Shown here: positions 1 through 64,000 of the stretch, in pieces | Layout of the letters: each line of letters starts with the position of its first letter | Position numbering within the stretch: position 1 is the first letter of the stretch | Assembly (NCBI GenBank): GCA_027483445.1 | Contig: JAIXUS010000005.1 | Span: forward strand, 62,001-126,000 | Reading direction: 5' to 3' | Origin: Bacteroidota bacterium | Lineage (GTDB): Bacteria; Bacteroidota; Bacteroidia; M30B66 | DNA: 64,000 nucleotides | The notes under the pieces: generated by a model | Database searches by the model: none | What the model was told of the DNA's origin: nothing | What the model saw: only the letters and a program-made list of their open reading frames with translations | Made by a program: the position numbers and the translations under genes

Positions 1-188
1 ATGTGCATTTCGGAAGGCCACTCTCCTGCAAATTCATAGCCCGGCACAGTCTCCTTTACCTGTTGACTTTCAATAAATTGAATGGTTTTGAAGATCAGGC
101 TTGTTAAGGAGTCTGCGTTTGGAAGCGCTTGCGCCATCAGCCCGTAGGGCAAGCCAAAAAGCAGCACTAAAACAAACCGTTGAATCAT
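1..188 (-). CDS. Partial secreted protein of unknown function (N-terminal part only)
   Basis: The reverse strand opens with ATG at 188 and stays open to the window edge, giving 62 residues. Residues 1-20 form a signal peptide: a short basic start (MIQRF), a hydrophobic core (VLVLLFGLPYGL), and MAQA at the likely cleavage site. The visible mature part (ADSLTSLIFKTIQFIES...) does not match a family I know. It lies 20 bp downstream of rodA in the same direction, so it is probably the next gene of the mre/rod operon. It is exported, but a role in wall growth is only a guess from position. Confidence 0.6.
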   Translation of the reverse strand, partial: MIQRFVLVLLFGLPYGLMAQALPNADSLTSLIFKTIQFIESQQVKETVPGYEFAGEWPSEMH

Positions 189-208
189 ACTCCACAAAAG
201 TAGAGCAC

Positions 209-1477
209 TTAGCGCAAAATCTGGAATCTGTAGGCATCAAGCCGTACGAAGATGAACAACAGGATAGTAAACGACCAGAGCGACGAACCTCCGTAGCTGA
301 AGAAGGGTAGGGGAATACCTACTACCGGGGCCAGGCCGATGGTCATTCCGATGTTGATGGCCAAATGAAAGAAAATGATGCTGGCCAAACCGTAGCCATA
401 AATTCGTGAGAACGTAGAGCGTTGTCGTTCAGCGAGATAAATAATTCTCAGTAACATTACAACGAAAAGGCCGATGACCACAATGCTTCCGGCGAATCCC
501 CATTCTTCGCCCACGGTGCAAAAGATAAAGTCGGTGCTTTGTTCGGGCACGTAGTTGTATTTGGTTTGCGTACCATTGAGGTAGCCTTTGCCGATGAGCC
601 CGCCGGAGCCGATGGCGATAAGCGATTGGTTAACGTTATAGCCTGCGCCTTTGGGGTCGATTTCTTTGCGCAACAGAACGTTGATCCGCTTTTTCTGGTG
701 AGCCTCCAGCACATTGTTAAAGGCATAGTCGACCGAATAAATGAAGGTGATAGCTGCCACAAGAACACCTCCAACAATGAGTAAGTTGCGGGCTTTGAAA
801 CGAATAAATACAAAGCTCAGCGCTCCGATAGCCGCTAAGATGAGGGTTAGAACCAGTTCATCAACCAGTAGAGCCAAAACAAACAAAAGCGCCAATCCTA
901 CGCCGGCCACCAAAATGCCTCCGCTTAATCCTTCTCGGTACATGACCAATACAAACGAAGCGTAAACAAGAGCCGAACCGGTTTCTTTTTGAGCAATGAT
1001 GATGAGTGCAGGTACTGCAAACAATGCAGCGGCAATCAGCTTGGTGCTGAGTTTCTCAATTTTAATGTTGATGTTGCTCAGGTATTTCGCCAAGGCTAGA
1101 TTGGTGGCAAACTTGGCAAATTCGGCGGGCTGAACCCTGAAACTCCCAACTCCAATCCACGATTTGGAGCCTTTCACTTCCAAACCGGCAAAAATCACCA
1201 CAATGAGCACCAGCAGGAAGATTCCATACATCGGCCAGGCGAAATTGGGAAAAAACTCACCGTCGATGACCAAGATTACGAAGGCAATAAAGAAGGCTGT
1301 AATAATCCAGATAAGCTGTTTCCCATAGTCTTGCGAAGAGTCCAGAATATTCTTATACTCTTCGTTATACACCGCAGCATAAATATTCATCCAACCCATA
1401 AAAACCATCAACAGGTACATCAGAACCAGCACCCAGTCGATGTTTTGCAATACAGCTTCGTTGTTACGGTTGGCCAT
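209..1477 (-). CDS. rodA: Rod-shape SEDS peptidoglycan glycosyltransferase RodA
   Basis: A 422-residue, highly hydrophobic polytopic membrane protein of the SEDS (FtsW/RodA/SpoVE) family. It polymerises lipid II into glycan strands with its partner PBP2 during lateral wall growth. Family signatures are visible: RVQPAEFAKFATNLALAKYL near residue 115 and the C-terminal APVVGIPLPFFSYGGSSL. Length is a little above the E. coli protein (370), mainly through extra N-terminal sequence and a longer central part. The start lies 6 bp after the mrdA stop. Immediate linkage to mreBCD and mrdA separates it from the division paralogue FtsW. Confidence 0.95.
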   Translation of the reverse strand: MANRNNEAVLQNIDWVLVLMYLLMVFMGWMNIYAAVYNEEYKNILDSSQDYGKQLIWIITAFFIAFVILVIDGEFFPNFAWPMYGIFLLVLIVVIFAGLEVKGSKSWIGVGSFRVQPAEFAKFATNLALAKYLSNINIKIEKLSTKLIAAALFAVPALIIIAQKETGSALVYASFVLVMYREGLSGGILVAGVGLALLFVLALLVDELVLTLILAAIGALSFVFIRFKARNLLIVGGVLVAAITFIYSVDYAFNNVLEAHQKKRINVLLRKEIDPKGAGYNVNQSLIAIGSGGLIGKGYLNGTQTKYNYVPEQSTDFIFCTVGEEWGFAGSIVVIGLFVVMLLRIIYLAERQRSTFSRIYGYGLASIIFFHLAINIGMTIGLAPVVGIPLPFFSYGGSSLWSFTILLFIFVRLDAYRFQILR

Positions 1478-1483
1478 GCGTGT

Positions 1484-3328
1484 TTATTTTTTAGCAACCC
1501 AATCTTCTTTTTTCGGAAGTAGGTTGGCTTCAAGGATACGTTTTTCCATTTCGGGCCTTTTCACTTCGCGACGGAGGTATTTCTCAATCATCAAACTGGC
1601 AATCGGTGCAGCCCATGTGGCTCCGAAGCCGGCGTTTTCAACATAAACCGAAATGGCAATTTTAGGATTGTCCATCGGGGCGAAGGCAATGAAAATCGAG
1701 TGGTCTTTTCCATGCGGGTTTTGCGCCGTACCGGTTTTACCGCAAATGGATAGTGAGTCGAGCTGAGCAATACGGCCGGTACCGTTGGTTACCACGTTGC
1801 GCATGCCTTCAACCACCAGGTCGAAATACTCTCTTTTTATTTTTGTAAATCGCTTCTTAAGATACGTAGTATCTATAGTTCCTCCCTCGATTTGCTTGAT
1901 GATATGAGGTGGAAAATACCATCCTCTGTTGGCAATAACACTGCAGAAGTTGGCCATCTGTAAAGGAGTTACACCCATTTCGCCCTGTCCGATTGCCAGA
2001 GAAATAACCGTTATCGCATTCCACCTTCCGGCTCCGTGGTATTTGTCGTAATAATTCACCGTGGGCACATTTCCTTTGCTTTCCTGCGGTAAGTCGGTAG
2101 GGTATTTTGTGCCTAGTCCGAAGCTCATTACATGGTTTCGCCATACGTTAAATCCTATGGCTGCTTTGGGGTATTTTTGGATGACATTCTTGAATACATT
2201 ACAATAATAGGCATTGCAAGAGGTTGTAATAGAAAACTTGAGGTCAACCGGTGATGCGTGCGGGTGACAGCCCACCGTGAGTCCGCCGAAATGAAAGCCT
2301 CGTCCGCACCCGAATGTGGTGCTTGGCGTAATAACACCTTCTTCAAGACCAATCAGGGCATTGAGCAATTTGAAGGTCGAGCCTGGTGGATACTTGGCCA
2401 TGGTGGCTCTGTTATACAAAGGCTTGAGGGTATCGCGCACCATTTTCGGATAGTTCTGCTTCTTCAGTCGTCCAACGAGCAGGTTAGGGTCGTAGGTTGG
2501 CGACGAAACCATGGTGAGAATTTCGCCGCTCGATGGCTCAATGGCCACTATCGAGCCCACCTTGTTTTTCATCAATTGCTCGCCATATTCTTGTAAATCG
2601 GCGTCAATCGACGATATAAGGGTTTGTCCCAACACCGAAGCGGTATCGTACTTTCCGTTTTCAAAACTGCCTTTTTCACGGTTGTAAACGTCGACCATCA
2701 CGATTTTAACGCCTCGCTGCCCACGAAGCGGAATCTCATACGATTTCTCGATGCCACTCAGGCCCATATTGTCGCCCATGCGGTAATAGGGATTGGCCGC
2801 AATGATGTTTTCATCAACCTCACCCACGTAGCCTAATGCATGCGGAGCAATTCCTCTGGGATACTTGCGGAGCGTTCGGGCCTGAACAAAAAAGCCTGGA
2901 AACTTATACAGCTTCTCTTGCAATCGAGCGTAGGTCTCCAGCGAGATTTCGCCCTCAAAAATCTCCGGCCTGAATGAGCTGAATTTTTGCTTTTTCAACT
3001 TCACCAGACGCTCTCTGAATTGCTCAACTGTAATTTCAAGCACTTGGCATAAATCGGCGGTATCGATGGTTTTTACCCTTTTGGGGATGACCATAAGGTC
3101 GTATGCAGCCTCGTTATACACCAGAATTTTGTCGCCTTTTTTCCCGTAACGGTCATAAATAACTCCACGCTCCGGGTACTCAATTTTATGGCGCAAAGCG
3201 TTATCGTCGGCAGCAAGCTTATAACTGTCGTCGATCACCTGAATGTAAAAGAGGCGAAGTAAAAAAATGAGCGCCAGGCCAATGAAGATGGCGCTAATTA
3301 CATATTTGCGGTCTGAAAATAGATTCAT
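1484..3328 (-). CDS. mrdA: Penicillin-binding protein 2, elongasome DD-transpeptidase
   Basis: A 614-residue class B PBP that cross-links peptidoglycan with RodA in the periplasm. Residues 9-31 form the single N-terminal membrane anchor; a PBP dimerisation domain follows at about 50-215. The transpeptidase domain has all three active-site motifs: STFK at 317-320 with Ser317 the nucleophile, SCN at 370-372, and KTG at 531-533. Cys341, Cys354, His355, His357 and Cys371 cluster between the first two motifs; a zinc site has been described near this position in some PBP2 proteins, so metal binding is possible here. The start overlaps the mreD stop by 4 bp, implying translational coupling. Confidence 0.95.
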   Translation of the reverse strand: MNLFSDRKYVISAIFIGLALIFLLRLFYIQVIDDSYKLAADDNALRHKIEYPERGVIYDRYGKKGDKILVYNEAAYDLMVIPKRVKTIDTADLCQVLEITVEQFRERLVKLKKQKFSSFRPEIFEGEISLETYARLQEKLYKFPGFFVQARTLRKYPRGIAPHALGYVGEVDENIIAANPYYRMGDNMGLSGIEKSYEIPLRGQRGVKIVMVDVYNREKGSFENGKYDTASVLGQTLISSIDADLQEYGEQLMKNKVGSIVAIEPSSGEILTMVSSPTYDPNLLVGRLKKQNYPKMVRDTLKPLYNRATMAKYPPGSTFKLLNALIGLEEGVITPSTTFGCGRGFHFGGLTVGCHPHASPVDLKFSITTSCNAYYCNVFKNVIQKYPKAAIGFNVWRNHVMSFGLGTKYPTDLPQESKGNVPTVNYYDKYHGAGRWNAITVISLAIGQGEMGVTPLQMANFCSVIANRGWYFPPHIIKQIEGGTIDTTYLKKRFTKIKREYFDLVVEGMRNVVTNGTGRIAQLDSLSICGKTGTAQNPHGKDHSIFIAFAPMDNPKIAISVYVENAGFGATWAAPIASLMIEKYLRREVKRPEMEKRILEANLLPKKEDWVAKK

Positions 3329-3858
3329 GCTTCAAGCTCCCGGCTACGTTGCGTAAGAATCTGGCTGAAAACAATCAATAACATGGTGAAGATAGTGCTA
3401 CTCACTACACGGAGCAACAAATCGAAGAAATTCAGGAATGTGAAAGCCTCCAAGAGATACAACACAAGGTGGTGCAACAAGGTCATCAACGAAGTGTAAA
3501 CCAAAAAAGTACTTGCGCCCATACCTTGAACGCTCAAGCGAAGGGTGCTTTCGTAGCCTTCGCGGGGAGCGAGAAGATTTAAAAACCCAGGGCGCGTGAA
3601 CCCTAGCACCAAACAAGCCGATGCATGCATGCCAGCAGTTCCGGTAAACATGTCGATACTTAAACCCGTAATAAAGCTAAGTAGCAATAACAACAAACGA
3701 TTTATATTTACCGGTAACATGAGTAAAAACAAGATGTACAGGTACGCATTGAAATAGCCGTTTACCGGACCGCTGATTTCGATTTGATCTAGCACCAACA
3801 CCTGCACGAAAAGCAGAATGAAAAAGCGGAAAAACTGGATAATCAGCTCACTTAACAT
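3325..3858 (-). CDS. mreD: Rod shape-determining protein MreD
   Basis: A 177-residue integral membrane protein with about five hydrophobic segments (for example FFRFFILLFVQVLVL and LYILFLLMLPV). MreD links MreC to the PBP2-RodA synthase in the elongasome. Sequence conservation in this family is low, so the call rests on hydrophobicity, size and exact position between mreC and mrdA. It overlaps mreC by 11 bp and mrdA by 4 bp. Confidence 0.88.
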   Translation of the reverse strand: MLSELIIQFFRFFILLFVQVLVLDQIEISGPVNGYFNAYLYILFLLMLPVNINRLLLLLLSFITGLSIDMFTGTAGMHASACLVLGFTRPGFLNLLAPREGYESTLRLSVQGMGASTFLVYTSLMTLLHHLVLYLLEAFTFLNFFDLLLRVVSSTIFTMLLIVFSQILTQRSRELEA

Positions 3859-4681
3859 CTTCGGTATTGGTTTTGGCTTCGAGAGTGTCGCGCTCAGCTT
3901 TCATCAGATCGCGAATCACATACACATAAGAGAGATTTTGGAAATCGGTGGAGAACTTGATTTTCAAATCTTTAAAGCTAACACCTTTTTGGCCAACTTC
4001 ATACACTTGTCCAACCATTATGCCGGCCGGGTATTTTGAGTATGAAGTAGTAACTACGGTGTCGCCCTTAGAAACAGGGGCATGGCTGGGTATATCGTTC
4101 AACACTCCGATTTGTGGCGAACCACCCAACCACATGGCAGAGCCGAAGTAGTTGTTTTTTGTGAATTTGGCCGAAATGCGGGTATTGCTGTTGAGCGCCG
4201 ACATTACAGTACTAAAGTGTGGCGATACATCTTTTACAACTCCAACCACCCCATTCGATGAAATAACCGGCATATCGGGCTTGATGCCCTTAAGACTGCC
4301 TGCATCTAAGGTGAGGTAATTGTTGACTTTGCTCACACTGTTGTTAATGACTCTTGCTGTTATGTATTCGTATTGCTGCTTGTAAACAGTATCGTTAACA
4401 GCCGTTTTGAGGATACTCATCCGGTAAAATGAGCTGCTATCGCCCGCCCTTAACCGTGCATTTTCTTCCGCCAGCAAGCGATTGGTCATGCCCAACTTTA
4501 GATAATCAGACACTTCACTGTAGGCCACATATATTCTACCAACTACTTCGTTCGAAGTAGAAACCACGGCCTCACGCTGATAGCTGTTGTTGTTGATCAG
4601 CAGGTACAGCGAAAATCCCTGCAACAGCAAAAAGACGATGAATACGTTGTACTTTCTGATGATGAGGAAGAAATTCCGCAT
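3848..4681 (-). CDS. mreC: Rod shape-determining protein MreC
   Basis: A 277-residue bitopic protein. Residues 10-30 form the membrane anchor (YNVFIVFLLLQGFSLYLLI), a coiled coil follows at about 55-80 (LAEENARLRAG), and a periplasmic beta-domain carries the family-like GVVGVVKDVSPHFSTVMSAL and PAGIMVGQVYEV. MreC forms periplasmic filaments that activate PBP2. It lies 24 bp after mreB and overlaps mreD by 11 bp. Confidence 0.93.
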   Translation of the reverse strand: MRNFFLIIRKYNVFIVFLLLQGFSLYLLINNNSYQREAVVSTSNEVVGRIYVAYSEVSDYLKLGMTNRLLAEENARLRAGDSSSFYRMSILKTAVNDTVYKQQYEYITARVINNSVSKVNNYLTLDAGSLKGIKPDMPVISSNGVVGVVKDVSPHFSTVMSALNSNTRISAKFTKNNYFGSAMWLGGSPQIGVLNDIPSHAPVSKGDTVVTTSYSKYPAGIMVGQVYEVGQKGVSFKDLKIKFSTDFQNLSYVYVIRDLMKAERDTLEAKTNTEDVK

Positions 4682-4705
4682 ACGGCCAGGCGCTTAAACT
4701 CCCAA

Positions 4706-5728
4706 TTAACGAATGAGGAACTTAAACTTGTCGCGGTTTTTCAGTGCAATACCGGTACCTCGTGCCACAGCACGAAGCGGGTCTTCTGCAATGTAAACAG
4801 GCAGCTTAGTTCTGGCAGAAATACGCTTATCCAGTCCGCGCAACATAGAACCACCACCGGCAAGGTAAATTCCGGTGCGGTAAATATCGGCCGAAAGCTC
4901 AGGGGGCGTCATTTCAAGCGCATTCAAAATCGCCGTTTCGATTTTCGCAATCGACTTATCGAGGCAATGTGCAATTTCCTGATACGAAACCATGATTTCT
5001 TTCGGAATACCAGTCATCATATCGCGACCATGCACAGCGAAGTCGGGTGGGGGATTATCAATCTCCGTTAATGCAGCACCCACTTCAATTTTAATGCGCT
5101 CAGCTGTCCGTTCGCCAATGTGAATGTTGTGCTGGCGACGCATGTAATCTTCAATGTCGGCCGTAAAGTCATCACCCGCCACCCGAATGCTCTTATCGCA
5201 AACAATACCACCAAGGGCAATTACGGCAATTTCTGATGTACCGCCTCCAATGTCGATAATCATATTCCCCATTGGCTCCTCTACGTCGATTCCAATACCA
5301 ATTGCCGCAGCCATTGGCTCATGAATCAGATACACCTCTTTGGCTCCGGCATGCTCGGCAGAATCGCGAACGGCGCGCTTCTCCACTTCTGTAATTCCCG
5401 AAGGAATGCAGATAACCATGACCAACGAAGGAGAGAAAATTTTTCTGCCCGGATTGATCATTTTGATCATTCCACGAATCATGTGCTCTGCCGCGTTAAA
5501 GTCGGCAATTACGCCATCTTTGAGTGGACGTACAGTCTTGATGTTTTCGTGGGTCTTACCGTGCATTTGTTGAGCCTGCTTTCCAACCGCAATCACCTTG
5601 CCTGTTGAGCGCTCTATGGCCACTATGGATGGCTCATCTACCACCACTTTGTCGTTGTGGATAATGATGGTATTGGCCGTTCCAAGGTCGATGGCTATTT
5701 CCTGTGTAAAAAAGTTGAACAAACCCAT
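4706..5728 (-). CDS. mreB: Actin-like rod-shape protein MreB
   Basis: A 340-residue bacterial actin. Nucleotide-binding motifs are present: phosphate 1 (IDLGTANTII, residues 13-22), phosphate 2 (IIDIGGGTSEIAVIALGG, about 158-175) and the adenosine region (LAGGGSMLRGLDKRI, near 289-303). MreB filaments under the inner membrane direct elongasome movement. The start is 24 bp after the purH stop. The purH-mreB junction is common in Bacteroidota and suggests joint transcription. Confidence 0.97.
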   Translation of the reverse strand: MGLFNFFTQEIAIDLGTANTIIIHNDKVVVDEPSIVAIERSTGKVIAVGKQAQQMHGKTHENIKTVRPLKDGVIADFNAAEHMIRGMIKMINPGRKIFSPSLVMVICIPSGITEVEKRAVRDSAEHAGAKEVYLIHEPMAAAIGIGIDVEEPMGNMIIDIGGGTSEIAVIALGGIVCDKSIRVAGDDFTADIEDYMRRQHNIHIGERTAERIKIEVGAALTEIDNPPPDFAVHGRDMMTGIPKEIMVSYQEIAHCLDKSIAKIETAILNALEMTPPELSADIYRTGIYLAGGGSMLRGLDKRISARTKLPVYIAEDPLRAVARGTGIALKNRDKFKFLIR

Positions 5729-5752
5729 GGGTTGTGAATCCTCTGTTTAGTG

Positions 5753-7246
5753 TTAGTGTTTAAAGTGTCTTCGGCCTGTTGTTACCATCGCAATGCCCAG
5801 TAAATCGGCCTTTTCAATTACTTCCTGATCGCGAACTGAACCGCCCGGCTGTACAATGGCAGCAATGCGGTGTTCCGCAGCAATTTCTATGTTGTCGGCA
5901 AAGGGGAAAAATGCGTCCGATGCCATCACCGAATCCTCAACCGTAAAGCCCATACTGGTGGCTTTTGCTATGGATTGGCGCAGCGCATCAACCCTCGATG
6001 TTTGCCCGGTGCCACTGCCAATAAGCTGTTGGTTCTTCACCAAAGTGATTGCATTCGATTTCGTATGCTTAACCAACACCGCGGCAAACTCCAGGTCGGC
6101 AAGATGATGTGCCTCAACCGTTTTTTGCGTCACTGTACGAAAAACATTTCGCTGTTCGGTCGCAAGATCAAATTCCTGCTCCAAAACCCCGTTCAGCACG
6201 CTCCTTAGTTCTTTTGTTGGACGTAAAAAAGGCTTTTGAACGAGAATTATGCGGTTTTTCTTGCTTTGCAATAGGCTCAGGGCTTCCTGACTATAACCCG
6301 GGGCAATAATCACTTCAAAGAACAACGCATCTACTTCGCGCGCTGTTTCTTCGTTGAGCGGGGTGTTGAAAATGAAAATTCCTCCAAAGGCCGAGGTTGG
6401 ATCGCCCTCCAGGGCTTTTCTCCAGGCTTGCAGTTGTATCGCATCTACAGCAGCACCGCAGGCGTTATTATGCTTGATGATGGCACAGCCCGGTCCGGGG
6501 AAATCGCCAATCAAACGAATTGCCGCATCAATGTCGAGTAAATTATTGTAAGAGAGTGCCTTCCCGTGCAGTTGCTCGATGGCTTCTTCCAATGCCCCAC
6601 GGAAAGCCGCCTGCTGATGCGGGTTTTCTCCGTAGCGCAAAACCTTTTCTCCTTCACCGGAAAACCACGACGCTATTGCTCGGTCATATTCCGCTGTTAG
6701 GGCAAAAGCCTTCGCAGCCGCTTGTTTCCGTTGGTCGAATGTTGTGGCACATGCTTGCTCGGAGAGAAGATTCTCCAACCAGCTGTATTGGCTTCGTGAG
6801 GATACGATTAGAACGTCGTTGAAGTTTTTGGCCGCTGCGCGGATGAGACTAACACCTCCGATATCAATCTTTTCGATGATTTCAGCCTCAGTAGCGCCCG
6901 AAGCCAGCGTTTCGGTAAAAGGATACAAATCCACCATTACCAGGTCAATCTCGGGAATCGCGTATTGCTCAAGCTGAGCGATGTCGGATTCCTCATTTCT
7001 GCGACTTAAAATACCGCCGAAAACCTTCGGATGGAGTGTTTTAACTCTTCCACCCAAAATCGAAGGGTAGTCGGTTAACTCCTCAACAGCCTCAACTTTT
7101 AATCCCAAGGACTCAAGGAAATCCCGAGTGCCTCCTGTGGAATACAAGATTACGCCCCGATCAGCAAGCTGTCGGGCAATTGGAGCCAGTCCGTCTTTGT
7201 AAAATACCGAAATTAGCGCGCGTTTGATGGGTTTATTACCTGACAT
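5753..7246 (-). CDS. purH: Bifunctional AICAR formyltransferase / IMP cyclohydrolase
   Basis: Catalyses the last two steps of IMP synthesis in the cytoplasm. The N-terminal methylglyoxal-synthase-like cyclohydrolase domain begins with KRALISVFYKDGLAPIA and holds the phosphate-binding YSTGGTRDFLESLG. The C-terminal formyltransferase half has RYGENPHQQAAF and the catalytic KHNNACGAA. I place the start at 7246 (MSGNKPIKRALIS, 497 aa). The reading frame continues upstream to 7351, but that extension is Cys-rich and unlike PurH, and a TAAGTTTG promoter element lies at 7264-7271, inside it. The ATG is directly preceded by AAAGGG. Confidence 0.95.
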   Translation of the reverse strand: MSGNKPIKRALISVFYKDGLAPIARQLADRGVILYSTGGTRDFLESLGLKVEAVEELTDYPSILGGRVKTLHPKVFGGILSRRNEESDIAQLEQYAIPEIDLVMVDLYPFTETLASGATEAEIIEKIDIGGVSLIRAAAKNFNDVLIVSSRSQYSWLENLLSEQACATTFDQRKQAAAKAFALTAEYDRAIASWFSGEGEKVLRYGENPHQQAAFRGALEEAIEQLHGKALSYNNLLDIDAAIRLIGDFPGPGCAIIKHNNACGAAVDAIQLQAWRKALEGDPTSAFGGIFIFNTPLNEETAREVDALFFEVIIAPGYSQEALSLLQSKKNRIILVQKPFLRPTKELRSVLNGVLEQEFDLATEQRNVFRTVTQKTVEAHHLADLEFAAVLVKHTKSNAITLVKNQQLIGSGTGQTSRVDALRQSIAKATSMGFTVEDSVMASDAFFPFADNIEIAAEHRIAAIVQPGGSVRDQEVIEKADLLGIAMVTTGRRHFKH

Positions 7247-7263
7247 CCCTTTCAAATGTGCTG

Positions 7264-7271
7264 CAAACTTA
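7264..7271 (-). promoter_or_regulatory. Candidate -7 promoter element of purH-mre operon
   Basis: Reads TAAGTTTG on the reverse strand, matching the Bacteroidota -7 consensus TAnnTTTG. The predicted transcript start would lie about 11 nt before the purH ATG at 7246. No TTTG lies at normal spacing; the nearest is about 26 bp upstream, so support is partial. Confidence 0.4.
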
Positions 7272-7450
7272 ATCAAACTACCACTACAGGCGCATGCCAA
7301 AACGGCAATTAAGCCCACAGGCTGGAAAAAATTTATGCACACCTTGTTCATAGCGGTTACACCTGCTGTGAATCCTGTGTAAATTCAGCATAATCATAAT
7401 GTTGTCAGATTGCTTTCAAAAGCTTAATTATGCCTTTTGGATGACAGTTT

Positions 7451-8728
7451 ATGCAAAACCGACGCACTTTCCTACATCGCCTTAGTTTGGGCGGGTTTAG
7501 CCTCCCTTTTTTAGAAAGCTGGAATTCGGCTTCCTCCAAAAGCTGGGAGACGTTTATCCGCTCAGAATGTTCTGAATCAGAGTATTGGCAACGCATCCGT
7601 TTAGAGTATTCAGTGTCGGCAAACATCATCAACTTAAACAATGGCGGTGTTAGTCCTCAGCCTAAGCTGGTTCAGGAAACCTTCGAGCACTACAATCGAA
7701 TGAGCAACGAAGGGCCATCCTACTACATGTGGCGCATTCTCGATCTAGGGCGTGAAGCACTCCGTTCGGCATTAGCGGCATTAGCCGGAACTAAAGCTTC
7801 GGAGCTTGCTCTCAATCGAAATGCAACAGAAGGACTGGTTACCGTAATCATGGGCATACCGCTTCAAAAAGGCGATGAGGTGGTACTAAGTCGTTGGGAT
7901 TACCCCAATATGATCAATGCTTGGAAATGGCGCGAAAAGCGCGATGGCATCAAGCTGGTTTGGGTTGAGCACCCTTCTGTAAGCGAAAACGAACAAGAAC
8001 TCACCAATCGCTATGTTGCTCTGTTTGGTCAGAAAACCAAAGTGGTACACATCACTCATCTTGTTAACTGGAACGGACAGGTAATTCCGGTTAAATCAAT
8101 TGCCGATAAAGCCCGGGAGAAGGGTATTCTATCCATTGCAGACTGTGCGCATTCTTTTGCCCACCTGGTGTTTAACGTGCCCGATTTAGGTGCTGATTTC
8201 ATGGGCACAAGTCTGCATAAATGGTTGTGCGCTCCTTTTGGATCGGGATTGCTGTACGTCAAATCTGAGCAAATCGCTTCATTGCCTCCCTTGTTTCCCG
8301 GAGAAAAACCAGAGTCCGACGATATTCGTAAGTTTGAAACACTCGGAACACGCTCTTTTCCAACAGAACTGGCCGTTGGGCGTGCCATCGACTTTCACGA
8401 ATCCATTGGAAGTCAACGCAAATTCGACCGACTTCTTCAACTGAAGAATTACTGGACCAATCAGGCTGCCCAAATCAAGGGCGTGAAAATCCATACCCCT
8501 CAATCTTCGGCCTGGAGTGGCGCAATAGCGCTGTTTAGCGTCGAAGGTTGGAAGCCTTCTGAAATCGAATCTGAGCTCTTCAAGAAATGGGGAATCCACA
8601 GTGTGGCTATTGATTGGGAAAATATCCACGGTGTTCGTATCACTCCTCACATTTACACACTTGAATCTGATCTAGACCGTCTGCTGGAAGGGATTCGTTC
8701 AATTGCAGGCTCTACTCCTCCGCGTTAA
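7451..8728 (+). CDS. Tat-exported class V aminotransferase (PLP-dependent)
   Basis: A 425-residue PLP enzyme of the cysteine desulfurase / isopenicillin-N epimerase-like branch. The N-terminus NRRTFLHRLSLGGFSLPF is a twin-arginine signal, implying export after folding with cofactor. Catalytic features: the aspartate of DCAHSFAH (231-238) that contacts the pyridine nitrogen, and Lys257 in GTSLHKWLCAPFG, the expected Schiff-base lysine. LNNGGVSPQP near residue 62 is typical of the subgroup. The substrate cannot be told from sequence. It stands alone, with a repeat-rich gap downstream. Confidence 0.85.
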   Translation: MQNRRTFLHRLSLGGFSLPFLESWNSASSKSWETFIRSECSESEYWQRIRLEYSVSANIINLNNGGVSPQPKLVQETFEHYNRMSNEGPSYYMWRILDLGREALRSALAALAGTKASELALNRNATEGLVTVIMGIPLQKGDEVVLSRWDYPNMINAWKWREKRDGIKLVWVEHPSVSENEQELTNRYVALFGQKTKVVHITHLVNWNGQVIPVKSIADKAREKGILSIADCAHSFAHLVFNVPDLGADFMGTSLHKWLCAPFGSGLLYVKSEQIASLPPLFPGEKPESDDIRKFETLGTRSFPTELAVGRAIDFHESIGSQRKFDRLLQLKNYWTNQAAQIKGVKIHTPQSSAWSGAIALFSVEGWKPSEIESELFKKWGIHSVAIDWENIHGVRITPHIYTLESDLDRLLEGIRSIAGSTPPR

Positions 8729-8873
8729 TCGGCGGTAATCAATGTTAAATTGTACGGCACAAATGCCCTTTGCTTCTCTGTACTTTGTCTTTTTTACTTG
8801 AAAGTACTAATAAACGAGTCGGTCGTTGATAATTTTCAAGATTCAATTAGTGCATCGCATAGTAAAACACAAC

Positions 8874-8931
8874 GTGGGTGGTCGATTTACCCAAGCCTTG
8901 ATTTTTTGTTTCTTTTTCATCAAGGAAAAAG
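8874..8931 (+). repeat. 58-bp direct repeat R2, copy 1
   Basis: Identical over all 58 bases to 9167-9224. It begins GTGGGTGGTCGATTTACCC and contains CCTTGAT and ATCAAGG as inverted arms around a T-rich loop, so the RNA could fold into a hairpin. Copy 1 is followed by AAAAAAGACC and copy 2 by ACC, so flanking similarity fades at once. Confidence 0.85.
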
Positions 8932-9010
8932 AAAAAAGACCGATTGAGGTTTATGCCGTTCAGGTGAATGCAGATTGAAAACGAAAATCCAAATCCACCG
9001 GCATTCAAAA

Positions 9011-9078
9011 GCTTCAAGACGATCATGCTAGCGGCGGCCTGGGGTGAATCGACCGGGCACCCACCAGGCCCTTGAAGC
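9011..9078. repeat. Long interrupted stem-loop between the R2 copies
   Basis: GCTTCAAG (9011-9018) and GGCCTGG (9036-9042) pair with the continuous arm CCAGGCCCTTGAAGC (9064-9078), giving a 15-bp stem with a 17-nt bulge on one side. The apical part includes GGTG and CACC. It looks like a REP-type palindromic unit or a structured RNA; no coding potential. Confidence 0.6.
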
Positions 9079-9166
9079 GTAAGTGGCGCAAACTGTTCGA
9101 GTTCCGGAAATAAACATCCTTTACCGCTACGGAATGAGTTTTTGTGCCGCAGCGAAAAGGGGCAAA

Positions 9167-9224
9167 GTGGGTGGTCGATTTACCCAAGCCTTGATTTTTT
9201 GTTTCTTTTTCATCAAGGAAAAAG
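9167..9224 (+). repeat. 58-bp direct repeat R2, copy 2
   Basis: Perfect second copy of 8874-8931, in the same orientation, 235 bp downstream of the first copy's end. It ends directly before a terminator-like segment (GCTCCGCACGGGCGT followed by TTTTTT). Confidence 0.85.
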
Positions 9225-9354
9225 ACCACGCTCCGCACGGGCGTCTTTTTTCATTGCTGCTTTAGAATGAGCAGATTACCTTCGGTGATCTTGTGGCTCC
9301 CTTGTGGAATTGCACACCAAAAAAGCCTCCCGCGCTACGCACGGGCGTTTTTTT

Positions 9355-9400
9355 CATTGCTGCCTACTTAGCCCGGCAAGCCGGCACGTAGGCAGCAATG
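9355..9400. repeat. 46-bp palindrome near tRNA genes
   Basis: Arms CATTGCTGCCTAC (9355-9367) and GTAGGCAGCAATG (9388-9400) are exact inverted repeats of 13 bp. The inner region carries a second inverted pair, CCGGC and GCCGG. It sits 2 bp from the tRNA terminator. Confidence 0.7.
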
Positions 9401-9401
9401 A

Positions 9402-9430
9402 AAAAAGCCACCTTTACAAGGTGGCTTTTT
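9402..9430 (-). terminator. Rho-independent terminator of the tRNA-Ser/tRNA-Pro transcript
   Basis: Perfect inverted repeat AAAAAGCCACCTT / AAGGTGGCTTTTT with a 3-nt loop, 7 bp past the 3' end of tRNA-Pro. A-tract and T-tract on both sides allow action in both directions. Confidence 0.85.
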
Positions 9431-9436
9431 GGTGTG

Positions 9437-9511
9437 TCGGGATGGCAAGATTCGAACTTGCGACCTCCTGGTCCCAAACCAGGCGCGATGACCGGACTAC
9501 GCTACATCCCG
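9437..9511 (-). tRNA. tRNA-Pro (anticodon TGG)
   Basis: Reverse strand gives a full cloverleaf: acceptor arm CGGGATG pairs with CATCCCG, the anticodon loop is TTTGGGA between CCTGG and CCAGG, and the T arm holds GTTCGAATC. The discriminator base is A and CCA is not encoded. It lies 16 nt after tRNA-Ser in the same direction and is followed by a terminator, so the two are cotranscribed. Confidence 0.95.
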
Positions 9512-9527
9512 AGCGCTTTCAATGTGG

Positions 9528-9614
9528 CGGTGAGGGCGGGATTCGAACCCGCGGTACAGTTTCCCGTACGTCAGTTTAGCAAACTGGTGGTTTCAGCCTC
9601 TCACCCACCTCACC
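9528..9614 (-). tRNA. tRNA-Ser (anticodon GCT)
   Basis: Acceptor GGTGAGG pairs with CCTCACC. The long variable arm (GTACGGG...CTGTACC region) is typical of class II tRNA-Ser. The anticodon loop is TTGCTAA, giving GCT for AGC/AGU codons, and the T arm has GGGTTCGAATCCC. Unlike the tRNA-Pro gene, CCA follows directly (9525-9527 on the reverse strand). Confidence 0.95.
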
Positions 9615-9630
9615 GTCGGTATTGAGGCTG

Positions 9631-9659
9631 CAAAGGTATCAAATTTTCCTATTTTCAAA
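9631..9659 (-). promoter_or_regulatory. Promoter of the tRNA pair
   Basis: On the reverse strand TTTG (9659-9656) and TACCTTTG (9638-9631) are separated by 17 bp, a good match to the Bacteroidota consensus. The predicted start lies about 10 nt before tRNA-Ser. Confidence 0.65.
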
Positions 9660-9746
9660 ATTTTCAGGTTAAATTTCTGCTTTCGCATTGATAGCGAACG
9701 AAATCCTTTTCGCTTTGCCTATTTTTACCCACGATTTAACGAGTGT

Positions 9747-10520
9747 ATGGCTGAAAAGAAATTGATTTTGGTGTGTAACGATGATGGAATCACCGCACCG
9801 GGTATCCGAAACTTAATCGAAGTATGCAAAGGCTTTGGCGATGTGGTTGTTGTGGCCCCCGACAAACCGCAGTCGGCCATGGGGCACGCCATCACCATCA
9901 ACGCAACCCTCCGCGTGCAAGCAATGCGAAGCGAAAGTGCCCTCGAGTACGCCTGCTCTGGCACTCCTGTCGATTGCATCAAGCTTGCCGTGAACAAAAT
10001 CCTTCACCGAAAACCTGATTTACTGGTGTCGGGCATCAACCACGGCTCCAACGCATCCATCAACGTCATCTACTCCGGCACAATGTCGGCCGCCATGGAA
10101 GGAGCCATGGAAGGAATTCCCTCCATAGGTTTTTCCCTTTGTAATCACTCCATTGATGCCGATTTTACCTTGTCGCGCCAAGTCGCGCATACAGTGATTA
10201 GTCGAGCGCTCAACGACCCAATGCCGGCTGGTGTTTGCCTCAATGTGAACATTCCCGATATCGCCCCCGAAATGCTAAAAGGCATTAAAGTGTGTCGACA
10301 GGCTCGGGCCAATTGGGAAGAAGAGTTCGACGAACGCCGCGATCCGAACGGAAGGCCATATTACTGGCTTACAGGCGTATTCAAAAATTACGATCAGGGA
10401 ACCGATACCGACATCTGGGCCCTCGACAACAATTATGTATCGCTCGTGCCCTGCCAGTTCGATATAACCGCTCACTCAAGTCTCGAACACTACAAGAGTT
10501 GGGAGTCGTATGCTGAATAA
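9747..10520 (+). CDS. surE: 5'/3'-nucleotidase SurE
   Basis: A 257-residue metal-dependent phosphatase that removes phosphate from nucleoside monophosphates, linked to stationary-phase survival. The N-terminal VCNDDGITAPGI holds the Asp-Asp metal ligands. Further family blocks are PDKPQSAMGHAITI, CSGTPVDCIKLAV and LLVSGINHGSN, where the asparagine completes the metal site. Its 3' end overlaps the next small gene by 11 bp. Confidence 0.95.
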   Translation: MAEKKLILVCNDDGITAPGIRNLIEVCKGFGDVVVVAPDKPQSAMGHAITINATLRVQAMRSESALEYACSGTPVDCIKLAVNKILHRKPDLLVSGINHGSNASINVIYSGTMSAAMEGAMEGIPSIGFSLCNHSIDADFTLSRQVAHTVISRALNDPMPAGVCLNVNIPDIAPEMLKGIKVCRQARANWEEEFDERRDPNGRPYYWLTGVFKNYDQGTDTDIWALDNNYVSLVPCQFDITAHSSLEHYKSWESYAE

Positions 10521-10794
10521 AAATAGCCTGGCCTTTGGAGCTTCCATTGGAGCACTTCTGCCCTTGGCGTTTTACCTCCTTTTTCAAGAGGTTTTCCTCG
10601 TTGAACGAAACAACGAAATGGTTCCATACTTCGATCAACCAACCTCCCTTGTACTCGCACTGGCAGTAAATATTCTCCCTTTTTCGCGTTTAATGAAGAA
10701 TGCTAATTATGAGCAAACCGGAAAAGGAATTCTCCTCTCAACCTTCCTCTACGCGGCAGTTTACGTTTTCTTAAAATTTTTTAAAGAAGCCTAA
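10510..10794 (+). CDS. Small membrane protein of unknown function, coupled to surE
   Basis: A 94-residue protein with three likely membrane segments: residues 7-28 (LAFGASIGALLPLAFYLLFQEVF), about 46-60 (SLVLALAVNILPF), and about 72-89 (GILLSTFLYAAVYVFLKFF). The ATG lies within the last codons of surE in another frame, pointing to coupled translation. I do not recognise a named family. Confidence 0.75.
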   Translation: MLNKNSLAFGASIGALLPLAFYLLFQEVFLVERNNEMVPYFDQPTSLVLALAVNILPFSRLMKNANYEQTGKGILLSTFLYAAVYVFLKFFKEA

Positions 10795-10868
10795 TCCACA
10801 CTTTTCGCAATCACCAAAGCGTCGCCCGGTGCCCATTGCTTTCTTTGTGTCTGCGCGGGTTCCATTGC

Positions 10869-10946
10869 TTGGGCGCATGCCTCGCTGTGCATCTGTGTAA
10901 ATTGAGGCTCACTCGCCGGGCACCGCGTGTTCCGCTCATAGTCCTC
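10869..10946 (-). repeat. Mosaic dispersed repeat R3, copy 1
   Basis: Read on the reverse strand this 78-bp core aligns without gaps to 34991-35068, sharing the exact run GAGCGGAACACGCGGTGCCC and the tail GCGAGGC-TGCGCCCAA with one differing base. Similarity continues 5' of the core through GCGGGTG-AGCGG (about 11001-11015), but between these blocks each copy carries its own unrelated hairpin, here ATAGCCGC/GCGGCTAT. Confidence 0.8.
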
Positions 10947-11100
10947 GTCACAGTATAGCCGCCCTGCCCGGCGGCTATTCCGTTCCTGCGGGCTAACCGC
11001 TGCACCCGCTTGCGCAACTTAATCGTTCACGCTAACAGGAAAAATCGTTCGAGCCTGCAAACGGAACCTTAAAGGACATCATCACAAGGCTAAACCCCAA

Positions 11101-11183
11101 AATAGGGCTCACGGAAAAGTCAGAAATGCGGCAGATGCGAGCCGCGGGCAACGAAGCAGATGCGGCATTTCTAGCTAACGAAA
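11101..11183 (+). repeat. Structured repeat R1, copy a (short form)
   Basis: Aligns to copy b 180 bp downstream but lacks about 36 bases between two GCGAG motifs, as expected from deletion between short direct repeats or from an ancestral single-hairpin form. It still folds into one hairpin with an 8-bp perfect stem, AGAAATGC (11122-11129) with GCATTTCT (11165-11172). The loop holds GCGAGCCGCGGGCAACGAAGC. It starts with TAGGGCTCACGGAAAAG. Confidence 0.8.
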
Positions 11184-11280
11184 AACTGAGCTCCATGAAT
11201 TCAAGCGTGCATGGATTTTTAAAAGCTAGACTATAAACCCTTGCATTAAGCAACATTCAAACAGGGGCTAAAGTGTTGTA

Positions 11281-11400
11281 AATAGGGCTTACTGAAAAAG
11301 TCAGAAATGCAGCAGATGCGAGGCGACTAGGCGAAGCTGTATATTGAATACTGCGAGCCGCGGGCAACGAAGCAGATGATGTATTCCTGGCTAACGAAAT
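11281..11400 (+). repeat. Structured repeat R1, copy b (two-hairpin form)
   Basis: Two hairpins: ATGCAGC (11307-11313) with GCTGTAT (11336-11342), 22-nt loop; and GAATAC (11346-11351) with GTATTC (11381-11386). Both loops carry GCGAG-S-CG followed by CGAAGC. The left end TAGGGCTTACTGAAAAA (11283-11299) is matched in inverted orientation, with one mismatch, at 11514-11530. Confidence 0.8.
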
Positions 11401-11505
11401 GTTTTAGATATTAAAAAATCATCCGCACAGATATCGAGAAAATAGGGCTCAAAACCTTGCATTTGAATGGGGGCAAACAGATGCTAAAACACTTATAACA
11501 AATTC

Positions 11506-11572
11506 ATTGAGTGTTTTTCAGTAGGCCCTAAATAAAAATATTGAGTGTTTTACAGTAAGCCCTAAAATAAAA
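11506..11572 (+). repeat. 34-bp tandem pair carrying the inverted end of R1
   Basis: Units 11506-11539 and 11540-11572 both read ATTGAGTGTTTT, then CAGTA-GCCCTA, then an A-rich tail. Each contains the reverse complement of the left end of copy b with a single mismatch, so the right end of the element looks duplicated in tandem. Confidence 0.7.
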
Positions 11573-11601
11573 GGGGAACAAGTAAGCCCTGTTCCCCTTT
11601 T
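11569..11601. terminator. Bidirectional hairpin terminator
   Basis: A 12-bp perfect stem AAAAGGGGAACA / TGTTCCCCTTTT around a 9-nt loop containing AGTAAGCCC, the same sequence as the repeat ends. There is no clear gene on either side for it to serve. Confidence 0.65.
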
Positions 11602-12181
11602 CGCATCTGTAGAGCCTTAACCCTGCAGACACATGTTTCAAGCAACTCATTTTTTGATGATTTACCATCCCGCAATTCTCCCGACTCTGTAGGTACCCAG
11701 CCCATCTCAGAACTGAACCTCCATGTCGTTTTCAACACGATAAACAACAAAATGGATTACGTTTGGAAAACTCCTCAACCCGATGTATCTCAACATCAGA
11801 AAGGTTAATTGCCCTGCAATCCAATTATTGCATCGTTGTTCTTCCTTGCCGGAAGCATTAAAAACACTCGCGCATTTGTAATGTAATGTAAACCATTCGG
11901 CTTTGATGTTACGCACGTGGTGCGATTTTCTCAAAACCTTTAAAGAACGTTGTTGCTTTGAACTGTATCAAAGATGCAATATCTTCAATACAATCACAAT
12001 CAATCGCCAGTTTTGTTATACACCTCATATTCACCGGTTTTTGAACAGACGATTTTCTGCTAACCTTCATAGAACTTCCTGTTTTCATCGGTTTAGCTTT
12101 AAGGTTATAAACACCTGTTCATAAATGCATTTGTGCATAAACCAAGTTATATTCGCATCCACAAACTTCAAAAATCGAGAC

Positions 12182-12475
12182 ATGTTCGGAAAACTTATGG
12201 AAATGCAGAAGCAAATGGAGGCCATTAAGCAGCGTCTTGACACTTCCTTTGTTGAAGCAACTTCGCCCGAAAATAGAGTGTTGGTTCGTATGAATGGCAA
12301 TCGCCGCGTGCAACAGGTTCAACTCGATAGCCAATGGCTCAAAAAAGCCGATGCTGAAGAGGTAGGAGAACTTGTTCAAATTGCCGTAAATCGTGCACTT
12401 GAAAAGGCCGATCAGTTGAATGAGACCGAAATGCGGAGCGTTGCCGGATCTATGCTACCTGGAATGTTCTCCTAA
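12182..12475 (+). CDS. YbaB/EbfC family nucleoid-associated protein
   Basis: A 97-residue protein with the family fold order: long N-terminal helix (MFGKLMEMQKQMEAIKQRL), a beta segment with VRMNGNRRVQQVQLDSQW, and a C-terminal helix (ELVQIAVNRALEKADQLNE). YbaB/EbfC proteins form tweezer-like DNA-binding dimers. The frame is open further upstream to 12125, but family members begin at MFGKL. It ends in a 4-base overlap with the stop of the facing glycosyltransferase gene. In many bacteria this gene sits by dnaX/recR; here it does not. Confidence 0.88.
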   Translation: MFGKLMEMQKQMEAIKQRLDTSFVEATSPENRVLVRMNGNRRVQQVQLDSQWLKKADAEEVGELVQIAVNRALEKADQLNETEMRSVAGSMLPGMFS

Positions 12476-13779
12476 TCGATTCGGTCGAGTATTTCTGCCA
12501 AAACTCCGGCTTGGTGATCTCGCGTAAACCGCTGAGTATATGCTCTATCAGCGACAAGAGATCCGTATCCATTCGATAAATAAAGCGAAAACCACCCATT
12601 GAGGTATTGAAAAGCTTCATCTTGGTTTTCTGCAATCCTTCCCAAATTATACGACTCGAAAGTTTCGTGAAGAATGTCGTGGTCGGTAGGGCATACCAAT
12701 ACAGGCTTGCCTAAACCTAAGTATTCATATATTTTGCTGGAAGGAATTCCCTTGGTCTCACCATGCGATACCATGAGTAAAACATGCGACTTGGCCTGCA
12801 TCTCCAGCACTTTTTCACGGGGAATTCGGGGAAGTAGCTCGAGTACATCCTCATACCCTTTCATGAACCCCTCAACACGCTTGGCCACTTCTTCTAAAAA
12901 TAAAATACCCGGAAAGCGAAGCCGAATTCTTGACCGATGTGCCGGATGCGCATCTACAAATCGCTTGAAGGCATCCAGAAAAACTTCAATTCGCTGACTT
13001 GCATAGAGCATTCCATTGTAAACAATGCTAAACTCATTATACAAATCATGCTGCTGAAATTTTTCATAGTCTTTAGGAAAAAAACCATTCAAGACAACCT
13101 CCGATGGGCGATTATTAAAAACCCCAATTTTACGGGCATAAAACGGCGATATACTGGTAATGCAAAAAGCAGTTTTCATATATCTCCGCTCACTCCATAC
13201 ATTCAGTCTTTTCAGCCAACTTCCAAATAAGCCCCTTGTTTCTACAATTTCTGTTGTGTTCCAATCATCCCTATAATCAGCAATCCACGAAATTGAATGC
13301 TTGCAGCTTAGTTTATAGCCAAACCTGAAAATCTCGAAGGGATTACCACTGACAATAATCTTTTTTATTGAAGGTGTTTTGGAAATGTATTCGTCGGCAA
13401 AATGATATAAATTGGAAAAAGGAATGAAGTCGGTGTGGAAATGCTGGCCTGTTAATTCAATAAATGACAATAGTTTTCTTAAGAAAATCCACTTTTCATT
13501 GCCATACTTTGCATATAAACGGTCTCTTAAGTTGCCTTTATAGGGCAAATAATACACTTCGTAATTCTCATGCTTTTCGTGAATAATTGCCTTACCTGAG
13601 TCATGATGCATGTCGTCAGGACTGCTGATTTTTTTTTCCCAGTTTCTGGTAATCACAATTGGATAATATCCGAACTGGTGAAGATATGTCGCAAAGCCTA
13701 ATGTTCTCTGGGCTGCCGTTAAATTGCAGGGAGGAAAGAAATAGCTTAAAATTAAAATAGGCTCCAGTGGTTTGCTCAT
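12472..13779 (-). CDS. Glycosyltransferase, GT4-like (GT-B fold)
   Basis: A 435-residue cytoplasmic GT-B enzyme. The N-terminus ILILSYFFPPCNLTAAQRTLGFA is the usual start of GT4 proteins that process surface polysaccharide. The C-terminal nucleotide-sugar domain has VLLMVSHGETKGIPSSKIYEYLGLGKPVL, with the glutamate-rich SSKIYEYL block typical of the donor site. The sugar and acceptor are unknown. It precedes no other glycan gene in its operon, but murB and another GT lie close by. Confidence 0.85.
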   Translation of the reverse strand: MSKPLEPILILSYFFPPCNLTAAQRTLGFATYLHQFGYYPIVITRNWEKKISSPDDMHHDSGKAIIHEKHENYEVYYLPYKGNLRDRLYAKYGNEKWIFLRKLLSFIELTGQHFHTDFIPFSNLYHFADEYISKTPSIKKIIVSGNPFEIFRFGYKLSCKHSISWIADYRDDWNTTEIVETRGLFGSWLKRLNVWSERRYMKTAFCITSISPFYARKIGVFNNRPSEVVLNGFFPKDYEKFQQHDLYNEFSIVYNGMLYASQRIEVFLDAFKRFVDAHPAHRSRIRLRFPGILFLEEVAKRVEGFMKGYEDVLELLPRIPREKVLEMQAKSHVLLMVSHGETKGIPSSKIYEYLGLGKPVLVCPTDHDILHETFESYNLGRIAENQDEAFQYLNGWFSLYLSNGYGSLVADRAYTQRFTRDHQAGVLAEILDRID

Positions 13780-13828
13780 AAAAACAGTGAAGTTTGTTCA
13801 GCTTTGTGCAGATTGGCTAATTGTTGTG

Positions 13829-14839
13829 TTAACAAATATTCACTTCGCGCTCTAAGACGACGCCAAATTTTTCCTGCACATCTCGAACAATCAATTCAGA
13901 TAGCTGCCAAATGTCATCACCACTGGCCTTACCGTAATTTACTAAAACCAAAGCCTGCTTGGTATGCACTCCCGCATCGCCTTGTCTGTACCCCTTCCAA
14001 CCGGCCTGCTCGATTAACCAACCGGCCGCCAGTTTCACCGATTGCGCATCAACTCCGTAACTTACCAATTGCGGAAACCTCGATTTGATGGATTCTGCCA
14101 GATCTTTTGAAACAACAGGGTTTTTGAAGAAACTTCCGGCATTACCCAGCAGTTTTGGGTCGGGCAGTTTACTTTGCCTAATGCGAATTACCGCCTCAGA
14201 AACGGCACGAATGTCGGGTTCTGTATTTCCAACACGTTCCAACTCCTCGCGAATTGCCCCATAATCTAAGTGAAGCACATGATTACGGCGGCTCAAACGA
14301 AACCGAACTGCAGTGATCATATACTGGTTCCGGAACACATTCTTAAATACACTATCTCTATAGCCGAAAGCGCACTCCTCACAACTAAACTCTCTGGCGA
14401 CTCCCGATTTTAGGTTCACCGCACGAAGCGAATGAAAAACATCTTTAATTTCAACTCCGTAAGCCCCAATATTCTGCATTGGTGAGGCCCCAACTTGCCC
14501 GGGAATAAGTGACAAATTTTCTAAACCACCCCATTGCTGCTCAATGCAATATTGAACAAACGAATGCCAGTTTTCACCCGCACCGGCTTCCACCAACACA
14601 AAATCGTCAGACCTATCAACGACTTGTATACCCGGAATTGAATTTTTCCATATCCAGCCTTGAGGCACATTTCGGAACAAGATATTCGAACCTCCTCCTA
14701 AAATTAACGCAGGGCCATCAGGCTGTGCCTCCATAAACTGCAATAAGTCCTGCTCAGAGTAAAACTCCGCAATATTGCCCGGAATTTCAATGCCAAACGT
14801 GTTGTAGTTGCGCAGCGAGATAGATTGATGCAGTTTCAT
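13829..14839 (-). CDS. murB: UDP-N-acetylenolpyruvoylglucosamine reductase
   Basis: A 336-residue FAD enzyme that reduces UDP-GlcNAc-enolpyruvate to UDP-MurNAc with NADPH in the cytoplasm. The FAD domain begins with LRNYNTFGIEIPG and has LILGGGSNILF. The flavin/substrate block is SLIPGQVGASPMQNIGAYGVEI. Catalytic parts are GYRDSVFK and NAGSFFKNPVVS, where the serine acts as proton donor. Length and the GYRDS insert fit the type I (E. coli-like) enzyme. Confidence 0.95.
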   Translation of the reverse strand: MKLHQSISLRNYNTFGIEIPGNIAEFYSEQDLLQFMEAQPDGPALILGGGSNILFRNVPQGWIWKNSIPGIQVVDRSDDFVLVEAGAGENWHSFVQYCIEQQWGGLENLSLIPGQVGASPMQNIGAYGVEIKDVFHSLRAVNLKSGVAREFSCEECAFGYRDSVFKNVFRNQYMITAVRFRLSRRNHVLHLDYGAIREELERVGNTEPDIRAVSEAVIRIRQSKLPDPKLLGNAGSFFKNPVVSKDLAESIKSRFPQLVSYGVDAQSVKLAAGWLIEQAGWKGYRQGDAGVHTKQALVLVNYGKASGDDIWQLSELIVRDVQEKFGVVLEREVNIC

Positions 14840-14889
14840 ACCGCGAAACTAATCCAGACCCTAATGACTTTTCCAGTCGAAATGCAGAA

Positions 14890-15447
14890 TTAATCAACAC
14901 CAGAACCCACCGTTTCTCCAGACTTCACGGAGTTGAGGTTAACAACAGGCTTCTTGCGAATCAACACCGATATTATAATGGATAACACTAAGCAAACGGC
15001 AATGCTAAATACAAAGGCTGAAAATAAATAACTCAAGGTGGTAAATTGCTGCTCAATCTCGTTTTTTCGCAGTAAAAAGGTGGCATCATTTAAATTGGTT
15101 TCGTCCAAGGCCTTCAACTCAGCGTCTTTTCGAATCAACAGGTACGAAGGATTCACCACCGAAACGTATAACCACACAAACAAAGGAGCCATCAAAGACG
15201 CTACACCGCTTAGTGTTAAGCTCGATTTGAGGGCATCAATTAAGGTAATCGTGCCTGATTGAAGCTTATCACGACGGTACTTCAAACTTTGATAAATCAT
15301 GGCCAATGGCAGCAGAATGATCATCCAAAAAATGAAGGGCTGTATTCCCAAATAGGCTTGATGTAAACCAAGGGCATTCTCCATCAGTAGCCATAAAAAA
15401 CCACCAAAGGCCAGAATAATTCCGTTGCGTATCTCTAAATTCATCAT
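14890..15447 (-). CDS. DUF4199 membrane protein
   Basis: A 185-residue protein with four membrane segments: about 8-27, 36-56, 78-98 and 140-165. The pattern of two N-terminal segments, a segment followed by an amphipathic periplasmic stretch ending KNEIEQQFTTLSYL, and a final one is that of DUF4199, a Bacteroidota family of unknown role. A paralogue lies at 26436-26951. It begins with two adjacent ATG codons and is divergent from the next glycosyltransferase. Confidence 0.8.
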   Translation of the reverse strand: MMNLEIRNGIILAFGGFLWLLMENALGLHQAYLGIQPFIFWMIILLPLAMIYQSLKYRRDKLQSGTITLIDALKSSLTLSGVASLMAPLFVWLYVSVVNPSYLLIRKDAELKALDETNLNDATFLLRKNEIEQQFTTLSYLFSAFVFSIAVCLVLSIIISVLIRKKPVVNLNSVKSGETVGSGVD

Positions 15448-15503
15448 GCGATTTCAGGGTAAAAATACGAAAATCGGCCCTACCTGTATACCTTCGCCAT
15501 CAG

Positions 15504-16619
15504 ATGCGCATTTTAGTTCTCGTTAGTAACGATCTCAGCACCGACCAAAGGGTCGAAAGAGTCTGCCGAAGCCTGGTTTCCGAAGGGCATCAGGTTGAAC
15601 TTTTCGGCCGACAACTGCCGAATAGTCCGCCGTTAGAAACACTCCCCTACAAAACGCATCGTTTTCGGCTTCCTTTTCAACGTGGCCCTTTGTTTTACCT
15701 CAGTCTAAACCTGGTTTTCTTCTTTCGACTGCTCTTTAAGCGCTGTGAGGCCATCCATGCCAACGATCTGGATACATTATTGGCTGCATTTCTGCTCTCA
15801 AAAATCCGCCGAAAACACCTTGTTTATGATACACATGAGTACTTCACCGGCGTTCCTGAACTTCAACAAAGACCGCTTGTAAAGCAAATCTGGAAATCCA
15901 TCGAAACATTAATTTTTCCCCGATTAAAGTATGTATTTACGGTAAATCAATCTATTGCTCATTTATATGCCGAACAATACCCTGTACAGTCGATTCAGGT
16001 AATGAGGAATATTCCACCCAGTATGAACGTGGAACCCTCACAATTGCCTGATTTTATTCCGGAAAATGCCTTCAAAATAATCTTGCAGGGTAATGGAATA
16101 AATGTCGATAGGGGAGGAGAAGAGGCGGTTGAGATGATAAACCACCTGAATGATGCCGTTTTAATTATCGCCGGAAATGGTGATGTAATTCCACAGTTAA
16201 AAGAAAGAGTATCGGCTCTCAAACTTGAAAACAAGGTGTTTTTTCTTCCACGCATGCCATACCGCCAATTGATGGGAATTACGGCCAATTGTCAGCTTGG
16301 ACTTAGCCTCGATAAAGACACCAATATCAATTATCGCTTTAGTTTACCCAATAAAGTTTTCGATTATTTACGTGCCGGAATTCCGGTGTTAGCCACTCCG
16401 CTTGTGGAGGTGAAAAATATTGTGGAAAAATTCCAAACAGGTTGGATTTGCTACGATTTAACTCCCAAGAAGATGGCCGAACAAATTGATCAAATTCGAA
16501 ATCAACCTACAGTTTATCAGCAAGTGAAACAAAACCTGCCATTGGCCTCCGCGCAGTTAAATTGGGAAAATGAATGCAAGCCTCTCTTAGCATGTTATGC
16601 CCATTTGGCCAAGGCCTGA
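15504..16619 (+). CDS. Glycosyltransferase, GT4 family
   Basis: A 371-residue GT-B enzyme. The N-terminal domain opens with MRILVLVSNDLSTDQRVERVC, typical of GT4 proteins in Bacteroidota. HANDLDTLLAAFLLSKI and YDTHEYFTG form the acceptor side. The donor domain has IILQGNGINVDRGGEEAVEMI and NKVFDYLRAGIPVLATP. The acceptor is not known. A near-consensus -7 element (TATACCTTCG) lies at about 15486-15495, so the leader would be very short. The stop is 5 bp from the stop of the facing DUF1501 gene. Confidence 0.87.
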   Translation: MRILVLVSNDLSTDQRVERVCRSLVSEGHQVELFGRQLPNSPPLETLPYKTHRFRLPFQRGPLFYLSLNLVFFFRLLFKRCEAIHANDLDTLLAAFLLSKIRRKHLVYDTHEYFTGVPELQQRPLVKQIWKSIETLIFPRLKYVFTVNQSIAHLYAEQYPVQSIQVMRNIPPSMNVEPSQLPDFIPENAFKIILQGNGINVDRGGEEAVEMINHLNDAVLIIAGNGDVIPQLKERVSALKLENKVFFLPRMPYRQLMGITANCQLGLSLDKDTNINYRFSLPNKVFDYLRAGIPVLATPLVEVKNIVEKFQTGWICYDLTPKKMAEQIDQIRNQPTVYQQVKQNLPLASAQLNWENECKPLLACYAHLAKA

Positions 16620-16624
16620 TGACC

Positions 16625-17815
16625 TTACAGCAGCGGCCAGGTATTGAATTTCCTTCCCAAAACCTTTTGGTGGTCGAATTCAAACGCCTGGTCGAGCAGC
16701 GACGCGTACAATTCTCTGAAGTCAACAGTATGCCTTAAATCGTTGTCATCTAAATCGTTCAGGCTCACCAGTGGATTACGCATTCCCGGATTTTTAAGTC
16801 CTCCACCAAAAACATAAACATTGTTGGCCGTTCCGTGATCGGTGCCATTGCTGGCATTCTGCTTTACGCGTCGGCCAAACTCCGAGAACACGACCACCAC
16901 GGTATTCTGCCATTCGCCTGCCGTCTTAAGGTCTCCGGCAAAAGCTGAAATCGATTCATTCAGGATGTTGAGCAATCGCTGTTGGGTTTCCGCTTGCCGA
17001 ACATGCGTATCGAAGCCTGAAAGCCCTGTATAGTAAACGCCCGATTCCATACCGGCCGAAATAAGCGAAGCAATTTGCCGTAGCGCATTTCCAAGTTCAT
17101 GCTGTGGATACAATCCGCCTGAAGGTTTGGCCGCCGATTTTTCGACCAGATACGCTGCCGCGCTGCGGGTTTCGCGAAGTGTTTTGTAAAGGAACTCCTG
17201 CTCCGAATTGGCCCGAGCTTCCATCCGGCGTTCAGCCAAATATTCAAACATAGGGTCTTGCAGGAGGCTTTTCAATCGTTCGGCTTCCTTCATGGCGAAT
17301 CCGCTTTTACGGGCACCCTTTAAGGCGAGCGAAAGTGTATCGTCAACCTCTAATGCATACCAAGGGTTTTCGCTTCCTTTACATTCAGCGTCCAGTAAAC
17401 GCCCCAGCCAGCCGGTGTTCAGGTATTCGTCAGAATCAGAAGCCGTATGCCAAATATCGGTCGAGCGAAAGTGGGAACGATCGGGATTTGGATACCCAAC
17501 TCCGTTAAATATCGACAACTGACCTTCGTCGAACAAACGCCTAAAGCCCTCCATGGCCGGGTGAAAACCGGCTTCGTCATTAATCTTCAAAACTTTGTCG
17601 GCCCCTAATGCCAGCTTTGGCCGTAGCTTGTAATAAATGTCGTTTCGGAATGGTACCAAAGTGTTCAAGCCATCATTACCACCCGAAAGCTGCACAAAAA
17701 CAATACGTTTGCCTTGAAAAAGGCTTTGTTTATTGGTAAATGCCTGCAAAAAGCCAGGTACCAGTAAGCTGCCGCTAACCAGACCACTGAGTTTTAAAAA
17801 TTCACTTCGTTTCAT
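16625..17815 (-). CDS. DUF1501 secreted protein
   Basis: A 396-residue protein with an N-terminal export signal (MKRSEFLKLSGLVSGSLLVPGFLQAF); the LKLSGLVSG form is usual for DUF1501. Family blocks are VFVQLSGGNDGLNTLVPF, GFHPAMEGFRRLFDEGQLSIFNGVGYPNPDRSHF, and VVVFSEFGRRVKQNASNGTDHG. The fold is alkaline-phosphatase-superfamily-like, with unknown substrate. Its start overlaps the DUF1800 stop by 4 bp. The two are commonly paired in Bacteroidota, Planctomycetes and others. Confidence 0.9.
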   Translation of the reverse strand: MKRSEFLKLSGLVSGSLLVPGFLQAFTNKQSLFQGKRIVFVQLSGGNDGLNTLVPFRNDIYYKLRPKLALGADKVLKINDEAGFHPAMEGFRRLFDEGQLSIFNGVGYPNPDRSHFRSTDIWHTASDSDEYLNTGWLGRLLDAECKGSENPWYALEVDDTLSLALKGARKSGFAMKEAERLKSLLQDPMFEYLAERRMEARANSEQEFLYKTLRETRSAAAYLVEKSAAKPSGGLYPQHELGNALRQIASLISAGMESGVYYTGLSGFDTHVRQAETQQRLLNILNESISAFAGDLKTAGEWQNTVVVVFSEFGRRVKQNASNGTDHGTANNVYVFGGGLKNPGMRNPLVSLNDLDDNDLRHTVDFRELYASLLDQAFEFDHQKVLGRKFNTWPLL

Positions 17816-19206
17816 GCTAGCTGATATTCAGGGGTTCTGGTAAGGTAAAGAGCCATTTCGCGGACTTGTCCGATTTTATCCAAACCAGCGCAACGGTTTC
17901 TAAGTGCGAATGGAAATTCATGAATTCCGGGTGTGGCCAAAAAATAAAGGTGTAAGGCCTCCCAAAGAGTATCAGGGGTGTTTGCAGTGAATTGTTTTGC
18001 CAGGGTTTCCCAAGCTATGCTACAGCTCAAGGATACCTTTGTTCTAGGCTTTTCACTCTCGTTCGGACTTTCATCATCCATGTTGAATTTTCCGGCAAAG
18101 TCGAGCTCTGATGCATCTGCCAGCCGTTTCGGTAAATTCAAACGGGTAACAAGCGTTGAGTTGTCGATCCAATTTCTACCTCCGGCCCAGCCGGCCACAT
18201 TGGGTGGAAAAAACAAGGTTTGTCCCAACACGCGTTGAACCGCAAGCAAAGGCTGAGGATTACTGTAGGAAACACCAAGGCTTCGGTTTAATCCAACAAT
18301 GAGTTCTACCGGACTTTTAATCAAAGCTCCCGCGATGGCATCATCGTAAAACCAATCTGAATTAAAAACCAATCGAAGCACCGAGGGAATGTCATATTTC
18401 GATTGGTAAAAGGCATCAGCCATTTCTTGTATATGTGCAGAATTGGGGCTGTCGGAAACAAAAAAGCGATAGAGTTTGGTGCAAACGAATTTCGCCGTTT
18501 GTTGGTTTTCAAGAATCATTCGAATCACATCTTCTCCTTCCCACTGCCCGGTTTTCCCAAAGATGGTTTTGGTGCCGAAGTCGTGTTGCTGAGGCTTAAG
18601 CTCAAATTCATCCTCATCGTTAAAGCTCCAACCTGTAAATGCACGCGCGGCTTCTTTAATGTCGTTTTCAGTATAGTTCCCGCGCCCGAGTGTAAAGAGT
18701 TCCATGAGCTCACGGGCGAAGTTTTCATTCGGACTGTTTTTTCGATTCTGTTGATTGTTCAAAAACCGAAGCATGGCCGGCTCTTTACTTACAGCCATTA
18801 ACAAATCGCCAAAATTACCCAGCGCGTTTTTACGAATCGTATTGATATAAGACTCAACCTGCGCATAACCGCGAACACGCACCGCAAAATGTCCATGCCA
18901 GAAAAGCGCCATCTTCTCGCGCAATTGATTCTCAGCCCGTCCCATTTCTTTGAGCCATTCGAGATTTAAACGCTTGATGTTGGCCGCGAGATCGAGTAAA
19001 ATTTCTTTTCGAGCTTCCTTGTCCATACTCAACAATTCACCGGTGGTTACTTTTTCCTCGCACGGTAAAAAGAGTGTGTTGTATTTGTTGCTGCCCTGCA
19101 GAACTCCATTAAGGGCCTCGTTTAGTGTACCATATCTAGCTGAACGTAAGCCCGGGCCGAAGCCACTTCTGCGTAGTAAGTGCGCAATTTTTTGTGCTTC
19201 TGTCAT
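17812..19206 (-). CDS. DUF1800 protein, partner of DUF1501
   Basis: A 464-residue protein. Family blocks are AHLLRRSGFGP at the start, REKMALFWHGHFAVR, NENFARELMELFTLGRGNYTENDI and ARAFTGWS. LFFPPNVAGWAGGRNWID is another DUF1800 signature. No clear signal peptide is visible. It is the first gene of a two-gene operon with DUF1501. Biochemical role is unknown. Confidence 0.9.
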   Translation of the reverse strand: MTEAQKIAHLLRRSGFGPGLRSARYGTLNEALNGVLQGSNKYNTLFLPCEEKVTTGELLSMDKEARKEILLDLAANIKRLNLEWLKEMGRAENQLREKMALFWHGHFAVRVRGYAQVESYINTIRKNALGNFGDLLMAVSKEPAMLRFLNNQQNRKNSPNENFARELMELFTLGRGNYTENDIKEAARAFTGWSFNDEDEFELKPQQHDFGTKTIFGKTGQWEGEDVIRMILENQQTAKFVCTKLYRFFVSDSPNSAHIQEMADAFYQSKYDIPSVLRLVFNSDWFYDDAIAGALIKSPVELIVGLNRSLGVSYSNPQPLLAVQRVLGQTLFFPPNVAGWAGGRNWIDNSTLVTRLNLPKRLADASELDFAGKFNMDDESPNESEKPRTKVSLSCSIAWETLAKQFTANTPDTLWEALHLYFLATPGIHEFPFALRNRCAGLDKIGQVREMALYLTRTPEYQLA

Positions 19207-19311
19207 AGTGCTGCCTTGAGCATTTTGATTAGGGAAGGTTTAAGCAAAAAATGAAAATCTGATAAAAAAATATCGAATCAAACGTTAAATTAGCCCGACA
19301 AATTTCAATCC

Positions 19312-21012
19312 ATGAATTTACAATTCCGATTTATTCTGCTTTCTGTGCTGTTGAGCCTTTTATCCGTGAGTCGTGTGAAGGCACAATCAATCATTTCAAA
19401 TACTCCTCCACAAGGCACGTTGCGAACCATGGCCGAGTGGGAAGAGGTGCAAGCCCTCGTTGTAACATGGCGCGATTACAAAGCCACATTGGCCGAAATT
19501 ATCCGCTATGCTCAGGAAGAATGTCAGGTAATTGTTCATGCAACCAATGCAGCCACAGCGCAAAGCGAGCTGGTAAATACCTATGGCGTAGCCTTGGGGC
19601 CAAACGTAACCTTTCTTTCTCAGCCCAACAATTCGCTTTGGATTCGCGATTATGGCGCAAATTCAGTGTATATCAATGGTGTTGATTCTTTGTTTTTGGT
19701 TGATTGGCGCTACAATAGACCCAATCGCCCTCAAGACGATACTATTCCTCGTCGGTATGCCCGAGAACTAGGCTTAAATCTCGTGCAATCCACCGTGGAG
19801 CCAAACCGCGTGGTACACACCGGTGGGAATTTTATGAGTGATGGCTTCGGTACCGGATTCTCGTCTGAATTAATTCTGAATGAAAATCCCAATAAAACTG
19901 AAGCCCAAATTGACCAAATTCACAACAGTTTCATGGGTTTAAGCCGCTACGTCAAAATGCCGGTTTTGCCTTACGATGGCATCAATCACATCGACATGCA
20001 TATGAAGTTGCTCGATGAAGAAACCTTGATTTGGGCACAATACCCTCAAGGTGTGGCCGATGGACCGCAAATCGAAGCCAACATACTATATGTACTCGAC
20101 AACTACATGTCGGTTTTTGGAACACCTTACAAAATTGTGCGTGTTGTGGCACCTCCCGATTACAACAACAATGGAACGCCTATTTATCCCAACAATGGTG
20201 GCGATTACCGTACGTTTTCCAATTCGGTGTTTGTCAATAAATCCGTGCTCTTACCCGTGTATGAAGAGCGCTTCGACACTACCGCCATTCGCATTTATCA
20301 GGAGAATTTACCCGGTTACCGAATTGTTCCGATTAATTGCACAAATATCATTGCCGCCAGCGGGGCCATCCACTGCATCACCCATTCGGTGGGCGTTAAC
20401 GATCCAATGTTGATTTCACATCAAAAACTGAACGACACCTACGATACCGAAAATCCTTATGTGGTAAATGCGTTGATCCGCCACAGAAGCGGAATCCAAT
20501 CGGCTCAAGTGTTTTACACGACCGACACCACGGCTGGATTTCAGTCGCTGAATATGACCCCTGTGCCCGGTTCCGACAATTGGACGGCAGCCATCCCGGC
20601 GCAGCCCGGAAATACTGATGTTTACTATTACATTCAAGGCAATTCTGAGAGCGGGAAAATTCAGGTTCGCCCTATTACCGCGCCCGAAGGCCGTTGGAAA
20701 TTCAGGGTTTTAGATACCGGAACAGTTACGTCGAACGGGTTGCCTCTGGTTGAGCGCTTATTGCAAGCCGAAGTTTTCCCGAATCCTTCTGATGGAATTA
20801 CTTGTGTTTCGCTCAAGTCGCCCGATAAAATGCCAGTCGACATTCGCGTTTTTGACATTACCGGACGTGAAATTGAAGCGCTTCACAAGGGCTTCGTAGC
20901 CGGCGGAGAACAGCGGTATTACTTGAATACGGAGACCTGGAATGCCGGTGTTTACCTTGTTAAAATTCACACTCCGTTTGGCGATAAGGTTATGAAGCTT
21001 ATGGTGCGCTAA
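19312..21012 (+). CDS. Secreted peptidylarginine deiminase-like protein with T9SS sorting domain
   Basis: A 566-residue protein with signal peptide (1-25, ending VKAQ), guanidino-group-modifying catalytic domain (about 35-375), an Ig-like stretch (about 395-470) and a type A T9SS C-terminal domain (about 485-566, EVFPNPSDGITCVSL to KLMVR). Expected catalytic residues are Asp113 in LWIRDYG, His226 and Asp228 in INHIDMHMK, Asn304 in FSNSVFVN and Cys355 in GAIHCITHS. The order, spacing and motifs YNRPNRPQDD and GGNFMSDGFG resemble Porphyromonas gingivalis PPAD more than cytosolic agmatine deiminases. Likely surface citrullination or agmatine hydrolysis. Confidence 0.85.
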   Translation: MNLQFRFILLSVLLSLLSVSRVKAQSIISNTPPQGTLRTMAEWEEVQALVVTWRDYKATLAEIIRYAQEECQVIVHATNAATAQSELVNTYGVALGPNVTFLSQPNNSLWIRDYGANSVYINGVDSLFLVDWRYNRPNRPQDDTIPRRYARELGLNLVQSTVEPNRVVHTGGNFMSDGFGTGFSSELILNENPNKTEAQIDQIHNSFMGLSRYVKMPVLPYDGINHIDMHMKLLDEETLIWAQYPQGVADGPQIEANILYVLDNYMSVFGTPYKIVRVVAPPDYNNNGTPIYPNNGGDYRTFSNSVFVNKSVLLPVYEERFDTTAIRIYQENLPGYRIVPINCTNIIAASGAIHCITHSVGVNDPMLISHQKLNDTYDTENPYVVNALIRHRSGIQSAQVFYTTDTTAGFQSLNMTPVPGSDNWTAAIPAQPGNTDVYYYIQGNSESGKIQVRPITAPEGRWKFRVLDTGTVTSNGLPLVERLLQAEVFPNPSDGITCVSLKSPDKMPVDIRVFDITGREIEALHKGFVAGGEQRYYLNTETWNAGVYLVKIHTPFGDKVMKLMVR

Positions 21013-21037
21013 GCGCTGATGACAGGAGCAGAACACT

Positions 21038-21072
21038 AAGGCTTTCGGATCGAGCATTCGGAAGCCTTTTTT
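21038..21072 (+). terminator. Terminator after the deiminase-like gene
   Basis: AAGGCTT (21038-21044) pairs with AAGCCTT (21062-21068), followed by six T residues. It lies 25 bp past the stop and just before the rpsF promoter. Confidence 0.7.
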
Positions 21073-21087
21073 CTTCCGTTAAATCGG

Positions 21088-21118
21088 TTTGGATATATCG
21101 GAATCTTCCTTATTTTTG
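21088..21118 (+). promoter_or_regulatory. Promoter of rpsF-rpsR-rplI
   Basis: TTTG (21088-21091), a 19-bp spacer and TATTTTTG (21111-21118) match the Bacteroidota promoter closely. The predicted start leaves only about 15-20 nt before rpsF, too short for a S6:S18-type leader. Confidence 0.75.
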
Positions 21119-21144
21119 CAGCCCATTTTAAAACACTTATGCCC

Positions 21145-21513
21145 ATGCTTAAGCAGTATGAAACCGTTTTCATTATGACTCCCGTTTTGTCTGAAGATCA
21201 GATGAAGGAAACGGTCGGCAAGTTCAAAGCCATGCTTTCCGAAAATGGCGCTAAACTGGTTCACGAAGAGAACTGGGGTTTGCGCAAATTGGCTTACCCG
21301 ATTCAGAAGAAGACCACAGGCTTCTATTACCTGTTGGAGTTTCAGGCCGAAACCGACCTGGTAGCTAAACTCGAAGTAGTATTCAAGCGTGATGAGCGAG
21401 TGATCCGTTTCCTTACGGTATCGCTCGATAAGAACGCGATTGCTTACAACGAGAAGAAGCGCACCAAAGGCTTCGACAAATCCAACAAAACAGAAACGCC
21501 CGCTGAGGCTTAA
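21145..21513 (+). CDS. rpsF: 30S ribosomal protein S6
   Basis: A 122-residue S6 that binds the 30S platform with S18. Typical blocks are [51 protein letters not shown] and [11 protein letters not shown]. The extended tail ([14 protein letters not shown]) is disordered-looking. An ATG at 21139 would add Met-Pro; I prefer 21145, since family members start directly before the QYET strand. First gene of the S6-S18-L9 operon. Confidence 0.96.
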
Positions 21514-21531
21514 TCTTCAAAACACTGAATC

Positions 21532-21798
21532 ATGTCAACATCATCAGAAATCCGCTATCTTACTCCTCCAACCGTTGAGGTGAAGAAGAAGAAGTACTGC
21601 CGTTTTAAGAAAAGCGGTATCAAGTACATCGATTACAAAGACGCCGACTTCCTTTTGAAGTTTGTAAACGAACAAGGAAAAATTTTCCCGCGTCGTCTTA
21701 CCGGTACTTCACTCAAGTACCAACGCAAAGTGGCTCAAGCCGTTAAACGTGCACGCCATCTTGCTTTAATGCCTTACGTTGCTGACTTAATGAAATAA
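21532..21798 (+). CDS. rpsR: 30S ribosomal protein S18
   Basis: An 88-residue basic protein. [19 protein letters not shown] and [20 protein letters not shown] are S18 signatures, and [20 protein letters not shown] forms the rRNA-contacting C-terminal helix. It sits 18 bp after rpsF. Only one of the four zinc-type cysteines is seen (CRF), as in zinc-free S18. Confidence 0.97.
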
Positions 21799-21807
21799 GA
21801 GGAAATC

Positions 21808-22254
21808 ATGGAAGTAATTCTCAAACAAGACGTGAAAAATCTCGGCAACCGCGACGAGATTGTGAAAGTGAAACCGGGCTACGGTCGTAACTTTCTGATT
21901 CCTCAGGGAATGGCTATTTTGGCCACCGAAAGCAACAAGAAAGTGCTTGCTGAAAGTGTTCGTCAGCGTGCTCACAAGGAAGAAAAGCTGCGCACCGAAG
22001 CATCGGCTGTAGCTGAAAAACTTGGAGCCATCAAAATTGAAGTAGGTGCTAAAGTTGGTGAGTCAGGAAAAATCTTTGGTTCCGTGAACGCCATCCAACT
22101 TACTGAAGCCATCCGTAAGCAAGGCATCGAAATCGACCGTAAGAACGTGAGCTTCGACGCTGAGGCCATCAAGCAACTCGGAACTTACACAGCACACATC
22201 AAAATTTACAAAGACATCAAAGTAGATGTGAGTTTTGAGGTTGTTGCCGAATAA
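21808..22254 (+). CDS. rplI: 50S ribosomal protein L9
   Basis: A 148-residue protein with the N-terminal rRNA-binding domain (MEVILKQDVKNLGNRDEIVKVKPGYGRNFLIP), a long connecting helix (residues 41-75) and the C-terminal domain (KIFGSVNAIQLTEAIRKQGIEIDRKNV). Last gene of the rpsF operon, followed by a strong terminator. Confidence 0.97.
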   Translation: MEVILKQDVKNLGNRDEIVKVKPGYGRNFLIPQGMAILATESNKKVLAESVRQRAHKEEKLRTEASAVAEKLGAIKIEVGAKVGESGKIFGSVNAIQLTEAIRKQGIEIDRKNVSFDAEAIKQLGTYTAHIKIYKDIKVDVSFEVVAE

Positions 22255-22276
22255 GGTAAACATCTACAATATGAAG

Positions 22277-22309
22277 TCCCCGCACTGAAAAGTAGCGGGG
22301 ATTTTTTTT
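22277..22309 (+). terminator. Terminator of the rpsF operon
   Basis: TCCCCGC pairs with GCGGGGA around an 11-nt loop, followed by eight T residues. Confidence 0.9.
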
Positions 22310-22312
22310 GCC

Positions 22313-23296
22313 TCAATCGCAACTTCTCCCTTTTATCGGAGCCCCCTGTTGATATTGCTTTTCCTCTTCCGCGAGTTGTTGTTCTGTTTCCTCACTGAGC
22401 TTTTTGTCGCGGTGCTTTTGAAGGTCGGGCTGGCCCGCATTTACCCAGGCCGTAAACCACATAGAGCCAACAGTTATAATGGCTTTTCGCATGCGCCGTT
22501 CTACCATGCCATCAAGCATTTTATGGTAGTCTGCCGAGTATTCAGCACTGTAAACGCGCATCAGGCTGGCCCCTCTATTTTCAAAACTGTACTTGCGGTC
22601 TTGCGGATAACGGGCGTTAAGCTCGGCTTCAAATTGCAGCACTGAATCTTTGGCGGCAAAGCTCTCGCCCACAGCCTTCCAGGCTTCCTCCAATGGATCG
22701 TCGATGTACCGAGCCTTTCCTACGAAAAAGTCGTACCCATCGTTAAACAGCTCGGGCAACCTCGATTCCCAAAACCCATGGATTCCCTTCTGGTTGGTTA
22801 GCTGCCCATTGTAGTTTTTTGTTGTATGAAGAGGCACATGCGCATCGCCAATGTAATGCCCGAGATCGGCCGAGAGACGCAGTATTCGGTCATAGTCTTC
22901 TGCCCTGAATGCCGCTGTTAAACGCTTCATCATCACATCAATATGCCAGGGAACTATGCCGTGTGCCTTCAAAGTGTCTTCAGGGTATTTTTTGATGGCA
23001 TCTTCCCATTTCCTGGGCAAAGAATCCAAAGGTGAGGCGCCATAACGATCTAAATCGATGAAATGCCTTGGGGCCTCATCGGGAACAGCATAGCGGCGCT
23101 TATCTGGATCGACGGCATGTTCCGTAATGAACTCAATATTGGCCTTGTAGAAACCAATAAGCTCCGGCGGCAGCGTAAATACTGCAATCCGGTTGATTTC
23201 TTTGTGTGCAAAAAAGCCCCACGATTGCGCAGGAGGCGATTGAATGGCTTGTAAAAGTACTATTGCCAGAACCAGCAAGCCTACCTTCTTTCCCAT
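22313..23296 (-). CDS. Secreted zinc-dependent phospholipase C / S1-P1 nuclease-like protein
   Basis: A 327-residue exported protein. Signal peptide 1-25 ends AQS, so the mature chain would begin with Trp26. That fits the superfamily, in which the N-terminal Trp binds zinc. Further likely ligands are His31 in WGFFAHKEINR, the Asp of HAVDPDKRR, HFIDLDRYG, HIDVMMKRL and the two histidines of LGHYIGDAHVPLHTTKNYNG. The family cleaves phospholipid head groups or single-stranded nucleic acid; substrate is not decided here. The C-terminus is charged (KKLSEETEQQLAEEEKQY). It lies 43 bp downstream of comB. Confidence 0.82.
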   Translation of the reverse strand: MGKKVGLLVLAIVLLQAIQSPPAQSWGFFAHKEINRIAVFTLPPELIGFYKANIEFITEHAVDPDKRRYAVPDEAPRHFIDLDRYGASPLDSLPRKWEDAIKKYPEDTLKAHGIVPWHIDVMMKRLTAAFRAEDYDRILRLSADLGHYIGDAHVPLHTTKNYNGQLTNQKGIHGFWESRLPELFNDGYDFFVGKARYIDDPLEEAWKAVGESFAAKDSVLQFEAELNARYPQDRKYSFENRGASLMRVYSAEYSADYHKMLDGMVERRMRKAIITVGSMWFTAWVNAGQPDLQKHRDKKLSEETEQQLAEEEKQYQQGAPIKGRSCD

Positions 23297-23339
23297 ATAG
23301 GCATGAATTACCCCCGAAAGATAAGACTTCCACGCTGGA

Positions 23340-24074
23340 TTAACCAGCCGAAACTTCTTCTTTCACCAAACGCACCAGTCCATCACCTTGTAAAATAGGT
23401 ATTGTCGACATGGTATCCATCGTTAAGCAATATTGAATATCGTTTTCTAAGTGCAAGTCTTTCAGTCGCTTACGGTGTGATGAGTTCTCCAAAAAGCCAT
23501 ATAAGTCGGTTTCGGCCATCTTAAATAAATAACCTGCTGCAATCGTTGAGTCGCACATTGTGCTGAACTTCCCGGTAGCCAATAGTTTTTCAGCCAAACC
23601 ACCGGCGAACAATGAATCTTCGAGATTGAATTTATTCTTCCAGCCCGCACACAGCACGATTACATTGCGGTCCTGTTCGGCGATCCACGCTGCCAGTGTG
23701 CTGATGTTTAAAAAAGAACCAATCAGCACAGTTCGCGCCGATCTCGCGGCTTCAATTGCTTGAGTTCCGTTGGTTGTTGAGATGGCAATGGTTTTCCCGC
23801 TTAAGTCTTCATCAATGTAATGAAACGGAGAATTGCCAAAATCAAAGCCTTCCTGTTTGATGGCATTGCGTTCTGCCGCAACGAGATAACCCATTTGCTT
23901 GTATCGACGCGCCTCCTCAAGCCCGGCAACCGGAATCATTTTTTCTACACCATGGTGGATGGCTGTACAAATGGCCGATGTGGCGCGCAATATATCAACC
24001 ACAACCACAATGGCTTGGTCTTCTGCAAATAGATGAAATAGGGCAGGAGAGTAGCAGGTTTGAATGGTATTCAC
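23340..24074 (-). CDS. comB: 2-phosphosulfolactate phosphatase (ComB family)
   Basis: A 244-residue protein. IVVVVDILRATSAICTAIHHGVEKMIPV is the family N-terminal signature. GNSPFHYIDEDLSGKTIAISTTNGTQAIEAA and LCAGWKNKFNLEDSLFAGGLAEKL follow, with the conserved acidic and Asn residues of the magnesium site. The enzyme makes 3-sulfolactate from phosphosulfolactate. No other sulfolactate gene is near, so the pathway here is open. The start codon appears to be GTG. It begins 6 bp after gcvT ends, so the two are cotranscribed. Confidence 0.85.
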   Translation of the reverse strand: MNTIQTCYSPALFHLFAEDQAIVVVVDILRATSAICTAIHHGVEKMIPVAGLEEARRYKQMGYLVAAERNAIKQEGFDFGNSPFHYIDEDLSGKTIAISTTNGTQAIEAARSARTVLIGSFLNISTLAAWIAEQDRNVIVLCAGWKNKFNLEDSLFAGGLAEKLLATGKFSTMCDSTIAAGYLFKMAETDLYGFLENSSHRKRLKDLHLENDIQYCLTMDTMSTIPILQGDGLVRLVKEEVSAG

Positions 24075-24080
24075 TAGAAA

Positions 24081-25178
24081 TCAGGCTTTGTAAAACGGCA
24101 ATTTAACAACCTCTGCACGGAGCAATTTTTCGCGTACGCGGATGAATATTTCTGAACCCGGAGCCGCGAGTTCACTGGGAACATAACCCAATCCAATGGC
24201 TTTTTTTAAACTGGGCGACATGGTTCCTGAACTCACTTTACCAATCGTTTGGCCATCTGCAGAGCAAATTTCATAATCGTGGCGAGGCACGCCTTTATCG
24301 GTTAATTCAAAACCAACCAGCTTACGCTGCGGGCCTTCCTGCTTCTGCTTTTCCAACAGCGCCCGGTCGTTGAACTCTTTGCTGAATTTGGTAATCCAGC
24401 CCAAACCGGCTTCCATGGGCGAAGTGGTGTCGTCGATGTCGTTGCCGTATAAACAGAATCCCATCTCTAGTCGAAGGGTGTCCCTCGCGGCCAGTCCGGC
24501 AGGCTCAATTCCCTCAGCCTTTCCGGCTTCAAAAATGGCCTTCCAAATTGCGTCCGCATGCTGTTGGTCGAAATACACCTCGTAACCACCGGCGCCGGTG
24601 TAGCCGGTTGCTGAAATCAACACGTTGTCGATACCATTGAAGCGACACTTGGTAAAGGTGTAGTAAGCGAGCGACTCCAGCGGAAAATCGGTAAGCTGTT
24701 GCAGAACCGCAGTGGCTTTTGGACCTTGAACGGCAAGTAAGGCAGTTTTTGAAGAGATGTCTTCCATTTCGACTCCCCAGGTGTCATTGGCCTTCAGCCA
24801 GTTCCAGTCTTTTTCAATATTGGATGCATTAACTACCAACATGTATTGGTCTTCTTTGATTCGGTAAACCAATAGGTCATCAACAATACCGCCCTTACCA
24901 TTGGGAAAACAGGAGTACTGAACCTTTCCATCGCTCAGTTTAGAGGCATCATTGCTGGTGGTTTTCTGAATCAAATCGAGCGCATGGGGTCCGCGCAGGA
25001 TAAATTCGCCCATGTGGCTCACATCGAAAACGCCTACCTTCTGCCGAACGCATTCATGTTCCTGGATAACTCCGGAGTAGGTAATGGGCATATCGAATCC
25101 GGCAAAGGGCAACATTTTGGCGCCCAACGCTAAATGTATGGCGTGAAAAGGTGTTTTTTGAATGGCAGTAGTCTCCAT
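24081..25178 (-). CDS. gcvT: Glycine cleavage system aminomethyltransferase (T protein)
   Basis: A 365-residue folate enzyme that moves the methylene group from the H-protein lipoyl arm to tetrahydrofolate, releasing ammonia. Family blocks are [35 protein letters not shown] with the catalytic Asp, [15 protein letters not shown], and [17 protein letters not shown] with the substrate Arg. The frame extends upstream to 25271, but the Asn/Lys-rich extra part is not found in the family; ATG at 25178 gives the normal length. gcvH and gcvP are not nearby. It is divergent from the DUF4476 gene. Confidence 0.95.
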
Positions 25179-25253
25179 GGAAGGAATTTTGTGCGAATCT
25201 AAGTTATTTTTCGGCCTATGTATTTTTGAGTTATCAACGGTTTTCAAGGGCAC

Positions 25254-25283
25254 TTGGCAATCATTTGGCATTGCGTACTTTTG
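25254..25283 (+). promoter_or_regulatory. Promoter of the DUF4476 gene; possibly leaderless transcript
   Basis: TTG (25254-25256), a 19-bp spacer and TACTTTTG (25276-25283). Transcription would begin about seven bases after the -7 element, at or next to the ATG at 25290. This also argues against the upstream in-frame start at 25254. Confidence 0.65.
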
Positions 25284-25289
25284 AATCCG

Positions 25290-26450
25290 ATGAATACACG
25301 GTTTTTATTTGCATTCGGACTGTCTTTTCTGTTCCTTGCAAGCTCCACCCTCCGCGGGCAAGTGCTCAGCACGCTTAACTATGGCCCATGTACTTTTGCC
25401 ATTTCAAACCAACAGTTTCAACAGTTGCGCAATCCTATCAGCGCACAGCCTAATCCGCAACAGCGATTGAGCGTTTGTTTACAAAGCTTGCAGAATGTTT
25501 GTTTAAACGCTCAACAATTGATGGATTTGATGCGAATTTTCAACTCCGACGAGGAGCGTCTTCAGGTTGCTTATGCCGGTGTTCCTCGCTTGGTGCCAAA
25601 CAGTGATGTTTATCCAATTCTCGACATGTTCAGCCGTTTTTCCACGGCCATTCATTTTTATGAGTTTATGTTGCCCCGTTTGGGTGGACAGACGCTTCTT
25701 CCTCCGGGAATTTTGCAGCCCGTGCCTGTTCCCGTTCAACCGGTGCAGCCGATTCCAGCCGTTCCGGTGTTCCCGATGTTAAATTATCCGGGGCTGCAAG
25801 GGTATGCCGGTCCCCGAAATTGTGGATTTTTCCTCTCTGATGCCGATTTCGATACCTATGCTCAACAGATTTTCAACCAGCAAGGAGAGGTAACCCGGAG
25901 TCGTTCGTTGAACGATTTGGCCGGCACCACATGCTTAAGCACGGCGCAAGCGATGAAGTTTAGTACCTTGCTTGAGGTGGAAAATAACCGGCTCGAGTTT
26001 CTGCGTAGAGCGTATGCACGGATCTTCGACGAGGCCAACTTCGACCAGGCACAGCAGGTGTTTTCGCATCCACCCAATAAACTGGCTTTAGCCGATTTTA
26101 TTCGTCAGGCGCGGCAAGCGCAGATGCCAGTAACGCCACAACCTCCACCTTGCGTTGTTGCACCTGAACAATTCAGGATGCTTCGCGAAGCTTTGGCCCG
26201 CGAGGGTTCTTCTAACTCCCGCTTAAAAATCGCCCGTGATCAGATTCCGCCTATGCGCTGCTTTACTTCTCAGCAGATGAAGGAAGTTTTGGGATTGTTC
26301 TCAAGCTCGGTTGATCGACTCGATCTTGCCAAGTTCGCCTACGCCTATGTGAGCGATCAGGAGAATTACTACCTCACGGTAAACAGCCTGTTTAATTCTA
26401 GCCTTGACCGGGAGGAATTAAGCAAGTTTATTGCCTCACGTCCCCGTTGA
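25290..26450 (+). CDS. Secreted protein with three DUF4476 repeats
   Basis: A 386-residue exported protein. The signal peptide is [24 protein letters not shown]. Three helical repeats follow, each of about 90 residues and starting with a Cys-containing strand: about 35-130, 180-275 and 285-386. The last ([33 protein letters not shown]) is a clear DUF4476; the first two are divergent. A Pro/Val/Gln-rich linker ([19 protein letters not shown]) separates repeats 1 and 2. Function is unknown. Its stop overlaps the facing DUF4199 gene by 15 bp. Confidence 0.8.
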
Positions 26451-26951
26451 AGCCGACCTACTTCTCATCAGCAAAGCGGATGTGATGGCAAAGGCAATGC
26501 TGAGCCCGGCCACCAGCTGGCTTAGAAAGTACATACACAAATAAATTTCTGTATTGGACAGAACCAGTGCGTTTTCGTTGGGGTTGTAGTTATACACCGA
26601 CGAGAATCCTGTGTTTACTGCTTGCCATTTTACAAAGGCCTCCACCCATAGCGGATTGATAAAATAGCTGTAAATAAAAAGAAATCCGGAGCTGAATACC
26701 GAGGAAATCAATAATAATATAAGTGCCGACCGCATGGCTTTTCGCAAGGTGAATTCTTTGCCAAGGTCTGAACGTTTTTCTCTTAGGCTGAAATTCAAGC
26801 TCGCAAACAAAAAGAGATACAACAAGTAGCTGCTGTAATGGCCCAGGTTAAATTGTTCAGAATGCCATCCTAAACCATACTGAAGTAGTGTGAGCGAAAT
26901 GGCCGCAATTGCAGCCAGTAGGCCAAACTTTATTTCGGGTTTGATATCCAC
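26436..26951 (-). CDS. DUF4199 membrane protein (second paralogue)
   Basis: A 171-residue protein with four membrane segments: about 9-27, 38-53, 73-96 and 137-160. It shares the layout of the protein at 14890-15447, including FTLRKAMRSALILLLISSVFS after the second segment and an amphipathic region before the last. The start codon is GTG. No function is known. It could be an accessory membrane protein tied to stress, but nothing here shows that. Confidence 0.75.
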   Translation of the reverse strand: MDIKPEIKFGLLAAIAAISLTLLQYGLGWHSEQFNLGHYSSYLLYLFLFASLNFSLREKRSDLGKEFTLRKAMRSALILLLISSVFSSGFLFIYSYFINPLWVEAFVKWQAVNTGFSSVYNYNPNENALVLSNTEIYLCMYFLSQLVAGLSIAFAITSALLMRSRSASTGT

Positions 26952-27038
26952 AGGTTGAGCAAGTTAATAAATTTATACACGCTTTCGTCGCGTTTAGACA
27001 TTCGAACACCCTCATTTGGTTTTTCAGCTCTGGTCTGC

Positions 27039-27068
27039 TTTGATGAACTTGGATTTTTGGTACTTTTG
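27039..27068 (+). promoter_or_regulatory. Promoter of the 27086 secreted protein gene
   Basis: TTTG (27039-27042), an 18-bp spacer and TACTTTTG (27061-27068). The predicted start lies about 11 nt before the ATG. Confidence 0.65.
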
Positions 27069-27085
27069 AAATCCTAACCTAAGTT

Positions 27086-27535
27086 ATGAAACAACTTTTT
27101 ACGATTCTTCTTCTGATAGGCCTTTGTTTAAGCGGAATTGCTCAAAACCGCAAGGGCACCGAGTTTAGCGGAACCAAAGCCCGATACTCTATGTTGGGCA
27201 AAAGCCGAATGTTTTCTGAAGGCATAAAGCCATTAACCTATAGCATTTACTGGAACAAAAAGAAAAACATTCTGACAGTGAACGCAGGGCCCAAAGAGAA
27301 GTGGTATACAATTGAGTTAACGGGCGTCGACACGATTCAAGGCAATGTAACTCACTTAGGTGTATTGGAAGAATTGAGCAAAGAAACAGACGCAGAAAAG
27401 CGGGCCAAAGGAAAGTGCGAGGTTCGCTTTTTAATGGATAAAGTGAGCATCAAAATTGGCGAAGCCCGATTGGAAGAATATCTTCTCGATGGAGCAACCG
27501 TGTGGGAAGATAAGCCTGTGACGGTTAGTCAGTAG
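27086..27535 (+). CDS. Secreted protein of unknown function
   Basis: A 149-residue protein with a clean signal peptide (MKQLFTILLLIGLCLSGIAQ). The mature part is basic and rich in short beta-like stretches (YSIYWNKKKNILTVNAG, KWYTIELTGVDTI, CEVRFLMDKVSIKIG). I recognise no family. It has its own promoter and no operon partner. Confidence 0.75.
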   Translation: MKQLFTILLLIGLCLSGIAQNRKGTEFSGTKARYSMLGKSRMFSEGIKPLTYSIYWNKKKNILTVNAGPKEKWYTIELTGVDTIQGNVTHLGVLEELSKETDAEKRAKGKCEVRFLMDKVSIKIGEARLEEYLLDGATVWEDKPVTVSQ

Positions 27536-27594
27536 TTATTTAGGCCTTAGTTTTCTTACCAGCCTTTGGGTTAAATTCTTGAGGCTAGAGTGGT

Positions 27595-28950
27595 TTAGTT
27601 CATCAATCTAGGCCAGGTAAATTTGAAGGTGCAACCTTCTCCTGGAGCTGATACCACTTCGATGCGACCTCCTTTTTCCTCCACAATTTTTTTTACGATC
27701 GATAAACCAATACCGGTGCTTTCGTAATGATCTTTGGCCTGCAAGGTTTGAAACATTTGAAAGATTTTCTCATGACTGTCGAGCGGAATTCCCTGTCCAT
27801 TGTCTTTTACTGAGAATTCGTAAAATGGACCAGCCTCACGAGAGGCAATTTCAATAAACGGTTGAGGGTTATTGTTGTATTTGCAGGCGTTACTGATTAA
27901 ATTGGCCATAACTTGCTCGAGGAGTACTTTTTGAGTTAGAATTTTGGGCATTCCTTCGTCAATCCACACATTAGCATTGTGGCGGGCTCCAAGTGAGTCG
28001 ACAATCTCCTCAAGCATTTGTTTTACGTCGGTCATTTCTGGATTGACCTTTATCTTTCCACTCCGAGCATAGGACAGGATACCATTTACAAGTCCTTCCA
28101 TACGTTGTATTCGCCCTTTGAGCATGTAAATGTTTTTCTGAACACTTTCAGGTACTTCTTGCAGGTCCTCTTCGATGAAGGTGGCCAAATTGGAGATTGC
28201 GCGGAGTGGGGCTTTGAGGTCGTGTGCAGCCACATAAGAGAACTGTTCCAGTTCCTTATTGCTTCGTTCAATTTGGGTGAGGTATGATTTTAACTTTCGC
28301 TCCTGCTCTTTGATCTCTCGAATATCTTGTGCTACAATCAAAAGAAAGGTCTTTTCGTTTAGACTGAACTGACTCACACTCACCTGCACTGGTAATTCTC
28401 TCATGCCAGGAAGAATGATACCCATTTCGACCAGACCAGTATTTGGATCAGGCAATTCGCTCAGAAAGAACTCATCAACCGGTTGACCGATAAGGCTTTG
28501 TTCGCGGCGTCCTAGTTGCTCTTCCACTTGCCTGTTTACCATAGATATTCTGCCCTGTTCATCTACAATAAACATAAGTATACCGAGCTCTTGAAGTATT
28601 CCCGAAAGAAACAACCGTGTTTCATCCGCGTCGTTAGCTTTGCGCAAACTATTAATTCCAATTTGAACACTGTGCATGGCGAAGATGCAGCCGGCAATCA
28701 TAATTATTGCGACATAAACTGAGATGTAATCGAGCCCTTGACCGCTTAACAAGCTTGTTATCCAAAAAAGCAGAGTAACGCCAACTGAGCCTAAGCAAAA
28801 GGTCATGATTATCCATTGTCTCCTCGTTTTTCCTTGAATTTGTCGACGAATGCTGGCAAGCAATTGTTGAAGAGTTCCCACAATAAAAAGGAAACCAACT
28901 AACAATGAAAGGCTCAGCAGAAATGCTGTGTTCGGCTGATTGAATTGCAT
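27595..28950 (-). CDS. PAS-domain sensor histidine kinase
   Basis: A 451-residue membrane kinase. Three or four N-terminal membrane segments (about 8-28, 46-69, 75-97) precede a PAS domain (about 110-215). DIREIKEQERKLKSYLTQIERSNKELEQFSY links this to the DHp helix, with His243 in AAHDLKAPLRA. The catalytic domain has the N box (NLISNACKYNNN), G1 (VKDNGQGIPL), F box (IFQMFQTLQAKDHY) and G2 (GTGIGLSIVKKIVEEKGG, written STGIG here). No receiver gene adjoins, so it is an orphan kinase. An in-frame TTG at 29016 is possible but less likely than ATG at 28950. Confidence 0.9.
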   Translation of the reverse strand: MQFNQPNTAFLLSLSLLVGFLFIVGTLQQLLASIRRQIQGKTRRQWIIMTFCLGSVGVTLLFWITSLLSGQGLDYISVYVAIIMIAGCIFAMHSVQIGINSLRKANDADETRLFLSGILQELGILMFIVDEQGRISMVNRQVEEQLGRREQSLIGQPVDEFFLSELPDPNTGLVEMGIILPGMRELPVQVSVSQFSLNEKTFLLIVAQDIREIKEQERKLKSYLTQIERSNKELEQFSYVAAHDLKAPLRAISNLATFIEEDLQEVPESVQKNIYMLKGRIQRMEGLVNGILSYARSGKIKVNPEMTDVKQMLEEIVDSLGARHNANVWIDEGMPKILTQKVLLEQVMANLISNACKYNNNPQPFIEIASREAGPFYEFSVKDNGQGIPLDSHEKIFQMFQTLQAKDHYESTGIGLSIVKKIVEEKGGRIEVVSAPGEGCTFKFTWPRLMN

Positions 28951-29233
28951 TCGGTATGAACTAGGTAGATTTATTGGTGGTTTACGATGAAGTAATCCAA
29001 ACTGTTCGAGCTGCAACAGCTGAAGTTTAGGTTGAAACTTACATCTTCTTAATGGCTCTAATGCCTAAGCTGGGCAAATAGCAAAGTGTGAGAACGCGGA
29101 GTGTTCTGTGAATGAGTTATTTGCAGAATGAAAATCTAGGCATTACAGTCTAAATCCGTTCGGGTGTTCGCATGGCCTTCCTCATTTCGAAAAGAAATCA
29201 AGGAAAAACCATATAAACCCCCAAGAGGTAAAC

Positions 29234-29260
29234 CGGCAAGCATTCAGAAAATGCTTGCCG
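29234..29260 (-). terminator. Hairpin after ssb, possible terminator
   Basis: An 11-bp perfect stem CGGCAAGCATT / AATGCTTGCCG with a 5-nt loop, 8 bp past the ssb stop. The T-tract is weak on the reverse strand (GTTTACC), so termination is only probable. Confidence 0.5.
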
Positions 29261-29267
29261 TCTTGTT

Positions 29268-29609
29268 TTACCTTTCCTTCCCACTCACATTGAGTATTTC
29301 ATTGATCACGATCTCCGTTACGTAGCGTTTGTTACCATCTTTATCGTTGTAATTTCTGTTGATTAACTTGCCTTCTATGGCAATCTTGCTTCCTTTTGTC
29401 AGGTACTTTTCGGCATACTCAGCGGTTTTACCCCAAGCCACTAAATTGTGCCATTGCGTTTCTGTAACCTTGTTTCCCTCCGCATCCTTGTATGATTCGC
29501 TGGTTGCGAGGTTAAGCCTTGCCAATTTTCGACCTTGACTTGTTTCTTTCAATTCGGGATTTGCCCCCAAGTTCCCCAGTAATCGAACTGAGTTTTTTAG
29601 TTGATTCAT
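29268..29609 (-). CDS. ssb: Short single-stranded DNA-binding protein without acidic tail
   Basis: A 113-residue single OB-fold SSB. NSVRLLGNLGANPELKETSQGRKLARLNLATSE and ETQWHNLVAWGKTAEYAEKYLTKGSKIAIEGKL are typical. The protein ends right after the OB fold (INEILNVSGKER). It lacks the Gly/Pro-rich linker and the acidic DDDIPF-like tip that recruits repair proteins, so it is probably an accessory SSB, with the main one elsewhere. I chose ATG at 29609, where the family begins. A 12-bp palindrome lies 30 bp upstream (29640-29651). Confidence 0.88.
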   Translation of the reverse strand: MNQLKNSVRLLGNLGANPELKETSQGRKLARLNLATSESYKDAEGNKVTETQWHNLVAWGKTAEYAEKYLTKGSKIAIEGKLINRNYNDKDGNKRYVTEIVINEILNVSGKER

Positions 29610-29639
29610 GTTCTGAAAAAGATTAATGTGTGAAAAAAT

Positions 29640-29651
29640 AGGGTGCACCCT
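29640..29651. repeat. 12-bp perfect palindrome upstream of ssb
   Basis: AGGGTGCACCCT is a perfect palindrome 30 bp before the ssb ATG, a plausible operator position. No known regulator site matches it. Confidence 0.4.
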
Positions 29652-30013
29652 GTGTTGTTCCGATTATCAATTGACATGGCAAGATTAGTGATAAAGTATC
29701 CAATTAGTCGTTTCTTAAGTGCTTATAAACGTTTATAAGTGTTTAGGCTTGATTTGTTTCATAAGCATCACAAATACAGGATTATAGTAATTTAGAACAA
29801 TTAAAAATAGTGAACTTCGTTAGATAAAGTATGCTTTTTTGTTAAACACCACTTTGATTGTCATGGATTTTGTCCTTTATCTGCGAGAAATACTTTTCGA
29901 TTTGGAATAAATATTCACGTCAGGGTTAATGGTGTTGATTTATATTGCAACAATGTATAACAGTATATATATACTTTTAATCCCTCAATGTTTTTACAAA
30001 GCTGCCAATTAAT
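29652..30013. other. AT-rich gap between divergent ssb and zinc-ribbon genes
   Basis: About 360 bp of AT-rich sequence. It holds an 18-bp perfect palindrome (29722-29739) and runs such as TATATATA near 29965. No gene or structured RNA could be identified. It would contain the promoters of both divergent genes. Confidence 0.5.
29722..29739. repeat. 18-bp perfect palindrome in the ssb/zinc-ribbon gap
   Basis: CTTATAAACGTTTATAAG is its own reverse complement. AAGTG and AAGTGT flank it. This fits a dimeric regulator site or a cruciform, and it lies about 115 bp from ssb and 275 bp from the zinc-ribbon gene. Confidence 0.5.
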
Positions 30014-30385
30014 ATGATTTCTTCTACCATTGTTTGTATTGAATGCAACACACGTGTTCAAGGAAGGGCCGATAAGAAGTTTTGTTCTGACGCTTGTCGA
30101 AATGCCTACCACAATAAAAACAGAACCGAAATAATGATGGGCGATACCCAAATTAAACTTGTAAACCAAATCCTTCGCCGGAATCGAAGCATTTTACTGG
30201 AGATTTTACAATGCAAGAATCCAAATCGCCCGGTATCGATTTTTGTTCTCAAGGTCAAAGGCTTTGAGTTTAGTTTTTGCACACACCTGGTTAACGACAA
30301 TAAAGGCAATGCTATACACTGCTGCTATGATATCGGATATCAGTATCTTGATAATGGACGAGTTCGAATTATTCGTGATTTTTAA
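30014..30385 (+). CDS. Zinc-ribbon protein conserved in Bacteroidota, function unknown
   Basis: A 123-residue cytoplasmic protein. Residues 8-28 (CIECNTRVQGRADKKFCSD plus ACRN) have the Cys pattern of a small zinc ribbon, with CxxC and FCSDAC. A helical middle (QIKLVNQILRRNRSILLEIL) and a beta C-terminal part (HCCYDIGYQYLDNGRVRII) follow. I recall similar short proteins in other Bacteroidota but no function. It is divergent from ssb. Confidence 0.75.
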   Translation: MISSTIVCIECNTRVQGRADKKFCSDACRNAYHNKNRTEIMMGDTQIKLVNQILRRNRSILLEILQCKNPNRPVSIFVLKVKGFEFSFCTHLVNDNKGNAIHCCYDIGYQYLDNGRVRIIRDF

Positions 30386-30620
30386 CGTGTAGCTCTTTTA
30401 CCCATAACTTAGTTCTCTTTAACGCGTTCAAACCTAAGCTAATGCTTGCGAAAGTTGTAACATAAAGTCATAGTATACATTAATCGCAATCTTGGGCGTA
30501 CTGGAAACATCTGGTGTGTTTATTCATAGAAACTTAATGAACGTATACACCGAGTACAGCGCTGGCTTTCTAACCAACTTAACGATTCAAATGCCGCTGA
30601 ACTTTCTTAATCTAAATAAT

Positions 30621-30732
30621 CTCATTAGTCAAACTACAGTAAGTGCTTCGTTTTTCGTGGCTCGTAGTTTTAAATACAGCTTCGCTTCGACGCCTCGCTT
30701 TTGCTGTATTGCTGATTTTTCAGTAAGCACTA
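30621..30732 (-). repeat. Structured repeat R1, copy c (two-hairpin form)
   Basis: Read on the reverse strand it aligns along its length to 11281-11400. The stems persist with changed bases: hairpin 1 is ATACAGC with GCTGTAT (30674-30680 and 30703-30709, 22-nt loop as in copy b), and hairpin 2 is AAACTAC with GTAGTTT (30631-30637 and 30664-30670). Loops keep GCGAGGCG with GCGAAGC, and CGAGCCACG with ACGAAGC. Confidence 0.8.
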
Positions 30733-30798
30733 CCAATGCTCAGGAGATGCACTTTCGGTGAACTGCCGGGCTTAACTAAGTTCAATCTTTGGCGTCTC

Positions 30799-30849
30799 CA
30801 TCAATTAGACGTTAGTTTTCCAAAATACCTGTCTAATTGGTGCTTTTTT
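30799..30849 (+). terminator. Hairpin with T-tract
   Basis: CATCAATTAGAC (30799-30810) pairs with GTCTAATTGGTG (30831-30842) with one mismatch, followed by CTTTTTTG. It could end a transcript coming from the zinc-ribbon gene. Confidence 0.5.
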
Positions 30850-30948
30850 GACAACAACTGTTCTTTTTCCAAGTCGAGTGCAAGTTCACTACGCCTTTAA
30901 TTGGCATATTTCAGCAATCAGGTTAAACGTACAATTTATAAATCCGAC

Positions 30949-32337
30949 TCACCATCCAAACCGAATTCCAGCTACCAAACCATACGGGTTTTCATAAAGT
31001 CTCCAGCCCGGTTGACTCAATAAATGTCCGCTGCGAATCACAGTAGCGGCTTCAGTAAACAACTGTAAGCCTGGAATTAAGCGATAACTCAAACCAATAC
31101 CCGGACGAATACCTAAAATGTTAGATCTGAAGCCGTTTACCGGATATTCCATGCTGTAGCTTGCTGTTTCGAAACGACCGGAATAACTGAGAATACGTAG
31201 GTAATCAGCTTGTAACAACATGTGGAAACTCAGCTTCCGGTAATCCACCAGTTTGTAAGCTATACCCACACGGTAGTTCAGGTAACGCATAGCATGCTCG
31301 AGCCGCACTTCTTGGTCAGGATTGTAATTTTGGAGGAGGCCCTGCATCTGAGCGGCATCCGTAACTTCGTTAAATACGTAGGGTGTACTAATAAAAACCA
31401 CAGTGTCGGAGCTCGCCGGTAGAATGTCGGTTGTTGGTGTTACCACCAAACGGGCCGGTGAAACCCATGTGTTGTAGGAGTACCCAATACCCGCCTCAAT
31501 GCTTAGGTTTGCATTCACAGCATAGGCCAGCGAGGCCTGAAACTGCGCACCAGGTCTAGCATAAAACGCAATACTATCTGCCTGCACATTGGCCACTTTT
31601 AAGTTTTGGTTGAAGGTTCCCGCACCAATGCTCAATGCAAGGCGATTTTCTCCCTTACGCTTTACCGGTTTAATGGGTAAACGCAGTTGATCCAGCGTTG
31701 GAGTTTCCCATTCAACATTGCCTACCGACATAGTTGGAATGCTTGATAACGAAGCAGTCTCAGTTCGATTTCGATTTATGAAATCGGTATTTTCCTGAGC
31801 AATCCGTTCGTATTGAACAGCTGAATATCCTGAATTCTGACGAACATTTTCGGAGCCCATAGATTTTCCGGCCCGGTTGCCTTGGCTCTTTGATTGAATT
31901 CCCTTAGGGGTTCCTACTTCGTCATTGCCCCGAACTAAACCTTCATCGGCTGCTGTTTCGTGCGGTATTGAAATGGTTTTTTCCGAAGACGCCACGGCCT
32001 CTTGAACTTCTTTTTCTAAGCTTTTCTGGAACTCACCGGACACAGACTTTTTCTCTCCAACGCCCATTAATGCAGCTGATTCAGCCGTCTGTGATAATTC
32101 CAATTCTTTACCAACCTTCGACATTTTTCCAACACTGCTTTCGGGCCAAAGAAGATACGCTCCAAATGAAACGATGAAGAGTAGAATGGCTGAAATCCAA
32201 GCAAACCGAACCCTCTTTCGGGCATCTAAACTGGCCTCCACTTCAGCCCAAACCGATTGAGGAGGGGAAAATTCCAATCCCTTCAAGCCCTCAAGCGAAG
32301 CGTCCCACTGTGCGTTATTATCCTGATATTTTTTCAT
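30949..32337 (-). CDS. Anti-sigma-like membrane anchor fused through a long linker to an outer-membrane-type beta-barrel
   Basis: A 462-residue protein. Residues 1-44 are cytoplasmic and include FSPPQSVWAEVEASLDARKR, a pattern seen in Bacteroidota regulators encoded after ECF sigma genes. Residues 45-64 form one membrane segment. Residues 65-228 are a polar, Ser/Glu/Lys-rich, disorder-like linker. Residues 230-462 alternate as beta strands (RLALSIGAGTF, QFQASLAYAV, SIEAGIGYSY), and the chain ends GIRFGW with a C-terminal aromatic, as in outer-membrane barrels. The start overlaps the sigma gene by 20 bp. Regulation of that sigma factor is inferred from position. Confidence 0.75.
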   Translation of the reverse strand: MKKYQDNNAQWDASLEGLKGLEFSPPQSVWAEVEASLDARKRVRFAWISAILLFIVSFGAYLLWPESSVGKMSKVGKELELSQTAESAALMGVGEKKSVSGEFQKSLEKEVQEAVASSEKTISIPHETAADEGLVRGNDEVGTPKGIQSKSQGNRAGKSMGSENVRQNSGYSAVQYERIAQENTDFINRNRTETASLSSIPTMSVGNVEWETPTLDQLRLPIKPVKRKGENRLALSIGAGTFNQNLKVANVQADSIAFYARPGAQFQASLAYAVNANLSIEAGIGYSYNTWVSPARLVVTPTTDILPASSDTVVFISTPYVFNEVTDAAQMQGLLQNYNPDQEVRLEHAMRYLNYRVGIAYKLVDYRKLSFHMLLQADYLRILSYSGRFETASYSMEYPVNGFRSNILGIRPGIGLSYRLIPGLQLFTEAATVIRSGHLLSQPGWRLYENPYGLVAGIRFGW

Positions 32338-32887
32338 GCAATTTTATTTCTTCGGGAATCGCGTTTTCCCTTTTGATTTGTTTTTGTAAAAGCGCCCTAG
32401 CGCGGGCAAATTGACTTCTGGAAGTGCTCTCAGAAATTCCCAGTATTTCGCCAATCTCAGCATGCGAATACCCCTCCACCGCAAATAGGTTAAACACCGT
32501 TCTGTAACCGGAGGGCAATCGGGCGATCATTTGCAGTAAGGCCTTTTCATTCAGCGTCTCCGAGGCATCAGTTACAACCCTCAATTTACGCTCATCCACT
32601 TCATCGGTAAACACGATTTTTTTATTCCTCCGCAGCCACTGCAGAGCCGTATTTACGGTTATTCGTATGGCCCAACCGGTAAAATCGCCCCTTTCATCGT
32701 ACTGATTAATCTTTGTATAAATCACAATCATCGAGTCGTGCAGCAAATCATTGGCATCGTCAGGTTGTCCGGCATACCGCATACAGATTGCATACAAACG
32801 GCCGGAAATTGCCTCGTAGAGCGCCTTTTGAGCATCTCTTTTCCCGTTTTTACAGGCATCAATGATGGATTTGCTGACGAGCGACAA
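32318..32887 (-). CDS. ECF-type RNA polymerase sigma factor
   Basis: A 189-residue sigma-70-family protein. Region 2 covers about 15-85 (ALYEAISGRLYAICMRYAGQPDDANDLLHDSMIVIYTKI, GWAIRITVNTALQWLRRNKK) and region 4 about 112-165 (LLQMIARLPSGYRTVFNLFAVEGYSHAEIGEILGISESTSRSQFARARALLQ). The reading frame has no ATG near its start; TTG at 32887 is the best start, 12 bp past the preceding gene. Middle gene of a three-gene operon with a T9SS cargo protein before it and the membrane-anchored barrel protein after it. Confidence 0.92.
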   Translation of the reverse strand: MSLVSKSIIDACKNGKRDAQKALYEAISGRLYAICMRYAGQPDDANDLLHDSMIVIYTKINQYDERGDFTGWAIRITVNTALQWLRRNKKIVFTDEVDERKLRVVTDASETLNEKALLQMIARLPSGYRTVFNLFAVEGYSHAEIGEILGISESTSRSQFARARALLQKQIKRENAIPEEIKLHEKISG

Positions 32888-32899
32888 TCCGAGAAAGGC

Positions 32900-33973
32900 T
32901 TAGATTTTTACCATTTTATAAAGGTAAGTATTTTGATTTGAATCGTGGAGACGAATAAAATACAGCCCTTCGGGCAGATGACTCACCGAAACCCCGTTAA
33001 CCGGCGATTCTAACGCTTCAATTCTGCGCCCTGAGAAATCGAGAATTTCTAGGTGCATCCATATTTTATTGGTTGATGGCAGCTGCACAAAATCCAGAAC
33101 TGGGTTTGGATAAAGCAAGCCTGCAACGTTCGATTGCTGTTGTATTCCGGTAAAATCAATGGTAATCGGATCCGACATCAAAACGCAGCCGTTTCCAAAG
33201 TTTACCTCTACGCTGTAAGTGCCGCTTAAAGCAGTATTCAGAATGCTGTCGGTCGCACCCAACGACAAATTCCCGTTGTAAAACCATTGCCACGAAAGGC
33301 CTTCACTCACACTAAGCTGATTGTCATTCTGAACAATTTCAAAAGAAGGGATTTCCAAAACCTCAAATGAAACCTCTACGCCCAGTTGATTAACAAAATC
33401 AGGACAAATATCTGGTGCACCGCTCACTGTATAGGCACCACTTTCTTCAATGCGTATGGTATTTCCGGTTTCACCGGGGATGACATTTCCGTTTCTGTAC
33501 CAAACAATATTGATATTGTAAGGCGATAACAATGTAAGTGTAGCCGTATCGCCGCAGCCCAAAAGGTAATTCCCTTGATCATCAGGCTCGCCAATGTACT
33601 CCGTCATCACCACCGGAGGCAAGAAAGCCCAGCCATCTACCAGTTGAGTGTCGGAACGCTCCATGCAGCCATCTTTCCAAGCCTCTACCCAGAAATTGTA
33701 AGCTGCATCATTAAAGGAATTAACCATGTGTGTTGTTTGGTTAGCCGCAGAAGAAATTTCCTGCACCGGATCCCAGTTGTACCCCAGCCACTTAAACCAT
33801 CGAAGGCTGTCGAAACTGTCGCCACTCACTTCAAGTTGGATGCTCGAATTGGGACAAAGTATTGGGTTTTCGGGACTCAGTGATACGTCGAAACTACACT
33901 GTGCCTGAAGATTAACGCCCAGGCTCAAACTCAGGCTGAGCGATAAGAAAGAAGCGAAAATTAATCTGTGCAT
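32900..33973 (-). CDS. Secreted Ig-like protein with T9SS type A sorting domain
   Basis: A 357-residue exported protein. Signal peptide MHRLIFASFLSLSLSLSLGVNLQAQ; the frame is open upstream to 34042 but this ATG gives a proper signal. The mature part is beta-rich and Cys-containing, with Ig-like segments (CPNSSIQLEVSG, GDTATLTLLSPYNINIVWYRNGNVI). The C-terminal 75 residues (GLLYPNPVLDFVQL to LYKMVKI) are a T9SS sorting domain for surface attachment or release. It is the first gene of the operon with the ECF sigma factor. Confidence 0.85.
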   Translation of the reverse strand: MHRLIFASFLSLSLSLSLGVNLQAQCSFDVSLSPENPILCPNSSIQLEVSGDSFDSLRWFKWLGYNWDPVQEISSAANQTTHMVNSFNDAAYNFWVEAWKDGCMERSDTQLVDGWAFLPPVVMTEYIGEPDDQGNYLLGCGDTATLTLLSPYNINIVWYRNGNVIPGETGNTIRIEESGAYTVSGAPDICPDFVNQLGVEVSFEVLEIPSFEIVQNDNQLSVSEGLSWQWFYNGNLSLGATDSILNTALSGTYSVEVNFGNGCVLMSDPITIDFTGIQQQSNVAGLLYPNPVLDFVQLPSTNKIWMHLEILDFSGRRIEALESPVNGVSVSHLPEGLYFIRLHDSNQNTYLYKMVKI

Positions 33974-34109
33974 ATAGGTTGAAATTCGCCGGTATAGATG
34001 ATTGTACCGGTAATGTGCTGCACAGACCCCAAAAAAAATCATCCTTGCAAAAGGCCAACGTTGTTACGCGAAAATGCCACGACTCCAACTAATTGGTTAT
34101 TTTCGCCCG

Positions 34110-34799
34110 ATGAAGCAAACGTTTTTCATGTTAATTGGGGGTTTGGCCCTGCTATTAACTGCTTGCCAGAAGGAGGGCGAAGAGGTTTCAGAGTCGCCAT
34201 TCACTATCAGCTCGGGCGACTCTCTTGTTTTCGAGCATTCAGGTACTAAGCCTTTTGCTGTTTCTACAACAGCAGGGGCCGGAAAGCTTTTGGGTATTCG
34301 GTTAGAGACTCTTCCTGTAGGATTTTCGGTTTTAGAAAGCGAGCTCTCGGTGGAGGCCAATTCGACCCGTAATTTTACGATACAGTTTAACCAATTCGAT
34401 ATGAATCCTGGTGTTTACAGCGCCAGTCTTCGCGGGTCTATTTATAACGAGAATTCAACGCCCAAGAGCAAACAGGTATATTTGGTGTATCGCCCCAATT
34501 GCGCGTTTGAATACCGCAATTTTACCTACGGCCGGATTACCTACGTGATTAACGGAATTCCAAACAACGAGTCCATCCAGTGTAGTTACACCACCGAAGG
34601 AAAGTTGCTGGTTGAAGGCTTAACCCCTTACGATATGATTTTGGATTTCGATTGCAGCACCGGAGCGGTAACCATGCAGCCCTTAATTCACCTTGGTAAT
34701 TACGTTACGGCCACAGGTTCGGTGGTTGGAGGCGAGATATTGTTGAACTTTTACAATGAAGGAAATCTAACCGCTAACGCCCTACTGAGGGCCTTTTGA
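34110..34799 (+). CDS. Lipoprotein of unknown function
   Basis: A 229-residue protein. The lipobox is LLLTAC with Cys at about residue 19, followed by QKEGEE, which has no Asp at +2. The rest is beta-rich (GAGKLLGIRLETLPVGFSVLESELSV, NFTIQFNQFDMNPGVYSASL), resembling Ig-like/BACON-type domains, which are a guess. I chose ATG at 34110 rather than 34074 because it gives a clean signal. Confidence 0.75.
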   Translation: MKQTFFMLIGGLALLLTACQKEGEEVSESPFTISSGDSLVFEHSGTKPFAVSTTAGAGKLLGIRLETLPVGFSVLESELSVEANSTRNFTIQFNQFDMNPGVYSASLRGSIYNENSTPKSKQVYLVYRPNCAFEYRNFTYGRITYVINGIPNNESIQCSYTTEGKLLVEGLTPYDMILDFDCSTGAVTMQPLIHLGNYVTATGSVVGGEILLNFYNEGNLTANALLRAF

Positions 34800-35130
34800 T
34801 TAACAATTACCTGATGTTTTCGTGAATGAATGGTACGTGATAATCATTTCATTTTCACAGTGTAAACCCGGGGTCACAGGCTTCCTGTTTTTTTAGCGCC
34901 AGCGGGTGTAGCGGATACCACGCAAAACAGAGCGAGGAGCGTGTGTAGGTGAGCGTGAGCAGAAAAGCCGTGCGATGGCGGCTCTGTTTTGAGGAGTATG
35001 AGCGGAACACGCGGTGCCCGGCGATGCAGCCTCAAGATACCGTGATGACCAGCGAGGCAGGCGCCCAAATCAAAAAAAATCGCGATTAAAATCATGAACA
35101 GCGATTCATGAGGAGGGGGCCTTGCCGCGT
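34800..35130. other. Gap holding mosaic repeat R3 and the metH promoter region
   Basis: No gene supported. It contains R3 copy 2 and, at its end, the promoter of the metH riboswitch leader. A short reverse frame (35095-34874) only translates the repeat. Confidence 0.6.
34894..35068 (+). repeat. Mosaic dispersed repeat R3, copy 2
   Basis: Core 34991-35068 aligns to the reverse strand of 10869-10946. The left block GCGGGTGTAGCGG (34903-34915) matches copy 1 as well. Between the blocks lies a private hairpin whose arms AAAACAGAGC (34924-34933) and GCTCTGTTTT (34981-34990) are perfectly paired; copy 1 has a shorter, unrelated hairpin here. Confidence 0.8.
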
Positions 35131-35161
35131 TTTGGATTTTTGACGAGACTATTTATCTTTG
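35131..35161 (+). promoter_or_regulatory. Promoter of the metH leader
   Basis: TTTG (35131-35134), a 19-bp spacer and TATCTTTG (35154-35161): a full match to the Bacteroidota consensus. The predicted start is about 15 nt before the riboswitch. Confidence 0.75.
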
Positions 35162-35182
35162 CGCCGTTGTTCGTTGATTACA

Positions 35183-35282
35183 CTTATCCAGAAAGACCGA
35201 GGGAATAGGCCCGTTGACGTCTTGGCAACCGCTCAGTTGAGTATGGTGCCAATTCCTAATCTCCACAAGGAGAGCAGATAAG
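35183..35282 (+). promoter_or_regulatory. SAM-I (S-box) riboswitch upstream of metH
   Basis: P1 is formed by CTTATC (35183-35188) and GATAAG (35277-35282). The conserved core is present in order: AGAccGAGGGA, GGCCCGTTGACGTCTTGGCAACC, GGTGCCAATTCC, and the P4 hairpin CTCCACAAGGAG. This aptamer binds S-adenosylmethionine and normally lowers expression of methionine genes when SAM is high. No clear intrinsic terminator follows. A stretch at 35317-35328 could pair with 35178-35188 and compete with P1. Confidence 0.93.
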
Positions 35283-35354
35283 CGAAATTCAAATCCTTTA
35301 TTCTGCGGTTTTTTGTGATAAGTTGTAAGTGTTGCCGAACACGCGATTTGGTAT

Positions 35355-38300
35355 ATGACAAAACTGCAAGAGGCGCTTTCCCGCCGGATTTTGGTGCTCG
35401 ATGGAGCGATGGGAACGATGATTCAGCGACATACGCTGGAAGAGGAGGATTTTCGCAAGGGGTTTTTTGAGCAGCATCCGCATCCTCTGAAAGGAAACAA
35501 TGACTTGCTGGCCATGACCCGGCCGGAGATTATTCAAGGCATCCATGAGGCGTATTTTGAGGCTGGTGCCGATATTGCCGAAACCAATACATTCAGCGCT
35601 ACCAGCGTTGCTCAGGCCGATTATCACCTCGAACACATTGTTTATGACCTCAATGTGGCCGCCACCCGTTTGGCCAGAGCGGCCGCCGATAAATACACGG
35701 CTTTAACGCCTGATAAACCTCGTTTTGTGGCCGGTTCTATTGGGCCAACCAACCGTACGGCCAGCATTTCGCCCGATGTGAACGACCCCGGCTACCGGGC
35801 CATCACCTTCGACGAACTGGTAGACGCGTACACCGAGCAAGTGCGCGGACTGATCGACGGTGGTGCCGATATTTTGCTGGTTGAGACCATTTTCGATACG
35901 CTCAACGCCAAAGCTGCGCTGTTTGCCATTGACCAATACTGCGAGAAAATTGGTCGGAGAATGCCCGTTATGGTTTCGGGAACGATTACCGATCAAAGCG
36001 GACGAACGCTTACCGGGCAAACTGCCGAAGCCTTTTTGTACTCGGTGTCGCACATCGACTTGCTCTCGGTAGGCTTTAATTGCGCACTTGGGGCCAGGCA
36101 GCTGAAGCCTTACGTAGAAACGCTGGCGAAGAATGCAAAATTCCGCATTTCGGCACACCCCAACGCCGGATTACCCAATGCTTTTGGTCATTACGACGAA
36201 ACTCCCGAGCAGATGGGCGTACAAATCAGAGAGTACCTCGACAATAACCTGGTGAACATCATCGGCGGCTGTTGCGGAACTACGCCTGATCACATTCGCG
36301 AAATAGCCAGAATTGCGGCTGAATACACACCGCATCAAATTCCGGAACTCGAACCCTTGCCATTTTACAGCGGACTGGAGCCTGTGTTAATTCGGAAAGA
36401 GACCAATTTTGTAAATATTGGTGAGCGTACGAATGTGACCGGCAGTAAGAAGTTTGCCCGCCTGATTGTTTCTGGAAATTACGACGAAGCGCTTAGTGTG
36501 GCCCGCGATCAGGTAGATGGTGGAGCGCAGATTCTCGACGTGAACATGGACGAAGGCATGCTCGATTCGGAGGCTGCCATGGTGAAGTTTCTCAACTTGA
36601 TGGCTTCGGAGCCTGATATTGCTAAACTTCCAGTGATGATCGACTCTTCAAAATGGTCGGTGATTGAAGCCGGTTTAAAGTGTGTACAGGGAAAATCGAT
36701 TGTAAATTCGATTTCACTCAAAGAAGGCGAAGAGAAGTTTATCGAGCAAGCCAGGCTGATTAAGCGTTACGGAGCCGCTGTGGTGGTGATGGCCTTCGAT
36801 GAAGTGGGTCAGGCCGACAGCTACGAGCGACGGATTGCCATTTGCCAGCGGGCTTATACCATTCTTACCGAAAAGGTAGGGTTTCAGGCTACCGACATCA
36901 TCTTCGACCCCAATATTCTCACCGTAGCCACCGGTATTGAGGAACACAACAATTACGCAGTTGATTTTATTGAAGCTACACGTTGGATAAAGCAGAATTT
37001 GCCCGGAGTTCGGGTGAGTGGTGGGGTTTCCAATATTTCTTTTTCATTCCGTGGAAACGACCGCGTCCGTGAAGCCATGCACAGCGCGTTTTTGTACCAC
37101 GCCATCAAGGCTGGGCTCGACATGGGCATCGTGAATGCCGGCCAACTTGAGGTGTATGAAGAAATTCCGGCGGAGCTCCTTGAGAAAGTAGAAGATGTGC
37201 TGCTCAACCGCCGACCTGATGCCACCGAACGACTGGTTGAATACGCCGAAACGGTGAAGTCGGCCGGTAAGGTTCAGGAAAAAGACGAACAGTGGCGGAA
37301 ACTACCGGTGAAGGAGCGTTTAACCCATGCTCTGATTAAAGGTATTGTAGATTACATCGATGAAGATGTGGAAGAGTGCCGCCACCTTTTCTCTAAGCCT
37401 CTCGAAGTTATTGAAGGCCCATTGATGGACGGAATGAACATTGTGGGCGACCTGTTTGGAAGCGGGAAGATGTTTTTACCTCAAGTGGTGAAGTCGGCCC
37501 GTGTTATGAAAAAAGCCGTAGCCTACCTCTTGCCTTACATTGAGGCGGAGAAGAAGGCCGGTGGCAGCTCGGGCAATGGAAAAATCCTGATGGCCACAGT
37601 GAAAGGCGATGTACACGATATCGGGAAAAACATTGTGGGCGTGGTTTTAGGCTGCAACAATTACGAAGTGGTCGACATTGGCGTGATGGTGCCTTATCAG
37701 AAAATTCTCGACACTGCAAAAGAGATTGGAGCCGATATCATTGGGCTTAGCGGACTCATTACGCCTTCGCTGGATGAAATGGTTACGGTTGCCCGGGAAA
37801 TGGAAAAGCAGGGATTCAAAATTCCGCTGCTGATTGGTGGAGCAACAACTTCCAAAACCCACACTGCGGTTAAAATTGCGCCTCAATACAGTGGTCCGGT
37901 AATTCACGTTTTAGATGCTTCTCGTTCCGTTCCGGTAGCCGGCGCATTGCTAAGCAGAGAACAGCAGGGCGATTTCCGCCGTACCATCGAGGAGGACTAC
38001 AGCCGAATTCGCGAGCAACACGCCGGAAGAACCACGGCCAAAGAATACGTGTCGCTTGCCTTGGCTAGGGAAAATAAAATACCGGTGCAATTCGGCCCCG
38101 ATACCATTGTAAAGCCTAAGCAAACAGGCGTTTTTGTGTTAGACAATTACGATTTGTCTGATTTAGCGCAGTTTATTGACTGGACACCATTTTTTGCCAC
38201 CTGGGAGTTGTATGGAAAATACCCGGCCATCCTCAACGATTCGGTGGTAGGCGAGGAGGCGACCAAGGTATTTGCTGATGCCCAGAAAATGCTTCAAACG

Positions 38301-39032
38301 ATTATCGACGAAAAGTGGCTAAGGGCGAGGGCTGTATATGGCTTGTGGCCAGCCAATTCGGTGGGTGATGACATTGAGATTTACACCGATGAGTCGCGTA
38401 AAACCATTCAGCAGGTGGTACATCATCTTCGTCAACAAAATAAAAAGGCTGCCGGTCAGGCCAATTTCTGCCTCAGCGATTTTGTAGCGCCTAAAGCTTC
38501 CGGAATTGCCGATTACGTGGGTGGATTCGCAGTAACAGCCGGAATTGGAATTGAGAAATACGTTTCGGAATTCGAGGCTGCGCACGACGATTACAGTGCC
38601 ATCATGCTCAAAGCCCTGGCCGACCGATTGGCGGAAGCCTTTGCTGAGAGGCTGCACCATTTGGTTCGAACCGAATTTTGGGGGTATTCATCCGAATCGT
38701 TAACCAATCAGGAACTCATCGAAGAAAAATACCGCGGTATTCGTCCGGCACCGGGTTACCCCGCTTGTCCCGACCATACCGAAAAAGGATTGCTCTTCGA
38801 TTTGTTAAAGGCGACCGAAAATACCGGAATTACCCTCACCGAAAGCTTTGCGATGTATCCGACGGCCGCTGTAAGTGGATGGTATTTTGCGCACCCCGAA
38901 AGCAAGTATTTTGGTTTAGGTAAAATTCAGCGCGATCAGGTTGAGGAGTATGCCAAACGGAAAAACATGCCCTTTGAAGAGGCCGAGCGTTGGCTTAGTC
39001 CGGTGTTGGCCTACGAGCCTCAATCGGTCTAA
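35355..39032 (+). CDS. metH: Cobalamin-dependent methionine synthase
   Basis: A 1225-residue, four-module cytoplasmic enzyme that methylates homocysteine using 5-methyltetrahydrofolate. Module 1 (homocysteine) has zinc ligands Cys243, Cys306 and Cys307. Module 2 (folate; [14 protein letters not shown] near 357) follows. Module 3 binds cobalamin with His754 in [15 protein letters not shown]. Module 4 is the SAM-dependent reactivation domain, with [17 protein letters not shown]-type motif (here [17 protein letters not shown]) and a C-terminal part rich in aromatic residues. Length equals the E. coli enzyme (1227). Controlled by the SAM-I riboswitch in its leader. Confidence 0.98.
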
Positions 39033-39093
39033 AATCAGGCTGGCAAACTTTGGTTGGATGACCCAAGTAAGCTTACCCGAGTGCCTCCTTGGT

Positions 39094-41445
39094 CTAGCGT
39101 TTTTTGAGTAGCAAAAACTGCCCGCCTTCGTGCTTCAATCCGTTGATGCGGCTTAGTGCGATATTGGCCGACTTGGTTCGGTTAAACACAAAGTTCGCCT
39201 TTGAAAGCAATTCGCTGCTGCTGAGGCAGGGTTCGGGATTGCTGGATGCGATGTAGCTTAAGGTTTGAAGAAATAAGGTCGGACTCAGCTTAGGCTCTCC
39301 GCTAAGCGGGGCCAATAACTCGGCACTTGGGGAAGGCGTTTTAACTGGGGCTGCACATCCAGTGTTGGTTGTTTCTGGTAGGGGAGATGCAAAGGCATCA
39401 CCCAGCGGACCTGAAGCCGAGAGCATTAGGCTATGCTCAACACTGGTGCAGGTTTCGAGTGAAGATCGAATGTTCTGCATGGGAAAAAGGCTCTCAGGCT
39501 TCAGCTTGTCACCGCCCTTTGGAATGATGTACGAAACACCCAGTTCAAAATGACCCTCGCCTTGCACCCAAAGCAGAATCGATTTCACCTCATTGCGAAG
39601 CGTCCATTGGCGTAAGTCGCGGGTGAAGAATTGCTCCAATTCCGCTTTGGTCGGTTGGTTAAGCTCAAGGATTGATTGAATGGAATAGGATGCGAAGGCC
39701 TCTTTGAGTGTCGAAATCACTGATGTGTCGGGCTGTCCATCTTGTAGGGCATTGTTTACAATGATGAGCCAGGTATTTCCCATTGCAGAAGTATCGGGTT
39801 TCCCACGTTGAATGCTCAGCTCTTTCTCAACGGTATTGCCATGTTCATCAACAGCTTTGATGGCCAACGATGTTCCATTGAAATTTTCAAGGGTGAAACG
39901 AAAAACAGGATTCAACACGGCATCCGAAAACACCGCGGATTGTCCTTCGGCGGTTACAGAAATGATTTTGCTTTCATCCAGAATTCGTCCTTCAATCACC
40001 GTTGGATTGGCTGCCGGTAAAAACAAGGTTTTGTTGGAAGCTTCGAACGGATAGGTGACTTCAACTTTTGGAGGGTTGCTCTCTTGCCGAACGATTGGTA
40101 TTACAAGCTTTTCGGTATTCAGGTAGATATCGGTGGCATTGATCTGTATTTCTTTGGCCGTTCGAATGTTCACTTTCGTACTGAATTCCGGATTGAGCGC
40201 TTCTTCGTCGACAGGTAAACTTAACGTATTAACGACCAGTGATCTAAGCGGACTGGCGTCGGTAATGAGGCCTTCCAACTTGAGTTCTTCGGTGTCTGCT
40301 TTTACGACAATTGACTCGTTTTTTAGCAGTGGCGCGGTAATTCGAATGGAGGGTTTATCTTCTTCCTTGTTGGCCTCGTAGTACTTTTCGCGGGTTACCG
40401 TAAAGGCTTTGGAGTATTCCCCATTGCCCGGTGCCAGTTGCATAGCCTTTTTGTAATCGCGAACCGCATCTTTAAGTTTGCCCGCTTTTTCAAGGCACAG
40501 GGCACGTCCGGCAAATGCAGCAGCGTCTTGTGGGCGTAGGGTGATGACCTGGTTGAAATCGGCTTCAGCTTGCGGAAATTGCCCAAGCTTTACAAGCACT
40601 TTGGCTCTTTGTGCATAAGCTTCAGCGAATCGACTGTCGAGGGTGATGGCCTGTCCAAAATCCTGAATTGCCGATTGTAAATCTGAGTTTTCGCTCAGTG
40701 AAATGCCTCTTAAGAGGAACAATCGGGCATTTGCGGGTGCAAATTGAATTGCTTTTGTAAGCGTTTGGATGGCATTGGCATGTTGATGAAGTTCCGCCTC
40801 CTTCGTGCCTAATCCGGTATAATATGGACCCAAAACGAGGCCATCTTCGCGTTTGCTTTTCGACGCTAAGGCCAACTCAATGGCTTTTCGGTAAAAATTC
40901 GCCGCCACAAGGTCGTTGCCCAGGCTATCACTGGCTACACCCTGATAATACACGAATCTATCATTTTCGTTATCGTAGGCGAAGGCTTGTTGGGCGGTTT
41001 GCATCATTCCGCTGTAATCGCCCGATTTCCATTGGGCCTCAGCCAGCAATTGAGCGTACTCTGCACTTTTTGGTTTCTTCTTCACCAGAGTTTTGTAATA
41101 CTCAGTTGCTTTCGAAAAGCTCTTTCCACTTTCGTGCGCTGAAGCCAGAGCCAGTAAAGCATCAAGATCCTCGGGCGACAAGGCCAAGGCAGCTTCTCCG
41201 GAACGAACCGCCTCGGCCGGCTTGTTTAGTTGCTGATTCACTTTACACAGCAATATCCAAGCATCAAGGTTGTCTTTTTCCAGAGAAACTGCCTGATTTA
41301 GCGCCTCCTCGGCTTTGAAGTATTCTTTGAGTTTGAAAAACTGTTCAGCATCCTTATACAATTTTTTCGCCGACTGCGCCTGTAGTTCTATTGTTAGGAA
41401 AAACAACAGGAACAAGCCACCAAGGCCTAAATAGAGTTTTTTCAT
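39094..41445 (-). CDS. Secreted TPR protein with degenerate caspase-like C-terminal domain
   Basis: A 783-residue protein. Signal peptide (about 1-23, ending LQAQ); then many TPR units (about 25-360). Residues about 370-550 are beta-rich (SVTAEGQSAVFSDAVLNP). Residues 557-783 follow the order of a caspase (C14) fold, from NTWLIIVNNALQDGQPD through KSILLWVQGEGHFELGVSYIIPKGGD to GGQFLLLKKR. The usual SGHG is QGEGH (His632) and the catalytic Cys position reads SLMLSASG (676-678), so proteolysis is unlikely. It may be a scaffold. It stands alone. Confidence 0.75.
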   Translation of the reverse strand: MKKLYLGLGGLFLLFFLTIELQAQSAKKLYKDAEQFFKLKEYFKAEEALNQAVSLEKDNLDAWILLCKVNQQLNKPAEAVRSGEAALALSPEDLDALLALASAHESGKSFSKATEYYKTLVKKKPKSAEYAQLLAEAQWKSGDYSGMMQTAQQAFAYDNENDRFVYYQGVASDSLGNDLVAANFYRKAIELALASKSKREDGLVLGPYYTGLGTKEAELHQHANAIQTLTKAIQFAPANARLFLLRGISLSENSDLQSAIQDFGQAITLDSRFAEAYAQRAKVLVKLGQFPQAEADFNQVITLRPQDAAAFAGRALCLEKAGKLKDAVRDYKKAMQLAPGNGEYSKAFTVTREKYYEANKEEDKPSIRITAPLLKNESIVVKADTEELKLEGLITDASPLRSLVVNTLSLPVDEEALNPEFSTKVNIRTAKEIQINATDIYLNTEKLVIPIVRQESNPPKVEVTYPFEASNKTLFLPAANPTVIEGRILDESKIISVTAEGQSAVFSDAVLNPVFRFTLENFNGTSLAIKAVDEHGNTVEKELSIQRGKPDTSAMGNTWLIIVNNALQDGQPDTSVISTLKEAFASYSIQSILELNQPTKAELEQFFTRDLRQWTLRNEVKSILLWVQGEGHFELGVSYIIPKGGDKLKPESLFPMQNIRSSLETCTSVEHSLMLSASGPLGDAFASPLPETTNTGCAAPVKTPSPSAELLAPLSGEPKLSPTLFLQTLSYIASSNPEPCLSSSELLSKANFVFNRTKSANIALSRINGLKHEGGQFLLLKKR

Positions 41446-41495
41446 AACTACAGTTTAAACGGTGAAAGTAATCAATCTACAATACACACTTATGC

Positions 41496-42329
41496 TTAAG
41501 AAGTACGCATTACCAAACAAATCCAATCTCCCTCTTGGTGTTGGCTTTCTAAGATAAACCCTTGTAGCTGGAAGGCCTCATTGATTTGAGCAATATCGGT
41601 CATCAAAAATCCACTCAGGTAAATTTTCCCTTGGGGAAGAACCGAACGATACATGGCGGCGTCTTCCATCAAAATGTTCCGGTTGATATTGGCCAAAATT
41701 CGATCGAAGTGACCTTTCTCTTTCAGCAGTGAGGCATCGCCACACAGGCAATCCATCTGTACACCGTTTTGTTGGGCATTCTCCAGGGCATTCTCAGCAG
41801 CCCAGGGCTCGATATCAATTCCCATTACAGATTCTGCTCCCAGCTTCGCGGCTAAAATACCCAGAACACCGGTTCCGCAGCCCATGTCGAGTACCTTAAG
41901 GCCTGCCCAATTGTCGGCATACATCGCTTTGCAAACCAGCCGTGTTGTAGCATGGTGTCCGGTTCCGAACGACATGCGAGGCTCGATCACAATTTCAAGT
42001 CGGCCATCGTTCATCGAAGGATGAAATGGCGCTCTAATCAAGCAGTGCTCATTTACCTCTACAGGTTCAAATTGAGCCTCCCAGGTCGCATTCCAATTTT
42101 GGGGTGCTATCTGCTGAATGTGAAATGTAACTTCCGGGGCAAACTCCTGGAATACCGCTTGAACAGCATCGGCCTCGTATTCTGACTCGCGGATGTAAGC
42201 CAATAATTCGCGGCCCTCTTCAACGAAACTCTCAAATCCAACATCAGCCAAAAGACCAGTTAGCAAGTCGTTTAAGGCTGCCTTTTTGCCGGTTTCAGCC
42301 CGAAGCTCGATGTAGGCTTCTCCTACCAT
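41496..42329 (-). CDS. prmA: Ribosomal protein L11 methyltransferase
   Basis: A 277-residue SAM-dependent enzyme that trimethylates L11. N-terminal L11-binding domain (about 1-85), then a Rossmann methyltransferase core: RMSFGTGHHATTRLVCKAM, motif I VLDMGCGTGVLGILAAKLGA, VMGIDIEPWAAENALENA and ILANINRNILMED, which corresponds to the NxxxxP-like motif IV. Overlaps the tpiA stop by 7 bp. Confidence 0.93.
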   Translation of the reverse strand: MVGEAYIELRAETGKKAALNDLLTGLLADVGFESFVEEGRELLAYIRESEYEADAVQAVFQEFAPEVTFHIQQIAPQNWNATWEAQFEPVEVNEHCLIRAPFHPSMNDGRLEIVIEPRMSFGTGHHATTRLVCKAMYADNWAGLKVLDMGCGTGVLGILAAKLGAESVMGIDIEPWAAENALENAQQNGVQMDCLCGDASLLKEKGHFDRILANINRNILMEDAAMYRSVLPQGKIYLSGFLMTDIAQINEAFQLQGFILESQHQEGDWICLVMRTS

Positions 42330-43072
42330 GCGTTCACAATTTTCAGAAAATCAGCCGGCTTTAATGAAGCCCCGCCAATCAGTCCGCCATCGATGTAGTT
42401 TCTGGAAAACAAACCTGCGGCATTCTCCGCTGTAACGCTACCTCCATACAAGATACTAACGGCTGAAGCTTCTTCTCCAAAGGTTTTGATTAACCAGTTA
42501 TGAATGAAGGTGTGAACTTCTTCAGCTTGCTCGGGTGAGGCTGTTACGCCCGTGCCAATTGCCCAAACCGGTTCGTAAGCCAAAACAAGGTTTAACACCT
42601 CAGGCAATGATAAATTTCCAAGCACTTCCTGCAACTGATTTGAAATAACCTGTTCCAATTCTCCGCTGTTTCTTTCCTGAAGCGTTTCTCCAATGCAAAA
42701 AATAGGAGTTAAACCGGCCTCGAGCACACGTTTTGTTTTTTCAAGCAGCACTTCTCCCTTCTCGCCAAAAAGGGCTCGCCGCTCACTATGACCTAATATA
42801 ACATACTTAACGCCAGCCGAAGCCAGCATTTGGGCCGAAACCTCACCTGTAAATGCGCCTTTCTCTGTTGCGGCGCAATTTTGTGCCCCCAGTTGAATTC
42901 CCGACTCACTGAGTATGGCTTTGGTTTGCGTGAGCCATGGAAACGGCGGACAAACAATACATTCAACGTCGGGATTGCTTGTGTAGGCCTCTGAAAGCGT
43001 TCTAACAAGTTGTTCTGCGTCTTCTTTGAGCAGGTTCATTTTCCAGTTTCCGGCAACATATTTTCTGGGCAT
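42323..43072 (-). CDS. tpiA: Triosephosphate isomerase
   Basis: A 249-residue TIM barrel interconverting dihydroxyacetone phosphate and glyceraldehyde 3-phosphate. Active site: Lys in GNWKMN, His in VILGHSERRALFGE, and the catalytic Glu in LAYEPVWAIGTG. The phosphate gripper is ILYGGSVTAENA and GGASL. Its start lies inside the 3' end of the preceding secreted protein gene (37 bp overlap). Confidence 0.98.
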   Translation of the reverse strand: MPRKYVAGNWKMNLLKEDAEQLVRTLSEAYTSNPDVECIVCPPFPWLTQTKAILSESGIQLGAQNCAATEKGAFTGEVSAQMLASAGVKYVILGHSERRALFGEKGEVLLEKTKRVLEAGLTPIFCIGETLQERNSGELEQVISNQLQEVLGNLSLPEVLNLVLAYEPVWAIGTGVTASPEQAEEVHTFIHNWLIKTFGEEASAVSILYGGSVTAENAAGLFSRNYIDGGLIGGASLKPADFLKIVNAW

Positions 43073-43377
43073 AGTTCTTCAATTTGTGGCGCAAAGATAA
43101 CAGCCTGCTTTTCCTTCAGGTAAGCCGAATGCGGATTGAGTGGAATTCCTTCTGTTTCGTAAAATACTTCTATATGTAAAACGCCCGTAGGCTCTGCATT
43201 CTGACTCGCTCTCCAATGAATAATGGTGCCATCCTGCAAAACAAAATAGCCATCCGCCGAAGGCTCTGAACCCAAAAGATGGTAGGTGGCCGGAAGCCAG
43301 TTTTCAATCGCGGAAGCCTCCGCCTGAGCGGAAACTAACCCCGTAATACTGCATAGAAGGAGAAAAGCCAGTTTCAT
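43036..43377 (-). CDS. Small secreted protein, unknown function
   Basis: A 113-residue protein with signal peptide MKLAFLLLCSITGLVSAQA. The mature part (YHLLGSEPSADGYFVLQDGTIIHWRASQNAEPTG) looks like a single small beta domain. Unknown family. The frame is open to 43440, but the earlier start destroys the signal. The 3' 37 bp overlap tpiA in another frame. Confidence 0.7.
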   Translation of the reverse strand: MKLAFLLLCSITGLVSAQAEASAIENWLPATYHLLGSEPSADGYFVLQDGTIIHWRASQNAEPTGVLHIEVFYETEGIPLNPHSAYLKEKQAVIFAPQIEELCPENMLPETGK

Positions 43378-43505
43378 TCCGACAAATTTCCGCCACGGCG
43401 AAATATGAAAAACAGGAAGCTGCGCTAAAGTCATCAACACGGCTGTTCATTCTTTTTTATCCTGAATACTTGATTTTCTCCAATCTTTACAGCCTCAAAG
43501 TAAAC

Positions 43506-44438
43506 ATGAAGATTCTCTTTGCCGATTCCGCCCATCCACTGCTCAGCGAATTGCTCGAAAAACAGGGCTTTCAGTGTGATCATCTCGAATTAAATCGCCA
43601 GCAAGCGCTTGAAATACTCCCGCAATATGACGCAGTAGTTATCCGAAGTCGTTTTTTATTCGACCGCGAAATGCTCGATGCCGGTGCCCGCCTGAAGTGT
43701 ATCGGTAGAGTGGGGGCAGGCCTGGAAAATATCGACGTTGCCTATGCTCAGTCGAAAGGCGTAATGTGTGTAAATGCTCCTGAGGGAAATCGGAATGCCG
43801 TTGCAGAACAGGTGCTTGGAATGTTACTTATGCTCATGAATAACCTTCGTCGCGCCGATATCGAGGTACGGCAGGGTGTATGGCGGCGTGAGGCCAATCG
43901 AGGTTACGAAATCGAAGGGAAAACCATTGGAATTATTGGTTTAGGAAATAATGGTAGCGCTTTTGCCCGTGTACTTCGTGGATTTGACGCACAAATATTG
44001 GCCTATGACCCATACATTGAGTCGACAGATTTAAGTCACGTGAGGCTAGTTGATATGGCGGCTATTTTTGAACACGCTGATATTGTTTCTTTACATATTC
44101 CATTGAGCGAAGAAACGCGTTATCTCGTTAATAAACAGTGGCTTTCGAGCTTTGCGAAGCCGATTTGGCTGGCCAATGCCGCACGCGGGAAGTGCCTCAA
44201 TACCTCCGACCTGCTTGATGCCATAGATTCGGGAAAGGTGCGTGGCGCTGCGCTTGATGTGCTTGAGTTTGAGTCCTTGTCATTCGAGCAAGCCGATACG
44301 CACTCAGAAGTTGTACAACGCCTTATGGCACACGAAAGGGTGGTTTTAAGTCCGCACATCGCAGGCTGGACGCATGAGTCAAACCAAAAAATGGCGCAAA
44401 TTCTGGCCACAAAAATGATAAAGGCGCTACAGAACTAG
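43506..44438 (+). CDS. D-2-hydroxyacid dehydrogenase (phosphoglycerate dehydrogenase-like)
   Basis: A 310-residue NAD-dependent enzyme. The N-terminal catalytic half has CIGRVGAGLENIDVAYAQSKGV. The Rossmann domain has TIGIIGLGNNGSAFARVLRGF. The catalytic Arg lies in LANAARGKCL and the catalytic His in VLSPHIAGWTHES. It lacks the C-terminal ACT/ASB domains of full SerA, and I cannot fix the substrate. The stop overlaps the facing flavoprotein gene by 4 bases. Confidence 0.87.
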   Translation: MKILFADSAHPLLSELLEKQGFQCDHLELNRQQALEILPQYDAVVIRSRFLFDREMLDAGARLKCIGRVGAGLENIDVAYAQSKGVMCVNAPEGNRNAVAEQVLGMLLMLMNNLRRADIEVRQGVWRREANRGYEIEGKTIGIIGLGNNGSAFARVLRGFDAQILAYDPYIESTDLSHVRLVDMAAIFEHADIVSLHIPLSEETRYLVNKQWLSSFAKPIWLANAARGKCLNTSDLLDAIDSGKVRGAALDVLEFESLSFEQADTHSEVVQRLMAHERVVLSPHIAGWTHESNQKMAQILATKMIKALQN

Positions 44439-45691
44439 GTTTGCTTGGATTCTACAAATGAAGCAGCAATGGCTTTTCCGGCAACGTATCCGGTTGTCCA
44501 GGCATGTTGGAAGTTAAAGCCTCCCGTGATGCCATCCGCGTCGAGCAACTCACCGGCGAAATACAAACCTTTCCAGCGTTTATGTTCGCAAGTGCTATGG
44601 TTTACTTGCGAAAGGCTTACACCTCCGGCTGTTACAAATTCTTCCTTGTAAGTTGTTTTTCCGGAAGCTCTGTATGCATCGTTACACAGCAGTTCTGCCA
44701 GCGATCTTAAAGCATTTTCTCGCGTTGCCGACCAGGGTTTTTCAGGGTCGAGTTTGGCCTTTTCCAATAAATATTGCCACAGTCGTTGCGGCAGTTGAGG
44801 AAATGGTCGGTTCGACTTTTTTCGGTTCGGATTGTTTTCTTTAAACGCACTTAAAGCACGGTAGGCGGTTTCGGGATTGTACTCGGGGAGCCAATTTACC
44901 TTGGGTTGATAACGATATTCGAGTTCGGCCAATTGACGAGCCCCGTAAGCCGAACAACGCAAAACGGCCGGGCCGCTGATGCCCCAGTGGGTGATCAGTA
45001 AGGGGCCTCGTGACATCACTTTGGCCTCCGGGATTTTAACGACGGCCTCCGAGGAAACGCCCATCAATTCGGTGATGGGTTCGGAGGGCAAATTGAACGT
45101 GAACAAGCTCGGAACCGGACTTTGAATTTCCAAGGCTAAATTGTTGAGCCATGCATAGTCCTGAATTTTTGGAAAGCCCCCCGTGGCCATCAACACGTAA
45201 CGTGTGCGGAGTTCGAATTCCTTGCCTTTTACTTTGAAGTATCCATGCTGGGGTTCAACCGCCAGTACTGGTTTCTGAAGCTCAAGTCGGATGCCTAAAG
45301 AATTAGCCTCGCTCATTAAACATTGAACCACCGTTTCGGAAGTGTTTGAGCTTGGAAACATACGGCCATCAGCCTCGCTAACGAGCTCAACACCGCGTTT
45401 AGAAAACCATTTACAAGTATCGTCGGGGCCAAAATGATGGAGTAGCATTTTCATCCAACGTTCGCCCCGTGGATACGATGCTGCAAACTGACGCATGTCG
45501 CGTTCTGCATTGGTTACATTGCACCTTCCCCCACCAGAAATACGCACTTTGGAGAGCCATTTGGCGCTTTTTTCAAGGATGACAATTCGCATCTGTGGGG
45601 CAAAACTGGCCGCCTGAATGGCTCCGAAAAAACCGGCGGCACCACCACCAATCACGATTAAGTCGGCATCCAATTTCTGCGTGTTTTCCAT
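44435..45691 (-). CDS. HI0933/BaiN-family flavoprotein
   Basis: A 418-residue FAD-binding protein of the NAD(P)/FAD oxidoreductase superfamily. The dinucleotide site is DLIVIGGGAAGFFGAIQAA. SKVRISGGGRCNVTNAE is a signature of the HI0933 group. TGGFPKIQDYAWLNNLAL and LYFAGELLDADGITGGFNFQHAWTTG complete the FAD contacts. Substrate unknown; related BaiN proteins reduce bile-acid intermediates. The start at 45691 is the first ATG; an in-frame TTG at 45715 is less likely. Confidence 0.88.
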   Translation of the reverse strand: MENTQKLDADLIVIGGGAAGFFGAIQAASFAPQMRIVILEKSAKWLSKVRISGGGRCNVTNAERDMRQFAASYPRGERWMKMLLHHFGPDDTCKWFSKRGVELVSEADGRMFPSSNTSETVVQCLMSEANSLGIRLELQKPVLAVEPQHGYFKVKGKEFELRTRYVLMATGGFPKIQDYAWLNNLALEIQSPVPSLFTFNLPSEPITELMGVSSEAVVKIPEAKVMSRGPLLITHWGISGPAVLRCSAYGARQLAELEYRYQPKVNWLPEYNPETAYRALSAFKENNPNRKKSNRPFPQLPQRLWQYLLEKAKLDPEKPWSATRENALRSLAELLCNDAYRASGKTTYKEEFVTAGGVSLSQVNHSTCEHKRWKGLYFAGELLDADGITGGFNFQHAWTTGYVAGKAIAASFVESKQT

Positions 45692-45784
45692 CGCTGCGAA
45701 GATAGTAAAGCCCAAAGATTAATTCGAATAACTCAGATTTTCAGATACTTGAGTGAATGAGATTTTAGTTTTGAAAAATCCACA

Positions 45785-45811
45785 TTGCGATGCTCATTTT
45801 TAGTAGGTTTG
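45785..45811 (+). promoter_or_regulatory. Candidate promoter of sucD
   Basis: TTG (45785-45787), a 16-bp spacer and TAGGTTTG (45804-45811). The spacer is slightly short. The ATG of sucD is 22 nt further on. Confidence 0.5.
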
Positions 45812-45832
45812 CGCCACTATTCAAAACATCCC

Positions 45833-46702
45833 ATGAGCGTTCTGGTAAACAAAAACAGCAAAATCATTGTGCAAGGTTTCACAGGTAGTGAAGGAACTTT
45901 TCATGCCCAGCAAATGATTGAATATGGTACACAAGTGGTTGGTGGCGTAACTCCCGGAAAAGGCGGAACTGAACACCTCGGCAAGCCCGTGTTCAATACC
46001 GTAGCCGATGCGGTTGCCGCAACCGGAGCCAATGTGTCAATTATCTTTGTTCCACCGGCTTTTGCCGCCGACGCAATCATGGAAGCTGCTGACGCCGGTG
46101 TTGGTGTAATTGTTTGCATCACCGAAGGCATTCCGGTAAACGATATGGTTACCGTAAAAGCTTACCTCGCCGACCGCAACGTGAGACTCATTGGTCCTAA
46201 TTGTCCCGGCGTAATTACACCCGAAGAAGCCAAGGTGGGAATCATGCCAGGCTTCGTTTTCAAAAAAGGTAAAGTAGGAATCGTTTCAAAATCAGGTACT
46301 TTAACGTACGAAGCTGCCGATCAGGTAGTGAAGGCCGGTTTGGGTATCAGTACTGCAATTGGAATTGGGGGTGACCCAATCATTGGTACAACCACACTCG
46401 AAGCTGTAAAGTTATTGATGGCTGATCCTGAAACAGATGGAATCATCATGATTGGCGAAATTGGTGGTAACCTCGAAGCGGAAGCCAGCCGATGGATTAG
46501 CGCCAACGGCACCAAGCCTGTGGTTGGATTTATTGCCGGTAGAACCGCGCCTCCAGGTCGACGCATGGGTCACGCCGGAGCGATCGTTGGAGGTGTAGAC
46601 GATACAGCTGAAGCCAAAATGCGCATCATGCGAGAATGTGGTGTCAACGTGGTTGAATCTCCGGCAGAAATCGGAGCCAAGATGGCCGAAGTACTCAAAT
46701 AA
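45833..46702 (+). CDS. sucD: Succinate-CoA ligase (ADP/GDP-forming), alpha subunit
   Basis: A 289-residue TCA-cycle subunit. The CoA-binding Rossmann domain has [44 protein letters not shown] and [21 protein letters not shown] follow. The phospho-accepting His lies in [12 protein letters not shown]. The frame is open upstream to 45785, but the family starts at [11 protein letters not shown]. The beta subunit gene is not adjacent. Confidence 0.97.
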
Positions 46703-46710
46703 AACTCAGA

Positions 46711-46740
46711 AAGCCCCTTCAACGGGGCTTCTTCATTTTT
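46711..46740 (+). terminator. Terminator of sucD
   Basis: AAGCCCC (46711-46717) pairs with GGGGCTT (46724-46730), followed by CTTCATTTTT. Confidence 0.75.
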
Positions 46741-46806
46741 TGGACGTTCGATTTTCCCAAATGGCACGATTTAGGTTAGCCCGATTTTGTCCCTAAAATT
46801 CCAGTT

Positions 46807-47316
46807 ATGAAAATCGCTACGCTACTTCTCTCCGCCTTTGGTTTTTGCCTTTCTCTTTCGGCTCAGTCTTATGAAGACGATTCCATCGACAATCTCATTA
46901 TGGACTCATTTTATGAGAAAGAACATGTGAGTCCGCTTCCTGAACAAACCGATATGTATTTGATTCCGGAACCGGTTTTTTTGCCATTGGTTGAGGTGGA
47001 AGTAAAAGAGGCGCACGGAGTAGTTAAAAAAGCTGCGGTTCCAGAACGTTACGATCGCGTATTTTGCAACAGCAAGCTGGAGGGATTTGTTTTTGTGGAG
47101 GTACATCCCGACGCTCAGCTCAAGCATATTCACATTCTCAACCAGATGGGCTATGAGGTAAAATGCTACAAGCAGCCCGAAAACAGAGGTGGTCTTATTC
47201 AATTAAATCTTTGCGATTTGCCTGCTGGCCGCTATACTTTGGTGTTGGATGGCTCCAAGAGTCAGACCCGAGATATCAACATTGCCGATGACGCCTCGGT
47301 AGCCTTGTTGAATTGA
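46807..47316 (+). CDS. Secreted protein of unknown function
   Basis: A 169-residue protein. Signal peptide MKIATLLLSAFGFCLSLSAQ. The mature part has a beta domain whose end (LIQLNLCDLPAGRYTLVLDG) resembles the last strands of Bacteroidota secretion domains, but the conserved YPNP start is absent. No named family. A near-consensus -7 element (TAGGTTAG) at 46772-46779 may drive it. Confidence 0.72.
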   Translation: MKIATLLLSAFGFCLSLSAQSYEDDSIDNLIMDSFYEKEHVSPLPEQTDMYLIPEPVFLPLVEVEVKEAHGVVKKAAVPERYDRVFCNSKLEGFVFVEVHPDAQLKHIHILNQMGYEVKCYKQPENRGGLIQLNLCDLPAGRYTLVLDGSKSQTRDINIADDASVALLN

Positions 47317-47331
47317 TTGTTTTATTTCCAT

Positions 47332-47354
47332 GAAGCCTTTCGGTGGCTTTTTTT
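47332..47354 (+). terminator. Probable short terminator
   Basis: AAGCC (47333-47337) pairs with GGCTT (47345-47349), followed by a run of T. The stem is only 5 bp. Confidence 0.45.
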
Positions 47355-47411
47355 AAGGTGTGAGGATGGCCTTTAGTCCGCTTTAGCGTTCTTTGCACTT
47401 TTAATTCGCAC

Positions 47412-48758
47412 ATGGAAAACGCGTTATTATCCATTTCTCCGGTCGACGGGCGATATGCAGCATCTACAGCTGCCCTTCGCAATTATTTTTCTGAGTTCGC
47501 CCTTTTTCGCTATCGCCTGCAAATGGAGGTAGAATATTTAATTGAGCTGGGAAATCCCGGATTCCCCTGTGAAAACGCATTTAACGCCTCACAAATTGAG
47601 CAATTACGCTCATTGTATCGCCAGTTTTCAATCGACGATGCCTCTAGAATTAAATCGCTGGAAAAATCGACCAATCACGATATTAAAGCCCTGGAATATT
47701 TTCTGAAGGAAAAAATGGATGAGCTAGGCTTAACGGACTTCAGAGAATGGGTGCATTTTGGGCTTACTTCGCAAGACATCAACAATACAGCCATTCCTTT
47801 ATCACTGAAAGAAGCAGTTGAACAGGTAATATTACCTGCAATTGTGACGATTGAGGATGGCCTTAAACAACAAGCGCAGGAATGGAAATCTATTCCTATG
47901 CTTGCACGGACGCATGGTCAGCCAGCATCGCCTACTACACTAGGAAAAGAAATTCAAGTGTTTGCCGAACGAATTTCTATCGAACGCCAAAAATTGCAAC
48001 ATACCGTTTGGGCGGCTAAATTTGGTGGAGCCACGGGTAACTTCAATGCGCACCATATTGCTTATTCACAATTAGATTGGGTATCATTTTCCAACCAGTT
48101 TCTCAAGCGGTTGGGCTTGAATCGTAGCCAAACCACTACCCAAATAGAGCATTACGACCAATTGGCTTCGTTTTGCCACAATATGATGCGTATTCACACG
48201 ATTCTCATCGATTATTCACGCGATGTTTGGGCATACATTTCAATGGAGTATTTCCGCCAAAAGGTGAAAGAAGGCGAAACGGGCTCATCAGCAATGCCTC
48301 ACAAAGTGAACCCAATTGATTTTGAGAATGCAGAAGGAAATTTGAGTTATGCCAATGCCATATTGGGCTTTCTGGCCGACAAGCTGCCGGTTTCACGTTT
48401 GCAGCGCGATTTAACCGACTCAACAGTACTGAGAAATTTGGGAGTACCTCTTGCGCATAGTCTTATCGCCTTGTCATCACTCCAAAAAGGCATGGCGAAA
48501 TTGTTACTAAACCGCGTAGCCATTGAGAACGATCTACAGAAACATGCGGCTGTGATTGCCGAAGCCATCCAAACAATCCTCCGCCGTGAAGGCTATCCAA
48601 AGCCCTACGAAGCCTTGAAAGAACTCACACGGGGGCGAGAAGAAATTACCATATCTCAAATTCACGATTTTATTGCCACATTGCAAGTGAGTGATGCGGT
48701 AAAAGCTGAGTTATACCGGATAACTCCGGCGAATTACATCGGAATTATTCATTTCTAA
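47412..48758 (+). CDS. purB: Adenylosuccinate lyase
   Basis: A 448-residue homotetrameric enzyme acting twice in purine synthesis: SAICAR to AICAR, and adenylosuccinate to AMP. Family blocks are ISPVDGRYAASTAALRNYFSEF, FGLTSQDINNTAIPL, ARTHGQPASPTTLG (catalytic His) and the signature GETGSSAMPHKVNPIDFENAEGN given here in part as SSAMPHKVNPIDFENAEG. It has the length of the E. coli enzyme. The next gene starts 1 bp after its stop. Confidence 0.97.
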   Translation: MENALLSISPVDGRYAASTAALRNYFSEFALFRYRLQMEVEYLIELGNPGFPCENAFNASQIEQLRSLYRQFSIDDASRIKSLEKSTNHDIKALEYFLKEKMDELGLTDFREWVHFGLTSQDINNTAIPLSLKEAVEQVILPAIVTIEDGLKQQAQEWKSIPMLARTHGQPASPTTLGKEIQVFAERISIERQKLQHTVWAAKFGGATGNFNAHHIAYSQLDWVSFSNQFLKRLGLNRSQTTTQIEHYDQLASFCHNMMRIHTILIDYSRDVWAYISMEYFRQKVKEGETGSSAMPHKVNPIDFENAEGNLSYANAILGFLADKLPVSRLQRDLTDSTVLRNLGVPLAHSLIALSSLQKGMAKLLLNRVAIENDLQKHAAVIAEAIQTILRREGYPKPYEALKELTRGREEITISQIHDFIATLQVSDAVKAELYRITPANYIGIIHF

Positions 48759-48759
48759 A

Positions 48760-49632
48760 ATGATTGTAAGCGGTTTTACCATTGTTAGAAACGCCGTTAA
48801 TTTCGATTATCCTGTGGTGGAAAGTATTCGATCCGTCCTACCCTTGGTTGATGAATTTATAGTGTTGGTAGGTAATTCCGACGATGATACCCGACACTAT
48901 ATTGAGCAAATAGGCTCCGATAAATTGCGCATTTTCGATAGCATTTGGGATGACACCCTGCGGGAAGGTGGCCGCGTTCTCGCGGTTGAAACAGATAAAG
49001 CCCAGGCCCTCATTCGAAAAGATGCCGACTGGGCCATCTATATTCAGGCCGACGAGCTTTTTCATCAGGACGATTATTCAAACATCAGGCAGGCCATGGA
49101 ATTTGCGCTCAACAAACCTGAAATTGAAGGCTTATTGTTCGATTACACCCACTTTTATGGCGATTACCGATTTGTGGCCGACTCCCGAAAGTGGTACCGC
49201 CACGAAATCCGAATTATCAGGCCCCATGCATCCATTCAAAGCTGGAAAGATGCACAAGGGTTTCGAAAACAAGGTAGGAAATTGCAGGTAATTCCGGCAA
49301 AGGCCAGAGTTTTTCACTATGGCTGGGTAAAACCTCCCGAGAAGCAACAAGCCAAACAGCAGCATTTTCATAAGATGTGGCACGACGATTCTTGGATGGA
49401 TAAACACATTCCCAAAGTGGAAGCTTTTGATTACGGTCAAATTGATTCGGTATCGTTTTTTACCGGCACTCACCCTGCTGTAATGCAAGCCCGCGTTGAT
49501 TCGCAGCATTGGAAGGTTAATATCGACCCTAAACTCAAAAAACTCTCCCTGAAATATCGGCTCTTGATGGGAATTGAACGCCTTACCGGCTGGAGGCCCG
49601 GCGAATACAGGAACTACAAGCGCCTGGCGTAG
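48760..49632 (+). CDS. Glycosyltransferase-like protein, GT2-type fold
   Basis: A 290-residue cytoplasmic protein. The N-terminus VSGFTIVRNAVNFDYPVVESIRSVLPLVDEFIVLVG and the DWAIYIQADELFH block (in place of the usual DxD of GT2) place it in the GT-A superfamily. RIIRPHASIQSWKDAQGFRK may form the acceptor side. No membrane segments. It is translationally coupled to purB by a 1-bp gap, which is probably only co-expression. Confidence 0.72.
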   Translation: MIVSGFTIVRNAVNFDYPVVESIRSVLPLVDEFIVLVGNSDDDTRHYIEQIGSDKLRIFDSIWDDTLREGGRVLAVETDKAQALIRKDADWAIYIQADELFHQDDYSNIRQAMEFALNKPEIEGLLFDYTHFYGDYRFVADSRKWYRHEIRIIRPHASIQSWKDAQGFRKQGRKLQVIPAKARVFHYGWVKPPEKQQAKQQHFHKMWHDDSWMDKHIPKVEAFDYGQIDSVSFFTGTHPAVMQARVDSQHWKVNIDPKLKKLSLKYRLLMGIERLTGWRPGEYRNYKRLA

Positions 49633-49729
49633 CTCTGTAAATTCCGAAATGAACATCTTTTTCACCACGTTATTCACATCGATGTTCAAAATTGGATCAC
49701 ACACATGTGGTCAAGGCCTTACCATTTTG

Positions 49730-49737
49730 TAGGTTTG
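49730..49737 (+). promoter_or_regulatory. Candidate -7 element of purL
   Basis: TAGGTTTG matches TAnnTTTG and is 16 nt before the purL ATG. No good TTTG at the normal spacing was found. Confidence 0.4.
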
Positions 49738-49753
49738 CAAAACCATTATTGCC

Positions 49754-52003
49754 ATGCAAGCCACATCTCAATCACTGACCACTGTTGAAACAGCAAAAAA
49801 ACTAGGTCTTCTTCCTGAAGAATTTGATCGCATCACCCAAATTTTAGGCAGAGTGCCCAACTTCACAGAGCTAAGTATTTTCTCTGTGATGTGGAGCGAG
49901 CATTGCTCATATAAAAACTCTATTGTTTGGCTTAAAACACTTCCGCGTGATGGCGATAGTCTTTTAGCCAAAGCTGGCGAAGAAAATGCCGGGCTTGTCG
50001 ATATAGGTGATGGATGGGCTTGTGCCTTCAAAATTGAGTCGCACAACCACCCTTCTGCGCTCGAACCATACCAAGGTGCTGCGACAGGCGTGGGTGGAAT
50101 CAATCGAGATATTTTTACCATGGGTGCGCGGCCCGTTGCCCAACTGAATTCCTTGCGTTTTGGAAATCTCAAGCTCGATCGAACACGTTGGCTTCTCAAA
50201 GGTGTTGTGAAAGGTATCGGCGACTACGGCAATGCCTTTGGTATTCCGGTGGTTGGTGGTGAGGTTTTCTTCGACGATTGCTACAATACCAATCCACTGG
50301 TGAATGCAATGTCGGTGGGTATTGTAAAAGTAGGAGAAACGGCCTCGGCTACTTCCTACGGCGTTGGTAATCCGGTATATATCGTTGGGTCTTCAACCGG
50401 AAAAGATGGTATCCATGGTGCTACATTTGCTTCCGGCGACCTTACTGAAGAGTCGGCAAAGGATCTGCCTGCAGTACAGGTGGGCGACCCTTTTCAGGAA
50501 AAACTTCTGCTCGAAGCTACCCTTGAAGTCATCAAAACCCGCGCTATCATTGGTATGCAAGATATGGGTGCCGCCGGAATCACCTGTTCTACTTCTGAAA
50601 TGTCGGCAAAAGGCGAGCACGGAATGGACATTTGGCTCGATAAAGTGCCAACTCGTCAGGCCGGTATGCAAGGTTGGGAAATACTATTATCAGAGTCTCA
50701 GGAACGTATGCTCATGGTTGTTGAAAAAGGCCGTGAAGCAGAAGTGGAGGCGGTATTCGAAAAATGGGATTTGCACTTTGCCCAAATTGGCGTCGTAACA
50801 GATACTAAGCGGCTTCGCTATTTCATGAATGGTGAACTCGAAGCGGATGTACCTGCCCATGATTTGGTTCTGGGAGGTGGTGCTCCGGTTTACCACCGCG
50901 AGTTTACCGAGCCGGCCTACTTTGCTGAATCGGCCCGTTTCGATGTATCACAAATTGCACAACCAAACGATTTAAAAGCGGTTGCCGATTTTCTTATTTC
51001 TCAGCCAAATATTGCCAGTAAACGTTGGGTTTACGAACAGTATGATTCCATGGTTGGGACAGCTACAATGGGAAGTCACGCACCTTCTGATGCCGGCGTT
51101 GTTAAAGTAAAAGGAACGAATAAGGCCTTAGTAATGACTGTTGATTGCAATTCGCGGTATGTTCATGCCGATCCGCAAAAAGGAGCAGCCATTGCCGTTG
51201 CAGAAGCCGCTCGCAATATTGTTTGTACCGGTGGAAAGCCTTTAGCCATAACCAACTGTCTGAATTTTGGAAATCCCTATAATCCTGAAGTTTATTGGCA
51301 ATTTGTTGGCGCCATTCGAGGGATGGGCGAAGCCTGCCGTGCTTTTGGAACACCGGTTACTGGTGGAAATGTAAGCTTTTACAATCATACCGTGATTTCC
51401 GGTAAACCTGCTATTCCGGTATTCCCAACACCCACAATTGGAATGCTTGGATTGATGGAGCACAAATCGATGCTTACAACTTTGGCATTCCGAAATGCCG
51501 GCGACTCCGTTTTTTTAATCGGCCAGCCCTCCGATGACATGCATTCTTCAGAATATCTGTATGCTTGGCACAAAGTGAGTTTAAGCCCTGCACCCGCATT
51601 TTCTTTGGATGAGGAAAAGGCATTGCACGACTCCATTTCGGGTTTGATTCAAAACAGTTTGGTACAGTCGGTACACGACGTTTCTGATGGTGGATTGTTC
51701 TGTGCGCTTGCGGAAGCCGGTTTTCACAATCAGCTTGGGTTTTCCATCGAAACCGATGAGGCCTATCGAACCGACGGATACCTTTTCGGCGAGGCGCAAG
51801 GAAGGGCCATCGTGAGCGTTTCTCCCGAGAAACTCGATGCCTTCGCAGAATTTATGGCCCTACAGTCAAGCCCATTCACCCTGTTGGGTGAGGTAACATC
51901 GGGAACCGTACAGGTGAACGGCGAGTCATGGGGCACCATTACCGATTTCCGCTCTTTGTACGAGGCTACACTTCCGCAGGCCATGGATCATGGAAGGGAA
52001 TGA
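49754..52003 (+). CDS. purL: Phosphoribosylformylglycinamidine synthase, small-type PurL
   Basis: A 749-residue enzyme that makes FGAM from FGAR with ATP. Blocks: [95 protein letters not shown] and [16 protein letters not shown]. The short form needs PurS and PurQ, which are not next to it. Its last 14 bp overlap radC. Confidence 0.97.
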
Positions 52004-52685
52004 TTTCCGAAGCATAAAGGCCTGGAACGAAGATGACCGGCCGAGAGAGAAAATGCTCGCTAAGGGCTGTTCTGCACTCTCCGACACTGAATTATTGGCC
52101 ATCCTTATTGGCTCAGGAACCCGCCAATTCAGTGCAATCGATGTTGCACGAAGCTTGTTCGAAAGAGCAGAAAACAACCTTCATGTATTGTCGCGGCTAA
52201 GACCACAGGAGCTCATGAAATGCCGTGGAGTAGGGGAGGCGAGGGCAGTTACCATTGCCGCTGCTTTAGAATTGGGGCGAAGAAGGCAGTTGGCTGAGGT
52301 GAGCGAAAGGCCATCCATTGAGTCATCCAACGATGCCTACCGCTATTTGCACCCACGCATTGCGCATTTACAACACGAAGAGTTTTGGATGCTTTGTGTG
52401 GCCCGAAATAACAAGGTTATCGGTGCATTTCGAATATCTTCCGGAGGTTTAAGCAGTACAATTGTCGATACCCGTATGGTGTTGCGAACTGCGCTGGAGA
52501 ATAATGCTTCTTCAATTTTGCTCAGTCACAATCATCCTTCAGGGAATCCTAAACCCAGTGAGCCGGATCGTGCCATCACCAAAACAATTGCAAAAGCCTG
52601 CAGTTTCATGGATATTACCCTGCTTGATCATATAATTGTGGTTGAAAAAGGGTTTTTCAGTTTTAGAGATGCCGGAGAAATCTGA
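51990..52685 (+). CDS. radC: RadC-family JAB/JAMM protein
   Basis: A 231-residue protein. The N-terminal helix-hairpin-helix region has [28 protein letters not shown] and [24 protein letters not shown]. The C-terminal JAMM fold has the metal motif [21 protein letters not shown] (His-x-His with a downstream Asp). The historic DNA-repair role is doubtful; the family may be a metal-dependent hydrolase. The start lies inside purL, and its stop overlaps the meaB ATG. Confidence 0.93.
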
Positions 52686-53728
52686 TGGATTCAGCACAAG
52701 AAAATGCCCGTAAACAATTGCTTAATGCAATCAAGTCGAAGCGAACGCAACTGCCTGAAGCCGAAAGGTTAGCTTCGTCTATTTTGCAGGGTAACCGCTT
52801 GGCTTTGGCTGAAGCCATCACATTCATTGAAAGCGATCGTGATGCTGATCAACGATTGGCTGAAGAGATACTTCATTGGATTCAACCTCAAACAGGTACA
52901 TCAAGAAGAATTGGAATTAGCGGTGTTCCAGGAGCCGGCAAAAGCACATTTATTGAAGCCTTTGGAACATTTCTCTGCAACCAGGGGAAAAAGCTTGCCG
53001 TGCTGGCCGTCGATCCCAGTTCTGAATTGGGAAAAGGCAGTATTCTGGGCGACAAAACCCGAATGCATCAGCTTGCGGCTCATCCTAATGCCTTTATCAG
53101 ACCAAGTCCGAGCTCCGGAAATCTCGGAGGTGTGGCCCGCCGTACCAGGGAAGTTATACACTTGTGCGAAGCGGCCGGATTTACCGATGTCTGGGTAGAA
53201 ACAGTGGGTGTAGGGCAGAATGAAACGGCGGTTCACGCCATGACTGATTTGTTCGTTTTGCTGAGTGTCGCTGGCACAGGCGATGAACTTCAGGGCATCA
53301 AAAGGGGAATTACTGAAATGGCCGACATAGTGCTGGTTAATAAGGCCGACGGTGCCTTGATGGCAGCATCTCAAGCTGCCGCCTCTGATTTAAGAAGAGC
53401 GTTTCATTTTATGCCGCAGAAACCAAGTGCATGGAACGCATCAGTGTTATTGGTTTCGGCTCTTGAAAAAACAGGATTGACCGAGGTCGAAACTGAGTTT
53501 CAACGCTATTTTGAATGGATTGATTCCCGTAGTTATCGTGAACACCGGCGTAAAGAACAAGCACGTTTATGGTTCGAGACGCTGCTCAAAGAGGAAATAT
53601 GGAGTGTCTTCCTGCGAAAACCGGAGTCTATTGCACAATTTGAAGTCTTAAAAAGTGCAGTAGAGTGTGGCGAGATGACCGTTCAACAAGCCGTTCGTTC
53701 GATGCTCGAAAGCACGTTTAACCGATAA
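52685..53728 (+). CDS. meaB: MeaB/ArgK-family G protein, methylmalonyl-CoA mutase chaperone
   Basis: A 347-residue GTPase that protects and loads the adenosylcobalamin enzyme methylmalonyl-CoA mutase. P-loop IGISGVPGAGKSTFIEAFG; LAVLAVDPSSELGKGSILGDKTRM holds the switch Asp; VWVETVGVGQNETAVHAMTDLF is the G3 region, and VLVNKADGAL gives the base-specific NKAD. The mutase genes are not in the window. With metH this is a second sign of cobalamin use. The stop overlaps the nupC stop by 11 bp in convergent orientation. Confidence 0.94.
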   Translation: MDSAQENARKQLLNAIKSKRTQLPEAERLASSILQGNRLALAEAITFIESDRDADQRLAEEILHWIQPQTGTSRRIGISGVPGAGKSTFIEAFGTFLCNQGKKLAVLAVDPSSELGKGSILGDKTRMHQLAAHPNAFIRPSPSSGNLGGVARRTREVIHLCEAAGFTDVWVETVGVGQNETAVHAMTDLFVLLSVAGTGDELQGIKRGITEMADIVLVNKADGALMAASQAAASDLRRAFHFMPQKPSAWNASVLLVSALEKTGLTEVETEFQRYFEWIDSRSYREHRRKEQARLWFETLLKEEIWSVFLRKPESIAQFEVLKSAVECGEMTVQQAVRSMLESTFNR

Positions 53729-54983
53729 TTATTCCGGCCAAAGTTGCTGATAGATAAGAGGCTAGCGTTCCGGCGAATAATGCCTTCATGCCGAGTCGAG
53801 CTAAATCAGAACGCCTTCCCGGAGCCAACTCACCAATACCCCCAATTTGCATCCCAACACTGGAAAAATTTGCAAAACCGCAAATGGCAATCGAACAAAT
53901 GAGCATACCCTTTTCGGTGAGAATAGGAACTGTTTTACTCGTTAGATTTTGAAAAGCCACAAACTCATTGATGGTTAATTTCTGCCCCAAGAGTGTTGCC
54001 ACGCTGTTCACGTCTTCACTGGGAACCCCCATTGCCCATGCCATAGGGTAAAACAGCTTTCCGAAGATCCAGTCTAACGAGAGATTGAAAGTAGGGTCGA
54101 AAATATGCCCGACCTTGATCAACATCCAGTCAACCATAGTGATTAAGGCAATAAAGCCTATCAGCATAGCAATTACGTTCATCGCTATTTTAAAGCCATC
54201 GCCTGCACCATGCGAAATGGCATCAATCACGTTAACATAATGACTTTTAACGTCTAGTTTTACTTTGCCGAGCGTTTGACTTTCTTCTGTTTCAGGGAAA
54301 AGGATTTTTGCAATCACCAAGGCTCCCGGTGCAGCCATCAAGGAAGCGGCAATGAGCTTAGGGGCTAAATCTAATCCAGCATTAGCTCCCATGTTCACAT
54401 AAACAACCAAAATGCCTCCTGCAATGCAGGCCAAACTTCCACTCATGCTGGCAAGCAACTCACTTTTGGTCATGGTTTGCAAATACGGTCGAATCATAAC
54501 CTGCGCCTCTACTTGCCCAACAAACGCGCTGGCCACATTGCTCAAGGCCTCGGCACCGCTCACACGCATGATGGCATTCATGCCTCTTGCAATGATTGAA
54601 ACGACACGCTGCATGATGTTGAGATGGTAAAGTACCGCTACTAAAACCGTCACAAGAATGATCGTCGCAGTAACATTAAAGGCAAATACAAAGCCCCCAA
54701 CAAAGAAATTATCGTAAGTCCCATTGGGTTGTTGAACATTTAATCCACCATAAACGAAGGCTGCACCCTTGCGCGCAAAAGCTTCGATTTTCTCCATACC
54801 ATGACCAATCTTTTGAAAAAAGCGGGTGACCATAGGAATGCGCAAAACCAAAACTGCGATAACCACTTGGAGGGCAATACCGCTCAGAACAAGTCTGTAG
54901 TTAATGGCTTTTCGATTATTTGAAAATAGCCATGCAAGGCCAAGGATGAAAATAACGCCTATGATACCGGTAAATCTTTCCAT
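53718..54983 (-). CDS. Concentrative nucleoside transporter, NupC/CNT family
   Basis: A 421-residue inner-membrane ion-coupled nucleoside importer with about 10 membrane segments. Family blocks: FVGQVEAQVMIRPYLQTMTKSELLASMSGSLACIAGGILVVYV and GVPSEDVNSVATLLGQKLTINEFVAF, plus SIAICGFANFSSVGMQIGGIGELAPGRRSDLARLGMKA. An in-frame GTG two codons earlier (54989) is possible. Last gene of the long leftward operon. Confidence 0.93.
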   Translation of the reverse strand: MERFTGIIGVIFILGLAWLFSNNRKAINYRLVLSGIALQVVIAVLVLRIPMVTRFFQKIGHGMEKIEAFARKGAAFVYGGLNVQQPNGTYDNFFVGGFVFAFNVTATIILVTVLVAVLYHLNIMQRVVSIIARGMNAIMRVSGAEALSNVASAFVGQVEAQVMIRPYLQTMTKSELLASMSGSLACIAGGILVVYVNMGANAGLDLAPKLIAASLMAAPGALVIAKILFPETEESQTLGKVKLDVKSHYVNVIDAISHGAGDGFKIAMNVIAMLIGFIALITMVDWMLIKVGHIFDPTFNLSLDWIFGKLFYPMAWAMGVPSEDVNSVATLLGQKLTINEFVAFQNLTSKTVPILTEKGMLICSIAICGFANFSSVGMQIGGIGELAPGRRSDLARLGMKALFAGTLASYLSATLAGIIIG

Positions 54984-55032
54984 TCGCACAAGTAAAGCAA
55001 TTCTGCTCTAATTACAAACTTGTTTCTTGGTG

Positions 55033-58000
55033 CTATTCAATTATCTGTATTTCAGGATTTTCCTTTAGATAAATCAAGAGGCCTTTTACGTGAACTGCAG
55101 TTTCTATCTCTGCAATTTTTCTTAAATACCTTTGCATTTGTTGCAGGTGCTTGGGTGATGGCAGTCCGGTTTTATAATCCAACACCCACAAAGTATCGTC
55201 GCAAAATGAAACCCGATCAGGTCGGTGCAATTCACCTTCTTCGTCCATTAACAATCGCTCGGTGTAAACCTTAGATGCATTGTAAATCGAATCCAACTCA
55301 GGCATATTGAGCACTTTATTAATTAAATGATGAATGCGTTCAGCTTCATCTAAGCGGGCATGGCCTTCTTCGATAAGCCTAGCAATAGCAGCCGGTGCGT
55401 CTTCTTTGTGATGTATCCAGCTGAGCGCGAGATGACTAAGTTTGCCAAAGGCAACGGCTTCTGATTCGCCTTGCTGATTCCATATTTTTTCTGAAGCCCT
55501 GGCAATTTGAATCTTCCCAAGCCAACCACCGCCCTTGTAAGCGCTGCCTTTTTCTTCTTTTATTCGGGTTTTCTTTTTTGCATGTTCTGAGGCTTTGAAA
55601 TCGCGGTCTCCCCAAGCGTAAACACCTTCACTTACCAAGTTTTCGCCTCCTTGACTGGCTATAAAACTGCTTAAAAAAGAAGCCCATCCGCTTGATTCAG
55701 AATCTGGTATGTATTCTTTGCTTAAGATAAACAATGCATCTTGAGGTCTTGTATTGGCGACGTACAATAAATTTATCATATCTAAATTGCGTCGATTTTC
55801 TTCCAGCTCGTATAAGTCTGAAAAATCTGTGCGCGTAAGCTGACTGCTCACCTTGAGCTTTATAGCAGGTAAATCGAACGGAATCCTTGAATCTCCAGTA
55901 ACCCAAGTATAGTCAGATTTGCGATTTTCGTTTCCGCCGCAGGGCAAAATAACTACCGGGAATTCAAGTCCTTTTGATTTATGCACAGTCATAATTTTAA
56001 CAGCATTCGCGTTTTGCGGAAGACTTATGCTTAACTTATATCCAGATTCTTCCCAATACTCGAGAAACCCAGGAATATCGGGACTTATCTGCTGTGTTGA
56101 AAACCAAACCGATTCTATAAAGAATTGCAGAAAAGGATTCAACTGAATTTCCAATTCAAAGGTTCTACAAATTTGATGACAGGTTTCGGGTAGCGCTTGG
56201 GTTCTCCACAATGAAAGTGGAATAGGATACCCGTGTTCACTGAATATAGATAAGATTTTTTCTTCACTGAATTTAATTTCTTCCAGCAAAGTTTCTAAAC
56301 TATTAAATGGGAGTTTTTGATTTTGAATTAAATAATACAGAATTTGAATAAGCTGAACATCTGTATTTTGATTGGCTAAAACCCTAAACCAAGCGAGTAG
56401 AAACTGCACTTCCTGCGAGGAACTTACCAATAAAGATTCTGTAGAAACTACGGGTATATTAGCCTTTAGTAATTCAACGGCTAATTCGTTGCCTTGTTTA
56501 TTCGATCGGGTTAGAATGGCAATATCAGAGTAGTTATATTTTTTTTCCTCTACACACTCTTTTACGATGGATAAGGCACGTTCTTCAAAACCTTGCTGTT
56601 CACCTTGGAATCTGGCGATATTGAGAAACTCAATTTGAACTAGTCCCCCTTTTTTATCTGGATGGCTCTTTTGATTAAGGTCAGAGTAAACCGCTTGATA
56701 TTCTCCGCTAAGCCATTGGGTTGATGTAAACTGAAAAAATGCATTGTTCCATTTTACGATTTCAGGAAGTGATCTGAAATTACTTTCGAGTGGCACCTTC
56801 TGCTCTGCTTGCTTGAGTAAAAGGTAACGTTCTAGCTGGAATTCGGTAAGTGCTTCAGGATAGGGGTGGGGAAGTCGAATAAATTGTTCGACATCGCCAC
56901 CTCGAAAACGATAAATGGCCTGTTTCCCGTCTCCAACAATTAAAGAGTTGGCATTGGAGGCCAAACCATTGTGAACTAAAGGCAACAAATTCTGCCATTG
57001 TAACACAGATGTGTCCTGAAACTCATCAATCAAATAGTGATGATAACGCTCGCCTAACCGCTCGAAAATGAAAGGAGCTGGCTCATGAAATACAATCTCG
57101 GCAACTCTTCTGTTGAATTCAGAAATGTGCATAACATGTTGCTCATTTCGTATTGAATCAATAATTCCCGAAATTTCATTCAGTAATGCCATGCTGTAAA
57201 TTTCATTAAGCATTATGGAATACAAACGTCCTTTAGCGGCCTCATTTTTATCAAATTCAATAATTTTCTCAATTATATTTTTTAATTCTCCACTTATATT
57301 TTCGATAGCACTAATCGTATTTTTACTTGCTCCCTTTCCTGTCCACTTGTCCATCTTCAATGCGGCCTCAGTGTAGGTGTTGCCCAAGGGTTTTGAGGCA
57401 ATAGAATAATTTGAAGCTTTTAGAAAAAGACCTGGAACTCCCCGATTTCCGTAGTAAAAATCTTCATTAACCAAGCCTTCTTTATTTATTAACTCCAAAC
57501 CTTCAATCCCAAGCTTTTGTATGGCTTGTTCGCATCGGTGTATCTCTTGAATGAGTTGTTGTCGAATTTCGAGGAAATCGGCAGGTTTCTTATTTCTTAA
57601 TAAACCAATTGCCATTGCCTTCTGGTCATCAAGTAGATCAGAGGCGGTCGAAATCATCTCAGAACGTATGTGAAAACTTTTTTCTTCCTCCGCTCTGGAT
57701 TCGGTAAATCCCTTAAGAATTTTTGTAACCTCCTCATTAAATCCAGCCTGCGCTATGAGTTGATCTACAGCCTGCTCGATTAGATTTTCTTTATTTAATT
57801 CTATCGAGAAACTTACCGGTAAATGCAAATCGAAAGCAAAGGTTCTCACCACTCGGTGCATAAAGCTATCGATTGTGCTAATCGAAAAGTCTGAGTATTG
57901 GTGGAGAATCGCCCTGAGAATTTCTCCAGACCTTTGAATGAGCTCCTCAGGTTTTCTTCCCGTTTCTTTAACCAATGTTTCAAGTAGCCTAACATAATCC

Positions 58001-58200
58001 GGATTCTCCTCAGAAATACCTTCCAAAGCCGCGATAATGCGTTCTTTCATCTCTGCAGCCGCCTTATTGGTAAAGGTGATTGCCAGTATTCTTCTAAATG
58101 ACTCTGAACCTTGATGTTCAAAGGCCATTTTTAAATATTCTTTAACCAGCGTATAGGTTTTACCCGACCCGGCCGAAGCATTGTAAATAGAAAATTTCAT
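55033..58200 (-). CDS. AddA/RecB-like UvrD helicase with C-terminal nuclease domain
   Basis: A 1055-residue SF1A helicase for double-strand-break repair. Walker A ASAGSGKT at 8-15; Walker B YLIDEFQDTSVLQWQNLLPL; motif III DGKQAIYRFRGGD; motif V IMTVHKSKGLEFPVVILP; motif VI NLLYVANTRPQDAL. The C-terminus has the PD-(D/E)xK nuclease motif: Asp995 in RPDRV and DYKTG at 1008-1012. An AddB-type partner, often encoded next to it in Bacteroidota, is not adjacent in this operon. Confidence 0.93.
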   Translation of the reverse strand: MKFSIYNASAGSGKTYTLVKEYLKMAFEHQGSESFRRILAITFTNKAAAEMKERIIAALEGISEENPDYVRLLETLVKETGRKPEELIQRSGEILRAILHQYSDFSISTIDSFMHRVVRTFAFDLHLPVSFSIELNKENLIEQAVDQLIAQAGFNEEVTKILKGFTESRAEEEKSFHIRSEMISTASDLLDDQKAMAIGLLRNKKPADFLEIRQQLIQEIHRCEQAIQKLGIEGLELINKEGLVNEDFYYGNRGVPGLFLKASNYSIASKPLGNTYTEAALKMDKWTGKGASKNTISAIENISGELKNIIEKIIEFDKNEAAKGRLYSIMLNEIYSMALLNEISGIIDSIRNEQHVMHISEFNRRVAEIVFHEPAPFIFERLGERYHHYLIDEFQDTSVLQWQNLLPLVHNGLASNANSLIVGDGKQAIYRFRGGDVEQFIRLPHPYPEALTEFQLERYLLLKQAEQKVPLESNFRSLPEIVKWNNAFFQFTSTQWLSGEYQAVYSDLNQKSHPDKKGGLVQIEFLNIARFQGEQQGFEERALSIVKECVEEKKYNYSDIAILTRSNKQGNELAVELLKANIPVVSTESLLVSSSQEVQFLLAWFRVLANQNTDVQLIQILYYLIQNQKLPFNSLETLLEEIKFSEEKILSIFSEHGYPIPLSLWRTQALPETCHQICRTFELEIQLNPFLQFFIESVWFSTQQISPDIPGFLEYWEESGYKLSISLPQNANAVKIMTVHKSKGLEFPVVILPCGGNENRKSDYTWVTGDSRIPFDLPAIKLKVSSQLTRTDFSDLYELEENRRNLDMINLLYVANTRPQDALFILSKEYIPDSESSGWASFLSSFIASQGGENLVSEGVYAWGDRDFKASEHAKKKTRIKEEKGSAYKGGGWLGKIQIARASEKIWNQQGESEAVAFGKLSHLALSWIHHKEDAPAAIARLIEEGHARLDEAERIHHLINKVLNMPELDSIYNASKVYTERLLMDEEGELHRPDRVSFCDDTLWVLDYKTGLPSPKHLQQMQRYLRKIAEIETAVHVKGLLIYLKENPEIQIIE

Positions 58201-58212
58201 GCGTATGTATGG

Positions 58213-59115
58213 CTATCTTGAAATAGCAATTAAATAAAAAATTCGATAAATATCAAACCAAAATAAGTTGGGTTCCGGTTTAAGAATTTTTCTTTTGGCC
58301 AGTTTTAGTATTGGCTTACTAAGCATTTTGAATAACCAAATGCAACGAAAACTGCGAATTCTAATCAAAGTGCTGTACAATTTACTTTTAATTGGATTTT
58401 CGATATTATCTTCTTTCGCTAGTAATTCAAGTTTTAGAAGGTTGTGCAGCGATTCTTCAATTTTTCCAATGAACTCTAGCTGTTTATCTAACCCTTCATG
58501 TACTACCGGATTGTAAACATGCTTAATCTGAAAACCTTGTTTTTGAAGCGCATAGGCAAATAGTGTGTCCTCATAACCATAGCCTTTTAATTTTTCATTA
58601 AAGGGTGAGGTCAGCAATAATTCTTTAGGTATAAAAAAATTGTTAGATAAAAAATGGTTCACCGGGTCTTTCATTCTGGTTTCTGGTTCAATAAATTCTC
58701 TGAAAGCGCCCCATTTCCAATGTAAAATATATGATTTATCGGATGGTTTCTCCCGACTATAAATTCTTCCCCCACTCACTAAGCCACTCTCTATTTTGGT
58801 TTCCCAAAATACTTGCGCTAATTGTTGGTTTTCTCCAACACCTGAATCACAGTCCAAAAACCAAAGCCACTCATATTGGGCCTCTTTTGCTAAACGATTC
58901 CTTATACTCGCTCTGCCAATGTTGTGAGGCAACTCCGAATATTTTACCGAGTTTAAATGATTTAACGTTCGATTTTCATGTCGTTCATTCTCGGGTGAAC
59001 CGTCGTCGAGCAGCCTGATTTCATAAGGAATACCCAATGTTTTTAACTGTTTATCTAAGTCGTACACCAGTCTTGTAACCGGGTATCGATAAACAGGAAT
59101 CAACACTGAAATCAT
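58213..59115 (-). CDS. Family 2 glycosyltransferase
   Basis: A 300-residue GT-A enzyme. ISVLIPVYRYPVTRLVYDLDKQL at the start, EIRLLDDGSPENE, and YEWLWFLDCDSGVGENQQ with the metal/nucleotide DCD motif are typical of GT2. The C-terminal quarter is basic with a hydrophobic stretch (NLFWFDIYRIFYLIAISR), maybe membrane-associated. Acceptor unknown. It lies 12 bp before the helicase-nuclease gene and 6 bp after ftsE. Confidence 0.87.
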   Translation of the reverse strand: MISVLIPVYRYPVTRLVYDLDKQLKTLGIPYEIRLLDDGSPENERHENRTLNHLNSVKYSELPHNIGRASIRNRLAKEAQYEWLWFLDCDSGVGENQQLAQVFWETKIESGLVSGGRIYSREKPSDKSYILHWKWGAFREFIEPETRMKDPVNHFLSNNFFIPKELLLTSPFNEKLKGYGYEDTLFAYALQKQGFQIKHVYNPVVHEGLDKQLEFIGKIEESLHNLLKLELLAKEDNIENPIKSKLYSTLIRIRSFRCIWLFKMLSKPILKLAKRKILKPEPNLFWFDIYRIFYLIAISR

Positions 59116-59121
59116 GGTCCT

Positions 59122-59802
59122 TTAAAGCAGATTTGAATCTATAACAACCCCTCCATCACATTTCAGTGTGCGGGCACGGTGCAATTCAAAAAGTGTTAAA
59201 TCATGCGTTGCCACCAATACAGCCAATCCGGCTGACGCTAAGTCCAACAACAATTGTAAAATCTCTGCCGTCGTTTCAGGATCAAGATTTCCGGAGGGTT
59301 CATCAGCAATAATTACTTCCGGATCATTGATTAAAGCTCTTGCAATACCTAATCGCTGCTGCTCGCCTCCTGATAGCTGATGAGGCATCTTGTGTGCTTT
59401 TGTGAAAAGCCCCACTTTTTTCAAAACTTCTTCAATTCTCGATTCCATTTCATGCCCCTTTTTCCACCCCGTCGATTTTAATATAAATCGAAGGTTCTCA
59501 GAAACATCACGGTCCATCAAAAGCTGAAAATCCTGAAAGATAATTCCCAACTTTCTTCTTAAAAATGGAATTTCCCGGTTTTTTAACTGATTTAGAGAAA
59601 ACCCTGCAATCTCAGCCTCTCCGGCTTTCAATGGTAAATCGGCATATAAAGTTCTCAACAAAGAGCTTTTACCACTTCCGGTTTTGCCAATCAGATAAAC
59701 AAACTCGCCTTTTTTTACCTCTATGTTTACATGCTCTAAAACCAGATTGTCATGTTGAAAGATTGAGGCATCTCGAATTGAAATCAATACTTCCGACTCC
59801 AT
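59122..59802 (-). CDS. ftsE: FtsE-like ABC ATPase
   Basis: A 226-residue ATP-binding protein. Walker A LIGKTGSGKSSLLRTLYADLP, Q loop IFQDFQLLMDRDVSENL, signature LSGGEQQRLGIARALI, Walker B EVIIADEPSGNLDPETT, and the H-loop histidine in ATHD. It closely follows FtsE, which works with FtsX to activate wall hydrolases at division. FtsX is not in the operon. LolD is the main alternative, but QDFQLLMDRDV favours FtsE. I chose the ATG at 59802 over TTG at 59811. Confidence 0.85.
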   Translation of the reverse strand: MESEVLISIRDASIFQHDNLVLEHVNIEVKKGEFVYLIGKTGSGKSSLLRTLYADLPLKAGEAEIAGFSLNQLKNREIPFLRRKLGIIFQDFQLLMDRDVSENLRFILKSTGWKKGHEMESRIEEVLKKVGLFTKAHKMPHQLSGGEQQRLGIARALINDPEVIIADEPSGNLDPETTAEILQLLLDLASAGLAVLVATHDLTLFELHRARTLKCDGGVVIDSNLL

Positions 59803-59803
59803 A

Positions 59804-60004
59804 TCAATCAATCTTAATCATTTTGCCAAACGGAATTTCCTGAATCAACTTCAAAATTTCCTCTTTTCTCCCTTCAAGGCCTATTTTTTCAAGGGTTTTT
59901 TCAGGCCTGTCAACTCGAAAATATGCCTTCAAGGTGAATTGGTCGTCGCGTATTTGAATGTAGTCAGGTATCTTGGCCTTACCTTTTATTTTTAAAATGT
60001 ACAT
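59804..60004 (-). CDS. Small protein of unknown function, upstream of ftsE
   Basis: A 66-residue soluble protein. MYILKIKGKAKIPDYIQIRDDQFTLKAYFRVDRPE and KLIQEIPFGKMIKID look like a compact alpha/beta fold. I recall no name for it. It ends 1 bp before the ftsE ATG, which suggests tight coupling. The frame extends to a TTG at 60043, but the ATG at 60004 is more plausible. Confidence 0.72.
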   Translation of the reverse strand: MYILKIKGKAKIPDYIQIRDDQFTLKAYFRVDRPEKTLEKIGLEGRKEEILKLIQEIPFGKMIKID

Positions 60005-60045
60005 GGTTGGCAAATATTGCTGCCAATATACACTTTTAATCAACC

Positions 60046-60669
60046 TTAAGATTCGATTTGAAATCCATTTTCTAACAAGAGAACCTTAACTTCCTCGTAT
60101 TGTGATAATGGAATGTTCACTTGCACTTTAAGTCCATCATTATATGGACTAACCTTGTTGTCGAGCCTCAATTTTTTAAGCATTGCATTTAAACTGCCCG
60201 AGTTTGAAAAGGAGGTTATTACATTCAGCTCTCGAGTGATTTGCCTTTCCTCAATTACCGATTCCTCAAGGGCTAATCTCGCGCTTTCTTTGTAGGCGTA
60301 TATCAAACCGGGTACACCCAATAAGGTACCTCCAAAATACCTGACTACAGCAACGATTACATTGCTTAACTCTTTTGACCGGATTTGATTCAAAATAGGT
60401 TTACCCGCTGATCCTACAGGTTCGCCATCATCGCTAGCTCGCCACTCCTCGTTTAAGGGTTTTATTCTGTAAGCATAACAAACATGCCTGGCGCTTGGGT
60501 GAAGCTTCTTGATTTTCTCTAAAAAAATCAACACATCGGTTTGGTTGGATACCGGACCAGCATAGGCAATAAACCTACTTCCTTTCTCTCTGTAGGTAGC
60601 CTCCGATTTTTCCTTTATCGTCTTATAAAATCCGGTATGCAAAACTTCAAAATGAGTCGGAAAAAGCAA
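60046..60669 (-). CDS. YigZ/IMPACT family protein
   Basis: Up to 207 residues. The N-terminal UPF0029/IMPACT domain has KSEATYREKGSRFIAYAGPV, HPSARHVCYAYRI, WRASDDGEPVGSAGKPIL and VIVAVVRYFGGTLLGVPGLIYAYKESA. The C-terminal YigZ-specific part is short. Function is unclear; it may interact with translation factors. No ATG exists in a useful place: TTG at 60669 overlaps the transporter gene, and TTG at 60642 would follow its stop by 4 bp. Confidence 0.88.
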   Translation of the reverse strand: MLFPTHFEVLHTGFYKTIKEKSEATYREKGSRFIAYAGPVSNQTDVLIFLEKIKKLHPSARHVCYAYRIKPLNEEWRASDDGEPVGSAGKPILNQIRSKELSNVIVAVVRYFGGTLLGVPGLIYAYKESARLALEESVIEERQITRELNVITSFSNSGSLNAMLKKLRLDNKVSPYNDGLKVQVNIPLSQYEEVKVLLLENGFQIES

Positions 60670-61516
60670 TCATTGCAATTGAGGCGACGCACAAAACAAT
60701 GCCTAAGATATTGATTTTACTAACCTTCTCCCCAAACAAACCAATTCCAGCTACTGCACTAGCTGCAACGATGGCCATGTTGTTCACTGGAATAACCACA
60801 GAACCTTCCATCCCTTGTGATAATGATTTGAGAAGGAAAAATACGGAGAAATAATTTGGGATGCCTAATGCAATGCCTCCCAAAATATCCTTCAATGTCA
60901 TTATTCTTCTGTGACGTAGATATTGTTGCGCAAGAAAACCAATTCCCAGAATAAATGAGGTGAGGAATATCCAACCCGTGAAGGGCTTATTACCGTTATC
61001 ACCCAATGTATACACCTGATTGTATTTGAAGAAGGCATCAATAAAACCACTTCCTGCAAATACAATTAGCGGGTAAAAGGCAAATCGTGCATCAACATCA
61101 GTTCTTTCGGCCTGAATAGAAGTGAAAACAACAGCTACAAGAGCCAAACCTATTCCTGTAAATTTAATCCAATTGGCCGATTCTCCCAGGTAAAATACTG
61201 AAAAGAGAACAGGGATGATGAGCGACATTTTATTAGCTACCGTGGTAACAGATACTCCAATCTTTTGAGCACTTAATCCAATTATATTAAATAGGGTAAT
61301 AAATAAGACTCCCATGAGAATTGCATTCAAAAACCATGGTTGGTTTGGAGCCTCTTGGAAAGTAATACCGCTATCATCAAACAAAAAACTCAGCGAAGCG
61401 GCAACAAAATAGTTAACCACAATGGCTTGCGCAGTATTGATTTTAAATCGGTCATACAGCTTGAAAACAATCATGATTGCGGTAGAACCCAAAATACTGA
61501 GAAGGAGGTATAGCAT
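60647..61516 (-). CDS. EamA/DMT-family transporter
   Basis: A 289-residue inner-membrane protein with about ten hydrophobic segments in two EamA repeats. VATVANKMSLIIPVLFSVFYLGESANWIKFTGIGLALVAVVF resembles the end of repeat 1 (given here as TTVANKMSLIIPVLFSVF and NWIKFTGIGLALVAV). VVIPVNNMAIVAASAVAGIGLFGEKVSKINILGIVLC ends repeat 2. Substrate unknown. Confidence 0.85.
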   Translation of the reverse strand: MLYLLLSILGSTAIMIVFKLYDRFKINTAQAIVVNYFVAASLSFLFDDSGITFQEAPNQPWFLNAILMGVLFITLFNIIGLSAQKIGVSVTTVANKMSLIIPVLFSVFYLGESANWIKFTGIGLALVAVVFTSIQAERTDVDARFAFYPLIVFAGSGFIDAFFKYNQVYTLGDNGNKPFTGWIFLTSFILGIGFLAQQYLRHRRIMTLKDILGGIALGIPNYFSVFFLLKSLSQGMEGSVVIPVNNMAIVAASAVAGIGLFGEKVSKINILGIVLCVASIAMIAFSDSF

Positions 61517-61522
61517 TGAAAG

Positions 61523-61738
61523 TCACTGATTAATCCAGCGGAAAATCCGATAGATAAGATTCGCAATAATACTTAAAATTATCATGGTTGTTATAGGAAA
61601 ATAAAAACGAAAATTCTCGCGTTCAATTCGAATGTCTCCGGGTAATCTTCCCAAATATTTCGTCCAATCAAAACCAAGCCAAATCAAAATACCCAATAAA
61701 ATGAGTAGTAACCCAGCAATGATGAGTAATTTATGCAT
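61523..61738 (-). CDS. DUF2905 membrane protein
   Basis: A 71-residue protein with two membrane segments (4-22 and 46-66) around the conserved loop LGRLPGDIRIERENFRFYFPI, the mark of DUF2905. Function unknown. Overlaps the upstream gene by 8 bp. Confidence 0.88.
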   Translation of the reverse strand: MHKLLIIAGLLLILLGILIWLGFDWTKYLGRLPGDIRIERENFRFYFPITTMIILSIIANLIYRIFRWINQ

Positions 61739-62111
61739 TGTACTTTTCGATTTTTAGATTCACTGCAAACAAACACAGCGCACCGGCGAAGTAGGCTAAA
61801 ATATCGTATAAATCTCTTGTATATCGGCTCGAATACTTGGGTAAAACAAATTCAAATACTACACTTAAATAAATTGAAATAAATAACAGATGCTTCCAGT
61901 TTAATCTAAATTTGAGGCCAAGCAATGGTTGCATAATTATTTCTGTTAATCCGCCAATTACAGGTACACTTAAAAAATCACCAAGGTAAGAGTCTATCCA
62001 AACCCATTGTGTCGGTCTAAGTATGTACCTGTGGATAAGATAAATAGATAGCATACCGGCCAAAATGCTTAGTTTATAAATGTTTAACCCGGACCTGCCG
62101 CCACGAACCAT
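61731..62111 (-). CDS. VanZ-like small membrane protein
   Basis: A 126-residue protein with four likely membrane segments. The order SDYIGDFLSVPVIGGL-like loop, FVLPKYSSRYTRDLYDILAYFAGALC, with an acidic/aromatic SRYTRD-x-x-D motif, resembles VanZ-type proteins. Function unknown. Its 5' end overlaps the zinc-ribbon gene by 28 bp, so a later start is possible. Confidence 0.7.
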   Translation of the reverse strand: MVRGGRSGLNIYKLSILAGMLSIYLIHRYILRPTQWVWIDSYLGDFLSVPVIGGLTEIIMQPLLGLKFRLNWKHLLFISIYLSVVFEFVLPKYSSRYTRDLYDILAYFAGALCLFAVNLKIEKYNA

Positions 62112-62362
62112 ACAATAAAACTTACAATGGCTAAAAAAACCATTTGCACAAAATTAAAGGTCTGTTTAAAGAAAACTACAATCGCATTATCTGATTCATT
62201 TATTTTAATTTTAATGTCTCCTGCTGTTTCTCTTCGTGCCAAGCTCTGTTCCTCGGCTGCACTTATCGAAAAGAATTCATTGCCGCAATAACTACAATGA
62301 CTTTGGTTTTCTGTTGTGGTGTTCCATTGGCCACAGTGCGAACATTTAAGCATTCTGCTCAT
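62084..62362 (-). CDS. Zinc-ribbon membrane protein
   Basis: A 92-residue protein. Residues 7-27 hold two CxxC pairs (CSHCGQWN and CSYCGNEF), a treble-type zinc ribbon. Residues about 70-89 form one membrane segment (FVQMVFLAIVSFIVWFVA). Function unknown. It is the first gene of the leftward operon that runs to 53718. Confidence 0.75.
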   Translation of the reverse strand: MSRMLKCSHCGQWNTTTENQSHCSYCGNEFFSISAAEEQSLARRETAGDIKIKINESDNAIVVFFKQTFNFVQMVFLAIVSFIVWFVAAGPG

Positions 62363-62412
62363 GGAACAAAGGTATTTAAAATGTTTTCATTCGAATTATT
62401 TTCCTGTAAATT

Positions 62413-63903
62413 GTGCCTGTGAAGAAATACATACTTGCCATCGACCAGGGAACTACCAGTTCAAGAGCATTTCTGTTTAATCGTAAACTCGAAGTTGTGG
62501 CAATGGCTCAACAAGAGTTCCCTCAGTATTTTCCTGAGCCCGGATTCGTCTTGCACGACCCACTGGAAATTTTCAATAGTGTGCTTCAGGTCATCCAAAC
62601 CTGTATTCAACAATCCTCTATACAAATTCAGGAAATTCAAGGAATAGGAATTACTAACCAACGAGAAACTACCGTAGTTTGGAGGCGAAATGGCAAACCG
62701 ATTTATCCTGCAATTGTATGGCAAAGCCGGCAATCTGCTGAAATCATTGAGCGTTGGAAAAGAGATAAAGGTCAGGAGTATTTTCTTGAAAAGACCGGAT
62801 TAGTTCCGGATGCCTATTTTTCATCTGGCAAATTAAAGTGGATTTTTGAAAATGTGCCTGAAGCTTCAACGCTTGCTGAACAAGGCGAACTCCTTTTCGG
62901 AACTATAGATACCTGGCTGATTTGGAAATTGAGCGGTGGTAAGTCGCATATTACCGACCACGGTAATGCTTCACGAACCATGCTCTTTGATATTCATCAG
63001 ATGAAGTGGGACGAATCCTTGTGCAATTTGGCAGGAGCCCTTCCCGAAATGCTTCCCAACCTGGTTGAAAGCATAGGTGAGTTGGCTCTAACAGATGCTG
63101 ATGTCTGTGGCTTTTCTCTGCCCATACTTGCGGTTGCCGGAGATCAGCAAGCTGCTTTATTTGGGCAAACCTGCTTCAACCCGGGCGAGGCTAAAGTAAC
63201 CTATGGCACCGGTTGCTTTCTTCTTGCCAACACCGGCACTCAAGCCTTACTACCTGAAAATGGCCTGTTATCAACGGTGGCTTGGACTATCAGCGGGAGA
63301 ACGCATTATGCACTTGAGGGAAGCGTTTTTGTTTCCGGCTCACTTATTCAGTGGTTTCGCGACGCGCTTAATTTTATTGATCATTCTTCCGATTCCGAAG
63401 TTTTGGCTGCGGGGTGTGATGACAATGGTGGTGTTGTTATCGTTCCGGCATTTACAGGGCTCGGAGCACCATATTGGGATTCGGAAGCGCGAGGATCGAT
63501 TTTTGGTCTCACCAGAGGAACCTCCAAAGCGCATATTATGCGTGCTGCCCTAGAGTCGATGGCCTTACAAACTGCAGATATACTTCAGTTAATGGAGCAA
63601 CAAATTGGGCACCTCAGTGGAACATTAAAGGTGGATGGCGGCGCTACTCATAACGAAGTTTTAATGCAGTTTCAGGCCGATATTCTGCAGCGAAAAATTG
63701 ACCGCCCTGCTCAAAAAGAATCAACAGTTGCAGGAGTCGCTTCGATGGCGGCATTTGCTGCAAATTGGTTTAAAAGCCTCGAGGATTTGAGCGAATTGTA
63801 TGTGGTCGAAAAAACGTTTTCCACGCTCAAATCTGCCGATTGGGCTGTAGATGCATACCAAAGATGGCAGAAAGCCGTTGTTGCTTGCAGAATGTTCCGT
63901 TGA
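62413..63903 (+). CDS. glpK: Glycerol kinase
   Basis: A 496-residue FGGY kinase making glycerol 3-phosphate. KYILAIDQGTTSSRAFLFN is the phosphate 1 motif; GIGITNQRETTVVWRRNGKPIYPAIVWQ, DTWLIWKLSGG, VAGDQQAALFGQTCFNPGEAKVTYGTG and PAFTGLGAPYWDSEARG follow. KVDGGATHNEVLMQFQADIL is the adenosine motif. The start is GTG (62413 or 62419); no ATG is available. The gene is divergent from the long operon, and no glpF/glpD is adjacent. Confidence 0.96.
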   Translation: MPVKKYILAIDQGTTSSRAFLFNRKLEVVAMAQQEFPQYFPEPGFVLHDPLEIFNSVLQVIQTCIQQSSIQIQEIQGIGITNQRETTVVWRRNGKPIYPAIVWQSRQSAEIIERWKRDKGQEYFLEKTGLVPDAYFSSGKLKWIFENVPEASTLAEQGELLFGTIDTWLIWKLSGGKSHITDHGNASRTMLFDIHQMKWDESLCNLAGALPEMLPNLVESIGELALTDADVCGFSLPILAVAGDQQAALFGQTCFNPGEAKVTYGTGCFLLANTGTQALLPENGLLSTVAWTISGRTHYALEGSVFVSGSLIQWFRDALNFIDHSSDSEVLAAGCDDNGGVVIVPAFTGLGAPYWDSEARGSIFGLTRGTSKAHIMRAALESMALQTADILQLMEQQIGHLSGTLKVDGGATHNEVLMQFQADILQRKIDRPAQKESTVAGVASMAAFAANWFKSLEDLSELYVVEKTFSTLKSADWAVDAYQRWQKAVVACRMFR

Positions 63904-63971
63904 TTTGGGAATAATTGTTGCAAGGCTTCGGACATCTCAATAATTGTTTAATTTTGAATCAAATACTGCGT

Positions 63972-64000
63972 ATGAAAAAGCAACACTTTTTACCGGTCTT
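63972..64000 (+). CDS. Start of a truncated gene
   Basis: ATG AAA AAG CAA CAC followed by hydrophobic codons (MKKQHFLPV) runs to the window edge. It looks like the beginning of a signal peptide, 68 bp after glpK. Too short to name. Confidence 0.35.

Follow-up and report, generated by a model that had tools for sequence, protein, structure and literature searches.

In the genome of a Bacteroidota bacterium we investigated a stretch of 64,000 nucleotides (the window), in which an earlier note had described three related repeat copies (a, b and c). Their positions, orientations and relationship are borne out (Table 1), and the three are a small part of a family with at least 41 core copies in the genome (BLAST of the whole genome with copy b as query). 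Copy b turned out to be the left-half hairpin of a 244-bp miniature transposon (MITE) with inverted terminal repeats (GGGCTTACTGAAAAA / TTTTTCAGTAGGCCC), nested within copy a; when the element of copy b is excised in silico, a 208-bp copy a results, which can be aligned over its whole length with the intact relative at C46:59755, likewise a one-hairpin element. The stem AGAAATGC/GCATTTCT noted before in copy a is real and forms the base of a long hairpin. Copy c is a decayed member (BLAST identity 76%). No transposase gene fits into the 244 bp of copy b, and the list of open reading frames contains none of 100 aa or more there. Directly after copy a (window 11569-11601) lies a perfect 12-bp hairpin, AAAAGGGGAACA/TGTTCCCCTTTT, whose loop includes part of the MITE terminal repeat (AGTAAGCCCT); this may be another solo terminal repeat, here within a terminator-like hairpin. 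Near the MITE cluster, tRNA-Pro (TGG) and tRNA-Ser (GCT) are adjacent to each other (9436-9614, minus strand), and a SAM (S-box) riboswitch (35181-35284, plus strand, 77.8 bits) is found directly upstream of a 1225-aa ORF (35355-39032).

Table 1. Features of the three repeat copies, with positions counted from the first letter of the window. R2 and R3 are covariance models; R3 was trained without Bacteroidota.
Feature	Position	Strand	Remarks
Copy a, 208-bp one-hairpin MITE, split by copy b	11105..11562	+	pieces 11105-11284 and 11529-11562, TAAATA duplicate common to both
Copy a, target-site duplication, 6/7	left 11098..11104, right 11563-11569		CAAAATA (left), TAAAATA (right)
Copy a, hairpin core, shortened	11119..11175	+	apical part missing; R3 44.7 bits, E 1.9e-10
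Copy b, intact 244-bp MITE	11285..11528	+	terminal repeat, hairpin core, right internal part, terminal repeat
Copy b, target-site duplication, perfect	left 11279..11284, right 11529..11534		TAAATA
Copy b, hairpin core	11300..11391	+	R3 65.2 bits, E 2.4e-16; covariation
Copy c, decayed hairpin core, old MITE copy	30628..30716	-	R3 14.6 bits, E 0.085; R2 18.4 bits, E 0.01

The terminal-repeat pattern GGGCYTACTGAAAA.../...TTTTCAGTARGCCC has 116 sites in the genome within one mismatch, versus 3 for the reversed pattern. Of 45 elements with both ends, collected from this genome and related ones, 15 are flanked by an exact target duplication of 6-7 bp, mostly TANNTA, and more by a duplication with one mismatch; mismatched end pairs, used as control, gave about 2.5% exact duplications. 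These repeats are a MITE family that moves by its terminal inverted repeats and duplicates 6-7 bp of target, in the manner of DDE transposases. Regarding the hairpin, 22 of the complete elements in this genome contain it in full, in six it is shortened or altered and in another six it is missing. Short direct repeats, GCAGATG and GCGAG among them, mark the ends of the deletions, and outside the hairpin most deleted copies are closest to full-hairpin copies. Some of the hairpin-less deletion copies even have perfect target duplications, two of them being 97% alike in their right halves, and the hairpin may therefore not be needed for transposition. Another arrangement is an 85-bp, almost fully palindromic miniature (G000:C13:40560-40644, L075), in which a short hairpin core is directly adjoined on either side by the terminal repeats. 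The ends of five contigs of this genome (C7, C16, C40, C43, C78 of G000) fall inside the MITE; near-identical copies thus probably interrupted the assembly, and the genome may contain more copies than counted. Solitary terminal repeats were considered as ends of autonomous insertion sequences, but those checked by eye are MITE remnants, and one short right-end match (L037) lies within an ordinary gene and is due to chance.

Folded as RNA, the common copies are most stable as one long hairpin (-36.6 kcal/mol, z -5.3 versus shuffles), which in copy b consists of an outer 12-bp stem, a tandem GA mismatch in GCAGATGC/GCAGATG, an RAGGC/AACGNN internal loop and an apical stem. Across 39 copies of its own family this hairpin shows 19 double-sided changes versus 5.6 in shuffles, and its covariation score (0.130 versus 0.096) is reached by none of 500 shuffles. 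The earlier note had instead paired the sequence into two hairpins with matched stem changes; in the same 39 copies that structure shows a single double-sided change versus 0.9 in shuffles, its covariation score is equalled or exceeded in 301 of 500 shuffles, and it was dismissed as not covarying beyond chance. The changes in its second hairpin, taken as matched between copies b and c, are not homologous, since by eye the two registers lie 3 nt apart (C64-G94 in b, C67-G94 in c). What stands of the claim is that a paired fold covaries as if selected, though not in the pairing proposed.

Similar intergenic hairpins occur in Deltaproteobacteria, and this knowledge helped to choose the pattern (GCAGATGCRAGGCG N30-60 AACGNNGCAGATG, derived from the window copies) with which a collection of species-representative genomes was scanned. 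The pattern matches at least 116 stretches in at least 10 phyla as judged by record title, where by a rough estimate almost none would be expected by chance. Carriers among the matches listed are Acidobacteria, Aminicenantes, Omnitrophota, Planctomycetota, Spirochaetales, Streptomyces, Selenomonadales, Faecalibacterium, Bacteroidales, Deltaproteobacteria (Desulfobacterales, Desulfobulbales, Desulfuromonadales), Gammaproteobacteria, Neisseria, Eikenella, Comamonas, and Verrucomicrobia with Lentisphaerae and Kiritimatiellae; some of the records are metagenome bins, and a few host assignments may be wrong. Within Bacteroidota carriers are rare (5 of 297 genomes, two of these weak). All of the 24 sampled genomes that were reached via pattern matches contain covariance-model copies, with numbers per genome ranging from 1 to 150 or more. 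Covariance model R3 matches 45 of 46 loci gathered from this genome and related ones; that it finds copies a and b (scores of all three copies in Table 1) although trained on other phyla only is independent support for a shared structure. A phage or plasmid origin was rejected: none of 2.9 million viral contigs contains the pattern, and blastn with two queries matched no plasmid record.

The long hairpin also covaries across phyla. In 33 non-redundant sequences we counted 190 double-sided cells in the stem, versus 68 +/- 6.5 in shuffles and 40-83 in slid controls; the covariation score of 0.586 is reached by none of 500 shuffles (0.167) and slid controls stay at or below 0.165, while a full-length alignment gave 182 double-sided changes versus 77 shuffled. 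The flanks pair within each locus at 7.5 of 10 Watson-Crick positions, versus 3.8 of 10 with the flanks of other loci. It should be noted that the invariant loop letters lie inside the scan pattern, so that loop invariance partly reflects the selection of hits; the stems lie outside it, and their covariation is therefore independent of how the loci were found. The stems vary but keep their pairing, while in the internal loops (tandem-GA and RAGGC/AACGNN) the letters themselves are conserved. Taken from the sequences, this suggests that the folded shape of the hairpin is under selection. One could argue for ordinary decay of insertion sequences instead: the products would be palindromic MITEs, and copying from a few active sources alone would preserve the hairpin, with no selection on the fold. 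Within one genome most copies are indeed close paralogues, and versions that have lost the hairpin are common, as slippage at the GCAGATG direct repeats would produce. We nevertheless consider such decay very unlikely, because no shuffle and no slid control reaches the level of compensatory change seen in the 33 non-redundant sequences, the Bacteroidota copies are found by a model from other phyla, and the autonomous end regions examined are without the hairpin. Nor do the repeats descend from a decayed protein-coding element, a possibility already doubted before: the stem changes are complementary across phyla (190 versus 68), unlike what coding would give. Integron attC sites were likewise rejected, as their conserved R/L boxes were not seen in alignments read by eye only.

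The kind of mispairs in the outer stem is informative about the form in which the hairpin acts: G.T occurs 45 times versus 10 times for A.C, compared to 51 and 29 in shuffles. With G.T wobbles far above A.C mismatches, one strand appears to fold as a single strand, which suggests a folded single strand, RNA or single-stranded DNA, as the selected form. Such tolerance of wobbles on one strand is what RNA would show, and together with a fold far more stable than that of shuffles and the placement of the copies (22 of 22 examined in this genome are intergenic, none between divergent genes) it lends some weight to a use for the host, as 3'-UTR element or as small regulatory RNA (mRNA stability, RNase III site, sRNA), with the MITE as the vehicle of its spread, as in NEMIS/Correia or REP. 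We regard this as unlikely, however, given that there is no orientation bias to host genes, neither in this genome (6 versus 5 co-directional cases) nor across phyla (15 versus 16, with rough gene calls), that no conserved neighbour gene was seen, and that copy number differs strongly between close relatives, one member of the genus having no match. Equal sense and antisense placement led us to reject a cis-regulatory RNA of neighbour genes in particular.

The ends between which the hairpin lies differ by group: TAGGGCTTCCTGACA in Neisseria, CTAGGGCCTGTC in Streptomyces, CCTGRATCCGTGAG in Deltaproteobacteria, TACTGAGGAGACCG in Verrucomicrobia and AGAAGCGTGTTGAA in another Bacteroidota genome. 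One hairpin module is common to MITEs with unrelated ends in at least 10 phyla. In a Neisseria genome the ends of the hairpin MITE agree in 16 of 16 nt with those of an approximately 870-bp IS5-type element (PF01609 transposase), and in Neisseria sp. MAG L239 (970-2015) both stand directly head to tail, with a CTAG junction between identical ends; the IS5-type element itself contains no hairpin. In BMS3Bbin14 a transposase fragment with a weak match to PF13701 (IS1380 family) begins just inside the shared 14-nt end, and no hairpin lies between this end and the fragment. For the GGGCYTACTGAAAAA ends of the present genome we found no transposase with matching terminal repeats in this genome, where the earlier note had proposed to look for a RAYT-type or other transposase: PF05598 and PF01609 matches (C67) were rejected as the autonomous element because their ends differ, and a RAYT/HUH mobiliser was rejected for lack of a Y1_Tnp gene (0 matches here and likewise in the element carriers G004 and G292).

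That the same core lies within ends of unrelated families and is absent from the autonomous end regions examined would also fit a hairpin which is itself mobile or recombinogenic and was inserted repeatedly into different MITEs, its conservation then reflecting the spread of the hairpin and no role for the MITE. The comparison of related genomes points the same way, the hairpin being 83-94% identical and the rest of the element 59-63%, near the 55% of shuffled sequence. Against this, no hairpin-only mobile unit with boundaries of its own was identified, this genome contains no Y1_Tnp gene, and the stems diverge with compensation, which makes the modules old and not recent copies; we hold the idea to be decidedly improbable. 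The earlier suggestion of a mobile hairpin element or RNA stands as regards a mobile element with an apparently selected fold, but this element is a MITE in which the hairpin is embedded, and not a free-standing RNA.

Among known systems, bacterial MITEs such as Correia/NEMIS, BrickBuilt of Porphyromonas gingivalis and QMITE of Coxiella are likewise short, gene-less and intergenic, and share with the present element inverted terminal repeats, target duplications and the ability to fold when single-stranded; hairpin-forming repeats inside MITEs of a single species are already known from BrickBuilt. To our knowledge, such MITEs are confined to narrow groups, whereas here one covarying hairpin core spans different ends and at least 10 phyla. 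REP/REPIN sequences with RAYT are also hairpins present in many intergenic copies, and are assumed to work as folded single strands. REPs, however, consist of a short tagged palindrome and depend on a Y1/HUH enzyme, while the present element has terminal repeats and 6-7 bp target duplications in a genome without a Y1_Tnp gene. The relation to the IS5 family is one of ends, identical in the Neisseria hairpin MITE and the IS5-type element, of which the latter lacks the hairpin; no insertion sequence with the ends of the Bacteroidota MITE was found. Intergenic multicopy palindromes, among them 'short RNA elements', have been described from Geobacter genomes, in Geobacter species and Desulfotalea (PMC2700814, PMC2996986). 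In one of these palindrome families a central GRCGTAGCGCTGCTACGCC resembles the apex of a Geothermobacter copy of the present hairpin; the main text of these papers contains neither the present structure nor its breadth, the families being compared by description only (PMC2700814, PMC2996986). The hairpin has no match in Rfam at gathering or relaxed threshold (window and a Deltaproteobacterial copy), and a text search of 5.39 million papers gave no match to the motif string, in agreement with the earlier suggestion that the family may be undescribed. New are therefore not MITEs themselves, which are known, but MITEs with one conserved, covarying core common to phyla and transposase families.

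Weighing these observations, among them the higher conservation of the hairpin compared to the rest of the element, we favour, with moderate confidence, a MITE moved by a DDE transposase whose embedded cross-phylum hairpin folds as a single strand and serves as a cis-acting aid to the element. A DDE transposase would act on the terminal repeats of the 244-bp MITE, whose insertion duplicates a target of 6-7 bp (TANNTA); the left half of the MITE forms one long imperfect hairpin, a structured module common to MITEs of different ends; the folded strand may be bound by a factor conserved across bacteria; and the bound strand would, as its most likely role, raise the amplification or persistence of whichever MITE carries the hairpin. 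Such a cis-acting aid would explain both the same module on different transposase ends and the lack of orientation bias to host genes. Going further, one may tentatively imagine an ancient RNA or single-stranded DNA module, read by a common bacterial factor and repeatedly joined to MITEs of different transposase families, which drives their spread; if true, it would be a portable amplification signal for non-autonomous transposons, working across transposase families.

MITEs are usually seen as insertion sequences that have shrunk and contain nothing of value. In the present family the interior is the most conserved part of the element, common to at least 10 phyla and to different transposase ends, and both matching autonomous ends examined, one of them belonging to a whole element, are without the hairpin. 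Absent from Rfam, this large structured family can be searched by covariance model as well as by a simple pattern. Should the fold work on behalf of the element, this would explain how some MITEs come to number 100 or more copies, and it would indicate a host partner that is widely conserved.
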